In this document: positions 1 to 64,000 of the stretch, in pieces | How positions within the stretch are numbered: the stretch's first letter is position 1 | How the letters are laid out: the number at the start of each line of letters is the position of its first letter | Assembly (NCBI GenBank): GCA_024689505.1 | Contig: JAILDJ010000177.1 | Coordinates: 1 to 64,000, forward strand | Source: Clostridiales bacterium | GTDB taxonomy: Bacteria > Bacillota > Clostridia > Lachnospirales > Bianqueaceae | Reading direction: 5' to 3' | Length of the DNA: 64,000 nucleotides | The notes under the pieces: generated by a model | What the model saw: only the letters and a program-made list of their open reading frames with translations | The model's database searches: none | What the model was told of the DNA's origin: nothing | Made by a program: the position numbers and the translations under genes

Positions 1-230
1 ATGCCTGAGAGCACCTTGACCGTTGTGCTCTTACCGGCGCCGTTCGGGCCGATCAGGCCGACGATCTCCCCTTCCTGAATGGTGAACGAAAGACCGTTGA
101 GTGCGTGGACGAGTGTGTATTTGCGATGGAATAAAGCACGAAACGCGGACATCATGCCCGCATCCCGTTGAAACACTTTGAATGTTTTGGAAATATTCTG
201 AACTTCGATCACTGAAAAGTCCTTTCCCAT
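1..230 (-). CDS. ABC transporter ATP-binding protein, N-terminal part (truncated by window edge)
   Basis: Reverse strand reads [20 protein letters not shown]...[34 protein letters not shown]; Walker [10 protein letters not shown]. Confidence 0.85.
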
Positions 231-314
231 TTCCTTATGTACAGGAGAAGATCGGATATCTCCAGATACAGAGATATCCGATCTATTAGATGCTTTTTTT
301 TCCTACACTGCTCC

Positions 315-1850
315 TTAACGGATCAGCAGGCTCTGTCCGGTCATTTCTTTGGGCTGTTCCAGACCCATCATGTCCAGCAGAGTCGGTGCGATGTCGGCAA
401 GGCGGCCGCCTTCACGGATGCCCTTGCAGCCATCAGCATTCACGATGACGAACGGTACGGGATTGGTCGTATGAGCGGTCCAAGGTGCACCGGTCTCATA
501 ATCGATCATCTGCTCACAGTTACCATGGTCGGCACACATGAACAGCTGTCCGTTCTCCTCCAGGACTGCTTCGATGACACGGCCCACGCAGGTATCCACC
601 GCTTCGACCGCGGCGACAGCAGCCTCCATGATACCGGTATGGCCGACCATATCCGGATTCGCGAAGTTCAGGATGATGGCATCATATTTGCCGGAATGGA
701 TGGCTTCCACCATCTTTTCGCAGACTTTATACGCGCTCATCTCGGGCTGCAGATCGTAGGTGGCGACCTTCGGGCTCGGGACCAGGATGCGGTCCTCACC
801 CGGATACGGCTCTTCTACACCGCCGTTGAAGAAGAAGGTAACATGGGCGTATTTCTCAGTCTCAGCGATACGCAGCTGGGTCAAGCCCAGAGAAGAAATG
901 TACTCGCCGAAGATGTTGCTGTAGGATTCTTTGACGAAGGCCACATCCTTGTTCGGGATCGTCGCATCGTAATCGGTGAAGCAGACCCACTTCAGCGGGA
1001 ACCACTTACGCTCGAATCCATCGAATTCCGGGTCGCAGAAGATGCGGGTCAACTGACGGGCACGGTCCGGACGGAAATTGAAGAAAACGACGGAGTCGTT
1101 CTCTTTGATGGTCGCGACCGGCTGGCCATTTTCCTTAACGACGACCGGCAGGACGAATTCATCGAATACTTCCTTGTCGTAGGAATCCTGGATGCCCTGG
1201 ATGGAACTTGCGGCTTCCACGCCTTCACCGAAGACAAGCGCTTTATAGGCGATCTCCTCACGCTCCCAACGTTTGTCACGATCCATCGCGTAATAACGTC
1301 CATGGACAGACGCGACTTTGCCGACGCCGATCTTCTTCATCTCGTCTTCCAGCTCCTGGACATAGCCCAGGCCGGAATTCGGAGGCGTGTCACGGCCGTC
1401 CAGATAGCAGTGTACATAGACCTTTGTGAGCCCCTGGCGCTTCGCCAGCTCCAGCAGACCATACAGATGCGTCTGATGGCTGTGGACACCGCCGTCGGAG
1501 ACAAGGCCCATCAGATGCAGGGCGCTGTCGTTCTTCTTGCAGTTCTCGATCGCGCCAAGCAGGACCGGATTCTCAAAGAAATCCCCGTCCTGGATGGACT
1601 TGGTGATACGGGTGAGTTCCTGGTACACGATGCGGCCGGCGCCGATATTCAGATGGCCGACTTCGGAGTTGCCCATCTGTCCATCCGGCAGACCCACGTC
1701 GAGGCCGCTGGCACCGCCCTGGGTGTTGGGCCACTCAGCGTACAGCTTGTCGATATTCGGCGTCTTCGCCATATAAGCCGCGTTGGCTTCATGTCTGGGG
1801 TTCAGACCGAAGCCGTCCAGGATCATAAGTACGGTAGGTTTCTTGCTCAT
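315..1850 (-). CDS. gpmI: 2,3-bisphosphoglycerate-independent phosphoglycerate mutase
   Basis: [24 protein letters not shown]..., [14 protein letters not shown], 511 aa; downstream of tpiA in a glycolytic operon. Confidence 0.97.
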
Positions 1851-1859
1851 AAGTACCTC

Positions 1860-2606
1860 TTAGAAATTGACGATCTTCGCGAAGTCAGCCTTCAGAGAAG
1901 CACCGCCGACCAGGCCGCCGTCGATGTTCGGCATTGCGAACAGTTCCGCTGCGTTGCCGGCATTGACAGAGCCGCCGTACTGGATGCGGATCTGCTGCGC
2001 AGTCTCTTCGTCATAGATCTCGGTCAGGACTTTGCGGATCGCGGCGCAGACTTCTTCCGCCTGCACGCTGGTCGCGGTCTTGCCGGTGCCGATGGCCCAT
2101 ACAGGCTCATAAGCGATGACGGCCAGGACAGCCTGCTCCGCCGGAACATCCTTCAGAGCGATCTTGGTCTGCAGACGGACCAGATCCTCGGTGATGCCCT
2201 GCTCACGCTGCTCCAGGGTCTCTCCCACGCAGATGATCGGCTTGAGCTCATGCTCGAAAGCCTTCAGGACCTTCTTGTTGACGGTTTCATCGGTCTCGCC
2301 GAAATATGCGCGGCGCTCGGAATGACCCAGGATGACATACTCGCATCCGGCTTCCTTGACCATATTCGGAGCGACTTCACCGGTGTAGGCGCCGCTCTCT
2401 TCAAAGTACATATTCTGTGCACCGATCTTGATCGGGGTGCCTTTGACAGCTTCCACAGCGAGCATCAGGTCGATGAACGGCGGGCAGAAAACGACTTCGA
2501 CATCGTCACGGCCGCATACGATGGGCTTCAAAGTCTCGATCAGTTCAAGAGCTTCTTTCGGCGTCTTGTTCATTTTCCAGTTGCCGGCTACGATAGTTTT
2601 ACGCAT
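1860..2606 (-). CDS. tpiA: triosephosphate isomerase
   Basis: [19 protein letters not shown]..., [29 protein letters not shown], 248 aa. Confidence 0.98.
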
Positions 2607-2691
2607 AACAAATCTCCTTTGTTTTTAATGAAATCAAGAGACTTTCGGCAGTGACAGACTGCCGAAAGTCCTAAATCATACTAAAGTCAGA

Positions 2692-3900
2692 TCAACGGTC
2701 GTTGGCTGCCGCAACGCCAGGAAGCTCTTTGCCTTCCAGGAATTCCAGAGAAGCGCCGCCACCGGTGGAGATATGGCTCATCTTGTCGCCGAAGCCCAAC
2801 TGGTTGACAGCAGCAGCAGAATCACCGCCGCCGATGATCGTGGTAGCTTCGGTCTCAGCCAGAGCCTTAGCAACAGCAATGGTACCCTTCGCAAGGATGG
2901 GGTTCTCGAAAACGCCCATCGGTCCGTTCCAGACGACGGTCTTGGCGGTCTTCGCTGCCTCAGCGTACAGCTCAGCCGTCTTCGGTCCGATATCCAGACC
3001 CATCATGTCGGCCGGGATCTTGTCGGAATCAACGACACAGACCTCGATCTCAGCATCGATCGGGTTCGGGAACTCTTTCGCGATGGTGGTGTCGATCGGA
3101 AGAAGAAGCTTTTTGCCCAGCTCTTCTGCCTTCTTGATCATGTTAGCGCAGTACTCGACCTTCTCGTCGTCGACCAGAGAGGTGCCGACTTCCAGACCCT
3201 GAGCCTTCAGGAAGGTGTAGGCCATGCCGCCGCCGATGATCAGGGTATCGCATTTTTCAAGAAGATTGTTGATAACATTGAGCTTGTCAGCGACTTTCGC
3301 GCCACCCAGGATAGCGACGAACGGACGCTTCGGATCATCAACAGCGTTACCCAGGAAGTCGATCTCTTTCTGCATCAGATAACCGACAACAGCGGTATCC
3401 ACGAACTGGGTCACACCAACGTTGGAGCAATGTGCACGATGCGCAGTACCAAAAGCATCGTTTACGAATACATCGCACAGGGAAGCCAGGTCTTTGGAGA
3501 AAGCTTCGCCGCACTTGGATTCTTCTTTGCGGAAGCGGGTGTTCTCGAGCAGGATGACGTCTCCATCCTTCATCGCGTTCACAGCTTCAACTACGTTTTC
3601 ACCGACGACGTCCGGATTCGGAACGAACTTCACTTCCTGACCCAGAAGCTCGGAGAGACGGACAGCAACGGGAGCCAAAGTCTTGGTCAGCTTGTCCTCT
3701 TCGGTCTTGACCTTGCCCAGATGAGAGCAAAGGATGATCTTGCCACCGTCAGCGATCAGCTTTTTGATGGTCGGCAGAGCCGCGACCAGACGGTTCTCAT
3801 CGGTGATCTTGCCTTCCTTCAACGGTACGTTGAAGTCGCAGCGGACCAGGACGCGGAGGCCTTTTACGTTGATGTCGTCAACACTCTTCTTGTTCAGCAT
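2692..3900 (-). CDS. pgk: phosphoglycerate kinase
   Basis: [44 protein letters not shown]; 402 aa. Confidence 0.98.
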
Positions 3901-3970
3901 ACTTTTAATACTCCTTTCGGAAATTGATTATATAATTATAAGCGGTTTTAAAGCCGCTGATAATCCAGCT

Positions 3971-4975
3971 TCAGTATACGCCGGCATCCTGCATGCGGCC
4001 GGCTACGTAATTGGTCAGATCCACAAGGCGGTTGGAATACATCCACTCGTTGTCATACCAAGCCACGACCTTGACCATATTGCCGCCCAGCACCTTAGTG
4101 GAAAGCGCGTCCACAATAGAGGAACGGGAATCCTGCTTGAAATCTACAGAGACCAAAGGCTCGTCACAATACCCTAGGATCCGGTCGTCCGCCGCGCTCT
4201 TCAACGCATGGTTGACTTCCTCGACCGTGACGTCCCGTTCCAGCTCCGCCACCAGATCGACCATGGATACGGTCGGCGTCGGCACACGCACAGCCATGCC
4301 TGTCAAGCGGCCTTTCATATCCGGGATGACTTTGGCTACCGCTTCCGCCGCGCCGGTCGTCGTGGGAATCATGGAAAGCGATGCCGCACGGGCTCTGCGC
4401 AGGTCGCTATGCGGAAGATCCAGGACCTTCTGATCGTTCGTGTAGGAATGTACCGTCGTCATCATACCTTTTTTGATACCGAAGGCATCGTGCAGGGCTT
4501 TGACGACTGGCGACAGACAATTTGTTGTACAAGAGGCATTATCGATGACCCGATCCGTGATGGGATCGTACGTCTCCTCGTTGACACCCATGACAAAGGA
4601 CTTCGTGCCTTTGGCCGGACAGGAGATGATGACCTGCTTCGCCCCGGCCTTGATGTGGTAGATGGCCTTGTCATAGCTTGCGAACAGACCGGTGGACTCG
4701 ATGACGATATCGATCCCCATGGTGCCCCAGGGCAGCTCCTGCGGTGCGCGCTGCGCCAGCACTTCCACCCGCTTTCCATTGATGATCAGCGCATGATCGG
4801 CGACTTCGATGGAACCCGTGAATTTACCGAACAAACTATCATATTTCAGCAGGTGCGCCAGGGTCTTGGGATCTGTAAGATCGTTGATGGCAACGATATC
4901 CAGGCCCTTTTCCAGGCCGATCTTAAAGGCATTTCTGCCGATCCGTCCAAACCCGTTGATAGCAACTCTTGGCAT
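3971..4975 (-). CDS. gap: glyceraldehyde-3-phosphate dehydrogenase, type I
   Basis: MPRVAINGFGRIGRNAFK, SCTTNCLSPVVKAL, WYDNEWMYSNRLVDL; 334 aa. Confidence 0.98.
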   Translation of the reverse strand: MPRVAINGFGRIGRNAFKIGLEKGLDIVAINDLTDPKTLAHLLKYDSLFGKFTGSIEVADHALIINGKRVEVLAQRAPQELPWGTMGIDIVIESTGLFASYDKAIYHIKAGAKQVIISCPAKGTKSFVMGVNEETYDPITDRVIDNASCTTNCLSPVVKALHDAFGIKKGMMTTVHSYTNDQKVLDLPHSDLRRARAASLSMIPTTTGAAEAVAKVIPDMKGRLTGMAVRVPTPTVSMVDLVAELERDVTVEEVNHALKSAADDRILGYCDEPLVSVDFKQDSRSSIVDALSTKVLGGNMVKVVAWYDNEWMYSNRLVDLTNYVAGRMQDAGVY

Positions 4976-5028
4976 GGTCTCCTCCTTGTATACACGATAC
5001 CGGCAGAATACATACTACCGCAACCTAT

Positions 5029-5057
5029 ATTGTATAGTATGGCTCGTTTTTTGTCAA
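5029..5057 (-). promoter_or_regulatory. Sigma-A-type promoter of the gap-pgk-tpiA-gpmI operon
   Basis: Reverse strand TTGACA-17 nt-TACAAT just upstream of gap. Confidence 0.8.
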
Positions 5058-5093
5058 TTGAATCTTGCTGTAGTATGCCTCTCCCGATCGATA

Positions 5094-5122
5094 TTGTGCA
5101 TATCGCTGTTTCATGGTATACT
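5094..5122 (+). promoter_or_regulatory. Sigma-A-type promoter of the flavin reductase-like gene
   Basis: TTGTGC-17 nt-TATACT upstream of 5165 CDS. Confidence 0.6.
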
Positions 5123-5164
5123 ACCTGGTAAAGCATCAAATATAACATCAGGAGGAATTGCAAC

Positions 5165-5734
5165 ATGAGAAAAGATTTTGGAAGCCTAGGAGCTGTATAC
5201 CCGATGCCCGTACTGATCGTTGCCGCGTATGATGAAAACGGTGTGCCCTGCGCTATGAACGCTGCCTGGGGCATGATCTGCGGCATGCACGAGATCGCCC
5301 TGTTCATCGATGAGGATCACAAGACCACCCAGAATATTTTCGCCTCCAAGGCTTTCACAGTAAGTCTGGCAGACAAAGATCATATCGTACCAGCGGATTA
5401 CGTTGGCATCGCCACCGGCAATAAGGTCCCGGATAAGTTTGCCAAGAGCGGCCTGACCGCGGTCAAGAGCAACTTCGTCAACGCACCGGTCATCCCCGAG
5501 TTCCCGGTCTGCATGGAATGCGAATTGCTGGAAGTCATCAATACCGAACATGTATATGCCATCATCGGCCGGATCGTCAATACCAGTGCAGACGAGAAAG
5601 TCATCGGTGAGAACGGCAAGATCGAGATCGATAAGCTGAACGCTTTGATCTTCGACCAATTCCAGGCAGGTTATTATGTGACCGGAGAAAAAGCCGGCCA
5701 AGCCTGGCGTGATGGGCGTCAATTGATGGATTGA
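5165..5734 (+). CDS. flavin reductase-like (FMN-binding) family protein
   Basis: VYPMPVLIVAAYDENGVPCAMNAAWGMICGMHEIALFID...; RBS aggaggaattgcaac; 189 aa. Confidence 0.85.
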   Translation: MRKDFGSLGAVYPMPVLIVAAYDENGVPCAMNAAWGMICGMHEIALFIDEDHKTTQNIFASKAFTVSLADKDHIVPADYVGIATGNKVPDKFAKSGLTAVKSNFVNAPVIPEFPVCMECELLEVINTEHVYAIIGRIVNTSADEKVIGENGKIEIDKLNALIFDQFQAGYYVTGEKAGQAWRDGRQLMD

Positions 5735-5757
5735 TCTTCTTCCGATCTGTTTCAAGC

Positions 5758-5797
5758 AAAAACCGGAATGCCACCCTTAGTGACATTCCGGTTTTCT
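5758..5797. terminator. Bidirectional intrinsic terminator between convergent genes
   Basis: aaaaaccggaatgccaccc...gtgacattccggttttctt. Confidence 0.75.
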
Positions 5798-5812
5798 TAA
5801 TATTAGATCACT

Positions 5813-6739
5813 CTAAAGCAGGATCGTCTGCCCGTCGGCCCAGGATTCCTGCGGCACGTCATGGATCCGATCGCCGTCCCTGTAATTACCGATCAAAAAC
5901 GGTGATGCGGGATCGTGCATGCGGCTATTGGCCAACACTCGTTCAGGAGAGGCATTGGCATAACAATACTTACATAGATGCCGGCAGGTATCATATGCTC
6001 CAATATCACAGGAAAGATAGCAGGCACAGGCGGCCCTGGCATAGCTCTTTTTCGGTGCTTTCAGCCGCTTGCCGATCGCTTTTTCATAATCGGAGATTTT
6101 CATGCATCCGCTGCAGTCCGCACCATATGCTTCCAGTTCATCACCTTCCGCACAAGGCCGTACCGTCATACCATGGGCTTTTGCGATCTCGATCATTGCT
6201 TTGCCCAGACGCAGGCGCTCCTCTTTCGTCACCTCCCGTGCTTCCGGGAAATTGCGGCGCACCTTCGGATACAGATCGATGAAACTGATCACCACGATCC
6301 TGGTATAGCCATCCAAGGCTGAAGCGATCTGCTCAAATGCATGCAGGTGATACTCTTCCGTATATCGGTCCGAGATGAAGATCGGATCATAGCGCCACCC
6401 GACCGCATCGATGCCGACTTTCGTGGAAAGCTTCTGAAAATCCTCCAGCAGTTTGTACTTGTTTGGGACGTACGGTTCGATATCACGGCCATAGGATGTG
6501 ATCGTCACATACCAGAACTGCCCAAAACCCTTCAACAGATCCATATACGGGAACATCGGCGCCGGGTTTTTGGTACAGAATCCTATCACATCCACGACCG
6601 AAGGATCCAGACGATACCGGCTGACCTGGTTCTGATCATACGGATTTCGAACGCAGACATAGCCCTCTTTGAGTCTGTTGGCGAACCATTCCGCGTAAAA
6701 AGCAGGAATGTCTGTCCGTTGTCCTGTATTGATGATCAT
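5813..6739 (-). CDS. DUF1848-like protein
   Basis: MIINTGQRTDIPAFYAEWFANRLKEGYVCVRNPYDQNQVSRYRLDPSVVDVIGFCTKNP; C-terminal Cys cluster CRHLCKYCYAN. Confidence 0.8.
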   Translation of the reverse strand: MIINTGQRTDIPAFYAEWFANRLKEGYVCVRNPYDQNQVSRYRLDPSVVDVIGFCTKNPAPMFPYMDLLKGFGQFWYVTITSYGRDIEPYVPNKYKLLEDFQKLSTKVGIDAVGWRYDPIFISDRYTEEYHLHAFEQIASALDGYTRIVVISFIDLYPKVRRNFPEAREVTKEERLRLGKAMIEIAKAHGMTVRPCAEGDELEAYGADCSGCMKISDYEKAIGKRLKAPKKSYARAACACYLSCDIGAYDTCRHLCKYCYANASPERVLANSRMHDPASPFLIGNYRDGDRIHDVPQESWADGQTILL

Positions 6740-8103
6740 GTTCGTACTCGTTTCCAGTGGACCATGGCCCCCTCATCATCATACTCGATTGCAGGATCAT
6801 CGCAAAAAAGGGAATCCATCAACGAGAAATACTCCTCCTTACTGTGAAACAAAGGCTTCGCATGCGCAATGACCTTATACGCTTTCGCAGCATCATCACA
6901 TAACAAAGCTGAGACAGTAGATAGCAGCGCGACAGCACCGCCCAAGCAGGCTTTGTCTTTGTCTTCAATGAAATAGTCCGCACCATGTCCATGCCCCGCC
7001 GCGCCGGCAGCATAGATCTGCAGGACCGGCATCACGGTCGAAAGATCACCCATATCAGTACTCCCAGTATCCCAACGTTCCGATATGATGACAGCCTCCT
7101 CATCATACGTCCTGCGCAAAATATCTGCGCAGATCGAGGATAGTTCTTCATCATTGTGCAATGGCGAATATCCGGGACGGTCACCATAATACAGTTGTCC
7201 ACCGACAGCCAAAGCCCCTGACGCAAGAGCCCGGTCGATCTTCTCATTGGCTTCCAGGATCGCTTCCCAGGATGCTCCGCGTACATAGCTTTCGACTTTC
7301 ACTCGATCCGGGATCGCATTGACGATCTGTCCTCCCTCGGTGATGATCGGATGGAAACGGATGTAATCCTTCTCAATAAAAGTTTCGCGCAGCGCGTTGA
7401 CCGCGGAAATGCCCAGATTCGCGGCGTACAATGCATTGATACCGTTCTGGGGAGCTCCGCCGGCATGGGCAGCTTTGCCTTCATATATCATATTCTTCAG
7501 CAGACATCCGTTGCCACCCGGCACCAACAGATATCTTGCCTGCGGTCCTGCTGACGAAAGGTTGGATGAATGGACCATCAAAGCCATATCTACGCCGTCA
7601 AAATATCCACGATACAGGAACTCGACCTTTCCGCCATAATACCGGATCGTACCTTTGGCACGCAGTGTGTCCCGGAAAGCGATCTCCAATAATTCTTCAG
7701 CGGGAACAGCCATCAGGCGGATCTTACCGCATAAACCATCCAGAGCACCAGGCTCTTTCAGAACGGCTGCAACACCGATCAGGCCTGCCATCTGAGCCGC
7801 GTGCCCGCAGGCATGGACCGCCCCGGTCTCGGGGTCAGCCGCAGGATGCGAAGCGCAGATCACAGAATCCAGCTCAGCCAAGAGCGCGATCACAGGCCCC
7901 GGGCGTCCGGTATCGATATCTGTATAAAAACCCGGGATATCACCTGCACGTGTCAAAGTGTAACCCAAAGACTCGAATATCTGCTCTGCGAAGGCTGTCG
8001 TCTTCCACTCCTTGTATCCTGTTTCCGGATTGGCCCAGATCGTCTCATACGTATTCAGGATCTGTACCCGGTGCTTCTCGGTCAAAGCTCTGAAATCCAC
8101 CAT
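6736..8103 (-). CDS. M20-family amidohydrolase/peptidase (aminobenzoyl-glutamate hydrolase-like)
   Basis: ALLAELDSVICASHPAADPETGAVHACGHAAQMA, HAGGAPQNGINALYA; 455 aa. Confidence 0.9.
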   Translation of the reverse strand: MVDFRALTEKHRVQILNTYETIWANPETGYKEWKTTAFAEQIFESLGYTLTRAGDIPGFYTDIDTGRPGPVIALLAELDSVICASHPAADPETGAVHACGHAAQMAGLIGVAAVLKEPGALDGLCGKIRLMAVPAEELLEIAFRDTLRAKGTIRYYGGKVEFLYRGYFDGVDMALMVHSSNLSSAGPQARYLLVPGGNGCLLKNMIYEGKAAHAGGAPQNGINALYAANLGISAVNALRETFIEKDYIRFHPIITEGGQIVNAIPDRVKVESYVRGASWEAILEANEKIDRALASGALAVGGQLYYGDRPGYSPLHNDEELSSICADILRRTYDEEAVIISERWDTGSTDMGDLSTVMPVLQIYAAGAAGHGHGADYFIEDKDKACLGGAVALLSTVSALLCDDAAKAYKVIAHAKPLFHSKEEYFSLMDSLFCDDPAIEYDDEGAMVHWKRVRT

Positions 8104-8118
8104 GTTCTTCTCCCTGCT

Positions 8119-9897
8119 TTATTCGAACTGACTTGCGTACAGCCTATAGTAGAAGCCCTTTGCGGCCATCAATTCATCGTGGGTGCCCTGCTCGACCACA
8201 TCTCCATGATCCACCACCAGGATGTTGTCCGCGTTCTGGATGGTCGAAAGACGATGAGCGATGACGAAACAGGTGCGCCCTTTCATCAGATTGCGCATGG
8301 CTTTCTGCACCTGACGTTCCGTACTGGTATCGACATTGCTGGTGGCCTCATCCAGGATCAGCATATGGGTATCGTACAGCATGGCCCGTGCGATGGTCAG
8401 CAGCTGTTTCTGTCCCTTACTGATATTTCCGCCGTCTTCGCTGACGATGGTATTGTACCCTTGGGGCAGACGCATGATATAGTTATGGATGCGTGCCGCT
8501 TTGGCTGCCGCCACGACTTCATCCATAGTCGCGTTTTCCTTACCGTAGGCGATATTATCAAAGATCGTACCATTGAAGACCCAGGTATCCTGCAGGACCA
8601 TCGCATAGTTGCGCCGCAGGGATTCCATGGTATATTCATCATTTTGCTTCCCATCCACGCGGATGCTTCCGGTGTCAGGATCATAGAAGCGCATCAGCAA
8701 GTTGATGATCGTAGTCTTGCCGGCGCCGGTCGGTCCAACGATGGCGATCGTCTGGCCCGGATCCGCCTTCAGGTTGAGGTTCTTCAGGACGATCTTGCCC
8801 GGCAGGTATCCGAAGCTTACATCTTCCGCTTCCACATCACCATCCGCTTCGACCAGTTCCACAGCGCCGTAGATATCGGCCGCTTCTTCCGGCTCATCCA
8901 GCAGCTGGAATACACGCTCTGAAGCCGCCAGCGCGCTGTAGATCTCGTTGATGATATTGGCGATCTCATTGATCGGACCGCTGAATTTGCGGCTGTACAG
9001 CACGAAACTGGAGATCTGGCCCAAGCCGACGATCCCTTTCATGTACATGATCGCACCGCCCATACCGATGGCTGCCAGACCCACGTTGTTGATCAGGCCG
9101 ACGGTCGGACCCATGGTCATACCCATGCTGTCCGCGTCTCTGTAGGCAACAGCCGCATCACGGTTGATCTTGCTGAAGTTTTCGCAGACCTGATCCTCAT
9201 GCGCATAGGCAAGGATCGTTTTCTGCCCGTTGAACATTTCTTCGGCAAACCCGTTCATCACGCCGTACGCCGCGCTTCGTTTGGCATACAGCGGACGGGT
9301 CTTACGACCACGATAGCGCGTGAACAAGATAGCCGCGGGGATCGTAAAGACCATACAGCAGACCAGCGGCAATGAGATCGCGCACATCATGATGAAACTG
9401 CCGACGACCGTGACCGTACTGGTCACGATGTGCACCACGTCTGTAGAAAGGCTCATGGAGACCACGTCGATATCGTAGGAAACACGGCTGATGATATCGC
9501 CCGCCTGGTGCCTGTCGAAGTAACCGACTGGCAGTGTCATGAGTTTATTGAAAACATCACGCCGCATATTCTGCGCCACATGGCGGCCGACCCGCATCAT
9601 ACCGACCTGTACGATGAAGCTCAGGATACCGCTGCTGACATAAAAGATCAGCATGAGCAGCGCATAGTGCATGACCAGTTTCAGATCGATCTTCCCGGCG
9701 CCGGCGCTTGCTGCGTCGATCGCTTTACCTGCGAAGTTCGGCCCCATCAGGTTGCCCAGGTTGCTGGCGAATGCACAGAAGATGAACAACAATACAAGAA
9801 ATTTATACTGCATCAGGTACTTGATGATGCGCCTGAGTGCTCCTTTAGCGTCTTTCGGTTTGGCTTTGACGCCATCTCTGCCTCTTGGACCCGGCAT
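8119..9897 (-). CDS. ABC transporter, fused permease/ATP-binding (multidrug type)
   Basis: Walker A GPTGAGKTT, ISKGQKQ signature, LILDEATSNVD; 592 aa. Confidence 0.93.
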   Translation of the reverse strand: MPGPRGRDGVKAKPKDAKGALRRIIKYLMQYKFLVLLFIFCAFASNLGNLMGPNFAGKAIDAASAGAGKIDLKLVMHYALLMLIFYVSSGILSFIVQVGMMRVGRHVAQNMRRDVFNKLMTLPVGYFDRHQAGDIISRVSYDIDVVSMSLSTDVVHIVTSTVTVVGSFIMMCAISLPLVCCMVFTIPAAILFTRYRGRKTRPLYAKRSAAYGVMNGFAEEMFNGQKTILAYAHEDQVCENFSKINRDAAVAYRDADSMGMTMGPTVGLINNVGLAAIGMGGAIMYMKGIVGLGQISSFVLYSRKFSGPINEIANIINEIYSALAASERVFQLLDEPEEAADIYGAVELVEADGDVEAEDVSFGYLPGKIVLKNLNLKADPGQTIAIVGPTGAGKTTIINLLMRFYDPDTGSIRVDGKQNDEYTMESLRRNYAMVLQDTWVFNGTIFDNIAYGKENATMDEVVAAAKAARIHNYIMRLPQGYNTIVSEDGGNISKGQKQLLTIARAMLYDTHMLILDEATSNVDTSTERQVQKAMRNLMKGRTCFVIAHRLSTIQNADNILVVDHGDVVEQGTHDELMAAKGFYYRLYASQFE

Positions 9898-9914
9898 ATC
9901 CGCACTCCTTTCTA

Positions 9915-11666
9915 TTACTGACCGATACTGCCCATCTGGATATCATAGATCTCCTTATAGGCAGGACAGTTTTCAAGCAATTCTTCATGAGACCCGTATC
10001 CGATGCAGCGGCCATTGTCCATGACCAGGATGTTCGTCATGCTCATGACACTGGAAACACGCTGCGCGATCATGATCAAGGTCGTACCGGCATGATGCTC
10101 GGCGATCGCTTTGCGCATCGCGGCATCGGTCTTATAGTCCAGCGCGCTGGAACTATCGTCCAGGATCAGGATCTCCGGATGGCCGGCTAAAGCGCGGGCG
10201 ACCAGCAAACGCTGTTTCTGCCCGCCGGAAAGGTTGGCACCGCGGATCGTGGCTTCATACTGCAGCCCTTCTTCCAGACTGTCGATATACTCCGCCGCCA
10301 TGGCATCTTCCACCGCACCACGGATGTCCGTCTCTTCCAGACCGCGTCCGAAATCGATGTTTTCATACAAGGTATCTTTGAAGACCATGTCGTTCTGGAA
10401 GACCGGGCCGAACTTGCGGCGCAGTTCATCTTTATCATAGGTCCGGACGTCGCGGCCATCTACAAAGACACCTCCCTCATCCGCATCATAGAAACGCATC
10501 AGCAGGTTGATGATCGTGGTCTTGCCGCAGCCCGTCGGACCGATGATGCCCAGGCTCTCTCCCTTTTTGATCGCGAAATCGATATCTTCCAGAGCCTTTT
10601 CCGACTTGCCGCCAGTAAAGTGCTGTTCGTCCACGGTACTGTAATTGAAATGGACATGTTCAAAGCGGATCTGCTCGTCTCCCGTGGGCTTGAGCGCCTC
10701 TTCTTCCGAAAGGATGTGCTGATCCGTCTCGGTCTGCAGGACCAGGTCGATACGGTTGGCGCTGGCACTGGCACGGCTCATCGACATAAAGATACGGTTC
10801 AGACCCATGATGCCCATGGTGATCATGTTGAAATAGGTAAGGAATGCAAGGATGACACCCGGCTGCATCTGACCGGCATTGACCCGGCGCGCACCGAAGA
10901 TGATGACCAGTGCGAGACCGGTGTTCAGGCACAGCTGCATGAACGGCCATGGAATGGACATGATCGTACTGGCTTTGATATCACTGTCCGCCATGGCTTT
11001 ATTGGCGCCGGCGAAGCGGTTCATTTCGAATTCTTCTTTGCTCAGTGCTTTGACGACACGGATGCCCGTGATGTTCTCACGCATGATGCGTACTACAGAG
11101 TCCAGCTTCTGCTGCACGACTGTGAACATGGGGATACCTTTCGATGTTACGAACAGGATGATGCCCAACAAGAACGGAATCATGATAATGAGGATCAAGG
11201 ACAGCTTCAGGTCCATGGACATCGTCATGATAAGGCCGCCGGTCAACATGATCGGCGCGCGGACACACAGGCTCTGGATCTGCTGAACGGCCGTCTGCAC
11301 GTTGTAGCTGTCGCTGGTCATACGGCTGATCAAACTAGGCAGCCCGAATGCATCGAACTGGCTGCCGGAAAGGTTCTCCGTTTTGACGAAGAGCGCCTGC
11401 CGTACGTCGTAGCTGACACGATGTGCGTTGAAGACCGCCTTGCGGTTGGCCATGACGTTGAACTGCCGGCACAGGAGCGCCGCGACGAACATCATCAGGC
11501 CCCACAGGATGACCTGTTTCAGGTCGCCCAAAGGCACGATGTCATCGACCATGTGCTCCAGGATATAAGGCAGTGTCAGTTCAGCCATCGTACCCAGCAG
11601 TTTCAGGAAGATGGCCAGGGCGATCGCCCACTTGTACTTTTTGATGGATCGGAAGATCAGTTTCAT
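9915..11666 (-). CDS. ABC transporter, fused permease/ATP-binding (multidrug type), probable heterodimer partner
   Basis: Walker A GPTGCGKTT, LSGGQKQRL, LILDDSSSALD; 583 aa. Confidence 0.93.
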   Translation of the reverse strand: MKLIFRSIKKYKWAIALAIFLKLLGTMAELTLPYILEHMVDDIVPLGDLKQVILWGLMMFVAALLCRQFNVMANRKAVFNAHRVSYDVRQALFVKTENLSGSQFDAFGLPSLISRMTSDSYNVQTAVQQIQSLCVRAPIMLTGGLIMTMSMDLKLSLILIIMIPFLLGIILFVTSKGIPMFTVVQQKLDSVVRIMRENITGIRVVKALSKEEFEMNRFAGANKAMADSDIKASTIMSIPWPFMQLCLNTGLALVIIFGARRVNAGQMQPGVILAFLTYFNMITMGIMGLNRIFMSMSRASASANRIDLVLQTETDQHILSEEEALKPTGDEQIRFEHVHFNYSTVDEQHFTGGKSEKALEDIDFAIKKGESLGIIGPTGCGKTTIINLLMRFYDADEGGVFVDGRDVRTYDKDELRRKFGPVFQNDMVFKDTLYENIDFGRGLEETDIRGAVEDAMAAEYIDSLEEGLQYEATIRGANLSGGQKQRLLVARALAGHPEILILDDSSSALDYKTDAAMRKAIAEHHAGTTLIMIAQRVSSVMSMTNILVMDNGRCIGYGSHEELLENCPAYKEIYDIQMGSIGQ

Positions 11667-11680
11667 GGTATAACCTCTGC

Positions 11681-12118
11681 TTATTTCTTGATCAGCCCGT
11701 AGGCATTGTTATATAGTTTTTCAGCCAGGATCGAGACCTGCAGCTGCTCCTCTTCCGTAAGTCCTTGCAGCAGCGTATCGTAGAAAGTGACGTAGGTCTC
11801 ATGCAGCTGCGGGCGTATGGCCTCGGCCTTTTCCGTGGGATAGACCAGACGGCAGCGGGCATCCTCCGGAGAGACCTTGCGCACGATGTACCCTTTCTCC
11901 TCGAGGCGCATCAGATGATGCGTGACTGTGGTCTTGTCGATGCACAATTCCTCGACCAGATTCTCTTGGATGCACCCCGGATGACGACAGATATAACTGA
12001 CGAACAGCTGCAAAGCCGGATAAATATCCACGTCTTTGATCTGCTGCCTGCGGAAGTTGTCGAAACAACGGCTGATGCGCAGCAGATTCCCTAAAACACG
12101 ATGGTTCATGTGAATCAC
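11681..12118 (-). CDS. MarR-family transcriptional regulator
   Basis: CIDKTTVTHHLMRLEEKGYIVRKVSPEDARCRLVYPTEKA; upstream of ABC pair. Confidence 0.88.
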   Translation of the reverse strand: MIHMNHRVLGNLLRISRCFDNFRRQQIKDVDIYPALQLFVSYICRHPGCIQENLVEELCIDKTTVTHHLMRLEEKGYIVRKVSPEDARCRLVYPTEKAEAIRPQLHETYVTFYDTLLQGLTEEEQLQVSILAEKLYNNAYGLIKK

Positions 12119-12189
12119 TTCTCCTGAATGATAAAGTCCTTAACAGTATATCGCATTTAGTTTTATTTTGCAACTAATTATATGAACAA

Positions 12190-12215
12190 AAAACCGGATC
12201 TTACGACCCGGTCTT
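12190..12215 (-). terminator. Intrinsic terminator downstream of the GH3 gene
   Basis: Reverse strand ACCGGGTCGTAAGATCCGGTTTTTT. Confidence 0.6.
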
Positions 12216-12219
12216 ATGA

Positions 12220-14343
12220 TCAATCCATATAAAATTCTGCAGTCAGCGGTGCTTGTCCGCTCAATGCCAGTGTGCGTGCATCCGGCTGTCCTCCGCCCAC
12301 ATAGATGGTATAGCGGCCCGGCTCCAGGATGCGGCTTCCATCGTCCTGCACCGTCCACAGATCCTGTGGCCTCAAGACGAAACAGACTCGCTGCGACTCG
12401 CCCGGCGCCAAGTGCAGACGTTTGAAGCCTTTCAGGCTCCAGCGCGGTGTGGCGGTATTCGGACTTTCGTGCTGCAGATACAATTCCGCTACTTCATCCG
12501 ATGCGACAGAACCGGTATTGGCGACACACACCTCGACCTCGACCGTATCCTCCGCTTTTTCGATCTTCAGATCCTCATACTGGAAAGTCGTGTAGCTCAA
12601 ACCATAACCGAAGGGATACAGGGCCTCCTGCTCCATGTAGCGGTATGTGCGGCCTTTCATACTGTAGTCCGTGAATTCCGGCAGTTCCTCAGTGGAACGA
12701 TAGAATGTCACCGGCAGGCGCCCAGCGGGGCTTACATCGCCGAACAGGATGTGGGCTGCTGCTTCACCGCCACGAGAGCCCGGATACCAGGTCTGCAGGA
12801 TCGCGTCCACATTTTCATCCGCCCAGGCCATATCGATGGAGCTGCCCGTCATCATCAGCAGGATGACCGGCTTGCCCTCTGCGGCCTTGGTCACGGCTTC
12901 CAGCAGTTCCTCCTGGTGGCCTGGCAGCTCCAAGCCATACTTATCGCCGCTGCCCCAGGAATTGGACTCGTGCATCTCTTCGCCTTCCAGGGTCTCGTCA
13001 AGGCCCAGAACGACGATGGCCAAATCCGCATGCTGCACCGCGAGGATGGCTTCCGCGAAGCCTTCTCCCGCGAAATAGGGGTTCGGATTCGTATCCGGCT
13101 GCCACAGTTTGCAGCCCGGCGCATAAATGACCTTGTCCGCACCGATGCGGTCCTCGATCCCTTCCAGGATCGTCGTATAACGGGAAGCATCTCCATGATA
13201 ATTGCCCATCAAAGCGACACGATTGTCCGCGTTCGGTCCGATGACTGCCACTTTACCGATCTTCGCCTCATTCAGCGGCAGGACCCCGTTGTTTTTCAGG
13301 AGGACCATGGATTTCTCAGAAGCTTCCAGGTTGACCTCTGCATGTTCCGGAGCATTATTGGCTTCATATGGAATATCCGCGTATGGGACATCTCGATCGA
13401 ACAATCCGAGGCGCATGCGCGTGGTATACAGGCGGATCAGCGCCTGGTCGATCTGCTCCTCTGTGACCAGTCCCTCATTATATGCGATCTGGAGCTGCAG
13501 GTAGACGACGCCGCAGTTGACATCGCAGCCGGCCTCCAGCGCCATGGCCGCGGACTGCGGGGCTGTTGCAGTGACATGATGACCTGTATGGAAATCCCGG
13601 ATCGCCCAGCAATCCGAAACAAAATGACCATCAAATACCCACTGACCGCGCAGGATGTCTTTGATGAGCGTCTTAGAGCCGCAGCATGGTTCGCCGTTCG
13701 TACGGTTGTACGCGCCCATGACGGATTCGACTTTGGCTTCTTTGACCAAGGCTTCAAATGCCGGCAGGTATGTCTCCCACATGTCCTTCGGACTTGCCTG
13801 GGCATCGAACTCATGGCGGATCTTTTCCGGACCACTGTGCACCGCATAATGCTTCGCGCAGGCGGCCGTCTTCAGGTATTTCGGATCATCGCCCTGCAGG
13901 CCTTTGACGAAGGCTACGCCGACACGAGATGTCAGATACGGATCCTCACCATAGGTCTCATGACCGCGGCCCCAGCGCGGATCCCGGAAGATATTGACAT
14001 TGGGAGACCAGAATGTCAACCCTTTATAGATGGCACGATCGCCCAACTCAGAAAACGCGTGGTATTTGGCACGGCCTTCGGTGGAGATCACATCGGCGAT
14101 CTTTTCCATGAAAGCATCGTCGAACATCGCCGCCAGGCCGATGGCCTGTGGAAACATGGTTGCGACACCAGCACGGGCGACACCGTGCAGCGCCTCGTTC
14201 CACCAGTTATAAGCAGGAATGCCAAGCCGCGGGATCGCCTGGGACTGATAGGTCATCTGTGTGAATTTTTCCTCCAAGGTCATCTGCGAGACCAGTTCTT
14301 TGGCACGTTCTTTGTACTGTTTGTCGTAGACTTGATCGATCAT
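12220..14343 (-). CDS. Glycoside hydrolase family 3 beta-glucosidase/xylosidase (canonical domain order)
   Basis: GVARAGVATMFPQAIGLAA, FDGHFVSDCWAI, VLLKNNGVLPLNE, YPFGYGLSYTTF; 707 aa. Confidence 0.92.
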   Translation of the reverse strand: MIDQVYDKQYKERAKELVSQMTLEEKFTQMTYQSQAIPRLGIPAYNWWNEALHGVARAGVATMFPQAIGLAAMFDDAFMEKIADVISTEGRAKYHAFSELGDRAIYKGLTFWSPNVNIFRDPRWGRGHETYGEDPYLTSRVGVAFVKGLQGDDPKYLKTAACAKHYAVHSGPEKIRHEFDAQASPKDMWETYLPAFEALVKEAKVESVMGAYNRTNGEPCCGSKTLIKDILRGQWVFDGHFVSDCWAIRDFHTGHHVTATAPQSAAMALEAGCDVNCGVVYLQLQIAYNEGLVTEEQIDQALIRLYTTRMRLGLFDRDVPYADIPYEANNAPEHAEVNLEASEKSMVLLKNNGVLPLNEAKIGKVAVIGPNADNRVALMGNYHGDASRYTTILEGIEDRIGADKVIYAPGCKLWQPDTNPNPYFAGEGFAEAILAVQHADLAIVVLGLDETLEGEEMHESNSWGSGDKYGLELPGHQEELLEAVTKAAEGKPVILLMMTGSSIDMAWADENVDAILQTWYPGSRGGEAAAHILFGDVSPAGRLPVTFYRSTEELPEFTDYSMKGRTYRYMEQEALYPFGYGLSYTTFQYEDLKIEKAEDTVEVEVCVANTGSVASDEVAELYLQHESPNTATPRWSLKGFKRLHLAPGESQRVCFVLRPQDLWTVQDDGSRILEPGRYTIYVGGGQPDARTLALSGQAPLTAEFYMD

Positions 14344-14371
14344 GGAACAACCTCCTTCTCATGTTGTTCTC

Positions 14372-14399
14372 ATTCTATCATAGGCGATTGCAAAGTCAA
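14372..14399 (-). promoter_or_regulatory. Promoter for GH3 gene
   Basis: Reverse strand TTGACT-16 nt-TAGAAT. Confidence 0.5.
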
Positions 14400-14540
14400 T
14401 GGAGAATACGATATTAAAGTAGGAGCAAACATAGTGTGGGCCGATACAGCAGGTTTTACAAATGAGTATCCACTGATAGGCCTATTGGGGGAGATTCTGG
14501 ATATGATTCCTGAAAAGAGTACTTCAGGTCCAAAACATAT

Positions 14541-14578
14541 AAAAAAACCTCTTTCAAATATTTGTGAAAGAGGTTTTA
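14541..14578 (-). terminator. Intrinsic terminator of the tRNA-Val transcription unit
   Basis: Reverse strand AACCTCTTTCACAAATATTTGAAAGAGGTTTTTTT immediately after tRNA-Val(CAC). Confidence 0.8.
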
Positions 14579-14579
14579 G

Positions 14580-14653
14580 TAGGGATGAAAGGGCTCGAAC
14601 CTTCGACTTCTACGATGTGAACGTAGCGCTCTGACCAACTGAGCTACATCCCC
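14580..14653 (-). tRNA. tRNA-Val (anticodon CAC)
   Basis: Reverse strand GGGGATGTAGCTCAGTTGGTCAGAGCGCTACG-TTCACAT-CGTAG...GGTTCGAGCC...CATCCCTA; cloverleaf folds; CCA not encoded. Confidence 0.93.
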
Positions 14654-14674
14654 AGGAGATAAACAATCATAACC

Positions 14675-14757
14675 GAAGCGCTGCCCACAGCGCTTCTCCC
14701 CCGACACTCGGACTCTCGCAATTCCACTACCGTTTCATTGCTTCGTCCTCGTTTCGG
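14675..14757 (-). other. Candidate structured RNA element between tRNA-Val genes (GA-core hairpin plus second hairpin)
   Basis: Reverse strand CCGAAACGAGGACGAAGCAAT..ATTGCGAGAGTCCGAGTGTCGG followed by GAAGCGCTGTGGGCAGCGCTTC; shares core with 38826-39029 repeats. Confidence 0.55.
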
Positions 14758-14761
14758 CAGC

Positions 14762-14823
14762 GAATCGTAAACTCTTCAGTTCTCGCTCTTGCAAGCAAAG
14801 CTCGAACCAAGAGTTTCCGATTC
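14762..14823 (-). other. Long hairpin between tRNA-Val genes
   Basis: gaatcgtaaactctt ... aagagtttccgattc, 14/15 complementary arms. Confidence 0.6.
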
Positions 14824-14839
14824 TTGGTTATAAAAAAAG

Positions 14840-14913
14840 TGGAACTAAATGGACTCGAACCATCGGCCTCTACGATGTCAACGTAGCGCTCTAACCAACT
14901 GAGCTATAGTTCC
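14840..14913 (-). tRNA. tRNA-Val (anticodon GAC)
   Basis: Reverse strand GGAACTATAGCTCAGTTGGTTAGAGCGCTACG-TTGACAT-CGTAG...GGTTCGAGTCC...TAGTTCCA. Confidence 0.93.
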
Positions 14914-14999
14914 ACATGTGCTCGTTACCGAGCGCAAAAAGTATAATACTACAAATCAGGAGATTTGTAAACCCCTGGTTTGCAATTTTTTGAATTTTT

Positions 15000-16001
15000 T
15001 TAGTGATGGAACAGCATGTCGTGATTGATCGTGGTATAAAAAAGCTCGCGAATGCGGCGTTTATCCTGTTCCTGGCCCATCGCCCACATCAATTTCGTGA
15101 CCGCAGCTTCCAGTGTCATATCGTAGGTTTCCATCAATTCATACTGTTCTTTGGCGACACGTCCGACTTGGTAGACCGTCATGTCGCTGCCTTCATGGAT
15201 GACCTGCGTCGCCATCACGATGATCTTGCCATCCTTTTCCAGCTGCGCGAGGACGTCATCGTAGCTGTAGGCGCCGATCCATGGAATACCGCCGACACCG
15301 TAGCTCTCGATGATGAATCCATCATAGGAATCCTCGAGTTTCAACAATACGCCCGGATCCATGCCCGGGATCAGCTTGAACACGAAGATCCGCTCATTGA
15401 GCGTATGATAGAAGGTCGGTCTGCCATAGGGTTTGAGTTCACGAATATAAGAAATGATCTGTCCATCCTGGATCACTGCAAGATGGGGATAGTTGATCGT
15501 ATCGAAGGCGTTGTAGCTTTTGGTACGCATTTTGCGAGCCCGCGTTCCGGAGATGACCCTGCCATCAAAGACCATGCAGACGCCGAAAGCATCGTCAGAA
15601 GCAGCATAACGTACGCTGTCCTCAAGATTGATGCGTGCGTCTGTATTCTCTTCCTCTATGGGCTTCTGCGATCCGGTCACGACGACAGGCTTTCTCAGGT
15701 TCTGACACAGATAGGACAAGGCCGCCGCCGTATACGCCATGGTATCGGTCCCATGACAGATGACGAAACCCTCGTACTCCTCGTATCGCTCCTCGATGGC
15801 GCGGCTCATCTGGATCCAATGCTCCGGCCGCATATTGGTACTGTCCAGGCTCATCAGCTGCAGCGTTTCGACGTCTGCGATCTGACGGATCGTCGGCACG
15901 AGCCCCAGCAGTTCATCCGAGGACAGCATCGGCACCAACCCCTGCTCCGTCTTTTTACAGGCGATCGTCCCGCCGGTCGCGATGATCAGTATCTTTTTCA
16001 T
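15000..16001 (-). CDS. L-asparaginase, type I-like
   Basis: MKKILIIATGGTIACKKTEQGLVP, FVICHGTDTMAYTAAALSY; 333 aa. Confidence 0.93.
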   Translation of the reverse strand: MKKILIIATGGTIACKKTEQGLVPMLSSDELLGLVPTIRQIADVETLQLMSLDSTNMRPEHWIQMSRAIEERYEEYEGFVICHGTDTMAYTAAALSYLCQNLRKPVVVTGSQKPIEEENTDARINLEDSVRYAASDDAFGVCMVFDGRVISGTRARKMRTKSYNAFDTINYPHLAVIQDGQIISYIRELKPYGRPTFYHTLNERIFVFKLIPGMDPGVLLKLEDSYDGFIIESYGVGGIPWIGAYSYDDVLAQLEKDGKIIVMATQVIHEGSDMTVYQVGRVAKEQYELMETYDMTLEAAVTKLMWAMGQEQDKRRIRELFYTTINHDMLFHH

Positions 16002-16007
16002 GGCAGA

Positions 16008-16664
16008 TCACACCTCGTTGATCAACTGTAAGAGTTCCATCGGCGCTTCCGCAACGGCATAAGCTCTCGCGTCCAACAATTCATCAATGGTGCGGAACCC
16101 CCAGCTGACGCCGACCGTAAGACACCCCGCGGCTTTCCCGGTCTGCATGTCCGTGGCCGTATCTCCGATATACATGCATTTCTGCGGTTTGACCTGGAGT
16201 TCTTCACAAATGCGATATACACCCTCCGGGTCCGGCTTGCGTGCCAGCCCTTCCTGCTGTCCTAAGATTATCTTGAACAGGTCTTCCGGGAAGAACGCTT
16301 TCAACACGCCTTCCACCTGTGCCTCCGGCTTATTCGAAAAGACTGCCATAGGGATGCCCCACTTCTGGAACGCACCCAACAAGTCCAGGATCCCATCGTA
16401 ATATGCTGTCTTATTGGCCGGATCCGCATCATAAGCCGCACGGTAATCCGCATATACCGCGTCGAACATCGAAGGATCAGCTCCGACCGTCTCCAGCATC
16501 CGTTCTACCAATAATTTAGCGCCCTCTCCCACGAGAAGCTTATACTTCTCCGTCTCGATTTCCGGAAGGCCATGGAGCTTCAACGCCCGATTGCCATAAT
16601 ATGCAATGGAAGGAAGCGTATTGAGCAAGGTACCATCAAGATCGAAAATCGCCGCTTGTATCAT
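16008..16664 (-). CDS. HAD-superfamily hydrolase (phosphoglycolate phosphatase-like)
   Basis: AAIFDLDGTLLNTLPSIAYYGN, MYIGDTATDMQTGKAAGC; 218 aa. Confidence 0.9.
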   Translation of the reverse strand: MIQAAIFDLDGTLLNTLPSIAYYGNRALKLHGLPEIETEKYKLLVGEGAKLLVERMLETVGADPSMFDAVYADYRAAYDADPANKTAYYDGILDLLGAFQKWGIPMAVFSNKPEAQVEGVLKAFFPEDLFKIILGQQEGLARKPDPEGVYRICEELQVKPQKCMYIGDTATDMQTGKAAGCLTVGVSWGFRTIDELLDARAYAVAEAPMELLQLINEV

Positions 16665-16744
16665 AACGAACCTCTCCTCTTCATAACTATGATCGAACCA
16701 CTAAACGTTATTTTACTCTTTTTTATTTCGTAATGCAATTGTAA

Positions 16745-16773
16745 TTGAAATTTGACTATAAGTAAGCTACAAT
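16745..16773 (+). promoter_or_regulatory. Promoter of P-type ATPase gene
   Basis: TTGAAA-17 nt-TACAAT. Confidence 0.6.
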
Positions 16774-16809
16774 ATTATTTGGTATTATTTCGAAATCACG
16801 GAGGCATAT

Positions 16810-19239
16810 ATGAAAAAGCAAGCTGAGATCCAACCGCAGCGGGTCGAGATCGAACGGGTCACACCGCCGATCGAGCAAGGTCTCACCGACAGTCAGGTGC
16901 GGATCCGAATGGAAAACGGGTATACGAACGTCATGCCCGAGGATACCAGCCATTCCGTCAAGCAGATCATCAAAAGCAACGTTTTCACGTTCTTCAATTT
17001 ACTGTTCATTCTTCTCGCCGCGGCGATCATCGCCGTGGGTTCCTATAAGAACCTCCTGTTTATGCCCGTTGTTATCGTGAATACGGTCATCGGCATCGTG
17101 CAGGAGCTGCGCGCCAAAAAAGTGCTGGATCAGCTTACGGTCATATCGGCGCCGCACGCGACGGTGGTACGATCCGGGCAGCGGCAGCAGATCCCGGTGG
17201 ATCAATTGGTCATCGATGATCTGATCGTACTGGGCGCCGGCAACCAGATCCCGGCCGATGCCATCGTGCTCAACGGCCAGGTCCAGGTCAACGAATCTCT
17301 CATTACAGGCGAATCCGACGAAGTCACCAAGAATGTGGATGATTCCCTGTACTCAGGCAGCTACGTCGTTTCCGGCTACTGCATCGCCGTATTGCAGCAG
17401 GTCGGTGCTGATTCTTTCGCGGCCCGCCTCACCATCGAAGCGAAGCAGAAAAAGAAGAAGACCCAGTCCGAAATGCTGCGGGCTCTCTCTCGTTTGATCC
17501 AGGTCATCGGATTCTTGATCATTCCCTTGGGTCTCATCGTATTTTATCGTTCCTGGAAAGTGCTTGGCAACCCGCTGAACGATGCCGTCGTCTCCACGGT
17601 CGCCAGTTTGATCGGTATGATCCCCGAAGGTCTGTACCTGCTGACCAGTGTGGCGCTGGCCGTCAGCGTCATTCGGTTGGGACAGAAAAAGACTTTGGTC
17701 CACGACATGGGCTGCATCGAGACATTGGCTCGTGTGGACGTCCTCTGTGTCGATAAGACCGGTACCATCACCGAACCGGACATGAAGGTCACCGATCTGC
17801 GCACCATCCATCCCAACTATAGCGATTCAGAGATCCGTCACATCCTTGGCTTCGTGACTGGCGCGCTGCCGGCGGAAAACATCACCATGCAGGCGCTCAA
17901 AGCTGAATATGATATTCCATCTCCGCGCCGCGCGGTCTCCATTCTGCCTTTCTCTTCTGTTACCAAATGCAGTGCCGTCTTCTTCGAGGATAACGAAAGC
18001 TATTATATCGGCGCACCGGAATTCCTGATGCCCCATATGGACGAGACCTTGCAGCAGACCATCAGTCAGTACGCCGAACAGGGCAAACGTGTCCTGCTGC
18101 TGACCCGTGCAGACGAGGCTTACCATGGTGCCCTTCCCGAGAATCCCATTCCGCTGGCGCTCGTCATGTTGATGAACCCCATCCGGGCTGAGGCTAAAGA
18201 TACTTTCGGTTTCTTCGCTGAGCAAGGTGTAAATATCAAGGTCATTTCCGGTGATAATCCTCTGACCGTATCCCGCATCGCTGAACAGGCCGGCATCGCC
18301 AACGCATCGCAGTATGTCGATGCCACCACGCTTACGACCGACGCTTTGATCGATGAAGCGATGGAAACCTATACCGTCTTCGGCCGCGTCACCCCGGAAC
18401 AAAAGCGCCAGTTCGTGCTCTCTATGAAGAAACATGGGCATCATGTGGCCATGACCGGCGACGGTGTCAACGATCTGCTCGCGCTCAAATCAGCGGACTG
18501 CAGTATTGCGATGGCCTCCGGCAGCGACGCCGCTGCTCAGGTCTCGCAGCTCGTTCTGTTGGATTCCAACTTCGCCGCTATGCCCTCCGTCGTTGCGGAA
18601 GGCCGCCGCGTCGTCAACAACATCGAACGTGCCGCCTCCTTGTTCCTCGTCAAGAACATCTTCTCCTTCTTTGTTGCATTTCTTGCACTGTTCATCCCAC
18701 TTACCTATCCGCTTACTCCGATGCAGCTGTCCCTGATCAGTACGCTGACCATCGGTACGCCTTCCTTCTTCCTGGCCCTCGCACCGAACACGGAACGCGT
18801 CAAAGGCCACTTCCTGAAGAATGTTTTATTCAAGGCAATGCCAGCGGGTCTGACCAATGTTTTCCTGATCTGCGGCACGCTGCTCTTCGCCTATGTCTTC
18901 AAGATGCCCGATGAAGAAAGCTCCACGATCTGCGTGATCCTGATGGGCTTTGTCGGTTTCCTGATGCTGTGGCGTGTCTGCACACCTTTCAATCTCAAAC
19001 GCCGCGTCCTGTGGGGCACCATGTTCACCGGATTTTTGATCGGTGTACTGGGGTTGGGCCATTTCTTCGATCTGACGTCGCTTTCCCTGGGCAGCTGGCT
19101 GGTCTTCATCGTATTCATGCTTTTGGCGGTTCCTACGATCCGTACGATCACACAGATCATGAACTATGGCGCGGACCTGATCAACAAATACATCAGTCCG
19201 TGGATGCGCAAAGTCAAAGAAAAGTGGAACGAACGATAA
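16810..19239 (+). CDS. P-type cation-transporting ATPase
   Basis: VDKTGTITEPD, ITGESDEVTKN, MTGDGVNDLLALKSADCSIAMASGSDAA; 809 aa. Confidence 0.93.
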   Translation: MKKQAEIQPQRVEIERVTPPIEQGLTDSQVRIRMENGYTNVMPEDTSHSVKQIIKSNVFTFFNLLFILLAAAIIAVGSYKNLLFMPVVIVNTVIGIVQELRAKKVLDQLTVISAPHATVVRSGQRQQIPVDQLVIDDLIVLGAGNQIPADAIVLNGQVQVNESLITGESDEVTKNVDDSLYSGSYVVSGYCIAVLQQVGADSFAARLTIEAKQKKKKTQSEMLRALSRLIQVIGFLIIPLGLIVFYRSWKVLGNPLNDAVVSTVASLIGMIPEGLYLLTSVALAVSVIRLGQKKTLVHDMGCIETLARVDVLCVDKTGTITEPDMKVTDLRTIHPNYSDSEIRHILGFVTGALPAENITMQALKAEYDIPSPRRAVSILPFSSVTKCSAVFFEDNESYYIGAPEFLMPHMDETLQQTISQYAEQGKRVLLLTRADEAYHGALPENPIPLALVMLMNPIRAEAKDTFGFFAEQGVNIKVISGDNPLTVSRIAEQAGIANASQYVDATTLTTDALIDEAMETYTVFGRVTPEQKRQFVLSMKKHGHHVAMTGDGVNDLLALKSADCSIAMASGSDAAAQVSQLVLLDSNFAAMPSVVAEGRRVVNNIERAASLFLVKNIFSFFVAFLALFIPLTYPLTPMQLSLISTLTIGTPSFFLALAPNTERVKGHFLKNVLFKAMPAGLTNVFLICGTLLFAYVFKMPDEESSTICVILMGFVGFLMLWRVCTPFNLKRRVLWGTMFTGFLIGVLGLGHFFDLTSLSLGSWLVFIVFMLLAVPTIRTITQIMNYGADLINKYISPWMRKVKEKWNER

Positions 19240-19255
19240 CTTCTAAAAAGAAAAA

Positions 19256-19291
19256 TGCCGATATACTTTCAAGGTATATCGGCTATTTTTT
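19256..19291. terminator. Bidirectional intrinsic terminator
   Basis: gccgatatactttcaaggtatatcggctatttttttc between convergent genes. Confidence 0.8.
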
Positions 19292-19306
19292 TCGGAATCG
19301 ACTCCA

Positions 19307-20851
19307 TCAGTTAGGTAATTCCTTATATTTGAACGTTGTGAAATACAAGATGAGCGATACCAGCGAACAGAAGGCTATGACAATGAGCGAAGTGATGTAA
19401 TTGGGATACGGCGCGATCGGCGTGCTTTGGATGTACTGGATCAGCTCCAGGTTGCCGAACAGCATGTATCTGAGGATCCCCGCTGGATACACATAAGTGT
19501 AGATCGTGCTGTAGATCGCAGGACCCGCCAACGACAATAGCAGCATGACCAACATCGGGACAGCGACTGATTCCGTAAGTGTCGCAAACATCAACGTGAT
19601 CACCGATACGATGCAGATCTTGAACGCTTCCAGGAAATAATGCACAACAATGTATAAATGGAATGGGATCTCCACGATCCGGCCATGGATAAAGGAAATG
19701 AACGCAGGCCCGGCGCCGGAACTGACGCTTTGACCGATCGTGGTATTGCTGAACAGGAGACGGCCGGCGACCATACCAAATAGTGGTATGATCAGCGACA
19801 GTAATATGATCGTGATGATCAAAGTGATCAATTTGGCTGCAGCGATCTGTGTTCTGGAATAGGGAGCCAGCACGACCTGTCGGATCGTTCTGCGCCGGAA
19901 TTCATCAGCCATGATGAAAGAAGCCAATCCAATGGACAGTGCCATTACGATGCGCATCAGATTCTTGATGGACAGCACGAAGGCACTGTAGGTCGTCGTC
20001 TTCGCACGCTCCGCCATCTTCTCATAGATGGACAGCGGGATCTGATCGTTCTTCAGCGCATATTCGTTGACGCGGATGCGGCGCTGAGTCCAGCTCTTCT
20101 GCCGGTCCAGTTCTTCTTGTTTCAAATCTACGAACGCTTGATCATCGTACTGATAACGGGCCAGCCACTCTTTTTCATCTGCCAGCTCCTGGATCGCCAC
20201 GCTCTTCCACTGGTCGACCGCGCCTGGTGCCGTCTTATACTGGATGTACAGTTTCCAGCTCTCGATCTGTATATCCATCAAAACGGTAGACAGCGTATCC
20301 ATGGATCCATTCTGCTCCGCATAGACCTGCTGCAGTTGTGCCAGCTGCTCCTGCGAATACGCCATATAGTCGTTTTCTTCGACCATACGGATCTGCACAT
20401 CCCGGCGGTTTTCCAGTTTCTGGACCAACGTTGCCCGTGACTCGTAAGTACCAAGGTCCGTATATCCATAATCCGCAGGATTCTGGCCGGCGGCCAGCAG
20501 ATTCAGGATCGTCTGGTTCGTGAAATATTTACTCAGGACATCACTGCGCCAATCCCACTGTGGGATCCCGTGATCCAGCATATATTGCAAGCGGTCGATC
20601 GTAGCCTGTGAGGTCAGGATCGCAGACTGCATCTCCAGATCGGTCTCCCACTGGATCGTCTCGATCTGACCGAAATACGTCTTCTCTCGCTCAAGCTGCT
20701 CTTCTACGATATCCATATCACTGCGGGTATCAGACTGTGCATAGAAGACACTGGTGAAAACGAGGCAGGCAAAGACGATCAGAATAAAGGAAAACAGGAA
20801 GAAATGACGGCGGTGCAGTTTTAAGAATTCGTTACGGATCAGATCACCCAT
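19307..20851 (-). CDS. ABC-2-type transporter permease
   Basis: Multiple hydrophobic segments, N-terminal FLKLHRRHFFLFSFILIVFACLVF; paired with 20844-21779 ATPase. Confidence 0.8.
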   Translation of the reverse strand: MGDLIRNEFLKLHRRHFFLFSFILIVFACLVFTSVFYAQSDTRSDMDIVEEQLEREKTYFGQIETIQWETDLEMQSAILTSQATIDRLQYMLDHGIPQWDWRSDVLSKYFTNQTILNLLAAGQNPADYGYTDLGTYESRATLVQKLENRRDVQIRMVEENDYMAYSQEQLAQLQQVYAEQNGSMDTLSTVLMDIQIESWKLYIQYKTAPGAVDQWKSVAIQELADEKEWLARYQYDDQAFVDLKQEELDRQKSWTQRRIRVNEYALKNDQIPLSIYEKMAERAKTTTYSAFVLSIKNLMRIVMALSIGLASFIMADEFRRRTIRQVVLAPYSRTQIAAAKLITLIITIILLSLIIPLFGMVAGRLLFSNTTIGQSVSSGAGPAFISFIHGRIVEIPFHLYIVVHYFLEAFKICIVSVITLMFATLTESVAVPMLVMLLLSLAGPAIYSTIYTYVYPAGILRYMLFGNLELIQYIQSTPIAPYPNYITSLIVIAFCSLVSLILYFTTFKYKELPN

Positions 20852-21779
20852 GGTCTTCCTCCTCCTGCATCAACTCCATAAAGTACTCTTCCAACGGTTC
20901 ACGGTTGACAGCGATCTCGTAGACGTCGACATCATTGAAGATGAGCGTGCGGTTCATCTGAGGGATCTGCAGGTTTTCTCCGGTCACGATCAGCTCATCA
21001 TCATCGATACGGACCGTAGCATCGTCGAACAAGGCTTCCAGCACTTCAAATCCATGCTGCGGCTGTCCGACCCGGATCCGCACACGGACACGGTTGGGAT
21101 CCAGCAGTTCATGAGAACTCAGGTCGGAAATGAAGCGCCCATCCTTCATAATGATGATCCGGGTACAAAAAGCATCCATCTCCGACAGGATATGACTGGA
21201 GACTACGACGCATGCGCCTCTGGCCGCTTCTTCCTTCAACAGTTCCTTCAATGCCTTGATCCCCACAGGATCCAGATCATCGGTCGGCTCGTCCAGAAGC
21301 AGCAGCGCAGGCCGTGTGACCAGCGCCTGGGCTACGGCCAACATGTATCGCTGCCGGCTGCTATAGGTCGCGACCTTGTCACGGATGCAGCTTTTCAAAC
21401 CGGTCCGATCCACCACCTCACGGATCTCCTCGATGGTGATGTCTTTATAGGGTCTTGCTGTCATCCTGAGATGATCCAGACCCGTCATATAACGATAGTT
21501 AGAAGGATTCTCCAGCACCGCGCTGACGCGGCCTTCGGAATGGATCCCGCGCTTTTCGATGTCCTCGCCGCAGATACGGATCGTACCTTCCGGGGTCCGC
21601 ATATGACGCAGGATCATTCGGATGAGCATGGTCTTACCAGCACTGTTGGGTCCGACCAGTCCCACGATCTCCCCCGCGTACAGGGTACACGAGCAATGAT
21701 CGACCTGCCGACGGCCGCCATGGGTCCGGAAGACATTGTCCAGTTCGAGGATGACTTCTTTTTCTTTACTCATGAGCAA
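20844..21779 (-). CDS. ABC transporter ATP-binding protein
   Basis: GEIVGLVGPNSAGKTMLIRMILRHMRTPEG, ALLLLDEPTDDLDP; starts overlap with permease. Confidence 0.9.
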   Translation of the reverse strand: MLMSKEKEVILELDNVFRTHGGRRQVDHCSCTLYAGEIVGLVGPNSAGKTMLIRMILRHMRTPEGTIRICGEDIEKRGIHSEGRVSAVLENPSNYRYMTGLDHLRMTARPYKDITIEEIREVVDRTGLKSCIRDKVATYSSRQRYMLAVAQALVTRPALLLLDEPTDDLDPVGIKALKELLKEEAARGACVVVSSHILSEMDAFCTRIIIMKDGRFISDLSSHELLDPNRVRVRIRVGQPQHGFEVLEALFDDATVRIDDDELIVTGENLQIPQMNRTLIFNDVDVYEIAVNREPLEEYFMELMQEEEDHG

Positions 21780-22959
21780 TTCCTTTTCTTCGCATAAGGA
21801 TCAAAACACCAAGGACCATGACGATCGGGAACAGGATCGCGCACAGGATCCCCATGTCGAGCCGGTCACCGAACAGACCGGAGAGAATACCGATATAACC
21901 AGGTGCCAGTGCACATCCCACATCACCAGCCAGCGCCAGGAAGGCGAACATGGCCGTACCACCCATGGGAATGGCCGCGGATGAGAGACTGAGCGTGCCC
22001 GGCCACATGATGCCAACGGCAAACCCGGTGCATGCGCAGCCCATCAAGGCTAAGACGGGGATCCGCGCAAAGACCGCGATCAAATATGTGATGATGCATA
22101 ACAGACAGCTGCACAGCAGATAGGTCTTCAGCGCTATGTATTTTGAAAGCTTCGCATAAATGACCCGGGAAGAACCCATCAAGATGGCAAACAGGCAAGG
22201 CCCCAACAGATCTCCGACCGATTTTGTGACCTTAAGGCCTGTCTCCGCGAAAGCGGATGACCACTGGCTCATGCCCATCTCAGAAGCGCCGGCAGCCAGC
22301 ATCAGGAAGAAAAACAGCCAGAACAGCTTGTTTTTGAACAAAGTACCGATGGAATGTCCCTGCCCCTCTTCCGTCAGACGACCGATGGGCACGATGCTGA
22401 AATACAAGACGTTGCATAACGGGACCAAAGCCCAAAGGCAGGAAAGGGTCTTCCAGCTTCCAATACCGAACAGTGCGAAGAACGCGGTCGAGATCAGGAC
22501 CATAAGTACGTGTCCCCAGCAATAAAAGGAATGCAGCAGACTCATATTTCCGGATTTCTGATCCGTCGGGCAGGCTTCTACGATAGGACTGATCAAAACT
22601 TCGATGATCCCACCGCCCGTCGCGTATAAGAGGATCGCCAGGACAAGTCCAATGTATGGATCCGCGAAAACACCCGGCAGCACAGGCAGCATCAAAAGCC
22701 CCACACACATGAGCAGATGGGACAGGATGACCAACGGACGGTATCCTACTCTGTCACCGATATTAGCGATGAGCAGATCCATACACAGCTGGACGACAAA
22801 GTTGATCGTCGCAAGAAGTCCCAGTTTTTGAAAGGAGATCCCGTACTGCGTATAGAACATGACAAACAGCAGCGATATGAAATTATTGACTACCGCATGT
22901 GACATGTAGGATATATAGCAGGCACGCAGCGTGTGTTTATAATGCGTTAGTTTTTTCAT
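21766..22959 (-). CDS. Major facilitator superfamily transporter
   Basis: 12-TM-like hydrophobic pattern, 397 aa; MKKLTHYKHTLRACYISYMSHAVVNNFISLLFVMFYTQYGIS. Confidence 0.82.
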   Translation of the reverse strand: MKKLTHYKHTLRACYISYMSHAVVNNFISLLFVMFYTQYGISFQKLGLLATINFVVQLCMDLLIANIGDRVGYRPLVILSHLLMCVGLLMLPVLPGVFADPYIGLVLAILLYATGGGIIEVLISPIVEACPTDQKSGNMSLLHSFYCWGHVLMVLISTAFFALFGIGSWKTLSCLWALVPLCNVLYFSIVPIGRLTEEGQGHSIGTLFKNKLFWLFFFLMLAAGASEMGMSQWSSAFAETGLKVTKSVGDLLGPCLFAILMGSSRVIYAKLSKYIALKTYLLCSCLLCIITYLIAVFARIPVLALMGCACTGFAVGIMWPGTLSLSSAAIPMGGTAMFAFLALAGDVGCALAPGYIGILSGLFGDRLDMGILCAILFPIVMVLGVLILMRRKGIAHE

Positions 22960-23016
22960 AAAAACATAATGCTCCGATAATAATGATCATATGTATTATA
23001 CCGCAGGTTTACTCTA

Positions 23017-23044
23017 TTGACAATCCCGCAAATTATGATAAAAT
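23017..23044 (+). promoter_or_regulatory. Promoter of T-box/tyrS transcript
   Basis: TTGACA-16 nt-TAAAAT. Confidence 0.65.
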
Positions 23045-23059
23045 AAGCATGTTCTGTGT

Positions 23060-23375
23060 ATAACTTCATACGTTTCAAAAGCAGTGAAAAGAACAAGTAC
23101 TGTACAGCGGTTCATACAGAAAGGCGCCGGTCGATGAGAGGCCCATGATAAAACTGTACCAGGAATACATCTTAGAGCTTCGCACCGAACATGCAGATTT
23201 TTCTGCGTCAGTAGGCTGCGACGGATCCTTCCCCTGCAGGGGGTTCACCCGTTATCGTGATAGAATATGTCAAGTATTCGAAGAGGCAGGCAGCGCAAGC
23301 TGTCTGTAAACACAAGGTGGTACCACGAGACAATATGCTCCCGTCCTTATGAGGATCGGGAGCTTTTATATTTTG
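23060..23375 (+). promoter_or_regulatory. T-box riboswitch leader (tyrosyl-tRNA responsive) with terminator
   Basis: Canonical T-box sequence AAGGTGGTACCACGAG at 23314-23329 (UGGU matching A73), followed by terminator gctcccgtcctt..aggatcgggagctttta at 23337-23374; upstream of tyrS. Confidence 0.93.
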
Positions 23376-23508
23376 AAACGTTGCCCACACAGAAAAAACA
23401 TTCCTTAAGGAGGACATGCGCCTTCTGATTCTTGTACAAAGATGATTCTCGTGGCGCATGACAAATCGCCTGCGGCGATTTCGCAGGCTAATGCAAGGAG
23501 GATTATTT

Positions 23509-24729
23509 ATGGGTATCTATGAGGAACTGCAGGCAAGAGGTCTGATCGCACAGGTCACCGATGAGCCGCGCATCCGCGATTTGGTCAACAACGGTAAGGC
23601 GGTCTTTTACATCGGTTTTGATCCGACGGCCGACAGCCTTCATGTGGGACATTTCATGGCGCTATGCCTTATGAAACGTCTGCAGGAAGCCGGTAACAAG
23701 CCGATCGCTCTGCTTGGCGGCGGCACCGGCATGATCGGTGATCCCTCCGGCAAGACCGATATGCGCCAGATGCTCACCAAAGAGCAGATCCAGCATAACA
23801 TCGACTGTTTCAAGGAACAGATGAGCCGTTTCATCGACTTCTCCGATGGCAAGGCGCTGATGGTCAACAACGCCGACTGGCTGTTGGATCTCAACTACGT
23901 AGAATTGCTGCGTGAAGTCGGTCCACACTTCACTGTCAACCGCATGCTGGCAGCCGAGTGCTACAAACAGCGCTGGGAAAAGGGTCTGACCTTCATCGAG
24001 TTCAACTACATGATCATGCAGGCCTACGATTTCTACAAGCTGTACACGGAATACGGCTGCAACCTGGAATTCGGCGGCGATGACCAGTGGAGCAACATGC
24101 TGGCCGGTACCGAACTGATCCGCCGCAAGATCGGTGGCGATGCTGACGCTATGACGCAGGTCCTGCTGCTCAACTCCGAAGGCAAAAAGATGGGCAAGAC
24201 CGTTGGCGGCGCCGTTTGGCTGGATCCCAAGAAGACCTCTCCGTACGATTTCTACCAGTACTGGCGCAATGTCGCGGATGCTGACGTTCTGAAGTGTCTG
24301 CGCATGCTCACCTTCCTTCCGCTGGAACAGATCGATGAGATGGATCAGTGGGAAGGTTCTCAGCTCAATACTGCCAAAGAGATCCTGGCCTTCGAGCTGA
24401 CCAAGCTGGTCCATGGCGAAGAAGAAGCCAAGAAAGCTCAGGACAGTGCCCGTGCGCTTTTCGGCGGCGGTCCTTCCGCTGATACACCGACCACCACGCT
24501 GACCGATGCAGATCTGAACAATGGTGTGATCGATGTCATCACCCTCTTCCAGAAAGCCGGCCTGATCGAGTCCCGTTCCGATGGACGCCGTGCCATCCAG
24601 CAAGGCGGCCTTTCCGCAAATGACGCCAAGATCACAAGCTTCGACCAGGTGTTCTCCAGGGATCAGCTGGCAGAAGGTGTCATGCTCAGAAGAGGGAAAA
24701 AGAAGTATATGAAGGTCCTTTTAGGGTAA
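23509..24729 (+). CDS. tyrS: Tyrosyl-tRNA synthetase
   Basis: MGIYEELQARGLIAQVTDE, FYIGFDPTADSLHVGHF, GKKMGKTVGGAVWL; RBS gcaaggagg precedes ATG at 23509. Confidence 0.97.
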   Translation: MGIYEELQARGLIAQVTDEPRIRDLVNNGKAVFYIGFDPTADSLHVGHFMALCLMKRLQEAGNKPIALLGGGTGMIGDPSGKTDMRQMLTKEQIQHNIDCFKEQMSRFIDFSDGKALMVNNADWLLDLNYVELLREVGPHFTVNRMLAAECYKQRWEKGLTFIEFNYMIMQAYDFYKLYTEYGCNLEFGGDDQWSNMLAGTELIRRKIGGDADAMTQVLLLNSEGKKMGKTVGGAVWLDPKKTSPYDFYQYWRNVADADVLKCLRMLTFLPLEQIDEMDQWEGSQLNTAKEILAFELTKLVHGEEEAKKAQDSARALFGGGPSADTPTTTLTDADLNNGVIDVITLFQKAGLIESRSDGRRAIQQGGLSANDAKITSFDQVFSRDQLAEGVMLRRGKKKYMKVLLG

Positions 24730-24770
24730 TATATAGAGTCCCTTAAGATCCATTGTTCGCTTACTTCGCG

Positions 24771-24846
24771 CAAAGTCCCCAATATCCTTTGTGCGCTTAC
24801 TTCGCACTACGTGCTCAAAATGCGCACGCAGGATATTGGGGGCTCT
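24771..24846. repeat. Large imperfect hairpin after tyrS (possible terminator/3'UTR element)
   Basis: caaagtccccaatatcctttgtgcgc ... gcgcacgcaggatattgggggctctg; left and right arms nearly complementary over 26 nt. Confidence 0.7.
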
Positions 24847-24932
24847 GTATTATACTATGCTGAAAGGATTTGATTCTTTTTTCTTAATTGATGGTGGTTT
24901 GGTTTCTGATGATTGCAAAAGGGGGTGAGATT

Positions 24933-25601
24933 ATGAAAAGATCATTCGTTGTCGTGTTGATTTGTTTGTTGGTGATCGTTGCAGTGGGGTGTGGTAAGAA
25001 GGTTGATGCTGAGGGCATCGATTATCTGGTTTTGGTCAATAAAGAGAATAAGCTTCCGGATACATGGGAGCGCGAGATCACGATCGTCAAGTATGTGGAT
25101 TCCCAGGGCTGGGACGTGGAAACCGAAAAAGAAGCTTTTGAGGCTTACCAGAAACTGCATGATGCTTTGGAAAAAGAGGACGTCCACGTTGATCTGGATT
25201 CTGCATACCGCAGTGTTGCCGAACAAGAACGGATCGTGAAGGATTTCACCGAGAAATATGGTGAAGATTACGTCAAACAATATGTAGCTGTGCCCGGTTT
25301 TTCAGAGCATCATACCGGCCTGGCCCTGGATCTCTATCTGAATATCGATGGTGCGGATGTCTATGAAAATGAGGACATGGTACAGTACCCTGAAGTTTGG
25401 GCCAAGATCCATGAAAAGCTGGCGGAATACGGTTTTATCCTGCGCTATTTGGAAGGCAGAGAAGCGATCACCGGATATAGCTACGAACCTTGGCACATTC
25501 GCTATGTCGGTGATCCTGCGATCGCAAAAGATATCATGGAAAAAGGCATCACGCTGGAAGAGTATCTTGGCAAACTGCCGACTACCGATGTCGCTCCGTA
25601 A
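24933..25601 (+). CDS. D-alanyl-D-alanine carboxypeptidase, VanY/M15B family lipoprotein
   Basis: Lipobox-like LLVIVAVGCGKK; DSAYRSVAEQERIV, PGFSEHHTGLALDLYL, YEPWHIRYVG. Confidence 0.9.
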   Translation: MKRSFVVVLICLLVIVAVGCGKKVDAEGIDYLVLVNKENKLPDTWEREITIVKYVDSQGWDVETEKEAFEAYQKLHDALEKEDVHVDLDSAYRSVAEQERIVKDFTEKYGEDYVKQYVAVPGFSEHHTGLALDLYLNIDGADVYENEDMVQYPEVWAKIHEKLAEYGFILRYLEGREAITGYSYEPWHIRYVGDPAIAKDIMEKGITLEEYLGKLPTTDVAP

Positions 25602-25625
25602 ATTGCAGCTAAGCATGTTTTGATA

Positions 25626-25694
25626 TAAATAAACCCCGTGTTGAGGCATCCATTACTTTTAATAAAGGACCTCAGACGGGGTTTTGTTTATTTC
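25626..25694. terminator. Bidirectional terminator
   Basis: aaataaaccccgtgttgagg...cctcagacggggttttgtttattt. Confidence 0.7.
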
Positions 25695-25722
25695 CTACTG
25701 AACGAACACGCCAGATCTGCCT

Positions 25723-26934
25723 TTACAGCAGCGCTTCCAGGTATCTGCGGATCGCCTTCAGGAACTCGACGCTGTTCACCACTTGGATGGTTCCATCATC
25801 GTCAGCCAGTAAGGCCAGATCCTTGGTCATGATGCCGCTTTCGATGGTATCCAGGCAGGCTTTTTCCAGCTTGTCTGCGAATGTGACCAGATCTTGGATA
25901 TCATCGAGTTCACCACGTTTCCGCAATGCGCCGGTCCAAGCGAAGATCGTCGCCACAGGATTGGTAGACGTCTGCTCACCTTGCAGATAGCGATAATAAT
26001 GTCTTGTGACCGTGCCATGCGCGGCCTCATACTCATAGATCCCGTCCGGACTGACCAGGACCGATGTCATCATTGCCAGAGACCCGAAAGCTGTGGAGAC
26101 CATGTCGCTCATGACGTCGCCGTCATAGTTCTTGCACGCCCAGATGAATCCACCTTTGGAACGGATCACGCGGGCGACCGCATCATCGATCAGGGTATAA
26201 AAGTATTCGATGCCGGCTGCGTCGAACCTGTCTTTATACTCTTCAAACACCTCCGCCATGATCTCTTTGAACGTGCCGTCGTAGATCTTGGAGATGGTAT
26301 CCTTGGTACCGAACCACAGATCCTGTTTCTGCGAAAGGGCGAACTGGAAACAGGAATGCGCGAATGAACGGATCGAAGCCTCTTTATTGTGCATGCCCTG
26401 CAGGACACCCGGTCCATCCAGCTTCTGCACGATCTGACGGGTCACTGCTCCGCTGTCACCGGTGAAGACCAATTCAGCCGTACCACCTTCCGTCGTGCGG
26501 ATCTCGGTGTTCTTATAGACGTCACCGTAAGCATGACGAGCGATGGTGATCGGTTTTTCCCAACTGCGCACCGCAGGATGGATGCGGCTGACGGTGATCG
26601 GTGTACGGAATACGGTACCGTCCAGGATGGCACGGATCGTACCATTAGGGCTCTTCCACATCTCATGCAGATCATACTCGCTCATTCGCTGTACATTCGG
26701 GGTGATCGTCGCGCATTTGACCGCCACACCGTACTTTTTCGTCGCCTCCGCGGAATCGATCGTGACCTGATCCCGTGTCTCATCGCGATGCTTCAGACCC
26801 AGGTCATAATACTCGGTCTTCAGATCGACAAAGGGCAGGATCAGCTCATCTTTGATCATCTGCCACAGGATGCGGGTCATTTCATCGCCGTCCATCTCGA
26901 CGAGCGGTGTCTTCATGAGGATCTTATCAGCCAT
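25723..26934 (-). CDS. icd: Isocitrate dehydrogenase (NADP-type)
   Basis: [70 protein letters not shown]; 403 aa. Confidence 0.95.
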
Positions 26935-26937
26935 ATT

Positions 26938-29067
26938 TCAAGCCCTCTCTTTCTGGAATCGATAGTAATTCATCAAACAGCCGTCCAACAGGATCTGACG
27001 CTCTTCCGCGGTCAATCCCTGCATATACAGCTGGATCTCGTGCTTCTCTTCACCTTGCAGCACATATCCTTTGATCTGCTCTTCTCCAGCTTCCAAAGCT
27101 TTACGAATGCCCGGAACGAACAGCAATGCGCCTGTCTCGTAGGGGAAGGCTTCTGTTGTGAACGGTACCATCCCCCAGTTGATGCAGTTGGAGCGATACC
27201 GTTTGGTGGCATACTCGATGGCGATATTGGCCGCTCCGCCCAACACACGCTGGCAGGAAGCCGCCTGCTCACGCGCGGAGCCATCACCCGGTTTGTTCGC
27301 GAAGATCGCAGAACCTAAGGATGTTGTTTCATTGCTGAAGCCGAGATCTGCCGGTGTTTTAGCATTGACCGCTTTAGCTCTGCCAACATAGGCAGGCTCT
27401 CTGCGGGACAGAGCGAATTCTGCCAGACGCAGCGGGTTGGAACGATAAGAAGAAGTCTCGCCCGAAGGGATCAATTCATCCGTCGTTGTGACGGGATCCC
27501 GGATCACAGCAGCCATTTCGACCAGAAGATCGTCTTTCAAAGGCTCGATGGTCGGCCAGTCTGTGATATTGGGACCAAAGATCAGCTGGGCGTCCGCATC
27601 CGGCTTTCCGAACCCATTGTAGCAGCGCTTTTCATAGATCGAACCATCAAAATGATACGGCTGCTTTTCTACTGTATAATCGATCTCATCTGCACCGGTC
27701 AGGATACCGCCATTGGCGGCGGTCGCTGCGATGGAACGGGCATCCATCAAAGCAACGTAACAGGACTGCCCTTCTCCGGGTTTGGAACCTTCACGATTGG
27801 GGAAGTTCCGTGTGGTATGACGAATGGAGAACGCACCGTTGGCCGGAACATCACCCGCACCGAAACATGGCCCGCAGAAGCAGGGCTTGATCACGGCACC
27901 TGCCATCAGAAGATCCGACAGCATGCCATTCTTCATGGTCTGCTGTTGGATCGGTGTGGATGCCGGATAGACGGAAAGGCCAAATGCACCGGTCCCCACG
28001 CTCTTGTCCTTGAGGATCGCAGCCGCTTCCTGGATATTCTCATACAGACCGCCGGCACATCCCGCGATCACGCCCTGGTCGACCTGGATCTTTCCATCTT
28101 TGATCTTATTCGAAAGGCCCAGCGGCCCCAGATACTTCTCAGGATCCTGCTTCAGCACGCGGATCGGAAGTGCGTTCGAAGGATGGAACGGAAGCGCGAT
28201 CATCGGCTCGATCTGAGAAAGATCCAGATCGATCCAGTGATCGTAACATGCGCCATCGACCGGCTCCAATTTCGTGTAGACTTCAGGGCGTCCGTGGTCC
28301 GCATAAAACTCAGCTACTTTTTCATCTGTCTGCCAGATCGATGACAGGCAGGCCGTCTCCGTCGTCATGACGTCGATACCGATACGCTCGTCCGTACTTA
28401 AGGAAGCGATGCCCGGGCCCGCAAATTCCAGGATCATGTTCTTGACTGTACCAAACACTTCTCTGCAAAGATCGAGTGCCACGTCATGAGGTCCGACACC
28501 ATGTGGCAGCGCACCATGTACATACACCAGGACCACTTCCGGTGCAGGGATGTCATAAGTATTCTCCAGCAGCTGCTTGACCAGTTCCGGGCCGCCTTCA
28601 CCGATGCCCATGGTCCCATAAGCACCATAGCGGGTATGACTGTCGGAACCCAGGATCATACGGCCGACACCGGTCAGCTGCTCACGCGCGTACTGATGGA
28701 TGACCGCTTGATTAGCGGGTACGTAGATGCCGCCATACTTCTTCGCAGCGGACAGGCCGAAGACATGATCATCCTCATTGATCGTGCCGCCGACGGCGCA
28801 AAGGCTGTTATGGCAGTTCGTCAATGCATAAGGCACGGGAAACTGCGTCAGGCCGCTGGCCCGTGCGGACTGGATGATGCCTACATAGGTGATATCATGG
28901 GAGATCAACGCGTCGAAGCGCAGTTGCAGGGTCTTGCGGTCCTCTGACATCATGTGCTGCGTCAGAATCTGATAGGCCATGGTACCTGCACGACCAGCCC
29001 CAGAACTCTCAGCGGCGGCTTCTGGCTTTCCATTATGATAGATCACGGGATCTTTATAATATCTCAT
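26938..29067 (-). CDS. Aconitate hydratase-like protein
   Basis: LILGSDSHTRYGAYGTMGIGEGGPELVKQLL, CFCGPCFGAGDVPANGAFSIRHTTRNFPNREGS; 709 aa; between IDH and citrate synthase. Confidence 0.9.
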   Translation of the reverse strand: MRYYKDPVIYHNGKPEAAAESSGAGRAGTMAYQILTQHMMSEDRKTLQLRFDALISHDITYVGIIQSARASGLTQFPVPYALTNCHNSLCAVGGTINEDDHVFGLSAAKKYGGIYVPANQAVIHQYAREQLTGVGRMILGSDSHTRYGAYGTMGIGEGGPELVKQLLENTYDIPAPEVVLVYVHGALPHGVGPHDVALDLCREVFGTVKNMILEFAGPGIASLSTDERIGIDVMTTETACLSSIWQTDEKVAEFYADHGRPEVYTKLEPVDGACYDHWIDLDLSQIEPMIALPFHPSNALPIRVLKQDPEKYLGPLGLSNKIKDGKIQVDQGVIAGCAGGLYENIQEAAAILKDKSVGTGAFGLSVYPASTPIQQQTMKNGMLSDLLMAGAVIKPCFCGPCFGAGDVPANGAFSIRHTTRNFPNREGSKPGEGQSCYVALMDARSIAATAANGGILTGADEIDYTVEKQPYHFDGSIYEKRCYNGFGKPDADAQLIFGPNITDWPTIEPLKDDLLVEMAAVIRDPVTTTDELIPSGETSSYRSNPLRLAEFALSRREPAYVGRAKAVNAKTPADLGFSNETTSLGSAIFANKPGDGSAREQAASCQRVLGGAANIAIEYATKRYRSNCINWGMVPFTTEAFPYETGALLFVPGIRKALEAGEEQIKGYVLQGEEKHEIQLYMQGLTAEERQILLDGCLMNYYRFQKERA

Positions 29068-30467
29068 TTCTTATCCTCCATACTTGCAAGGCAAGTGTAT
29101 AATTCATCATCAGTGATCGCGGTGACACGGCCTTCCGCGTACTGTCTGTCGACCCAATCCTTCAGATACAAGACCCGTGGATCGGTCTTTTCGATGGTCT
29201 CCCCCTCCGCAAGATCCAAATGCTGCTTCAGCCATGCAGCGATCCCGGAGGCACCGGATGTGTTGCTGATCATGATCTTCGGCGGCCTGTGCAGGATCGC
29301 CTTGGTATCAAAGATATTATAGACTTCCTCGTTTTTCAGCAGGCCATCCGCATGGACGCCGGCACGGGTCACATTGAACTCGTCACCCACGAACGGGGTA
29401 CGCGGCGGGATCTCATACCCGATCTCGTTCTTATAATACTCGGCGATCTCGGTGATGACCGTCGGATCCATGCCATCGAAGGAACCTCGCAGCTGCGCGT
29501 ACTCCATGACCATAGCTTCCAACGGACAGTTGCCCGTGCGCTCCCCGATGCCCAGCAGTGAACAGTTGACACCGGAAGCACCGTAGAGCCAGGCGGTCGT
29601 CGAATTGGAGACCGCACGATAGAAATCATTGTGGCCGTGGAATTCGATCAGTTCCGAAGGCATATGTGCATAGTGATGGATACCATAGATGATACCGGGA
29701 ATACTGCGCGGTAGCGCTACACCGGGTATACTGACACCATACCCCATGGTATCACAGGCGCGCACCTTGATGGGCACACCGGTCTCCATCATCAACTTGT
29801 GCAGTTCGATGACGAAAGGTACCACGAACCCATAGAAATCCGCACGGGTGATGTCCTCAAAGTGGCAGCGTGGACGGATCCCGGCATCGATGCAGTCCTT
29901 GACGATACCCAGATAATGATCGATGGCCTGGCCGCGTGTCATTTTCAGTTTATAGAAAATATGGTAGTCCGAGCAGCTGACCAGGATACCGGTCTCCTGC
30001 AAGCCCAGTGTGCGGACCAATTCAAAGTCCTTCTTGCTGGCACGGATCCAACTCGTGACCTCTGGAAATTCATAGCCCTTATCCAGGCACTTGACTACCG
30101 CTTCCCGATCCTTCTTGCTGTACAGGAAGAACTCGCTCTGACGGATGATGCCCTTCGGGCCGCCCAATCGATGCAGAAGATCGTACAGATCCACGATCTG
30201 CTTGGCCGTATAGGGTTCTCTTGACTGCTGCCCGTCACGGAAGGTCGTATCCGTGATCCAGATATGACGTGGCATGTTCATAGGAACCAGTCGTTGGTTG
30301 AACATCAGTTTCGGTACTTCTTCATAATTATACAACATACGATACAGATTCGGCTGTTCCACGTCCTGCAGCGTATATTCAAAGTTCATGACCTCCAGAA
30401 GGTTGGTCTTCGGATTCATTCTGAGCTCGCCCTTAGGCGAAGCATCAAACATCCTCTCGCGATCCAT
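29064..30467 (-). CDS. Re-type citrate synthase (homocitrate synthase/isopropylmalate synthase-like fold)
   Basis: HIWITDTTFRDGQQSREPYTAKQIVDLYDLLHRLGGPKGIIRQSEFFLYSKKDR, EFHGHNDFYRAVSNS; operon with aconitase and IDH. Confidence 0.85.
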   Translation of the reverse strand: MDRERMFDASPKGELRMNPKTNLLEVMNFEYTLQDVEQPNLYRMLYNYEEVPKLMFNQRLVPMNMPRHIWITDTTFRDGQQSREPYTAKQIVDLYDLLHRLGGPKGIIRQSEFFLYSKKDREAVVKCLDKGYEFPEVTSWIRASKKDFELVRTLGLQETGILVSCSDYHIFYKLKMTRGQAIDHYLGIVKDCIDAGIRPRCHFEDITRADFYGFVVPFVIELHKLMMETGVPIKVRACDTMGYGVSIPGVALPRSIPGIIYGIHHYAHMPSELIEFHGHNDFYRAVSNSTTAWLYGASGVNCSLLGIGERTGNCPLEAMVMEYAQLRGSFDGMDPTVITEIAEYYKNEIGYEIPPRTPFVGDEFNVTRAGVHADGLLKNEEVYNIFDTKAILHRPPKIMISNTSGASGIAAWLKQHLDLAEGETIEKTDPRVLYLKDWVDRQYAEGRVTAITDDELYTCLASMEDKK

Positions 30468-30505
30468 GTTCGTCCTTCCTTTCCGCTATTATGTATGCTT
30501 GTATA

Positions 30506-30534
30506 ATTGTATACATTTTCATGCGATATGTCAA
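30506..30534 (-). promoter_or_regulatory. Promoter of Re-citrate synthase/aconitase/IDH operon
   Basis: Reverse strand TTGACA-17 nt-TACAAT. Confidence 0.8.
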
Positions 30535-30545
30535 CACTTTAAACA

Positions 30546-30582
30546 GAAAAACCTCCGTAAATCCATGATCTACGGAGGTTTT
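30546..30582 (-). terminator. Terminator of ilvE
   Basis: aaaaacctccgtaaatccatgatctacggaggttttt. Confidence 0.8.
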
Positions 30583-30599
30583 TGGCTTTGTCAATGGGT

Positions 30600-31622
30600 T
30601 CAGACTTCTACGATCCAGCCTTCCGGCGCTTCGATGCGGCCCATCTGGATGCCCGTCAGCGTCTCATACAGCTTCTTGGTGATCGGACCCATCTCGGTCA
30701 TGCCACTCGGGAACAGGATGGTCTCACCATGGTTGTCGATCCGGCCGACAGGGCTGATCACAGCGGCTGTACCGCAAAGTCCGCACTCTGCCATATCTTT
30801 GACTTCTTCGAACGGGATCTCACGCTCCTCTGCTTTGAGGCCCAGATAATGCTGTGCCACATAGATCAGAGAGCGACGCGTGATCGACGGCAGGATACTG
30901 TTGGATTTTGGTGTAACGACCGTGCCGTCCTTCGTGACGAACAGGAAATTAGCGCCACCGGTCTCCTCGACAAAAGTACGGGTCCCAGCATCCAGATACA
31001 TATTCTCGTCGTAGCCTTCTTCATGAGCGGTAACGATCGCATGCAGGCTCATGGCGTAATTCAGGCCAGCCTTGATATGTCCGGTACCGTGCGGTGCCGC
31101 ACGGTCGAAATCAGAGACTTTCAAAGTCAAAGGCTTGATGCCGCCCTTGAAGTACGGTCCGACCGGTGTGACCAGGATACGGAACTGATACTCTTCCGCC
31201 GGTTTGACGCCGATGACCGGAGAGCTGCCGAACATATACGGACGAATGTACAGAGACGCACCGGTCCCATACGGCGGGACCCAGGCTTCATTCGCGCGTA
31301 CGGTCTCTTTGACCGCTTCAAGGAAACGTTCTTTCGGGAAGACCGGCATTTCCAGACGTCTTGCAGAATTTTCCATACGCTCAGCATTGAGGTCCGGACG
31401 GAAGACGACCGTACGTCCGTCTTCGGTCGTATATGCCTTCATTCCTTCAAATACGGTCTGCGCATACTGCAGCACGCCGGCACACTCGTTCATAACGATA
31501 TTGCTGTCCGTCGTCAATCCGCCTTCATCCCAGGCACCATTTTTGAAATTTGCTACATAACGATAATCTGTTGTCTGATAGCCAAATCCAAGGCTACCCC
31601 AGTCGATGTTTTTCTTCTCCAA
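30600..31622 (-). CDS. ilvE: Branched-chain amino acid aminotransferase
   Basis: NIDWGSLGFGYQTTDYRY, YAQTVFEGMKAY, EETGGANFLFVTKDGTVVTPKS; 340 aa. Confidence 0.95.
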   Translation of the reverse strand: MEKKNIDWGSLGFGYQTTDYRYVANFKNGAWDEGGLTTDSNIVMNECAGVLQYAQTVFEGMKAYTTEDGRTVVFRPDLNAERMENSARRLEMPVFPKERFLEAVKETVRANEAWVPPYGTGASLYIRPYMFGSSPVIGVKPAEEYQFRILVTPVGPYFKGGIKPLTLKVSDFDRAAPHGTGHIKAGLNYAMSLHAIVTAHEEGYDENMYLDAGTRTFVEETGGANFLFVTKDGTVVTPKSNSILPSITRRSLIYVAQHYLGLKAEEREIPFEEVKDMAECGLCGTAAVISPVGRIDNHGETILFPSGMTEMGPITKKLYETLTGIQMGRIEAPEGWIVEV

Positions 31623-31660
31623 CTAATCCAACCTTCTTTCAAACTTACTATCTTACTTGA

Positions 31661-31822
31661 TCATTCAGCCTCAGAAAAGCTGTCCTTTCCTACGCCGCAC
31701 AGCGGGCATGCCCAATCTTCAGGCAGATCCTCGAATGCAGTACCGGCCTCGATACCGTTATCCGGATCACCGATCTCAGGGTCATAGATATAACCGCAGA
31801 TGTCACATACATACTTCTTCAT
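31661..31822 (-). CDS. Rubredoxin (53 aa; absent from supplied ORF track)
   Basis: Reverse strand translates [53 protein letters not shown]; two CxxC(G) knuckles; RBS aaaggagg upstream. Confidence 0.95.
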
Positions 31823-31894
31823 AATAAAATCCTCCTTTTGGATTGATTAACTGATTTATTCTGCGAGGAATGCTCGAGAGCCTTCCGAGCAGTT

Positions 31895-32803
31895 TTATTC
31901 TGCGAGGAATGCTCTTGTCATAGAAAGACAGATGTCCGTTGCGCGTTTGCACGGTTCCATGCCTTCGAATTCGATGGAGATATATCCGTCGAAATCGGAT
32001 TCCTTGATCATGTGGATGATCTGACGGACCGGCATATCGCCCTGTCCGGTGATCGCGCCGCGCAGCATCATGCCGCCCAGCGTCTCGAACCAGCTGCCAT
32101 TGTCGCAGTTGAACATTTCGTTCTGTCCCGGTAACTGATCCTTGGAGCGGATGTAGAAATCCTTCAGATGGATGATCTGCGCGTACGGCAGGCACTTCTT
32201 TACGGCAGCGATGTTGTACTCATCGACACACAGGAAGTTGCCCACGTCCATGGTCATCTTCATCTGCGGACGATCCAGTCCATCCAGGATGCGGATCAGA
32301 CGGTCGGAGCCATTGCAATAGAAACCATGGTTCTCCAAGGTGGTCGTGATACCATATCCAGCAGCATAGTCGCACAACTCTCGTGTTCCCTCGATCATCA
32401 ACGGCAGGTCCTTCTCAAAGTTGAGCGGTGTATTGCTGGAGAACGGACGGCGGAAACCGGCGATATCATGACGCATCCATTTCAGGCCAAGACGAGCGGC
32501 CGCATCGATATGCAGCTTGACACGCTCGATCTCCGCACGGCGCTCTGCCGCATCCGGTTTGATCAGATCGGCATTGACGGAATATGTAGAGATCTCCAGA
32601 TCGATCTTCTTGGCGTATTCACGGACGTTATCGATCAGCTCCGTGTTCAGGCATTTGTTCTTTTCATCCACCAGGGGCAGATGGAAAGGAACGAATTCGA
32701 TATGTTCGCAGCCATGCTCCTTTGCCCAATCCATAGCCTCATAGACGGTCATACCTTCCGCCATGGCGTTATCCAGGCAGTAAATACTGATACCTAATTT
32801 CAT
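31895..32803 (-). CDS. Sugar phosphate isomerase/epimerase (xylose isomerase-like TIM barrel)
   Basis: MKLGISIYCLDNAMAEGMTVYEAMDWAKEHGCEHIEFVPFH, MDVGNFLCVDEYN, GYISIEFEGMEP. Confidence 0.88.
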   Translation of the reverse strand: MKLGISIYCLDNAMAEGMTVYEAMDWAKEHGCEHIEFVPFHLPLVDEKNKCLNTELIDNVREYAKKIDLEISTYSVNADLIKPDAAERRAEIERVKLHIDAAARLGLKWMRHDIAGFRRPFSSNTPLNFEKDLPLMIEGTRELCDYAAGYGITTTLENHGFYCNGSDRLIRILDGLDRPQMKMTMDVGNFLCVDEYNIAAVKKCLPYAQIIHLKDFYIRSKDQLPGQNEMFNCDNGSWFETLGGMMLRGAITGQGDMPVRQIIHMIKESDFDGYISIEFEGMEPCKRATDICLSMTRAFLAE

Positions 32804-32875
32804 GATTCAAGTTCCTTTCTTACAGTTAATGAAACTTACACCCAAGTATAGCGCACTCAAGATGGAAATACAAGA

Positions 32876-33190
32876 TTATTCTTCTATCAGCCGTATCGAT
32901 TCGATCCCCTCAAATGCGATCCAGTTTTTATACTCCTCTTTCAGCGTATCCGCTTCCAAGGATCCGCCCGCAGCCTCCGCCGCCTGAGCCAGTTCATCCG
33001 CCAAACGCGTCACGACCGCACCACGATGGATGTAGCATGGTTCCGGATCATCAAAGAACTGGATGCTCTTTTCAATGATCGTCTGCTCTTTCAGCGGGAT
33101 CTCGATCAACGGCGCACGAAAGACTTCCACGCCCGCGGCCGTGATGCTGAATTTCTTCTTCGGCTTAGCTTTTTTCTTACCAAATAACAT
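32876..33190 (-). CDS. Hypothetical protein, 104 aa
   Basis: Intact ORF with RBS (aaggagatctg) adjacent to and co-directional with 33205-34755. Confidence 0.6.
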   Translation of the reverse strand: MLFGKKKAKPKKKFSITAAGVEVFRAPLIEIPLKEQTIIEKSIQFFDDPEPCYIHRGAVVTRLADELAQAAEAAGGSLEADTLKEEYKNWIAFEGIESIRLIEE

Positions 33191-33204
33191 CGACAGATCT
33201 CCTT

Positions 33205-34755
33205 CTACATAAAACTGATGCGGTACAAGAGGACAGCGAACAGGATGAACACCAGGAAATTGACGAATTTGATGATCGGAAAACGCTTACGTGTACCTTC
33301 CGTCAGACTGATGACATTCGCTCCGCCCCGTACGAGCAGGATCATGATGGCCTGCGGCAGGCACATGGCCGTGATGTACACCAGGAAAGCAACGATGGTG
33401 ATCGTCATGCTTCCGGTACCCCGTTTGAGCATATAAATGATCGTCCCCAGATAGATCTGCCCTGTGCAAAGGAACTCACCGGCAGAGATCACCATGGCCG
33501 CCAGGAAAATGACCGGCAGCAGCCATTTGCGGTTCTGATCCTTCAGGACCTTTTTGACCAGATTGTTGTTGAACCGGCGGAAGCTTTCCGGCAGCTGTGC
33601 CTTCACCTTGCCATATTCCTGTTTCCGAACGGCGAAGAAATCCATCAGATTGAGGATGGCCAGGTATAGAGCAGCCACGATCAAAATGACTGTGATCACC
33701 TTCTGCACGGTCTCGAACCATACGAAATCCAGGACAGATACCAGGGAATACAGTCCGATGCCCAGCAGGAAATAGGCCACATATTTGCCGGCTATGAATG
33801 TGAAGCCGACTTTGAGGATGCGGCGTTTGTCGATCATGATCAGCGAAAGCAGCAAGAACAGGATCGAGATCGAGCAAGGATTGAATCCATTGATGAAGCC
33901 TGTCAAAGCGATGCCCGGCAGATCTTTCGCCTGCAGCGGTTCGACCTTGGATCCGGTCTCCGGATATCGGAAATCCAGCAGATCTCCATTGGTCAGATGC
34001 GCATCCATCTGCTCTACGATATGGGAAGCGCCGGCAATATAACCGTCTTTATAAAAGACGATCGGCACCAGCTGATCTTCTTCCGGTACGTCATAGGCGC
34101 TGAACATGGCGCGGATCTTTTCGATCCCTTCCGGTTCAGCGATATTGAACAGTTGTATGACGAGCGGATATTCTTTCCCATCGACCATGACGGTTCCAGG
34201 CAGAGTCTCATAGTAGGCTTCTGCACGCTCACAATCATGGCAGGACAATGTCACGAAGCCGCAAAGATACGCGCTGTCCTTTGGCACTTCCACATCCGCG
34301 AAAACATCTTTTTCAGTATCTTTCGTACCCTCTTCTTCCGGAAGATCCACGTAGGTCGCGGATGGAGCCGTTGCATATTTCAGGAACAACGCCCGGATCC
34401 CGTCTTCGATCTGGGGCAGGCCGCTGAGCACTTCTTCACCAATGATCACACAGGGCAGGGAAATATCTGCCCGTGTCTTGCCTATGGTCTTCAGATGCTC
34501 CTCAAGACGTTCCGTGCCGCCTTCCTTGAAGGTGTTGACCGTATGTACCTCGTACTGATAGTCCTCCTTCACGTCACCTACCTGTGTGTTGAAGATGTCG
34601 AAGAACTCCGTCGTCCCATCACAGGACCCGCAGGTGGTCTCATGGTAGAAATAGATATGGAGCGTATCCTCATCTTCTGCAGCAGCCGTTGATGGATGCA
34701 CCACCAGAAGACAGAGGATCAAAACCAGCAACCATACACGTTTAGCATACTGCAT
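33205..34755 (-). CDS. Secreted/membrane thiol-redox protein: signal peptide, thioredoxin-like segments, DsbD/CcdA-like membrane domain
   Basis: Signal peptide VWLLVLILCLLVVHPSTAAAE; HETTCGSCDGTTEFF, LSCHDCERAEAYY; TGFINGFNPCSISILFLLLSLIMI; C-terminal TM helices. Confidence 0.7.
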   Translation of the reverse strand: MQYAKRVWLLVLILCLLVVHPSTAAAEDEDTLHIYFYHETTCGSCDGTTEFFDIFNTQVGDVKEDYQYEVHTVNTFKEGGTERLEEHLKTIGKTRADISLPCVIIGEEVLSGLPQIEDGIRALFLKYATAPSATYVDLPEEEGTKDTEKDVFADVEVPKDSAYLCGFVTLSCHDCERAEAYYETLPGTVMVDGKEYPLVIQLFNIAEPEGIEKIRAMFSAYDVPEEDQLVPIVFYKDGYIAGASHIVEQMDAHLTNGDLLDFRYPETGSKVEPLQAKDLPGIALTGFINGFNPCSISILFLLLSLIMIDKRRILKVGFTFIAGKYVAYFLLGIGLYSLVSVLDFVWFETVQKVITVILIVAALYLAILNLMDFFAVRKQEYGKVKAQLPESFRRFNNNLVKKVLKDQNRKWLLPVIFLAAMVISAGEFLCTGQIYLGTIIYMLKRGTGSMTITIVAFLVYITAMCLPQAIMILLVRGGANVISLTEGTRKRFPIIKFVNFLVFILFAVLLYRISFM

Positions 34756-37024
34756 CGTAGGTCTCCCCTGCTTCCAAAGTGATCAACTTCTCATCTCCAT
34801 CGATGCAAAGGACCGCCTGCCACGGCTGATCTGCTGTGATGGTATATTTCTGCACTTTACCATCTTTCCAGGTCAGATCCAGAGAAGCATTGCCGCGCAG
34901 CCTCAAGCCTTTCAGGGTGCCCTCCGGCAGTGCATCCGGCAATGCCGGCAGCAGAACGACACGTCCGCCGTAATTCTGTACAAGCATCTCGGTGATGCCT
35001 GCCGTGGCCCCGAAATTGCCATCGATCTGGAAAACGGAGCCCCGTCCCAGCGGATGATTATCCATCAAATTGTCATAGGTGCACTGGCGGAACAAAGCTT
35101 CGATATTCTCCAGGACCTTGTTTCCATCGCGGAATCGATCCCACAAAAGGATGATCCAGGCGCGGCTCCACCCGGTGTGCCCGCCACCATTGGCAAGACG
35201 GCGCTCCAAAGTGGCCTGTGCGGCTTTGGCCAGTTCCGGTGTATCTTCTAAAGTAAACAGGTTGCCGGGATAGACACCGAACAACTGAGATACGTGACGA
35301 TGGCCCGGTTCCGCCTCCGCGTAATCATTGCGCCACTCCATCAACTGACCGTAACGGCCGATCCCGCTCTTCGGAAGACGATCTTTCATATTCTGGACTT
35401 CGGCGCGGAAATCCGGATCACGGTCCAGGATGGCAGACGCTTCCATGAACTGTTCGAACAGCATCGTCAGGATCTGATTGTCCATGGCAGGGCCTGCCGT
35501 CAGTCGTCCAAATGTCCCGTTCTCCAGGATGAAGGTATTCTCCGGCGAGATGGATGGGCAGGTGACCAGGCGCCCTTGCTCATCTTCGATCAAGAAGTCC
35601 TTAAAGAACAATACCGCCTGATATAATGTATCGTAATGGTCCTCCAGGAATTTCAGATCCTGGGTGTAGGCATAATGCTCCATGATATGCGTGCTGAGCC
35701 ATGCGGCACCCATAGGCCAATATGTGGATGAAACGACCATGTCCTGCGGCGCGGTATCCGCATACAGATCCGTATTGTGATGCGCCACGAACCCCCGGCA
35801 GCCGTACATGCGGCGCGCTGTTTCCTGTCCATGCGGCTTCATGCGCTCCAGCAGATCGAACAGCGGCAGATGGCACTCCGCAAGGCCGGCTGTCTCTACG
35901 GGCCAGTAGTTCATTTCCGTATTGATATTGATGGTATATTTACTGTCCCAGATCGGGAAGAAACTGTCACACCAGATGCCCTGCAGGTTCGCAGGCATAG
36001 AACCCGGCCGTGAACAGGCGATCATCAGATAGCGGCCATATTGATAATACATGGCCACAAGTCCGGGATCGGTGGCTCCGTCACGCACCTGCGCAAGACG
36101 ATCATCTGTAGGAACGTTTGCTTTTTCATCCGCACCGAAGGACAGGCTGACCCGATCAAACAGCGCTTTATAGTCCGCGATATGGGCTGCCTTGAGCGTC
36201 TCATAGTCCTTGACAGCTGCTTTGGCCAGGATATCGCGGCAGGCTGCTTCTGTATCCTCGAAGCGGAAAGATGTCGCTGCAGTAAATAATAAGGTAACTT
36301 CCGGAGCTTCTTCGATGATCAGGTGTTCGCCGATGGTAGATATCTTTCCTTCTTTCAGGACTGCCGTCATCATGCCAGTGAAACGAATTGCGTTCTCACC
36401 AGTGCTGCCATCATAGGCGATGGTATGGTCATCGACCTTCCAGGCATGGTCCAAATTGCGGCGTCGATCAAAGGCACAATCAAAATGAAGCTTCTCGGAC
36501 CCTTCCGCTTTCAGATGGATGACCAGCACATCATCGGGATACGAAATGAAGACTTCTCTCTCATGCACATCTTCCCCTTTGGTAAAACGTGTACGAGCGA
36601 TCGCCTCGTCCAAGACCAAGCTTCGTTCATAGGTATCCGGCTGCTTATCCGGATCCAGAGATGCGCCGAACATGGGGACGAATTCTTCGTTTGGATTGAC
36701 GATATGTTTTCCATAAAAGGTGATCAGCAGATCGCCCAGGGACTGGTATGGCCGTTCAGACTGCGGTGTAGCTGTGAGCGCATATTTAGCCAGGCGCTCT
36801 GCTTCCGCGATCTGATCGTTCAATATATACGCTCTGATCTTCGGCAGCGCTTCCAACGCGTCCGGGTTATGACGGTCGACATACGAGCCGCCCCAGAGTG
36901 TATCTTCATTTAATTGGATATGTTCTTTCTCGATCCCACCGAACACCATAGCGCCTAGGCGGCCGTTGCCTAAAGGCAGAGCCTGATCCCAGCGTTTCGC
37001 AGGAGACTGATACCAAAGCTTCAT
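34742..37024 (-). CDS. Glycoside hydrolase family 95 (alpha-L-fucosidase-like)
   Basis: MKLWYQSPAKRWDQALPLGNGRLGAMVFGGIEKEHIQLNEDTLWGGSYVDRHNPDAL, NINTEMNYWPVETAGLAECHLPLFDLLERM, GHTGWSRAWIILLWDRF; 760 aa. Confidence 0.93.
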   Translation of the reverse strand: MKLWYQSPAKRWDQALPLGNGRLGAMVFGGIEKEHIQLNEDTLWGGSYVDRHNPDALEALPKIRAYILNDQIAEAERLAKYALTATPQSERPYQSLGDLLITFYGKHIVNPNEEFVPMFGASLDPDKQPDTYERSLVLDEAIARTRFTKGEDVHEREVFISYPDDVLVIHLKAEGSEKLHFDCAFDRRRNLDHAWKVDDHTIAYDGSTGENAIRFTGMMTAVLKEGKISTIGEHLIIEEAPEVTLLFTAATSFRFEDTEAACRDILAKAAVKDYETLKAAHIADYKALFDRVSLSFGADEKANVPTDDRLAQVRDGATDPGLVAMYYQYGRYLMIACSRPGSMPANLQGIWCDSFFPIWDSKYTININTEMNYWPVETAGLAECHLPLFDLLERMKPHGQETARRMYGCRGFVAHHNTDLYADTAPQDMVVSSTYWPMGAAWLSTHIMEHYAYTQDLKFLEDHYDTLYQAVLFFKDFLIEDEQGRLVTCPSISPENTFILENGTFGRLTAGPAMDNQILTMLFEQFMEASAILDRDPDFRAEVQNMKDRLPKSGIGRYGQLMEWRNDYAEAEPGHRHVSQLFGVYPGNLFTLEDTPELAKAAQATLERRLANGGGHTGWSRAWIILLWDRFRDGNKVLENIEALFRQCTYDNLMDNHPLGRGSVFQIDGNFGATAGITEMLVQNYGGRVVLLPALPDALPEGTLKGLRLRGNASLDLTWKDGKVQKYTITADQPWQAVLCIDGDEKLITLEAGETYDAVC

Positions 37025-37127
37025 GATATGACCCTTTCTTCAGCTATTAAAACCGCTAAATACGACTTTTCGTCATTATACCCCTTAAGACGAGAAAAGT
37101 AAAATAAAAAAATCTATCGAAAAACCC

Positions 37128-37156
37128 TTGACAATCATTTCAGCCTGTTGTATACT
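37128..37156 (+). promoter_or_regulatory. Promoter of SSS symporter gene
   Basis: TTGACA-17 nt-TATACT. Confidence 0.85.
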
Positions 37157-37171
37157 CTTTAACGATTTCAA

Positions 37172-37197
37172 GGTTTAACGCTTCAAAGCGTTAAACC
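37172..37197. promoter_or_regulatory. Perfect 26-bp palindromic operator candidate
   Basis: GGTTTAACGCTT-CA-AAGCGTTAAACC directly downstream of the -10 box. Confidence 0.75.
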
Positions 37198-37213
37198 AAC
37201 AGGAGGTAAAACT

Positions 37214-38746
37214 ATGAAACTCGCATTGCTCATCTTGTACTTTGGCGTGATGGTCGCCATCGGTCTCTACTGTCGTAAGAACGCGACGGACGTCAACGGA
37301 TTCGTCCTTGGCGGTCGTTCCGTCGGTCCTTGGCTTACTGCTTTCGCTTACGGCACTTCTTATTTCTCTGCTGTCGTATTCGTTGGCTACGCAGGACAGT
37401 TCGGCTGGAAATATGGCATCGCCGCGACTTGGGCCGGGATCGGTAATGCGATCATTGGCTCCCTGATGGCTTGGGTCATCCTTGGCCGCCGCACGCGCAT
37501 CATGACGCAGCATCTGGATTCCGCAACCATGCCGGAATTCTTCGGCCGCCGCTTCTCCAGCAACACTCTGAAGATCGTGTCTTCTGTCATCATCTTCATT
37601 TTCCTGATCCCCTATACCGCTTCTCTGTATAATGGTCTGTCTCGTCTGTTCGGTATGGCTTTCCATATCGACTACTCTGTCTGCATCATCCTGATGGCTG
37701 TGCTGACCGCCATCTACGTCATCGCCGGTGGTTACATGGCTACCGCCATCAATGACTTCATCCAGGGCATGATCATGCTCGTAGGTATCGTAGCCGTCAT
37801 CGCCGCTGTCATCGGCAGCAAGGGCGGTCTGATCGAGGCCATGAACGGCCTGGCTGCCGTACAGGACGAAACCGTCTCCACCACGCCCGGTATCTTCAAC
37901 TCCTTCCTGGGCCCGGATCCATTGAATCTATTGTTCGTCGTCATACTGACTTCCCTGGGTACCTGGGGTCTGCCGCAGATGGTCCAGAAGTTCTATGCGA
38001 TCAAAGATGAAGGCTCCATCAAAAAGGGTACCGTCATCTCCACAATTTTCGCGATCGTCGTTGCTGGTGGCTGCTACTTCCTTGGTGGTTTCGGCCGTCT
38101 GTTCTCTGATAAGATCGATATCGCGAAGAATGGTTTCGACTCTGTCATCCCGACCATGCTGGAAGGTCTCTCACCCTTCATGCTGGCTCTGGTCGTGATC
38201 CTGGTCCTCTCCGCTTCCATGTCCACCCTGTCTTCTCTGGTCATGACGTCCAGCTCCACCTTGACGATCGACTTCATCAAGGGTCAGTTCGTCAAAGACA
38301 TGGATGACAAGAAACAGGTCCTGTTGATCCGTATCCTGATCGTTGTATTCATCGCGATCTCTTCCATCATCGCACTTGTCCAGTACAAGAGCAAGGTTAC
38401 TTTCATCGCGCAGCTGATGGGTATTTCCTGGGGCGCTTTGGCCGGTTCCTTCCTGGCTCCTTTCCTGTACTCCCTGTACTGGAAACGTACCACCGAGCTT
38501 TCCTGCTGGGTCTGCTTCGTGTTTGGTTCCGTTCTGATGGTCGTAGATATGCTCAGACCGGCACTTCTGCCCGTATGGATGCGTTCCCCGATCGTCTGCG
38601 GCGCTATGGCTATGCTGCTGGGTCTCGTCATCGTCCCCATCGTCAGCCTGTTCTCCAAAGCACCTGACCGTATGTTCGTAGACGATTGCTTCGCCTGCTA
38701 CGAAAAACCCACCGTTGTCGAACAAAAGACAGCCCTGGGAAAGTGA
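37214..38746 (+). CDS. Sodium:solute symporter family protein
   Basis: FVLGGRSVGPWLTAFAYGTSYFSAVVFVGYAGQFGWKYG, ATAINDFIQGMIM, LSASMSTLSSLVMTSSSTLTIDF; 510 aa. Confidence 0.93.
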   Translation: MKLALLILYFGVMVAIGLYCRKNATDVNGFVLGGRSVGPWLTAFAYGTSYFSAVVFVGYAGQFGWKYGIAATWAGIGNAIIGSLMAWVILGRRTRIMTQHLDSATMPEFFGRRFSSNTLKIVSSVIIFIFLIPYTASLYNGLSRLFGMAFHIDYSVCIILMAVLTAIYVIAGGYMATAINDFIQGMIMLVGIVAVIAAVIGSKGGLIEAMNGLAAVQDETVSTTPGIFNSFLGPDPLNLLFVVILTSLGTWGLPQMVQKFYAIKDEGSIKKGTVISTIFAIVVAGGCYFLGGFGRLFSDKIDIAKNGFDSVIPTMLEGLSPFMLALVVILVLSASMSTLSSLVMTSSSTLTIDFIKGQFVKDMDDKKQVLLIRILIVVFIAISSIIALVQYKSKVTFIAQLMGISWGALAGSFLAPFLYSLYWKRTTELSCWVCFVFGSVLMVVDMLRPALLPVWMRSPIVCGAMAMLLGLVIVPIVSLFSKAPDRMFVDDCFACYEKPTVVEQKTALGK

Positions 38747-38752
38747 TAAAAA

Positions 38753-38825
38753 GCGTTCTAAAGTCAAATACAGCCGTGGAAGCACATTTATGCGCTGACA
38801 CGGCTTTATTTGACCTTAAGAACGC
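38753..38825. repeat. Long hairpin downstream of SSS symporter gene (terminator-like on reverse strand)
   Basis: gcgttct..gtcaaata.agccgtg / cacggct.tatttgac..agaacgc. Confidence 0.75.
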
Positions 38826-38917
38826 AAAAAACACGAGGACGTAGTGCGAAGCATGAGAGTCCGAGTGTTTTCAGGGAGCCGGGAGTGCTGTAAGCACGAA
38901 GGCTCCCGTTTTTATCA
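38826..38917 (+). repeat. 92-nt structured repeat, copy 1
   Basis: aaaaaacacgaggacgtagtgcgaagcatgagagtccgagtgttttcagggagccgggagtgctgtaagcacgaaggctcccgtttttatca. Confidence 0.9.
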
Positions 38918-38937
38918 AAACACAACTTTATGGATAC

Positions 38938-39029
38938 AAAAAACACGAGGACGCAGTGCAAAGCACGAGAGTCCGAGTGTTTTCAGGGAGCCGGGAGTGC
39001 TGTAAGCACGAAGGCTCCCGTTTTTATCA
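38938..39029 (+). repeat. 92-nt structured repeat, copy 2
   Basis: Only a few substitutions from copy 1, all in or next to the inner hairpin. Confidence 0.9.
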
Positions 39030-39297
39030 GGACACTATCATATTTATGCGTCTTTTCTTTGATTTTGGATCGTCTATTGGATCAAAAATCATTCTTTTAA
39101 TGATCGATCTGGATCCATCCAGAAAAACAGTGGATATAATTCCAAGGATCCCTTAAGACTGATCCAATCCATGGATCAAATACCCCTGATTTGATTCAAA
39201 GCATCCATTTGCTGAAGGATCATGGTGGATACAATGATGAAAAACTCTCATATTTGATCCATCACACATGAGCAAACCCGCAGCTTGACCGCTCTCT

Positions 39298-39741
39298 TCA
39301 CACGTAATACGCCATATTCACTTCATGGCAATCTGGTTCATCCACCACGTCGGTCTCGACGAAACCCACGGTTTCATATACATGCTTTGCATGGTCGTTG
39401 CCATATATGTATGTTGTAGTGAACTCTTTGGCACCATGGTCCTTTTTCATATACGAAATGAACTCTTTCAAAGCCTTTGTCCCTTTATGTTGGTTCTGAT
39501 GATCCATATCGATAGCGTATTCCCACAAGAAATATTTCTGCTCTTCGAAACAGCGGACCAAAACGAAACCGATCAGTTCATCTCCCTCATATATGTCGAA
39601 CGCCATGACCGTGTCGGGATTCTCTTTAATGATCGTTTTTATGGCTTCCTTTGTTGAAAGCATCTTCGTTTGATCAGATCTGAGCCTGATCTTCATTTCT
39701 TTTGATTCTGAAAAAATCATCAAAGAGTCCTCTGTCTGCAC
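39298..39741 (-). CDS. GNAT-family N-acetyltransferase
   Basis: DIYEGDELIGFVLVRCFEEQKYFLWEYAIDMDHQNQHKGTKALKEFI; 147 aa. Confidence 0.8.
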   Translation of the reverse strand: MQTEDSLMIFSESKEMKIRLRSDQTKMLSTKEAIKTIIKENPDTVMAFDIYEGDELIGFVLVRCFEEQKYFLWEYAIDMDHQNQHKGTKALKEFISYMKKDHGAKEFTTTYIYGNDHAKHVYETVGFVETDVVDEPDCHEVNMAYYV

Positions 39742-40502
39742 AGGCGGTCTGAGATCTCTTTCCTTCCCGATTCACCAAAATTCAAAGGCGCCGGATCGAG
39801 ATCATAGACCAAAAGTCCTTCTTTCCCAGCTTCCAGTTCTGTCAATATCTTTCCGGATCGATCGAACATCCCGGTCGGTGCGGTCTGGTAAGGTGCTCCG
39901 GTGTTGCACGTAAGGGTATGGCACACATTTTCCACGGCTCTGGTCTGGATATGCCCCTTGATCAGGCTATATCGTTCAAGATGCTCGTGATCCGACGTAT
40001 CATAGAACAAGATGATGTTCAGATCCGTCTGCTCTTGATACAGTTCTCTGAAATACTCGGGAAATCGGACTTCAAAACAGATCCTGATGCCGACCTTCAG
40101 ACCGTCGGCAGTGAAAACTCCGGTGTCATGCCCTTCCGAGAAATTATCTCTGTCCCATCCCCAGAGCGCTCGTTTTCTGTAAACATCCCTTCCTCTATCC
40201 GGCGAAAAAGCGATCGCTGCATTGAAACAACGGGAATCATCCCAAAAGATCGTACCAACAATAAGGAACATATCATGGGTTGCTGCAAGATCACTGATCT
40301 TTTCATGGATCCATTCCACTGCTTCCGGATCGATGTCCGAAGCAGAATTGATGCAATAAGGCGGATACCCGGTCACTGCACATTCCGGAAAAGCCAGAAG
40401 CCTGACACCGGCTTTGGCCGCTTCTTCAATACCCTGTTTTATATGTTCGAAATTGATGTCAGGATCACCTGTTACCCTGAATTGATACGCACCGATCCTC
40501 AT
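39720..40502 (-). CDS. Carbon-nitrogen hydrolase (nitrilase superfamily)
   Basis: MRIGAYQFRVTGDPDINFEHIKQGIEEAAKAGVRLLAFPECAVTGYPPY, KRALWGWDRDNFSEGHD, IRICFEVRFPEYFR. Confidence 0.9.
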   Translation of the reverse strand: MRIGAYQFRVTGDPDINFEHIKQGIEEAAKAGVRLLAFPECAVTGYPPYCINSASDIDPEAVEWIHEKISDLAATHDMFLIVGTIFWDDSRCFNAAIAFSPDRGRDVYRKRALWGWDRDNFSEGHDTGVFTADGLKVGIRICFEVRFPEYFRELYQEQTDLNIILFYDTSDHEHLERYSLIKGHIQTRAVENVCHTLTCNTGAPYQTAPTGMFDRSGKILTELEAGKEGLLVYDLDPAPLNFGESGRKEISDRLCRQRTL

Positions 40503-40506
40503 GACA

Positions 40507-42996
40507 TCACTCTTTTGTCAGTCTCAGGATCATACTGAGCATTCGGCGGCAGCAGGCGTTCAGATCATCCTTGGAAAGTGTCAGATCATACTTGGCATCC
40601 AGTGCATCCAGGATCTCCTGTACGTCAGACTGGTTGCCCGGCATGATCAGGTCGTTACCGGCGGAGATGCATTTGGCCGCAGCAGAGCCACCGTTGGAAT
40701 TCGTCGTCAGCCAGTCTGTCATGATGATGCCATCGAAGCCCCATTCCTTACGTGCGGCCGTGGTGCACAGGTCGAAACTGTTGGCCGTATGGACACCGTT
40801 GACCTTATTGTAGGAAGTCATGATAGCTTTCGGGTGTGCTTCTTTCACCGCGATCTCGAAGCCCTTCAGGTAGATCTCACGCAGTGCGCGCTCGGAAACG
40901 ATGCTTGATACCCCACGACGGTTCTCTTCCTGGTTGTTGCATGCATAATGTTTGATCGTGACCGCGCATCCGGGATGCAGTTCAACACCTTTTGTGATGG
41001 CCGCCGCCATCAGGCCGCTGACGACAGGATCTTCAGAATAGTATTCGAAATTGCGTCCGCAGAGAGGATTTCTGTGGATGTTCATACCTGGTGCCAGCCA
41101 GACCTGCACACCCATCTCTTCCATCTCTGTGCCGATCAGATCACCGACCTCCTGCATGAGCTTGACATCAAAGGACTGAGCCAGCAAAGTCCCGACGGGG
41201 ATGGCACTGCAGAATTGATAATGATCCTCCGCGCCTTCCTTCAGGAATTCCTTGCCGAAAATGCGGTTTTCCAATGTTTCGTAACGATTCATCTTATAGA
41301 TCTCTCCTGTCTCCGGATCGACCTGATAATGCTTCTGCAAACGGATACCGGCAGGGCCGTCCGCCAGGATCAGATGTCCTACACCCAGACTCTCCAGGCA
41401 GTGGGTCGTCTCGCCAGCCGCGCCAGGTATGGTCATGGCCGCGGAACCGATGATCTCGCCGCTCATGACACTGGGCTGTCCGCAGACCAGGCGTGCTTTC
41501 TGCTCTCGGCTCATCTGATCCAGGATCTCGTCCACTTCAAAAGCATAGGGCAATTTGCGGATATCGTCCTTGATATGCTGCAAGGTGATGTTGGCGCCGG
41601 CCATAGTGACGGCGGTATCGATGTTGATCAATTCACTGAAGGCAGGCCGTTCCGGCATGGATTCCGGGCGGATCTCCTTCAAAGCGTCCAGCAGCGGACA
41701 GATGGGCGTAAGCGTATCCAGCTTTCGATCCTCCGTCAACGCCAAGGTGCCAACGGTCTGCTTCTCCATAACTCCGGAAGCGTCGCAGGAATCCAGTGTG
41801 AGCACATACCATCCACGCTCCATATAATACGTAGAGGTCGCAGTATGATAGGACGCAAGCAGATACAATGGGAAGGAAAGCTCCAGCATCTCCTCCGCCC
41901 CCGGTTCCAGCAAGCCAGTCTTCGCGAAAGCGACCAGGCGGCGGCGTTCCTTCGGCCGCGTGCCTTCCGGCAGATCAGCGAAAAGCATCAGAACTTGTTT
42001 GCCAGCTGTTTCGCCAGTATTCTGGACCGCGGCTGTCACATACACCCGGTCCCCATCCACATGGGTCTCACTGCGAGACAAGCGGAATGTGGTATAAGAA
42101 AGACCGAAACCGAAGGGGAAGCGCGGTTCGACAGCGAAGGTTTCAAAATACCGATATCCAACGTAGATACCTTCAGTGTACTTCTCTTCCACCACGTTGC
42201 CGTTGTTATGGCTGAATTTCTCGCTGCTGGGATAGTCATAATAATTGTATGCCCAGGTATCGGTCAGACGGCCTGAAGGATCCACAACGCCGGTCAATAC
42301 GTCTGCCAGGGCATGTCCGCCCTCCATCCCTGCCTGAGACATCAAGACCACGGCAGAGATCGGGAATCCATCCAGGAAAGACAGGTCGATGATACCGCCA
42401 ACGTTCAGGATGACGATCGTTTTCGGATACAAGGCCGTGATCGCACGCAAAGTCTCTGTTTCATCATCGGACAGATAGTAATCCCCGGGAACAGCCTTGC
42501 GGTCCGCACCTTCGCCGGAAATACGGCTGATCACGAAGATGGCCGTGTCAGTCTCCTTTTTCTCGATCGGGTCACCTTTGGGCATCACCATAGGATTCGA
42601 GGCATGGGCGGCATATAATTTGCCAAAATCACCCGGCTCTCCTGCGATATCATAGATCTTCTGGATCCAATTGTTCCTGGCTTCTTCATATGCCTTGTCG
42701 TAGGATGTGAGCCAGTCCTCATTCAACAGTTGGACACCTGCATCACGCAGTCCTTCTGTGATACTGATGTTGGTGCGGTTGTTGACCATGCCGGACCCGG
42801 TACCGCCCTTGACAGTATAACTCGCACCACCACCGTATAAAGTCACAGCAGCATCCGCCCCCAGGGGCAGAACGCCATCGTTTTTCAGCAGCACCATACC
42901 TTCCGCCGCGGCGCGTCGTGCTATTTCACAATGCTGTTTCTCTCGCTCCGTGATCTCAACGGACATCGTTCCGGGATATTCTTTTGCCATGATCAA
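40507..42996 (-). CDS. Glycoside hydrolase family 3 with permuted domain order
   Basis: GH3 C-domain motifs first (VLLKNDGVLPLG; PFGFGLSYTTF), then N-domain motifs (LILADGPAGIRL; HYACNNQEENRRG; FDGIIMTDWLTT); 829 aa. Confidence 0.9.
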   Translation of the reverse strand: MIMAKEYPGTMSVEITEREKQHCEIARRAAAEGMVLLKNDGVLPLGADAAVTLYGGGASYTVKGGTGSGMVNNRTNISITEGLRDAGVQLLNEDWLTSYDKAYEEARNNWIQKIYDIAGEPGDFGKLYAAHASNPMVMPKGDPIEKKETDTAIFVISRISGEGADRKAVPGDYYLSDDETETLRAITALYPKTIVILNVGGIIDLSFLDGFPISAVVLMSQAGMEGGHALADVLTGVVDPSGRLTDTWAYNYYDYPSSEKFSHNNGNVVEEKYTEGIYVGYRYFETFAVEPRFPFGFGLSYTTFRLSRSETHVDGDRVYVTAAVQNTGETAGKQVLMLFADLPEGTRPKERRRLVAFAKTGLLEPGAEEMLELSFPLYLLASYHTATSTYYMERGWYVLTLDSCDASGVMEKQTVGTLALTEDRKLDTLTPICPLLDALKEIRPESMPERPAFSELINIDTAVTMAGANITLQHIKDDIRKLPYAFEVDEILDQMSREQKARLVCGQPSVMSGEIIGSAAMTIPGAAGETTHCLESLGVGHLILADGPAGIRLQKHYQVDPETGEIYKMNRYETLENRIFGKEFLKEGAEDHYQFCSAIPVGTLLAQSFDVKLMQEVGDLIGTEMEEMGVQVWLAPGMNIHRNPLCGRNFEYYSEDPVVSGLMAAAITKGVELHPGCAVTIKHYACNNQEENRRGVSSIVSERALREIYLKGFEIAVKEAHPKAIMTSYNKVNGVHTANSFDLCTTAARKEWGFDGIIMTDWLTTNSNGGSAAAKCISAGNDLIMPGNQSDVQEILDALDAKYDLTLSKDDLNACCRRMLSMILRLTKE

Positions 42997-43706
42997 TGCT
43001 CCTCCTTATGATACTCTGTGATCGCATGAATGAACCGACCGGCGATCTCCAACGGTCGGGTGATCGCCCCGCCGACTACGACAGCCCAAGCGCCGCAAGC
43101 AAGCATCTGCACGGCCTGCTCAGGCGAATGGATGCGCCCCTCTCCTATGACCGGAATGGGCAAATCGGCACAAAGACGGCGGACCAGCTCGTAATCCGGT
43201 CCCTCCAGCTTCGGCGACTGTGGCGTATACCCGCTCATGGTGGTCCCAACCAGGTCCATGCCCAGCTTCCAGGCACGTATACCCTCCTCATACGTAGAGA
43301 TATCCGCCATGAGCAATTGGTTCGGATACTTGGCACGCACCGCCTGCATATAAGCTTCGATGGAGTAACCATCACCACGCTGCTGATCCGTGCAGTCCAG
43401 GGCGATGATGTCTGCGCCGGCTTCCACCAGTTGATCCACCTCCAACATCGTCGGTGTGATATATCTGTCAAAACCCGGGTACTGGATCTTGATCAGACCG
43501 ATGACCGGCAGCCCCGTCTCTTGTTTGATCGCGGTAACATCTCTGACGCTGCTGGTGCGGATCATCGGACTTCCGGCCTGTTGAGCCGCCCGCGCCATCA
43601 GCGGCATGATCGTGCCGTTTTCCAGATATAAGGGTTCCCCAGGCACAGCCTGACAGGATACGATCAACTGATGCCGGATCTGTTCCAACAGCTCGGCTCG
43701 TTTCAT
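42993..43706 (-). CDS. nanE: N-acetylmannosamine-6-phosphate 2-epimerase
   Basis: LIVSCQAVPGEPLY, VIGLIKIQYPGFDRYITPTMLEVDQLVEAGADIIALDCT, DISTYEEGIRAWKLGMDLVGTTMSGYT, VIGEGRIHSPEQA. Confidence 0.93.
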   Translation of the reverse strand: MKRAELLEQIRHQLIVSCQAVPGEPLYLENGTIMPLMARAAQQAGSPMIRTSSVRDVTAIKQETGLPVIGLIKIQYPGFDRYITPTMLEVDQLVEAGADIIALDCTDQQRGDGYSIEAYMQAVRAKYPNQLLMADISTYEEGIRAWKLGMDLVGTTMSGYTPQSPKLEGPDYELVRRLCADLPIPVIGEGRIHSPEQAVQMLACGAWAVVVGGAITRPLEIAGRFIHAITEYHKEEH

Positions 43707-43777
43707 GCTGTGTCACTCCTTTACATAGTACTCTGATCCACAGTATAACACACATCCACATAAATTCACAATAAAAA

Positions 43778-43807
43778 CCGCCGCAAGATCTTTCGTCCTG
43801 CGGCGGC
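43778..43807 (-). terminator. Terminator of acyl-CoA synthetase gene
   Basis: Reverse strand CCGCCGCAGGACGAAAGATCTTGCGGCGGTTTTTATTG. Confidence 0.8.
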
Positions 43808-43817
43808 AGTGCATTGC

Positions 43818-45452
43818 TTATGCCATATTCTGTTGTTCGACCAGTCGCTCTGCTCCGTAACGCTTGCGCAGCAGCGGCTTTTCGATCTTGCCGGTGGCGT
43901 TGCGCGGCACATCCGCAAAGATGATCTTACGCGGACGCTTGTAGCGCGGCAGCTGCAGACAGAAATCGTTGACCTCGTCTTCCGTGCAGGTCATGCCCGG
44001 CTTGATCTGGATGATGGCGCCGGTGATCTCGCCCAGGCGGTGATCCGGCAATCCTATGACCGCCACATCCTGGATCTTCTCGAAGTTCCGAAGGAAATCC
44101 TCGATCTGCACGGGGTAGATATTCTCACCGCCGCTGACGATGACGTCTTTCTTACGGTCGACCAGGAAGATGAAGCCGTCTTCGTCCTGCATGGCCATGT
44201 CTCCGGTATACAGCCAGCCATCTTTGAGAACTTCTGCTGTGGCTTTAGGATCGTTATAGTAGCAGGTCATGACGCCGGGGCCTTTGACACAAAGCTCACC
44301 CACGTCGCCCTGTTTGACTTCCTGTCCGTCCTCATCGACGATCTTGGTCTGCCAGCGGTATCCGGGGATGCCGATCGCGCCGACCTTGTTGACGTTGCCC
44401 AGGCCCAAATGGACGCAGCCCGGACCGGTGGATTCGGACAGGCCATAGTTGGTATCATAATCATGGTTCGGGAAGTAATCCAGCCAATGACGGATCAGAG
44501 ACGGCGGGACCGGCTGCGCACCCACATGCATCAGACGCCACTGATCCAGCTGATAATCTTCCAGCTTCAGTTCACCGCTGTCCAGAGCGGTAAGGATATC
44601 CTGGACCCATGGCACCAGCAGCCAGACCAGCGTACAATGCTCGTTGGAGACCGCCTCCAGGATCGTCTTCGGATTCGTACCCTGCAGCAGGACAGCTTTG
44701 CTACCCGCCCAAAGGCTGCCCATCCAGTGGAACTTGGCACCGGTATGGTACAACGGCGGGATGCAAAGGAAGGTATCGTCACGGTTGGTCTTATGATGGA
44801 CCATCTCCATCTCCGCGGCCTGCATCAAGCTTTCATGATTGTGCAGGATGGCCTTCGGGAAACCGGTGGTACCGGATGAGAAATAAATGGCAGCATCGTC
44901 CTGATCGGTGATCTCGATCTTTGGCGGCTGGCTGGAGCAATCAGCAACCAGTTCCATATAGCTTTCGGCGAATGTCGGGCAGCCATCACCCACATAGATC
45001 AGCAGGCGTCCGCGCGCCAGTTTCTCCTCGATGGCCTCGATACGGCCGATGAACTGCGGTCCGAAGAACAGGATGTGCACTTCAGCCAGATCCGCACAAT
45101 ACTGGATCTCGTTGGAATCAAAACGGAAGTTGAACGGTACGGCGATGGCACCGGTCTTCAGGATACCGAAATAGATCGGCAGCCATTCCAGACAGTTGAA
45201 CATAAGGATGGCGACCCGATCGCCCTTCTTGATGCCGCGGGACAGCAGCATGTTAGCGACGCGGTTGGCCTTTTCATCGAAAACGCTCCAGGTCAGCTCA
45301 CGGCGGTACGGCTGATTGGACGTAGCCTGGACCAGTTCATATTCTTTCCAGGTGATCTTCCGGGTTTCCTTCTGGGAAGGGTTCAGCTCGACCAGCGCGA
45401 CTTCGTCGCCGTATAAGGCGTGGTTTCGTTCCAGCAGATCCATAACAGGCAT
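43818..45452 (-). CDS. AMP-dependent synthetase/acyl-CoA ligase
   Basis: AAIYFSSGTTGFPKAILHNH, GWLYTGDMAMQDEDGFIFLVDRKKDVIVSGGENIYP, NATGKIEKPLLRKRY; 544 aa. Confidence 0.93.
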   Translation of the reverse strand: MPVMDLLERNHALYGDEVALVELNPSQKETRKITWKEYELVQATSNQPYRRELTWSVFDEKANRVANMLLSRGIKKGDRVAILMFNCLEWLPIYFGILKTGAIAVPFNFRFDSNEIQYCADLAEVHILFFGPQFIGRIEAIEEKLARGRLLIYVGDGCPTFAESYMELVADCSSQPPKIEITDQDDAAIYFSSGTTGFPKAILHNHESLMQAAEMEMVHHKTNRDDTFLCIPPLYHTGAKFHWMGSLWAGSKAVLLQGTNPKTILEAVSNEHCTLVWLLVPWVQDILTALDSGELKLEDYQLDQWRLMHVGAQPVPPSLIRHWLDYFPNHDYDTNYGLSESTGPGCVHLGLGNVNKVGAIGIPGYRWQTKIVDEDGQEVKQGDVGELCVKGPGVMTCYYNDPKATAEVLKDGWLYTGDMAMQDEDGFIFLVDRKKDVIVSGGENIYPVQIEDFLRNFEKIQDVAVIGLPDHRLGEITGAIIQIKPGMTCTEDEVNDFCLQLPRYKRPRKIIFADVPRNATGKIEKPLLRKRYGAERLVEQQNMA

Positions 45453-45572
45453 GAGATATATCCTCTTTTCACTTTTATTGTTTAAAGCTTTATTGCTTTT
45501 ATTTGTTAAACCGTGTATAATGATACCACAAGCTATTCATTTTGTCAACGAAAGAAGTTAAAAAGAAGAACC

Positions 45573-46418
45573 ATGATCATCGATTTTCACACCCACACTT
45601 TCCCGGACCGGATCGCCGGCCGCGTACTGCAATCCTTATCCAACGCATCCAGGACCCTACCGGTCGTCGACGGTACGATCGGTGGACTTACTGCAAACAT
45701 GAAAGCCGCAGGTGTCGATTTCGCCGTCAATCTGCCGGTCATGACAAGGCCGGACCAGGTCGAATCTCTCAATCACAAAATGATCGACAGTCAGGAAGAC
45801 CTGCTCGCCTCTGGTATCATCACCTTTGGCGGTATGCATCCGGATTATCAGAACTATAAACAGGAGCTGCGCCTGCTGCATGAAAGCGGGATCAAAGGGA
45901 TCAAACTGCATCCGGCTTATCAAGGCCGCAATATCGACGATCCTTCGTTCCTTCGGATCATCGAAACAGCATCTGCGCTGGGCCTCATCATACTCACGCA
46001 CGCGGGCATCGATATCGGCATCTATGACCATAACTACGCTTCCGTACCCCAGATCCTCAATGTACTGCGGCTCGTGGCACCGGATCGTTTTGTACTGGCG
46101 CATATGGGCGGCTGGGGCTGTTGGTACCAGTTCGAAGCGGATCTGGCCGGTGCGCCGCTTTGGATCGACACAGCCTTCTCCATCGGGCCAATCCCGGTCA
46201 TGACGGAACCACCGGCTCCTCTTGCCTCCCAGAACCTTTCCGTGGAAGACGCAGTCCGCATCATGCGCAAACATGGTACCGACCGTGTTCTGTTCGCTAC
46301 CGACAGTCCTTGGGCGGATATGGTCGATTATGTACAGATGGTCAAGGAAAGTACGCTCTCCAACGAAGAACAGGAGCGGATCTTAGGCAGCAATGCCCTG
46401 CAGCTTTTAGGTATGTAA
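45573..46418 (+). CDS. Amidohydrolase-family TIM-barrel metal-dependent hydrolase
   Basis: MIIDFHTHTFPDRIAGR, GIKLHPAYQG, LILTHAGIDIG, RVLFATDSPWADM; start set at 45573 by the MIIDFHTH motif. Confidence 0.88.
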   Translation: MIIDFHTHTFPDRIAGRVLQSLSNASRTLPVVDGTIGGLTANMKAAGVDFAVNLPVMTRPDQVESLNHKMIDSQEDLLASGIITFGGMHPDYQNYKQELRLLHESGIKGIKLHPAYQGRNIDDPSFLRIIETASALGLIILTHAGIDIGIYDHNYASVPQILNVLRLVAPDRFVLAHMGGWGCWYQFEADLAGAPLWIDTAFSIGPIPVMTEPPAPLASQNLSVEDAVRIMRKHGTDRVLFATDSPWADMVDYVQMVKESTLSNEEQERILGSNALQLLGM

Positions 46419-46427
46419 GAACGAACC

Positions 46428-46460
46428 AAAAAAGGAACCTTAACGCAAGGTTCCTTTTTT
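46428..46460. terminator. Bidirectional terminator
   Basis: aaaaaaggaaccttaacgcaaggttcctttttt. Confidence 0.85.
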
Positions 46461-46464
46461 CGTC

Positions 46465-47886
46465 TTATGCCTGCAATCGCTTCAAGAAGACCTGATCTTC
46501 GTTTTTCGCTCTACACCCAGGCGCGGATTCGTATCCATGCTGCAGATAGAAACGCTCTGCCGTATCCGTTGTCAGAATACTTGTGCAGATACCCTGTTCC
46601 CTGAATCGGTCTTCTGCCATCTGCAGTAATGATGCACCATGTCCCTGATTCCGATACGCTTCGGCGATCCAGAACTCCCGAATGAATCCGCAGATCTCTT
46701 CAAAGAACCAACTGGTAAATTTGACAGGTCTGAACATGATGAATCCAATGACACTATCATCTTCCGCGGTGCGCAGGATCGCCTCGTTGTCACCTTCCTC
46801 GTTCATTTCATGGAACAGACCGTTCCAGTCCTGGACGGTGATCCCAAACTCCGTGAAATATTGTTGGAACGCAGTCTGGAACAACGGTGACGAGAAGTCC
46901 GAGATCCGTCGATCCCTGCAGACTGCAGCTTTCCGTTGATAATAGCAAGAAAGACGTCCGTCCTCTTCAAACTCTTCCATCAAGAGGAAACCGTTTTTCT
47001 CCAGTACGCGGCGGGATGCCATATTATCAGCAAAAGTGAAAGCCCCGATCGATCTTAGGCCATGTTTTGCAGTTGCTTTCTGCAGGAACGCTGCCACCGC
47101 CTCTGTCCCGATACCCTGGTTCCAACTGGCTTTATCGAAGATGCAAAAACTCAGCATGGCATTCGGCTCCTCTTCCGGGTCTATGCCATAGCACCAGATA
47201 TCACCGATATACCGACCGTCCACCAGGATCGTAAGCCCAAAGCTGGACGCACCGGGCTCCAAGGTCTTATCGTAGTCCGCAAGCGCTTCTTCCACTGTCT
47301 GTGCTTTTTGCGGCAGGACCGCCCGGATCTCCGGATCCTGCACTTTTTCAAAGTAGATCCGTACGCTGTCTGCAGTCCTGGTCCGAAAAGAGATCTTTTG
47401 ATTCACAGAGACGGTTGCGGTTCGTGTTTTTCGCATAATATCATAGGGCAGGATCTTCCCGTTCGGTGCCTGATGTTCCATATGTTCAAAGGGCACGTAA
47501 TGCCTTCTGTAATAAAATCGGACCGCCGGCAGCGATGATTCGATCTCCACCGTGTCATATGTCTTAAATATCTCCTGCTCCAGATGCTCCATCATGGCAG
47601 ACCCGGCACCAGTACCCTGGCATTCCGGCAACACATAGACCCGCGTGATGGTATTGCCATCGATGGTGCCTGTTCCAACGATCTTTCCATCCTGCAGAAC
47701 AAACCAGACTCTGCCTTCAGTGATATCTTTTTCAATATGAGGAAGACTGTGCCAGTCGAGAAAAAACTGTACCACTTCCTCAGGATAATACTTAGGATAC
47801 ACTTTTCGGATCGTCCTATCGACGATCTCTTTTACAATTTCTGCCTGGTCATTATGCGCCAAGCAGATCGTCATCTCTTCTCTCAT
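46465..47886 (-). CDS. Multi-domain GNAT acetyltransferase (three GNAT motif A copies)
   Basis: ECQGTGAGSAMMEHLEQ; WNQGIGTEAVAAFLQ; YRNQGHGASLLQMAEDRF in one 473-aa ORF. Confidence 0.82.
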   Translation of the reverse strand: MREEMTICLAHNDQAEIVKEIVDRTIRKVYPKYYPEEVVQFFLDWHSLPHIEKDITEGRVWFVLQDGKIVGTGTIDGNTITRVYVLPECQGTGAGSAMMEHLEQEIFKTYDTVEIESSLPAVRFYYRRHYVPFEHMEHQAPNGKILPYDIMRKTRTATVSVNQKISFRTRTADSVRIYFEKVQDPEIRAVLPQKAQTVEEALADYDKTLEPGASSFGLTILVDGRYIGDIWCYGIDPEEEPNAMLSFCIFDKASWNQGIGTEAVAAFLQKATAKHGLRSIGAFTFADNMASRRVLEKNGFLLMEEFEEDGRLSCYYQRKAAVCRDRRISDFSSPLFQTAFQQYFTEFGITVQDWNGLFHEMNEEGDNEAILRTAEDDSVIGFIMFRPVKFTSWFFEEICGFIREFWIAEAYRNQGHGASLLQMAEDRFREQGICTSILTTDTAERFYLQHGYESAPGCRAKNEDQVFLKRLQA

Positions 47887-47904
47887 AGGTTTTCTGAACT
47901 CTTT

Positions 47905-48733
47905 TTATCCCAGGACCGTTGCACCCATTTCCGTCACATTTAGATCGGATGCCTCGACTTTGTCTTCTGCCGCTTGTTTTGTGCTGTCTGAAGAAAGTGC
48001 CCCATCCAACTGTTTGCGGATGCTCTCCGCCCGCAATGCACAAAATCGCTTAAGCACGCACTTCCACTCTTGAACTCCTCCGGCGTGAAAAAGGCCGTGG
48101 GATCCTTCTCCACATAAGGAAGGATCATCCGGATCGTCTCATCATATTCCCGCTCGAAGGACCCTGACTCGAAATACTCGGTGAGCATCCTATCCTCTAC
48201 AGCCAGATACTGGCCCCTGTCCGCACCGTTGACACGAAGCCAGACAAAACTGGACAACGGTGCGGGGACCCCATCTTCCGGAAGAGCGCGTAACTGAGAT
48301 GATCCTTCATATAGGTGGCATCACTGAATTGATTCGTCAGGTTGAATTTGTCAAGCCCATGATACGTCTGTCCCTCCACGTATTTGCCGAAAGACACCTT
48401 ATAACTATAGCGATCGCTTTCAGGATCCGCAGCGACGAAGATCAGACTGGAGTTGCCTTTCGTTGCGAACGAAACATCTTTTACTTTTTCCCCGTCGATG
48501 GTGATATCCACATGATATTTCGTTTTATCGGTCGGGTTTTCCAGCAGATCTGCCCAGTCCTCTTCCGCAATGTCCACGTCTACCTTGTGGACGTAGCTGG
48601 TATCGAAGAGCATAGACTCATATTCCACAGTATGTGGAATTGTCTTTCCTTCTTTTTTCTTATCTTTGCAGCCGTTCAACAGCATGGCTGGCAGCAACAG
48701 TACTGCTAGGATCAATACTAGTCTCTTTTTCAT
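47905..48733 (-). pseudogene. CotH-kinase-family lipoprotein remnant, with frameshifts and an internal deletion
   Basis: Lipobox LLNGC; KGNSSLIFVAADPESDRYSYKVSFGKYVEGQTYHGLDKFNLTNQFSDATYMKDHLSYALFRKMG then -1 nt then PAPLSSFVWLRVNGADRGQYLAVED...YVEKDPTAFFTPEEF then shifted frame LKRFCALRAESIRKQLDG. Confidence 0.82.
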
Positions 48734-48813
48734 AATGAACTTCACTTCATACATGATACAGAAAGCCACAGCACTTCCGACGCACTGCCGGAAACACTAT
48801 GGCTTTGACTCGC

Positions 48814-49380
48814 TTATCCTCGTCCCAAAAGGAACGCTTTCTGGTTGAGTTCGATGAACCGTGCCGGTACACAGGCTTCGATCGCCTTCTGCCAGCGCTC
48901 CACCGGGATCTCGAAATAACGGGACAAACGTCCCATCAAAACGATGTTCACTGCTTTGGAAGAACCAGCCTCTTCTGCCAGTGACAGACAGTCCATGGCA
49001 TCCACCTGGAATCCCAACGCTTCCAGTTTTTCAATGAGCTCTTCCGGATACTGCTGGGCACCAGTGATGACAGGCATGGGATCGATCTCCTGCGTATTGA
49101 CAACGATGCGTCCACCGGGTCTCAGATACTCTGCGTATCGTGCAGCTTCCAGTTTTTCAAAAGATACGATAACGTCGGCCTCGCCCTTGTCGATGATCGG
49201 AGAATAGACCTTTTCTCCAAAACGCACATACGTTACGACGCTGCCTCCGCGCTGGCTCATGCCATGTACCTCGGATACCTTTACATCGTACCCTTCCTCC
49301 AGCAGCAGATGGCCCAAGAGCTTACTGGCAAGCAAGGACCCCTGGCCGCCGACACCTACGATCATGATATTCTTAGTCAT
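48814..49380 (-). CDS. iorB: Indolepyruvate oxidoreductase subunit beta
   Basis: NIMIVGVGGQGSLLASKLLGHLLLEEGYDVKVSEVHGMSQRGGSVVTYVRFG. Confidence 0.93.
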   Translation of the reverse strand: MTKNIMIVGVGGQGSLLASKLLGHLLLEEGYDVKVSEVHGMSQRGGSVVTYVRFGEKVYSPIIDKGEADVIVSFEKLEAARYAEYLRPGGRIVVNTQEIDPMPVITGAQQYPEELIEKLEALGFQVDAMDCLSLAEEAGSSKAVNIVLMGRLSRYFEIPVERWQKAIEACVPARFIELNQKAFLLGRG

Positions 49381-51112
49381 TGTCTGTCCCTCCTAACGCT
49401 CCGAACCGGCACAGCTGGCTGCAGACACCGCAGCCGACGCACAAGGTCGCATCTATGACCGCTTTGCCTTCTTTGATGCTGATGGCAGGACATCCCAGGC
49501 GCATGCAGGACTTGCAGCCGATGCACTTATTGGTATCGACTTTCAGTGGCGGGTTGTGTTTCACATATTTCAACAATGCGCAAGGTCTGCGGCTGATGAT
49601 GACAGAAGCTTCTTCCGCCGCCAGCTCTTCCGTGATGGCGGTGTCGCAGGCAGCCAGATCATAAGGATCGACCACGCGGACCCGGGTAAAGCCCATAGCC
49701 TTGCAAAGCGCTTCCAGATCGATCTTTCCGGCCGGATCGCCCTTGATGTTGTATCCGGTCGTAGGATTCTGCTGATGACCAGTCATACCGGTGATGGAAT
49801 TATCCAGGATGATGACTGTGGAATTGCTCTGGTTGTATGCTACATTGGCTAAACCAGTCATTCCGGAATGCATGAAGGTGGAATCCCCGATGACGGCGAC
49901 TGTCTTGCCCTCCGATGCCTGTCCCAGAGCCTTGTTGAAGCCATGGACCGCATTGATGGACGCGCCCATGCAGAGGGTCATTTCCATGGCGTTCAAAGGC
50001 GCGGCCGCACCCAGGGTATAACAGCCGATATCACCCAGCACGGTGATTTTATGCTTCGCCAGCGTGAAGAACAGCCCGCGGTGCGGACATCCGGCGCACA
50101 TGACCGGCGGACGGATGGGCAATGCTTCCGCAAGACCTTTGTACGGCGGCACAGTGCCCCCTAAACGCTCTGCAAGCAGATTCTGGGAATATTCCCCACA
50201 GATCGGCAGAAGGTCCTTGCCGTGGACCTGAAGGCCCATAGCACGCACCTGATCCTCGATGATCGGATCCAGTTCTTCCACGACGATAAGCTGCTCGCAG
50301 GCCTCTGCCAACTGACGGATCTTCTGCTCCGGCAGCGGATGGACCATTCCCAGTTTCAGGATGCTGACACTGTCGCCGAAAACTTCTTTCACATACTGAT
50401 AGGAAGTTGAAGACGTGATGATACCCATCTTCGTTCCGCCCATCTCCAGACGGTTCAGATCCGTGGTCTCCGCGAAGGCCTTCAGCTTCAAAGTACGCTC
50501 TTCCACGAAGGGATGGCGGCGGATGGCATTGGCCGGAGACATGACGTATTTGGCGATATTCTTTACATATGGCTTCGGTTCCGGAACGATGCGCTCTCCC
50601 GTCTCGACTACGCTCTGGGAATGGGCCACGCGGGTGCACATCTTGACAAGCACCGGTGTATCGAAGGTTTCAGAGATCTCATAGGCTTTGAACGCGAAGG
50701 CATACGCCTCTTCAGAATCTGATGGTTCCAGCATGGGGATCTTTGCGGCGACGGCATAGTGGCGCGAATCCTGCTCGTTCTGCGAAGAATGCATACCCGC
50801 ATCATCAGCGACGCAGATGACGAGACCACCATTGACGCCTGTATAAGAACAAGTGAACAAAGGATCGGCCGCCACGTTCAAACCGACGTGCTTCATGCCG
50901 CAGAAACTGCGTTTGCCGGCCAGAGCCGCGCCGAACGCCGTTTCCATCGCGACCTTTTCATTGGGCGCCCACTCACTGTAGACTTCATCGAATTTCGCCA
51001 GTTCTTCGGTGACCTCGGTACTCGGGGTACCCGGATAACTGGAAACGACGCTGACGCCTGCTTCGTACAGTCCGCGGGCCAGCGCTTTATTACCTAAGAG
51101 TAATTGCTTCAT
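49373..51112 (-). CDS. iorA: Indolepyruvate ferredoxin oxidoreductase subunit alpha
   Basis: MKQLLLGNKALARGLYEAGVSVVSSYPGTPSTEVTEELAKF, two C-terminal 4Fe-4S motifs CIGCKSCMRLGCPAI and CVGCGVCSQLCRF. Confidence 0.95.
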   Translation of the reverse strand: MKQLLLGNKALARGLYEAGVSVVSSYPGTPSTEVTEELAKFDEVYSEWAPNEKVAMETAFGAALAGKRSFCGMKHVGLNVAADPLFTCSYTGVNGGLVICVADDAGMHSSQNEQDSRHYAVAAKIPMLEPSDSEEAYAFAFKAYEISETFDTPVLVKMCTRVAHSQSVVETGERIVPEPKPYVKNIAKYVMSPANAIRRHPFVEERTLKLKAFAETTDLNRLEMGGTKMGIITSSTSYQYVKEVFGDSVSILKLGMVHPLPEQKIRQLAEACEQLIVVEELDPIIEDQVRAMGLQVHGKDLLPICGEYSQNLLAERLGGTVPPYKGLAEALPIRPPVMCAGCPHRGLFFTLAKHKITVLGDIGCYTLGAAAPLNAMEMTLCMGASINAVHGFNKALGQASEGKTVAVIGDSTFMHSGMTGLANVAYNQSNSTVIILDNSITGMTGHQQNPTTGYNIKGDPAGKIDLEALCKAMGFTRVRVVDPYDLAACDTAITEELAAEEASVIISRRPCALLKYVKHNPPLKVDTNKCIGCKSCMRLGCPAISIKEGKAVIDATLCVGCGVCSQLCRFGALGGTDND

Positions 51113-51426
51113 TCTGTTTCTTCCTTGCTTTCAGATTCCATTGCCTGCATACGGTCGAGCACTTCCCCGATGCAGCCGGTGCCATAATTGAGCATCCGGT
51201 TGACACGGCTGATCGTTGCCGAGCTGGCATTGGTTTTTTCTTTGATCTCAGTATAAACGCGGTTTTGGTGCAGCATGCTTGCTACTTCAAATCGCTGTTC
51301 GATGGAATTAAGTTCTGTCATGGCACAAAGATCCTCAAAGAAACGGCGGCACTCCTCCACGGACTGCAGCGTAAGGATCGCTTTATACATGGCATCATCA
51401 TGCGTTTTCACGACGGGTCTTGGCAT
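51109..51426 (-). CDS. YerC/YecD-family TrpR-related DNA-binding protein
   Basis: FFEDLCAMTELNSIEQRFEVASMLHQNRVYTEIKEKTNASSATISRVNRMLNYGTGC; 105 aa. Confidence 0.88.
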   Translation of the reverse strand: MPRPVVKTHDDAMYKAILTLQSVEECRRFFEDLCAMTELNSIEQRFEVASMLHQNRVYTEIKEKTNASSATISRVNRMLNYGTGCIGEVLDRMQAMESESKEETE

Positions 51427-51543
51427 TTCGTTAAAAACCTCCTGATTTTTTACATTCCGCCTCTATTTTACCATCAAATAATGAAATAGTAAAGAAAAAT
51501 AATTCAATGCTTTAAACTATAGAAAAACCGGCCTCAAATCCAC

Positions 51544-51572
51544 TTGACGGCTTGATTTCGGGTCAGTATAAT
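51544..51572 (+). promoter_or_regulatory. Promoter of alpha-galactosidase gene
   Basis: TTGACG-17 nt-TATAAT. Confidence 0.75.
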
Positions 51573-51618
51573 GATTTCGAATGAACCTGCTGTGCAGGCT
51601 GACACAAGGAGATACACT

Positions 51619-53802
51619 ATGAGCATTTTCTTTAATGAATCGACTCGTTCTTTCCGTCTGGATGCAAAGGATACGTCGTATATGATCCAGATCCTGGGCC
51701 AGGAAGGGATCCTGCTGCATGCCTATTGGGGCAAACGGCTGCCCGATTCGGCGGCCTTGTATCCCGTCGGTCCTTATCCGGCACCGGAAACCTTCGAACG
51801 CGAACGTGTGACCATCATGGACATCATGCCATTGGAATATCCGACCGAAGACATCGGTGATTTCCGTGAAAGCGCCTTCTCCGTTCTGACGGAAGGCGGT
51901 CATGAAGCCGTCGCGTTGGTCTATCGTTCCCATACGATCATAAAAGGCAAACCCCAGCTTGCCGGTCTGCCTGCTACTTTTGGTACGGAGGATGATTGCG
52001 AGACACTGGAGATCCTGACAGAGGATCCGCTGCTTGGCCTCACCGCCAAACTGCGCTACACCGTGTTTGAAGATCTGGACGTGATCACCCGCAGTGCAGA
52101 GATCTGCAACGAAGGCACCGCTCCTGTCCGTTTGACCCGCGCTTTGTCTGCCTGTGTGGACTTCGATCGTGATGATCTGGATATGGTCACTTTGTATGGT
52201 GGTTGGGCCCGTGAGAACAATGCGCAGCGTATTCCTGTCCATCATGGAAAGCAAAGTGTTGAATCTGCCCGCGGTGAATCCAGCAACGCTTACAATCCGT
52301 TCATGGCCTTGATGGCACATGATGCTTCCGAGGACCACGGCACCGTGTATGGTTTCAGTTTCGTCTACTCCGGCAACTTCACCGCCTCTGCTCAATTGGA
52401 TCAATATGGGCATACCCGTGCATTGATGGGCATCAGCCCGCAGCACTTCGGATGGAAGTTAGCACCTGGCGCCTCCTTCCAGACTCCGGAAGTCGTGCTG
52501 GTACATTCCGATACCGGTCTGGGCAAAATGACCCGTACCTTCCATGATCTGTACCGCCAGCACCTGATCCGCGGCAAATACGCCCATGCGCTGCGTCCTG
52601 TCCTGATCAATAACTGGGAAGCCACCTATTTCGATTTCAATACCGAGAAGCTGCTGGAGATCGCACGTCTGGCGGCGGCGCAAGGGATCGAACTGTTCGT
52701 CATGGATGATGGATGGTTCGGTGCCCGCCGCAGCGACAATGCCGGTCTTGGCGACTGGTATGTATGTGAAGATGTATTGCCCGGCGGTCTGAAGCCTCTG
52801 GTCGATGGCATCAACAAACTGGGCATGAAATTCGGTATCTGGATCGAACCGGAAATGGTCAATGAGGATTCCGACCTGTTCCGTGCACATCCGGATTATG
52901 CTATCCAGATCCCGGACCGCAGACGCGGCTTAAAACGCAACCAGCTGGTCCTGGATTTCTCCCGCAAAGAAGTCGTGGACTATGTGTATGGCATGATCTC
53001 CAAAGTCCTGGCCAGCGCCAACGTAGAATATGTCAAATGGGATATGAACCGTACGCTGACCAACCTGGGTTCCTTCGCGCTCCCGGCGGATCAGCAGCAG
53101 GAACTGGAACACCGGTACATGCTCGGGGTCTACGATATGCAGAACCGTCTGACCACGGACTTCCCGAATATCCTGCTGGAGAACTGTTCCAGCGGCGGCG
53201 CCAGATTCGATGCCGGTATGCTCTACTATAGCCCGCAGATCTGGACCTCTGACAATACCGACGCGATCGCCCGTCTGAAGATCCAGGCAGGAACCGCTCT
53301 GGCCTATCCTCTGTCCGCGATCGATGCCAACATCAGCATCGTACCGAACCATCAGACCGGCCGTGTGACCCCGTTCTCGACCCGCGGCCATGTCGCCATG
53401 TGCGGCACCTTCGGATACCAGCTGGATATCACAAAGCTCAATGAAGAAGAACTGGCCATGATCCCGCAGCAGGTCGAGGATTATCACAAGTATAATCCTT
53501 TGGTCACCACCGGAGATTATTACCGCCTGCACGATATCTTCGTCAAGGATAGCTGGGACAGCTGGATGGTCGTGGCGAAAGACAAGAGTGAAGCCTTGGT
53601 CACCTACGTCAACATCTCTTCTCAAGGTGGCGATGCCGTCGTCAACAAGGTACGACTTAAAGGTCTGGATCCCATGGCGTTCTACCGCATCGACGGAACG
53701 GAGGTCATTGTTTCCGGCCAGATGCTGATGGAAAGCGGCATGTATGTCGAGCTTCCACGCGTGGACTATGCCTCCGCTATGGTGCATCTGACACGCATGT
53801 GA
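51619..53802 (+). CDS. Alpha-galactosidase, GH36
   Basis: NNWEATYFDFNTEKLLEIARLAAAQGIELFVMDDGWFGARRSDNAGLGDWY, YVKWDMNRTLTN, LLENCSSGGARFDAGMLYYSPQIWTSDNTDA; start set at 51619 because 51571 ATG overlaps the -10 box. Confidence 0.95.
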   Translation: MSIFFNESTRSFRLDAKDTSYMIQILGQEGILLHAYWGKRLPDSAALYPVGPYPAPETFERERVTIMDIMPLEYPTEDIGDFRESAFSVLTEGGHEAVALVYRSHTIIKGKPQLAGLPATFGTEDDCETLEILTEDPLLGLTAKLRYTVFEDLDVITRSAEICNEGTAPVRLTRALSACVDFDRDDLDMVTLYGGWARENNAQRIPVHHGKQSVESARGESSNAYNPFMALMAHDASEDHGTVYGFSFVYSGNFTASAQLDQYGHTRALMGISPQHFGWKLAPGASFQTPEVVLVHSDTGLGKMTRTFHDLYRQHLIRGKYAHALRPVLINNWEATYFDFNTEKLLEIARLAAAQGIELFVMDDGWFGARRSDNAGLGDWYVCEDVLPGGLKPLVDGINKLGMKFGIWIEPEMVNEDSDLFRAHPDYAIQIPDRRRGLKRNQLVLDFSRKEVVDYVYGMISKVLASANVEYVKWDMNRTLTNLGSFALPADQQQELEHRYMLGVYDMQNRLTTDFPNILLENCSSGGARFDAGMLYYSPQIWTSDNTDAIARLKIQAGTALAYPLSAIDANISIVPNHQTGRVTPFSTRGHVAMCGTFGYQLDITKLNEEELAMIPQQVEDYHKYNPLVTTGDYYRLHDIFVKDSWDSWMVVAKDKSEALVTYVNISSQGGDAVVNKVRLKGLDPMAFYRIDGTEVIVSGQMLMESGMYVELPRVDYASAMVHLTRM

Positions 53803-53820
53803 ACCATTTACTCAAAACGA

Positions 53821-53851
53821 AAAAAGGAGTCTTTCAAGACTCCTTTTTTTT
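53821..53851. terminator. Bidirectional terminator
   Basis: aaaaaaggagtctttcaagactcctttttttt. Confidence 0.85.
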
Positions 53852-54664
53852 GTACAGCAAAGGGATCAAACCCAATGGATCCTCCCCTTTGTACACATCT
53901 ATGATCTTCTTGTATTGCATCATTGTGTTGCTTACCCAAGCTGCCATCGTCTCCGGGTCGTCCGTGTAGTTTTCCAGACGTCCGCCCACATAGCGTCCCC
54001 CTTGGATCCCAAGGAACAGGCTTTCCAGTTCCGGATCGAAACATCCAAAGGCAGCGTATAGTCCCACCATGTCGGCGATCAGCTCATCCCGCACTGCATC
54101 CACGTCATCCGGATACAAACGCCGGCATATCACGTGTGTGATCTCATGGTACCTGCGGATCGTGTCGGAATGCAGGATCCAATCCTCTTCTGAACACCCC
54201 GCCGCCACGGCGTCCACATCACTGTAGGGCCCTCGGGACAGAACGATCAGTTGGTCGACATAATTTCCTTTATTTGCAGTGAAGCGTTTGAACTCTGCGT
54301 TTTGTTCTTCTTCAGGGAATTGTGCCAGATGCGCATGGATCCTGGGCCAGTTGAACACCTGCAGCATAGCGGCTCCCTGGCTCCGGGGGATCTGAACGTC
54401 AGGTCCGTTTTTGGCTGCCATAAAGCCGCGCATGACCCGTTCGAAATCCTGCCGGTTTCCCAGTGTTGCCAAACAGATCGGACCGGCCGGCGTGTCTGTG
54501 ATCTCAAGGCGGTCCATAGGATCTCCATGATAGTGGTCCAGTTCTTGAGACTTCGGCATATCACCACGCAGAACCACATTGCGGTACGCTGCCTGCTCAT
54601 CCTTGTCCGGGTCCAGATACAGCAGCGGATACTGTGCTGCCAATCTTTCGATCACTGTGCTCAT
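53834..54664 (-). CDS. Protein of unknown function with HExxH motif in peptide export operon
   Basis: TIRRYHEITHVICRRLYPDDVDAVRDELIADMVGLYAAFG; start overlaps (ATGA) stop of 54661-54882. Confidence 0.75.
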   Translation of the reverse strand: MSTVIERLAAQYPLLYLDPDKDEQAAYRNVVLRGDMPKSQELDHYHGDPMDRLEITDTPAGPICLATLGNRQDFERVMRGFMAAKNGPDVQIPRSQGAAMLQVFNWPRIHAHLAQFPEEEQNAEFKRFTANKGNYVDQLIVLSRGPYSDVDAVAAGCSEEDWILHSDTIRRYHEITHVICRRLYPDDVDAVRDELIADMVGLYAAFGCFDPELESLFLGIQGGRYVGGRLENYTDDPETMAAWVSNTMMQYKKIIDVYKGEDPLGLIPLLYKKKES

Positions 54665-54882
54665 ACTCTTTTCGTACCTGAAAGATCCGGTCCTGTATGA
54701 TCTGCCTGGATCTCTTCCGGAAAGACCGTCACGCCGCCGGCGGCCATATCAAGATCTTCCAGATCCAGTTCTTCTGTCATCTGCTCCATCAGCCGCCTTT
54801 TCAGTTTCTGTTTATGGCCAGGATTCGGAAACGCAGTGTTTCTGATCAGATCTTCCACGTCTTTTTCACTTCGTGCTTTCAT
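54661..54882 (-). CDS. 73-aa double-glycine leader peptide, candidate exported-peptide precursor
   Basis: MKARSEKDVEDLIRNTAFPNPGHKQKLKRRLMEQMTEELDLEDLDMAAGG|VTVFPEEIQADHTGPDLSGTKRV; ELDLEDLDMAAGG resembles GG leaders; next to a C39 exporter. Confidence 0.65.
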   Translation of the reverse strand: MKARSEKDVEDLIRNTAFPNPGHKQKLKRRLMEQMTEELDLEDLDMAAGGVTVFPEEIQADHTGPDLSGTKRV

Positions 54883-55383
54883 GGCACACCTCCCATCCGA
54901 TCTATACTTACCCTAATGATTTTCGTCCTATATACAATCCGGCACATGGACGATCTCAGCGATCTCAGAAAACTTAAGTTCCATGACACAGCGCATGTTG
55001 AGCAATTCTCGGTCTTCCGGATCCAGCTGCACATATAATCGCATCACTATGTCAGAATCCATGATCTGATCGGTGAAATCTCCGTTCGGGTCTGCCTGCT
55101 GCCATTCTTCCGGAAGATCTGTCCGTTTGGCATAGGCTGCTGATCGCATCAGATTGACCGCCTGATTGTGACAGATCCTGGTCAGCCAGGTCCGCATGGA
55201 AGCTTTCCCGGCGTCGTATCTGCTGAAGTTTGTATATGCTTTGACAAACGTTTCCGCAGTGACGTCTTCCGCATCCTGCTTGTTCATCAGCAGCATGAGC
55301 GCATACTTGTATATGCTGTCATAATATGTGTCGTAAACATCGATAAAATTCTCCCCTTCATACGGTCGACCTAAATCTCTCAC
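54879..55383 (-). CDS. ECF-like RNA polymerase sigma factor, apparently frameshifted in region 4 (as read it stops at 54928)
   Basis: YDSIYKYALMLLMNKQDAEDVTAETFVKAYTNFSRYDAGKASMRTWLTRICHNQAVNLMRS; LKFSEIAEIVHVPD then premature stop; shifted frame gives VYRTKIIRVSIDRMGGVP* ending on ATGA overlap with next gene. Confidence 0.7.
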
Positions 55384-57584
55384 GCTGGTTGCTCCTGCGT
55401 ATTTGTATCCAGTCTCTGCCTTTCTACAAGATCAGCGAAGAACCCACCTTTGGCGATCAGTTCTTCGTACGTCCCCTCTTCTGTAATATGGCCTCCATCC
55501 AATACCAGGATGCGATCGCAATGACGGATCGTTGAAAGCCGGTGCGCGATGATCACACGGGTGCAGCCCATCGCATCCAGCGCTTCCGAGACCTGTCGCT
55601 GCGTCTTATTGTCCAAGGCGGAAGTCGCCTCATCGAAGATCAGCATCTTGGGTTTCGGCGCGATCGCACGGGCGATCATGATACGCTGCCGCTGGCCGCC
55701 GGATATGCCTCCTTGTCCCTCGGAGATCATCGTATGCATCCCCATGGGCATGCGTCGGATATCCGCAGCGATGCCGGCCTTTTCCGCCGCTTCCCAGGCA
55801 TCATCCAAGGTCAGCTCCGGCGCGGAGATCACGATATTGGAATAGATGTCGCCCAGGAAAAGACCTGCATCCTGTGTCACTGTACCGATCTTCTTGCGCA
55901 GCGATGGCCGGTCGAGTCGTTCCAGATCTTTTCCATCATAATAGACAGCGCCGCGCTCCGGTTTTTCAAAACCGAGCATCAGACGGACCAGCGTGGATTT
56001 GCCGCAGCCGGTTTTGCCCACTACAGCAACATATTCGCCGGGTCGGATCTTCAACGACAGGTCGTTCAGGATATACGGCCCATCCTCGCTATAGCGGAAC
56101 GTTACATGATTCAGTTCGATCGCGCCGGAGATCGCCGTAACGATCTCTTTATTCTCTGCCGTCTCCGGTTCTGTTTTCAGGAAAGGCTCCGCCATCTCCA
56201 GGATCGGCTTGATCCTGGCCGCGGACAGTGCGATGCCTGAGACGGACATGAAAGCGCCCATCAGCATACCATATGCCGCGGTGAATGCAAAATACGATGA
56301 CTGTCCGATCTGACTTTTGACCGCTATATAATACATAACGATCGTAGATACGAGACTGATCGCTGTAGAAATCACACTGTTGATCCTGATGAACATCGGC
56401 GGACTGTACGTAAGCTCAGCCCCTTGTGTGAACAGGTCCAGCCATTTGGCAAAGACACGCTTCTCCGCTCCCGCAAGCTTGATCTTCCGCACACCGGTGA
56501 TCAAAGAGAATGTCATGCCAGATTCAGCCGCTGAAAGCTCCATTTGTCTCCGACTCAGCCGGATCTGCACCAGGGCTGAAACGATAGAGAAGCACACTGT
56601 GACCAACACGATGATGATAGACGGTATCACCAATGACGGGGCGAAATGAAAGATCTGCGATACGTACAGAAGCGAAGTGATGGATGTCAGGCCTGTCGAC
56701 ATGACCATGCTCAACAGCATATTACAAAGCTGATTGACCGACATGGCGCGGCTCTTCAATTCACCGGGACTGTACTGGCGGAAAAAGCTGGCCGGCAGAG
56801 CCATCAGACGCGCCATCATAGAGGCCTGTACGCCAAGAGACGTTTTGGTCGTGAGCCGGTTTTCCAGAAGGCTCCGCGTACTGCCGATGAGCTGCGAGGA
56901 TAAAGATACACAGATCATACAAACGGAGATCGCGATCAAGGCACTGGTCCGGCCGCTGGCCAAAACGGGACCCGTCAAAGCTTTTGTGATCCTTGGCGTA
57001 AACATGCCGACCACCGTGACCGCAATCGTCGCCGCGACGATCAAAATGATATCGCTCATGGAAACGCAGCGTTTCATGTACAACAGAAGATCCGGTATCC
57101 TCAGGGATTTCTGCGGCAAAGGGCGATAGAAGCAGACAGCTTCCCGCTCAAAAAGCCCTTCTGTCTTTTTATTGACTCTGGTTTTGCGGCCGGTCTTCGG
57201 ATCGTTGAAGACATACCCCGCGAAAGTACCGGGCAGCAATGTGACCGGCAGCCCCTCTTCCTTCGTAAAGGCCAGGATCGGGCCATACGCATCCTTGTAC
57301 CAGCCTTCCGTGAGTTCGATCGCACGACGCATCAGTCCATGCGGCCGCAGACAGTAATCCAGCTGCTCATCCACTTCCTTGATGGAATCCGGCAGTTCTA
57401 CTGTCTTGCAATGATAATACTTCAATATTTCATCGATCGCACCCTTGGTCATGATCCGTTCATCGGCGAATTTCTCCGCCATGCGGTGGCCCATCACGAC
57501 GCCTGCCACACGGATGAACGAATCCTCCAGTAGCTGTTGATCGGCATTACGCCGCTCCTCGATCTGATTCTCAAACCAACCCAT
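55380..57584 (-). CDS. ABC transporter permease/ATP-binding, NHLM bacteriocin-system ABC2-like
   Basis: 734 aa with ~150-aa N-terminal non-TM domain; VAVVGKTGCGKSTLVRLMLG, GGISGGQRQRIMIARAIAPKP, LIFDEATSALDN. Confidence 0.85.
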   Translation of the reverse strand: MGWFENQIEERRNADQQLLEDSFIRVAGVVMGHRMAEKFADERIMTKGAIDEILKYYHCKTVELPDSIKEVDEQLDYCLRPHGLMRRAIELTEGWYKDAYGPILAFTKEEGLPVTLLPGTFAGYVFNDPKTGRKTRVNKKTEGLFEREAVCFYRPLPQKSLRIPDLLLYMKRCVSMSDIILIVAATIAVTVVGMFTPRITKALTGPVLASGRTSALIAISVCMICVSLSSQLIGSTRSLLENRLTTKTSLGVQASMMARLMALPASFFRQYSPGELKSRAMSVNQLCNMLLSMVMSTGLTSITSLLYVSQIFHFAPSLVIPSIIIVLVTVCFSIVSALVQIRLSRRQMELSAAESGMTFSLITGVRKIKLAGAEKRVFAKWLDLFTQGAELTYSPPMFIRINSVISTAISLVSTIVMYYIAVKSQIGQSSYFAFTAAYGMLMGAFMSVSGIALSAARIKPILEMAEPFLKTEPETAENKEIVTAISGAIELNHVTFRYSEDGPYILNDLSLKIRPGEYVAVVGKTGCGKSTLVRLMLGFEKPERGAVYYDGKDLERLDRPSLRKKIGTVTQDAGLFLGDIYSNIVISAPELTLDDAWEAAEKAGIAADIRRMPMGMHTMISEGQGGISGGQRQRIMIARAIAPKPKMLIFDEATSALDNKTQRQVSEALDAMGCTRVIIAHRLSTIRHCDRILVLDGGHITEEGTYEELIAKGGFFADLVERQRLDTNTQEQPA

Positions 57585-57594
57585 AGGACCCCTC

Positions 57595-59772
57595 CTACTC
57601 GCTCGCTACCAACTCTGCGTACGCTCCGCCCTTAGCCATCAGTTCGTCATGTGTTCCGCGTTCGACCACATTGCCGTGCTCGAGAACGATGATCTCGTCG
57701 CAGTCACGGACGGTGGACAAGCGGTGGGCAACGACGATGCAGGTGATACCGCGATCGCGGATCGCTTTGACGACTTCGTATTCGGTCCTGGCATCAAGTG
57801 CGCTCGTGGCCTCATCCAGGATGATGATCATCGGATCCTGGGCCAGCACGCGGGCGATCTCAAGGCGCTGCCGCTGACCGCCGGAAAGATTCTTTCCTCC
57901 ACTGGTCAGTTTGTGCTGATACCCGCCGGACAGACGAATGATATCATCATGGATCTGCGCGTCTCGTGCCGCCATGATCATTTCGAAATCCTGGATGGAT
58001 TCATCCCACATTTTGATATTGTTCGCGACGGTATCCTCGAACATGATGATGTCCTGATCGACCACCGCCAAGGAACCGACGATGACCTCGCGCGGATAGG
58101 CTTCACGAGGCTTCCCGTCAAAAAGGATCTCGCCGCTCCACGGCTGATACAGTCCGGAGACCAGCTTCGATATGGTCGATTTGCCGCAGCCGGAAGCACC
58201 GACCAGCGCGATCCGGTCGCCGGTCTTCATTTTCAATGAGAAATCACGGATCAACGGTTCTTCCAATCTGGAATAACCGAATGTAACGTTCTTCAGTTCG
58301 ACGTTTCCGCGCAGTTTGGTCATGGTCTTGACTTCCGTGTCCTTCTCTATGACGTTGGGATCCTCCGGATACTCCATGACGTCTTCGACGCGTTCCATCT
58401 GCGTGCGCATCTCCTGGATGGTCTGTCCGGCACTGACCAGCGTCATAGCCGGTGCCATGAAGGAGCCCAGGAAACCCTGGAACATCATGACGGCGCCAAG
58501 CGTGAACCGCCCCTGCATCGTCATCCAGATGCCGACGATGAGGACCGCATAATTGGCGAGCGTGCTGAAGAATGCCGGTACCATACCGATGAACTGGTTG
58601 GTCTTTGCGGCTTTCACATTCTGTGCGTTGACGGAAGCCTGGTAGCCCGCCCATTTCTGGAAGTACCCATTCTCCGCGCCGCTTGATTTGATCGTCTCGA
58701 TCATGCTGATACCCGTGACTGTCGTGGCTTCCAACTTGCCAGCGTCACGCATCTGCACGCGGGTGATATTCATGCGCTTGTTGGAGATGATCCTGGACAT
58801 GACGATATTGACGATCAACGTGACAAGACCGATCAGCGTGAGCATCGCACTCTGCTTGAGCATCAGCACCAGATAGAAAATCATCATCACCGTATTGAGC
58901 AGCAACGGCGCGAATGTGCCGACCAAGGTGCCCGCGATGGAGGCATTCAATCCCAGACGGGCCTGGATGTCCCCCGCCAGGCGCTGAGAAAAGAATTCGA
59001 TGGGCATCCGCAATATCTTCCACATGTAGGTCGTACTGCCGATGACCGCCATTTTGCCATTGATCTTGAGGGAATAGATCGCCTGTGCCCAGGCTACGAT
59101 CAGCTGGATCACGGCCAGGATGGCTAAAAATGTTATGAATGGATACAGCCAGTTGCTGTTCGTTCCCGTCAACAATCGGTCCATGAAGATACGGGACGTA
59201 ACGGAATTGGCGATGCCGAACAGATAGGTGATGGCTGTCGTGAGCATCACAAAAGCGACCGCCGCTCCTGCGCCGATCAGACGCTTGCGCGCAAAGGCGA
59301 TCGTGCTCTTCGGTTTGCCCTCGGGCACAAAATCTTTGGATGGGACCGGGATCAGCGTGACACCGGTAAAGGACGCATCGAACTCGTCCATCGTAACTTT
59401 AACGACGCCGCGTGCCGGGTCGTTCAGATAGGCGTATTTGCCCTTGAACCCATTCAGGACCACGAAATGGTTCATGTTCCAGTGGATGATGCAAGGGAAT
59501 TTGCCGGATTCCCGGATCGAACGCACACTGTAGCGATATGCAGTCACATCAAATCCGTGATGCTGTGCCGCCAGATAGATGTTCTTGGCCTTTGAACCGT
59601 CACGGGAAACACCGCAGTCTATGCGCACCTGCTCCAGTGGGACCCATTTGCCGTAATAAGCCATGACCATGGCCAGTGCTGCAGCGCCGCATTCCAGCGC
59701 TTCCAACTGCATGACCACAGGTACTTTGGCTACGCCCTTGGTGCGCGTTGGTTTCACTTTTATTCCAGCCAT
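57595..59772 (-). CDS. Peptidase-containing (C39) ABC exporter, NHLM ABC1-like
   Basis: C39: VPVVMQLEALECGAAALAMVMAYYGKWVPLEQVR, IIHWNMNHFVVL, LNDPARG; Walker A GASGCGKST, LSGGQRQRLEIARVLAQDP. Confidence 0.93.
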   Translation of the reverse strand: MAGIKVKPTRTKGVAKVPVVMQLEALECGAAALAMVMAYYGKWVPLEQVRIDCGVSRDGSKAKNIYLAAQHHGFDVTAYRYSVRSIRESGKFPCIIHWNMNHFVVLNGFKGKYAYLNDPARGVVKVTMDEFDASFTGVTLIPVPSKDFVPEGKPKSTIAFARKRLIGAGAAVAFVMLTTAITYLFGIANSVTSRIFMDRLLTGTNSNWLYPFITFLAILAVIQLIVAWAQAIYSLKINGKMAVIGSTTYMWKILRMPIEFFSQRLAGDIQARLGLNASIAGTLVGTFAPLLLNTVMMIFYLVLMLKQSAMLTLIGLVTLIVNIVMSRIISNKRMNITRVQMRDAGKLEATTVTGISMIETIKSSGAENGYFQKWAGYQASVNAQNVKAAKTNQFIGMVPAFFSTLANYAVLIVGIWMTMQGRFTLGAVMMFQGFLGSFMAPAMTLVSAGQTIQEMRTQMERVEDVMEYPEDPNVIEKDTEVKTMTKLRGNVELKNVTFGYSRLEEPLIRDFSLKMKTGDRIALVGASGCGKSTISKLVSGLYQPWSGEILFDGKPREAYPREVIVGSLAVVDQDIIMFEDTVANNIKMWDESIQDFEMIMAARDAQIHDDIIRLSGGYQHKLTSGGKNLSGGQRQRLEIARVLAQDPMIIILDEATSALDARTEYEVVKAIRDRGITCIVVAHRLSTVRDCDEIIVLEHGNVVERGTHDELMAKGGAYAELVASE

Positions 59773-59779
59773 GTCCCAC

Positions 59780-60202
59780 TCACCTGCTCGTCAATAAGAA
59801 TTCGATCGGATGCAGCTGCTCCGTGACAACGACGCCCTTATAGGTCCCATCAGGAAGATCCACCGTGGTCTGACCGATGATACGGCCATACGCATCCTCC
59901 TCAGCTATCCGGATTGTCGTTTCCTGCCCTTCGACCCTCAACGGCATGTCTTTGGCAAGATGCCCGTTAGGGGTCACGATCGTTGCCTCGTTTTGCTCGA
60001 CAACAACAGTCGCATCTACCGTGGTCTCCAATGTGCCGACGGCAGACCATACCAGGATCCCTGCCAGCAGCAGAATGACAGCAGCCAGCACGACCCAGAT
60101 ACCCGGATTTGTCACGCGCAGATAATCCGTGAGCTGTTCCGGTGAAGAAATGCGATCCAAGGTTTCCTTTCGGAATATGCTTTTATGCTCGCTCTTTTCC
60201 AT
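59780..60202 (-). CDS. Short HlyD/membrane-fusion-like protein (NHLM type)
   Basis: 140 aa: SIFRKETLDRISSPEQLTDYLRVTNPGIWVVLAAVILLLAGILVWSAVGTLETTVDATVVV; upstream of C39 ABC gene. Confidence 0.78.
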   Translation of the reverse strand: MEKSEHKSIFRKETLDRISSPEQLTDYLRVTNPGIWVVLAAVILLLAGILVWSAVGTLETTVDATVVVEQNEATIVTPNGHLAKDMPLRVEGQETTIRIAEEDAYGRIIGQTTVDLPDGTYKGVVVTEQLHPIEFLLTSR

Positions 60203-60263
60203 GGCAAAGGCCCCTTCCTATATCAAGATCCTTTTTTGTATCATATTCGTATCGATTGCACTC

Positions 60264-60292
60264 ATTATACAGGAGGCATATCCTGAATTCAA
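60264..60292 (-). promoter_or_regulatory. Sigma-A-type promoter of peptide export operon
   Basis: Reverse strand TTGAAT-17 nt-TATAAT. Confidence 0.7.
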
Positions 60293-60293
60293 T

Positions 60294-60341
60294 AAAAAAA
60301 CATGTACAGAAGATGTAAAAGCTCATTCTTCTGTACATGCA
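60294..60341 (-). terminator. Terminator of DUF1015-like gene
   Basis: Reverse strand CATGTACAGAAGAATGAGCTTTTACATCTTCTGTACATGTTTTTTTATT. Confidence 0.8.
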
Positions 60342-60348
60342 TGATATT

Positions 60349-61581
60349 TTAAAATTCGTGAATGAAAAGTCCACTGCGCAGTTTCGGTTCGAACCATGTG
60401 GATTTAGGCGGCATCAGACGCCCCGCATCCGCCACTGAAAGCAGCTCGCTGATATCCGTAGGATACATGGCAAACGCAGCCTTCGCATCCGTATGACAGC
60501 GGCGCTCCAGTTCTTTCAAACCGCGGATCCCACCGACAAAATCGATACGTGGGTCGTTTTTCGGATCCTCGATGCCCAGGACCGGCGACAGCAACAGGTC
60601 CTGCAAGAGGCTTACGTCCAGGCCCGCAACAGGATCATCTGAACGATCTTCCCTACGTACTTCACACTGATACCACCGGTCTTCCAAATACATAGAGAAA
60701 GTCCCTTTCTCCTGCGGTCTCGGATCTCCCGTCAGCAGTGTGACTTGAAAGATCTGCTGTACTTTTTGCAGGAACTCTTCCGGCGCAAGGCCGCCCAGAT
60801 CTCTCACGACACGGTTGTAATCCAGGATCTTCAATTCCTGATCCGGGAAAAGGACGGACAGGAAAAAGTTAAATTCTTCATCCCCTGTGTAGTCAGGATG
60901 CGCCTCTCTGCGCTTGAGCGCCACCTTTACGGCAGAAGCCGCCCGGTGATGTCCATCTGCGATGTAGATCGAATCGATACCGGCAAAAGCAGTTTCGATC
61001 CGCCGGATCTCTTCTGGTTCTGCGATCTCGAACACCCGATGACCGATGCCATCCTCCGCAGCAAAATCATACAATGGCGCCTGCGTCTTGGCACGTTGGA
61101 CGACTTCATTGATAACAGGATCGGAGCGATAGGCAAGGAAGATGGGTCCCGTCTGTGCATTCAATGTATCGATATGACGGATCCTGTCCTGTTCTTTCGC
61201 CGCCAATGTGTTCTCATGCCGTTTGATCGTCCCGGATAGGTAGTCGTCCACCGCAGCGGCAGCAACGATACCGGTCTGGGAACGGCCGTCCATGGTCAGC
61301 TCATACACGTAATATTTCCGCGCTTCATCCCGCACATATTTACCAGCAGCGATGTCTCCGGCCAGCATTTCTGCTGCCTTCTGATACACCTCATCCGCGT
61401 ACATATCCTGTTCATCCGGGAACTGGGTCTCCGGGCGGTCGATACGAAGGAAGGTATCCTGATCTCCCTGCACAGCAAGTTTAGCTTCCGCCCTGTTATA
61501 TACGTCATAGGGCAATGCAGCGATCGCCGACGCAAGTTCGGGTATGGGTCGGACACATGGAAATGGTTTGATCAGAGCCAT
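60349..61581 (-). CDS. DUF1015-family protein
   Basis: MALIKPFPCVRPIPELASAIAALPYDVYNRAEAK, IADGHHRAASAVKVALKRRE; 410 aa; upstream neighbours serA and serC. Confidence 0.9.
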   Translation of the reverse strand: MALIKPFPCVRPIPELASAIAALPYDVYNRAEAKLAVQGDQDTFLRIDRPETQFPDEQDMYADEVYQKAAEMLAGDIAAGKYVRDEARKYYVYELTMDGRSQTGIVAAAAVDDYLSGTIKRHENTLAAKEQDRIRHIDTLNAQTGPIFLAYRSDPVINEVVQRAKTQAPLYDFAAEDGIGHRVFEIAEPEEIRRIETAFAGIDSIYIADGHHRAASAVKVALKRREAHPDYTGDEEFNFFLSVLFPDQELKILDYNRVVRDLGGLAPEEFLQKVQQIFQVTLLTGDPRPQEKGTFSMYLEDRWYQCEVRREDRSDDPVAGLDVSLLQDLLLSPVLGIEDPKNDPRIDFVGGIRGLKELERRCHTDAKAAFAMYPTDISELLSVADAGRLMPPKSTWFEPKLRSGLFIHEF

Positions 61582-61605
61582 ATCATTCTCCCTGAAGATG
61601 TATTT

Positions 61606-62769
61606 TTACTGGATCACCCGAACGCGCAATACGCCGTCGATATTTTCCATCTTTTCGATGAGTTCCTCAGGGACTTTGGAATCCACATCCATCAGCGCAT
61701 AAGAATAATCGCCCTTGGACTGGTTGGTCATAGCGGAAACGTTCAATCCGGCATCGCCCAGAGCGGTGGTGAACTGTGCGATCCGGCCACGCAGGTTGCG
61801 GTGCAGGATGCCGATGCGGGCTGCGGTCTGGCAGGAAGCCATGCTGCAATCCGGGAAGTTGACGGAATGAACGATATTACCGTTCTCCAGATAATCACGT
61901 ATCTCACGAACCGCCATCAATGCACAGTTGTCTTCAGATTCTTCTGTGGAAGCTCCAAGATGCGGTGTCACGATGCAGTTTTTCGCACCGACAGTGATGG
62001 GATTCGGGAAGTCGGATACATAGCGCTTGATCTTGCGGGCTGCAAGAGCTTCGACCATGGCTTCCTCATCGACCAGTTTGTCGCGCGCAAAATTCAGGAC
62101 GATGGCGGTCGGCTTCATCATGTTGATGGCTTCCGCACTGATCATCTTCTTCGTTGCTTCCAGCAGCGGTACATGGATGGTGATGAAATCACACTCTTTA
62201 TAGATTTCTTCTACATTGCTGATATGCTTGACGCTGCGGGACAAGTTCCAGGCGGCATTGACGGAGATGTACGGATCATAGCCGTATACGTCCATGCCCA
62301 GATGTACCGCCGCGTTGGCGACCAACACACCGATGGCACCGAGGCCGATGACGCCCAGTTTCTTACCGGAGATCTCGGTACCGGCAAAATTCTTCTTCGC
62401 CTTTTCCGCCGTTTTTGCGATATTGTCATCGTTCTGATTGTCCAGGCACCAATCGATACCGCCAACGATATCACGGGAGGCATACAGCATGCCCGCCAGG
62501 ACCAGTTCTTTGACACCGTTGGCGTTGGCACCAGGTGTATTGAAAACTACGATGCCCTGTTCTGCACATTTGTCCAGGGGGATGTTGTTGACACCGGCGC
62601 CTGCGCGTGCAATGGCCAGCAGGTTTTCCGGCAGTTCCATATCGTGGACAGAGGCACTGCGTACTAAAGCAGCGTCCGCATCCTTCAGGTCGTTGACTTT
62701 TTTATAATCTTCAGAAAACAGATCCAGACCAACAGAAGCGATCGGATTCAGGCAGGTATATTTGTACAT
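61606..62769 (-). CDS. serA: D-3-phosphoglycerate dehydrogenase
   Basis: LGVIGLGAIGVLVANAAVHLGMDVYGYDPY, NFARDKLVDEEAMVEAL, C-terminal ACT domain. Confidence 0.94.
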   Translation of the reverse strand: MYKYTCLNPIASVGLDLFSEDYKKVNDLKDADAALVRSASVHDMELPENLLAIARAGAGVNNIPLDKCAEQGIVVFNTPGANANGVKELVLAGMLYASRDIVGGIDWCLDNQNDDNIAKTAEKAKKNFAGTEISGKKLGVIGLGAIGVLVANAAVHLGMDVYGYDPYISVNAAWNLSRSVKHISNVEEIYKECDFITIHVPLLEATKKMISAEAINMMKPTAIVLNFARDKLVDEEAMVEALAARKIKRYVSDFPNPITVGAKNCIVTPHLGASTEESEDNCALMAVREIRDYLENGNIVHSVNFPDCSMASCQTAARIGILHRNLRGRIAQFTTALGDAGLNVSAMTNQSKGDYSYALMDVDSKVPEELIEKMENIDGVLRVRVIQ

Positions 62770-63851
62770 CAGGCGTTTTCCTCCTCAAATTTCTTCATGA
62801 AAGCCACAAGTTTCTCCACGCCTTCCTTCGGCATCGCGTTGTAGATGGAGGCGCGCATGCCGCCGACGGAACGGTGTCCCTTCAGGTTTACGAATCCGGC
62901 CGCTTCCGCTTCCTTGACGAACTTCGCGTCCAGATCCTTGTCACCGGTCACGAAAGGTACGTTCATGATGGAACGGTCCTTTTTCTCTACCGTGCCCTTG
63001 AACAGCTTGCTCTCGTCCAGGAAATCATAGAGGATCTTTGCCTTTTCTTCATTGCGGATCTTCATAGCCTCAAGACCGCCCTGGGCTTTGAGCCACTTGA
63101 AGACCTTGCCACAGATGTAGATACCATAGCAAGGAGGCGTATTATACAGAGAATCCGCATCCGCCTGAGTCTTATACTTCAGGATGGTGGGTGTTCCGGG
63201 AAGGACGTCGTCACGAATGAGATCCTCCCGCACGATGACGATGACGACACCGGCCGGACCCACGTTCTTCTGAACACCGCCGTATACAAGACCGTACTTG
63301 GTCACGTCCATCGGCTCAGACAGGAAGCAGGAAGAGATATCCGCCACCAGATCCTTGCCCTTGGTATTCGGCAGTTCCCAGAATTTAGTGCCATAGATGG
63401 TATTGTTCTCACAAATATAGACGTAATCCATATCGTCCGTGATGGGTAGATCGGAACAATCCGGGATATAAGAAAACGTCTTGTCCGCGGAAGAGGCAAG
63501 CTCCACTGCCTCACCGAAGATCTTCGCTTCATTGAAAGCTCGCTTCGCCCACTGACCGGTGACGATATAGCCGGCTTTTCTGTTCTTCATCAGGTTCATG
63601 GGCACGGCCGCGAACTGCTGATGGGCGCCGCCCTGCAGGAACAGTACCTTATAATTATCCGGGATCTGCATCAGGTCGCGCAGATCAGCCTCGGCTTCTT
63701 TGATGATCTGATCATAAACTTTGGAACGATGGCTCATTTCCATGACGGACATACCGCTGCCCTTATAATCCAGCATTTCGTCGGCTGCTTCACGCAGCAC
63801 TTCTTCCGGCAGTACGGCGGGACCCGCTGAGAAATTATACACTCTTGCCAT
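62769..63851 (-). CDS. serC: Phosphoserine aminotransferase
   Basis: MARVYNFSAGPAVLPEEVLREAADEMLDYKGSGMSVMEMSHRSKVYDQIIKEAEADLRDLM; GGVQKNVGPAGVVIVIVRED. Confidence 0.96.
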   Translation of the reverse strand: MARVYNFSAGPAVLPEEVLREAADEMLDYKGSGMSVMEMSHRSKVYDQIIKEAEADLRDLMQIPDNYKVLFLQGGAHQQFAAVPMNLMKNRKAGYIVTGQWAKRAFNEAKIFGEAVELASSADKTFSYIPDCSDLPITDDMDYVYICENNTIYGTKFWELPNTKGKDLVADISSCFLSEPMDVTKYGLVYGGVQKNVGPAGVVIVIVREDLIRDDVLPGTPTILKYKTQADADSLYNTPPCYGIYICGKVFKWLKAQGGLEAMKIRNEEKAKILYDFLDESKLFKGTVEKKDRSIMNVPFVTGDKDLDAKFVKEAEAAGFVNLKGHRSVGGMRASIYNAMPKEGVEKLVAFMKKFEEENA

Positions 63852-63891
63852 TTTAGTTCATCCTCCTAAAGCGTTGAATTCATGCAGTTGT

Positions 63892-63920
63892 AGTGTATCA
63901 CATCCGCAGTCGATTGTCTA
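63892..63920 (-). promoter_or_regulatory. Promoter of serC-serA-DUF1015 operon
   Basis: Reverse strand TAGACA-17 nt-TACACT. Confidence 0.55.
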
Positions 63921-64000
63921 TCGCGGAAGGGCATTTTCTCCCTTTTGGTAAAATATCCTCTCTTTCATTGACAATTTATCGTCAATATGCTAACATTGGT

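Follow-up and report, generated by a model that had tools for sequence, protein, structure and literature searches.

Clostridiales-1 between two tRNA-Val genes: a catalogued gut-bacterial RNA with a mobile-repeat form and a candidate role at gene ends

A structured element between two tRNA-Val genes

The minus strand of the window (the whole stretch that was analysed, 64,000 nucleotides of contig JAILDJ010000177.1) carries two valine tRNA genes with a structured sequence between them, which raises the question of what this sequence is and what it does at such a place. The first-pass annotation had described here a GA-core RNA motif whose stems differ from those of a second copy in the window, had proposed a processing signal, a stand-alone RNA or a mobile structured repeat, and had stated that a match to a known Rfam family would make it a described RNA. 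The sequence and coordinates of that motif are correct, and folds of both copies return the GGAC/GTCC helix with its GA/GA and GAA/GAGA internal loops. Pairing is likewise kept in the outer stem (CCGA/TCGG vs AAAA/TTTT) and in the inner one (GCAAT/ATTGC vs GTGC/GCAY), so that the first-pass annotation was right to read it as an RNA-like element, structured and conserved, with stem changes that compensate each other. The reported hairpins are real, but the element is longer (165 nt), with a closing stem, P1, and a long first hairpin. The features of the locus are as follows.

14668-14832, minus strand: full Clostridiales-1 (RF01699) element between the tRNA-Val genes (cmscan 57.3 bits, gathering 48, E 4.3e-12)
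14826-14832, minus strand: P1 closing stem (7 bp), 5' strand UAUAACC, adjoining the T-run that trails the tRNA (fold; partner 14668-14674)
14668-14674, minus strand: P1 closing stem, 3' strand GGUUAUG (fold)
14762-14823, minus strand: hairpin 1, long and rapidly varying (fold)
14698-14760, minus strand: hairpin 2, the reported GA core (fold; 94-copy comparison)
14749-14750, 14745-14748 and 14742-14744, minus strand: 5' side of hairpin 2, GA, GGAC and GAA, respectively
14714-14717, 14710-14713 and 14708-14709, minus strand: 3' side of hairpin 2, GAGA, GUCC and GA, respectively
14675-14696, minus strand: hairpin 3, 9 bp, GAAGCGCUG/CAGCGCUUC (fold)
14839-14913, minus strand: tRNA-Val (GAC), upstream in the putative operon (ARAGORN)
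14579-14653, minus strand: tRNA-Val (CAC), downstream in the putative operon (ARAGORN)
14943-14971, minus strand: promoter-like site before the first tRNA, TTTACA-17-TATTAT (match to the consensus; chance alone would give 0.9)
14544-14577, minus strand: terminator-like hairpin with a T-run, after the second tRNA

The motif belongs to Clostridiales-1 (RF01699), a catalogued gut-bacterial RNA family. The Rfam match named in the first-pass annotation as a refuting result is thus what the analysis finds, and the element is not new as a motif, its discovery as such being ordinary. The window copy covers positions 1-166 of the model. Minimum-energy prediction gives the consensus fold of the family (closing stem and three hairpins with a GA-rich core) for both copies and for the orthologues; for the tRNA-Val copy this is a closed four-way junction of -76.8 kcal/mol (z -9.7 against dinucleotide shuffles). 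Family and window copies thus share the full-length covariance model, the four-way junction, the core hairpin and the third hairpin. In the accessible text of the discovery paper (Weinberg et al. 2010, PMC2864571) Clostridiales-1 occupies one table line, with no function given. Our search of the searchable literature returned no published function, and that paper was the only one with content on the family, which Rfam types as 'Gene; sRNA'. What is described below (mobility, terminal inverted repeats and target duplications, the stop-codon position and tandem copies that lack hairpin 1) is absent from the searchable papers.

The structure is conserved at this site. All four members of the genus (G000, G001, G002 and G003) carry the element there. 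Over aligned positions the window copy shares 68% identity with the copy in G002 and 70% with that in G003, yet these two still reach -76.7 and -83.3 kcal/mol, respectively, when folded. When 30% random substitution is applied to the window copy, the value obtained is -46 +/- 6 kcal/mol. The structure is therefore kept at the orthologous tRNA-Val site despite approximately 30% substitution. Across 94 parsed copies, pairing reaches 90% in P1 (53% with shuffled partners) and 88% of cells in P2a (62% with shuffled partners). In hairpin 3 the commonest form, present in 58 of 77 parsed copies, is a 4x3 purine loop, mostly GRRA/GNA; hairpin 2 has a similar GNA/GRRA or GNA/GGA loop in the opposite orientation. 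G-U pairs are rarer in P1 and P2a (35/1244, 2.8%) than in tRNA stems (49/656, 7.5%), which, the copies not being independent, is only a hint of a constraint at the DNA level.

Since the promoter-like site and the terminator flank the tRNA pair, the two genes look like one operon with the element in sense between them. The TTATAC block of the promoter-like site recurs in G001 and G002, which also have, after the second tRNA, an inverted repeat resembling that of the window and ending in a T-run. From this position, transcription of the element is probable. The arrangement, and its presence in all four genus members, would suit a processing signal for the tRNA-Val transcript. This explanation is nevertheless highly unlikely, because most copies in the relatives examined flank protein genes, and because the tRNA-Val genes seen in the other genera of this bacterial family appear as separate matches, not paired around the element. 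As a general role, tRNA processing was rejected on the first of these grounds.

Copies in the genome and the symporter site

A search of the 2.87-Mb host genome with the core pattern gives three exact matches (14705-14752 on the minus strand, 38833-38867 and 38945-38979 on the plus strand) and none with the reversed pattern as control. Over all genome contigs scanned, exact matches occur in one sheep MAG only, at two loci; a covariance model was for this reason used instead. The possibility that only three hits exist, raised in the first-pass annotation, is accordingly true of the exact core, but the covariance search finds 17 host copies over the family cut-off. Clostridiales-1 is present in 27 of 146 relatives from the order, with a patchy distribution, and in 16 of 392 genomes of a class-wide draw; copy numbers range from 1 to at least 18. 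For comparison, 122 copies were collected with their flanks.

The other copies in the window lie at the end of a symporter gene.

38744-38917, plus strand: full Clostridiales-1 element, opening with the stop codon of the symporter gene 37214-38746 as its first three bases (90.5 bits by cmscan, E 4e-21)
38940-39019, plus strand: tandem second copy, reduced to the core hairpin and hairpin 3 by loss of hairpin 1 and P1 (fold; alignment with the sheep MAG locus L034)

The full copy has a fold z of -10.9 against dinucleotide shuffles. Its 90.5 bits come from a permissive scan; it escaped the fast gathering scan of the window as a whole and receives only 38.9 bits in the strict genome scan. RF01699 is therefore probably under-annotated, with fast filters under-counting the family. 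As the second copy in L034, a closely related locus, retains part of hairpin 1, the tandem copy of the window most likely lost this hairpin by deletion.

At the symporter site the element is full in the host and in the sheep MAG, and reduced to hairpin 1 in G003; G002 and G011 lack it. G002, G003 and the host share the residue position at which the symporter protein ends. Because this end is the same with the element absent, reduced or complete, the stop codon at which the element lies is the native one, and the protein is left unchanged. The retention of hairpin 1 alone in G003, at a gene end where G002 has an ordinary terminator, would fit a transcription terminator or attenuator, as would the resemblance of some first hairpins to bidirectional terminators. 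Outside the relative G119, terminator-like first hairpins nevertheless occur in 26 of 109 copies, only mildly above their frequency in random windows (46 of 336), and we regard this role as very unlikely. An intrinsic terminator (GC-rich hairpin with U-run) was rejected as a general role, hairpins 1 and 3 showing mild or no excess over control windows.

Other repeats were seen near these gene ends. Downstream of the symporter, at 39045-39260, GGATC/GATCC-type words (TTGGATCAAAA, GATCCA) are repeated across about 200 bases, and a similar GATCCA-rich stretch lies at the corresponding place in G003. Downstream of the G009 orthologue of the symporter (L227), a different repeated unit (CTTGTACACTGTGACC and a GCATGCTTTGCGTAGCAAAGCATGC palindrome) occurs where the host has Clostridiales-1.

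The mobile form

In G119 the form of Clostridiales-1 is a MITE: its ends are inverted repeats, and its target sites are duplicated over 5 bp. The 13 full copies collected from this genome are mostly at least 94% identical to another copy, and they end in common inverted repeats that extend past the Rfam boundary. The terminal repeat TGATGYYRGGGTCAAAAG occurs 124 times in G119 (0 for the reversed control), where deleted derivatives and solo ends are also present. Among 16 elements bounded by two terminal inverted repeats (13 from G119, 2 from G013 and 1 from G045), 8 have identical 5-bp flanks, as compared to a mean of 0.9 and a maximum of 4 in 5000 sets of shuffled partners. Shared terminal inverted repeats are present in all three of these genomes. 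A mobile structured repeat, one of the options first proposed, is in this way borne out in some relatives, with terminal repeats and target duplications at its borders. The host's own copies are probably mobile in origin too, as judged by homology. Their inverted ends in the window consist of the 7-9-bp P1 stem only, with a sequence that varies from site to site. In copies outside G119, target duplications do not exceed chance (3 of 102, with 2.2 expected), which is to be expected if the copies are old, or if they have otherwise arisen. The MITE form may be ancestral to the other forms of the family.

Where lone terminal repeats were inspected, the first bases on their inner side gave no sign of an autonomous transposon or transposase, and a plasmid search with the G119 element gave no match. 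The G119-type element also occurs in 17 short, unannotated faecal contigs deposited as phage (MT837314.1, MT837347.1 and 15 others), which may be bacterial and were left out of the comparison.

Position of the copies and a possible gene-end role

After merger of tandem and orthologous copies, 92 sites were available, with gene calls made by a simple ORF rule. Sites were classed as young when a copy at least 85% identical exists elsewhere in the genome (28 sites, 13 of them from G119) and as old otherwise (64 sites). Young copies are randomly oriented (12 sense, 14 antisense) and touch a stop codon at 3 of 28 sites. At old sites the element is predominantly in sense with the upstream gene (47:12, p 5e-6), and at 27 of 64 its 5' end falls within -12 to +5 nt of the stop codon of a same-strand upstream gene. 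The mirror case, with the 3' end on a stop codon, is found at none of the old sites (p 1.5e-8), and a further 16 of them come after a T-run. The difference between young and old sites gives a Fisher p of 0.003, the young class being dominated by G119. The stop codon is often formed by the first three bases of P1, as at the symporter gene of the window.

As read from these positions, the data suggest that older copies are kept in sense right at gene ends. The bias in position and orientation would then reflect selective retention. The sense bias could also arise because antisense copies are harmful and not because sense copies are of benefit, and a target preference could likewise account for both the sense and the gene-end bias. 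The last possibility belongs to a purely selfish mobile repeat, whose machinery would prefer gene ends or terminators and whose structure would be kept for mobility and not for the host. The MITE form and the patchy distribution are consistent with such a repeat, the scarcity of G-U pairs in P1 and P2a hints in the same direction, and pneumococcal BOX repeats, which also overlap stop codons, have been read as parasitic (PMC3049150). Taking into account that the stop-codon and sense bias is absent in young copies, and that the structure is kept at the orthologous tRNA-Val site, we consider this explanation somewhat unlikely.

A stand-alone small RNA gene, the function implied by the Rfam type, would suit the compact, strongly folded form with its conserved core. 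Many copies, however, begin at a stop codon or immediately behind a tRNA or T-run, with the next gene within 20-100 nt, so that a promoter of their own would sit inside the upstream gene; furthermore, a T-run is usually missing after the third hairpin. A separate gene is thus quite improbable, and the 'sRNA' label may mis-describe the family.

The explanation we favour, at about even chances, is a MITE-derived RNA that persists in sense at gene 3' ends and acts there as a gene-end RNA element. Clostridiales-1 would be a small, structured, non-autonomous mobile repeat, new copies of which insert in either orientation. Copies would persist where a gene's 3' end places them in a sense transcript, be that end a stop codon, a terminator or the end of a tRNA, and the four-way-junction RNA would become part of the upstream transcript. 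The stable junction may shield the 3' end of the upstream RNA, or set where it is processed, and keep it apart from the cistron that follows; if P1 contains the stop codon, a terminating ribosome would open this stem. An effect on RNA stability or processing is proposed by analogy with known repeats. A bolder form of the gene-end explanation is rather improbable: here the domesticated MITE RNA would be a 3' element coupled to translation termination, in which, the stop codon being part of the closing stem, each terminating ribosome opens and refolds the junction and so sets decay or processing of the upstream RNA in many unrelated operons.

The closest parallels are small repeats of other bacteria. 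BOX elements of Streptococcus pneumoniae (PMC3049150) resemble Clostridiales-1 in build and position, being small, structured and modular, and in 36 cases a BOX copy forms the very 3' end of a gene, including its stop codon. They belong to a different host and are enriched between convergent genes. Old Clostridiales-1 copies, by contrast, lie mostly in sense, and mirror cases on the stop codon of a convergent gene do not occur among them. The bcr1 repeats of the Bacillus cereus group (PMC6542083, PMC3446304), to which they are restricted, are MITE-like, number tens of copies and often lie inside operons or UTRs; they carry a TTTAT motif linked to mobility, and the likeness noted here is one of features. 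ERIC and Correia/NEMIS elements are MITEs co-transcribed with genes (PMC2229807, PMC10969869). At gene 3' ends ERIC destabilises the upstream mRNA in an orientation-dependent, ribosome-linked manner that involves RNase E, and Correia elements are cleaved by RNase III (PMC2229807, PMC10969869). These elements offer a model, by analogy and not by sequence relation, for how Clostridiales-1 might work.

The gene-end explanation therefore has parallels in BOX and ERIC, and it is testable in any cultured carrier. To the catalogued motif, the present analysis adds a mobile form, a gene-end position and a structure kept at a fixed site, which together give Clostridiales-1 a testable role and, in the literature searched, the first functional lead since its listing in 2010. 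What emerges in gut Clostridia is a mobile structured repeat fixed in sense on gene ends, often bearing the stop codon. A different tandem repeat of related appearance (TGCGCTGAGGAAAAAACA...) was also observed at positions 1243-1410 of locus L053 (G000, contig C206); its first hairpin is Clostridiales-1-like, at 32 bits only.

Follow-up and report, generated by a model that had tools for sequence, protein, structure and literature searches.

The window, a stretch of 64,000 nt from a Clostridiales bacterium (contig JAILDJ010000177.1), carries behind a sodium:solute symporter gene two structured repeats, which are one complete and one 5′-truncated copy of the Rfam family RF01699 (Table 1). The two near-identical 92-nt units described in the first-pass annotation (38826–38917 and 38938–39029, 20 nt apart) were recovered; they differ at three positions (89/92 identical), and their hairpins I and II fold as drawn there. 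The repeats are real, but the unit as drawn covers just the 3′ portion of an element with its true start at 38744, P1 and P2 having been left out. A difference between the units in the inner stem, described as preserving pairing, does keep the pair (G–U versus G–C), but the change is one-sided. The first three bases of the P1 5′ arm are the UGA stop codon of the symporter reading frame, and the GTTTTTATCA at the end of the unit forms the 3′ arm of P1. A GUUUUU follows P4, and the neighbour downstream is a convergent gene.

Table 1. Features of the RF01699 copies in the window and genes lying downstream of copies at other loci.
Feature	Position	Strand	Remarks
Sodium:solute symporter gene, host gene of the element	37214–38746	+	PF00474, E = 9.6e-57
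Unit 1, complete RF01699 (Clostridiales-1) element	38744–38917	+	Four-way junction P1-P2-P3-P4; cmscan 90.5 bits, E = 4.6e-21, model positions 1–166 of 166
P1 5′ arm UGAUAAAAA	38744–38752	+	Pairs with 38909–38917 in the minimum-energy fold
P2, long hairpin	38753–38825	+	cmscan match and fold
P3 (hairpin I of the first-pass annotation)	38828–38871	+	Fold; covariation
P4 (hairpin II of the first-pass annotation)	38874–38907	+	Fold; covariation
P1 3′ arm UUUUUAUCA, complementary to the stop-codon arm	38909–38917	+	Fold; swap test over 36 stop-anchored loci
Unit 2: P3, P4 and identical P1 3′ arm (39021–39029)	38938–39029	+	Without P2 and without its own P1 5′ arm
RF01699 copy between two tRNA-Val genes	14668–14832	-	57.3 bits; starts just after a T-run; orthologues in two congeneric species
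Gene downstream of element: rplF after rpsH	+37		
Gene downstream of element: smpB after rnr	+23		
Gene downstream of element: ribF after truB	+23		
Gene downstream of element: rplJ after rplA	+241		
Gene downstream of element: ABC permease after binding protein	+93		
Gene downstream of element: atpF after atpB			A short atpE presumably sits between atpB and atpF

The full RNA (38741–38920) folds with -86 kcal/mol, compared with -42.9 ± 4.2 kcal/mol in shuffled sequences (z = -10.25); for unit 2 the z value is -5.5. The whole-window Rfam scan at the gathering threshold returned the minus-strand copy, and unit 1 was obtained from a scan of the local stretch together with the genome search. Unit 1 is a full-length member: its match spans the whole model, and its score is well above the gathering cut-off (48 bits). 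Unit 2 alone is not a complete member: it gave no separate match, P2 and the P1 5′ arm being absent. The additional copy suspected at 14675–14757 proved to be part of the minus-strand match. On that strand, within 14580–14913, the flanking tRNA-Val genes have the anticodons CAC and GAC, and the same arrangement is found in two congeneric species.

The Rfam match means that the window element belongs to a known family and is not a new RNA. RF01699 is the Clostridiales-1 RNA of Weinberg et al. (2010), reported from Clostridiales and the human gut and, in the part of that report available here, judged to be probably an RNA, not cis-regulatory and not a riboswitch (PMC2864571). The portion of its text that was searched gives no function for Clostridiales-1 and mentions neither mobility nor stop codons (PMC2864571). 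A literature search for a function of RF01699 returned no paper. The family is thus already known as an unexplained Rfam RNA; what appear to be new here are its mobility in relatives and its anchoring on stop codons in the genus of the window.

The first-pass annotation had proposed a conserved structured RNA exceeding what a simple terminator needs, and had made this depend on further copies and on covariation. Both were found. RF01699 matches number 18 in the same genome and occur in 15 of 58 related genomes and in 92 of 392 genomes sampled from the order. Across 38 diverse members, 97.9% of the pairs in P3, P4 and the P2 tip are standard (71.2% in shuffles and <39% in slid alignments), and two-sided changes are seen in 24 of these 25 pairs; within the genus of the window they are seen in ten of the 11 P3 pairs. 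G–U exceeds A–C in the stems across the family (19 versus 3), pointing to the sense strand as the RNA. At three loci (L088, L060 and L061) and their orthologues the P2 sequence can differ almost entirely while P3 and P4 stay 85–93% identical, which suggests that P2 may be exchanged or may evolve much faster than P3 and P4.

The mobility of the family in relatives is a feature that could not be seen from the window alone. Three amplified genomes hold 111, 93 and 70 matches. In G381 at least 93 copies, 94–100% identical, lie at unrelated loci and span TGATACCAGGGTCAAAAGGT to ACCTTTTGACCCCTACATCA, about 30 nt past the Rfam model. They carry terminal inverted repeats (TGATACCAGGGTCAAAAGGT versus TGATGTAGGGGTCAAAAGGT, read inward from both ends; TGAT...ATCA), and 5-bp repeats, among them TTATA, TTACA and TTCTA, border them on both sides. 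A 5-bp target duplication was found at 47 of 98 copies, compared with 3.8 expected when flanks were swapped. At L356:11623–11809 the site is empty in the congeners G394 and G392 (ATTATATTGC, with a single TTATA) and filled in G381 (ATTATA-element-TTATATTGC). Tandem copies have another copy of the target sequence between them, and a Butyrivibrio fibrisolvens plasmid carries RF01699 copies, one with an AAATA duplication. At the family level RF01699 is short, non-coding and high in copy number with near-identical copies, as is expected of a miniature element, and where it is amplified we are confident in describing it as a miniature transposable element of about 150–200 bp. TG...CA ends with a 5-bp duplication would presumably fit retroviral-integrase-like transposases. 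A search of three genomes for the end pattern gave no autonomous transposase flanked by RF01699 ends, and none of the rve transposases inspected as a possible partner had these ends.

Two further arrangements were noted in G381. In a head-to-tail array (L349; C4:37397–37842) each copy has its P1 arm region in common with the next, giving a period of 146 bp versus 154 bp, unlike the arrays with target repeats between copies. There are also places where the right end TGATGTNGGGGTCAAAA is present and the RF01699 core is missing (e.g. C40:5934–5971 and C17:16294–17913), once as a 38-bp palindrome, so that a smaller mobile palindrome sharing this end probably exists.

The copies in the genus of the window are few and divergent, occupy the same loci between species, are sense-oriented and begin at the upstream stop codon or directly after a T-run. 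Among the 42 loci from four species of this genus, left ends lie close to the 3′ end of a co-directional coding sequence (-9 to +13 nt) at 22 and right ends at none (Fisher, 1e-8); gene calls came from a simple ORF rule, so that single distances may be off, and the left–right contrast uses one rule on both sides. A T-run lies just before the left end at 12 of the 42 loci and beyond the right end at one. Host genes are of many kinds, often central ones (groEL twice, rplL, rplA, rpsH, ssb, atpB, rnr, truB and transporters). Pairing of the stop-codon region with the 3′ end of the element was scored at 36 stop-anchored loci: the best helix averaged 16.8 versus 10.5 with swapped partners, and none of 2000 swaps reached the observed mean (p < 0.0005). 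When the helix was limited to the last coding bases and the stop codon the means were 10.7 and 8.4, again with 0/2000 swaps. In this genus a 5-nt repeat flanks only 3/42 loci and there are no clear target duplications; for this reason we infer the descent of these copies from the mobile form by homology. This counts against the reading preferred below, as does the failure to find an autonomous transposase. The window copies are likely to be old retained relatives of the mobile form.

The reading that we prefer, at a probability of about 0.55, is that the repeats are an old, retained mobile element with a predicted effect in cis on the mRNA. The old copies would have been retained because their sense-strand RNA structure acts from the 3′ UTR or between cistrons, most likely on the processing or stability of the upstream mRNA. 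By analogy, the long duplex of P2 would suit RNase III and the four-way junction may block 3′ exonucleases; termination at the stop codon would bring a ribosome into P1 and open it. Copies directly after a T-run count against this reading, since only read-through would transcribe them. A stricter version, which we consider doubtful, is an RNA gated by translation termination: since the stop codon itself is one strand of the closing helix, the ribosome would open P1 at each termination and refold the junction, upstream translation would be coupled either to the processing of its own mRNA or to how the following gene is expressed, and tandem units with identical P1 3′ arms would compete for the single stop-codon arm.

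A purely selfish or neutral mobile element, tolerated at gene ends where it does least harm and with no cellular function, is a possible but less probable account. It agrees with the mobility in relatives and with the A/T-richness of stop codons and T-runs, which resembles that of the 5-bp targets, and the young G381 copies do not have the G–U excess over A–C (28 versus 24), so that sense-RNA selection after insertion is not apparent there. What it leaves unexplained is the orientation bias of the left and right ends described above, which is absent from the amplified genomes, where proximity to a coding-sequence end is found for 12 left and six right ends of 98, a difference that is not significant. 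Base composition was ruled out as the cause of the stop-codon position: genome G057 is low in GC, at the level of the amplified genomes (0.43), yet seven of its ten copies are stop-anchored. The neutral account is also at odds with the orthologous loci, where the fold is kept between species despite sequence change, at identities of 65–100% (65–97% at loci other than the symporter).

That the copies form a family of trans-acting small RNA genes with their own promoters is improbable. The Rfam type label (Gene; sRNA) and the 2010 verdict of 'probably RNA, not cis-regulatory' (PMC2864571) are in line with it, as are copies that follow terminators or tRNAs. The 5′ ends, however, lie on stop codons within coding DNA, and the copies are too diverse in sequence to have a target site in common; what they share is limited to the fold and short internal-loop motifs. 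Sigma-70-like promoters just upstream of amplified copies numbered 8 versus 4.2 expected, which is not significant; on the same count, insertion behind promoters, striking in a few G349 copies, was set aside.

The first-pass annotation had also suggested bidirectional termination between convergent genes. This would suit the window itself, with its GUUUUU after P4 and its convergent neighbour, as well as G002, where a plain terminator occupies this place, and the features of an intrinsic terminator are present locally, not across the RF01699 family. As a general role it is highly improbable: the U-tract is absent from many copies, the U-run is the P1 3′ arm, and other copies lie inside rpsH-rplF, atpB-atpF, rplA-rplJ, rnr-smpB and truB-ribF, with the next start codon 23–434 nt downstream, so that termination there would cut essential operons. 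A riboswitch or 5′ leader regulator was rejected as the copies follow unrelated genes (groEL, rplL, ssb, atpB, transporters) of no consistent class, a sponge for a CsrA-type RNA-binding protein as the GGA lies within a stem that changes sequence with compensation, and type III toxin–antitoxin RNA repeats as the loci are dispersed with no partner gene.

Several bacterial repeats resemble the cis-acting element that we favour. The REP sequences of Escherichia coli are structured extragenic repeats at gene 3′ ends, often close to stop codons; they differ in being palindromes of 20–40 bp without such a junction, and we know of no pairing between them and the stop codon. Their degradation is helped by RNase R (PMC12320835). 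ERIC and YPAL/RU-2 of enterobacteria are, like RF01699, miniature mobile repeats with stable RNA folds; they measure 127–168 bp and are co-transcribed with their neighbours, and ERIC has been proposed to change the stability of the upstream transcript in an orientation-dependent manner (PMC2229807). They are unrelated to RF01699 in sequence and taxon, fold into a single long hairpin where RF01699 has a four-way junction, and differ at their ends, ERIC having TA termini and YPAL duplications of 3 to 26 bp (PMC2229807). Correia/NEMIS of Neisseria is likewise a miniature element with inverted repeats, and its transcript is a proposed RNase III substrate; it has TA at its termini and an unrelated sequence, and the available part of the source describes no stop-codon anchoring (PMC2229807).

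A family listed as a small RNA since 2010, its function unexplained, thus behaves as a mobile element over part of its distribution. Its copy numbers and tandem arrays are explained by this mobility, and caution is advised against taking every conserved fold for a dedicated small-RNA gene. In the genus of the window the fold is fixed where essential genes end, its closing helix including the stop codon, which makes a link between translation termination and mRNA fate directly testable.

The symporter locus varies among close relatives. The sister species G001 has two full tandem copies; the second copy in the window has lost P2. In G003 all that is left after the stop codon is a P2-like hairpin, and G002 has its stop at the same codon position with a plain terminator following it. 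The P2-only remnant in G003 (L236), directly behind the stop, resembles a terminator, which suggests that RF01699 elements may decay into, or replace, ordinary terminators. In keeping with retention, unit 1 is 100% identical between G000 and G001, compared with ~87% in the surrounding coding DNA; because the high identity extends into the downstream spacer (~98%), recent recombination at this locus is possible. After the element, at 39050–39270, lies a second intergenic repeat family made up of short palindromes (TTGATCCAT...ATGGATCAA, flanked by TATCCA/TGGATA); it too is ~98% identical between two species with coding DNA at ~87%, and more of its copies are present at the G003 locus.
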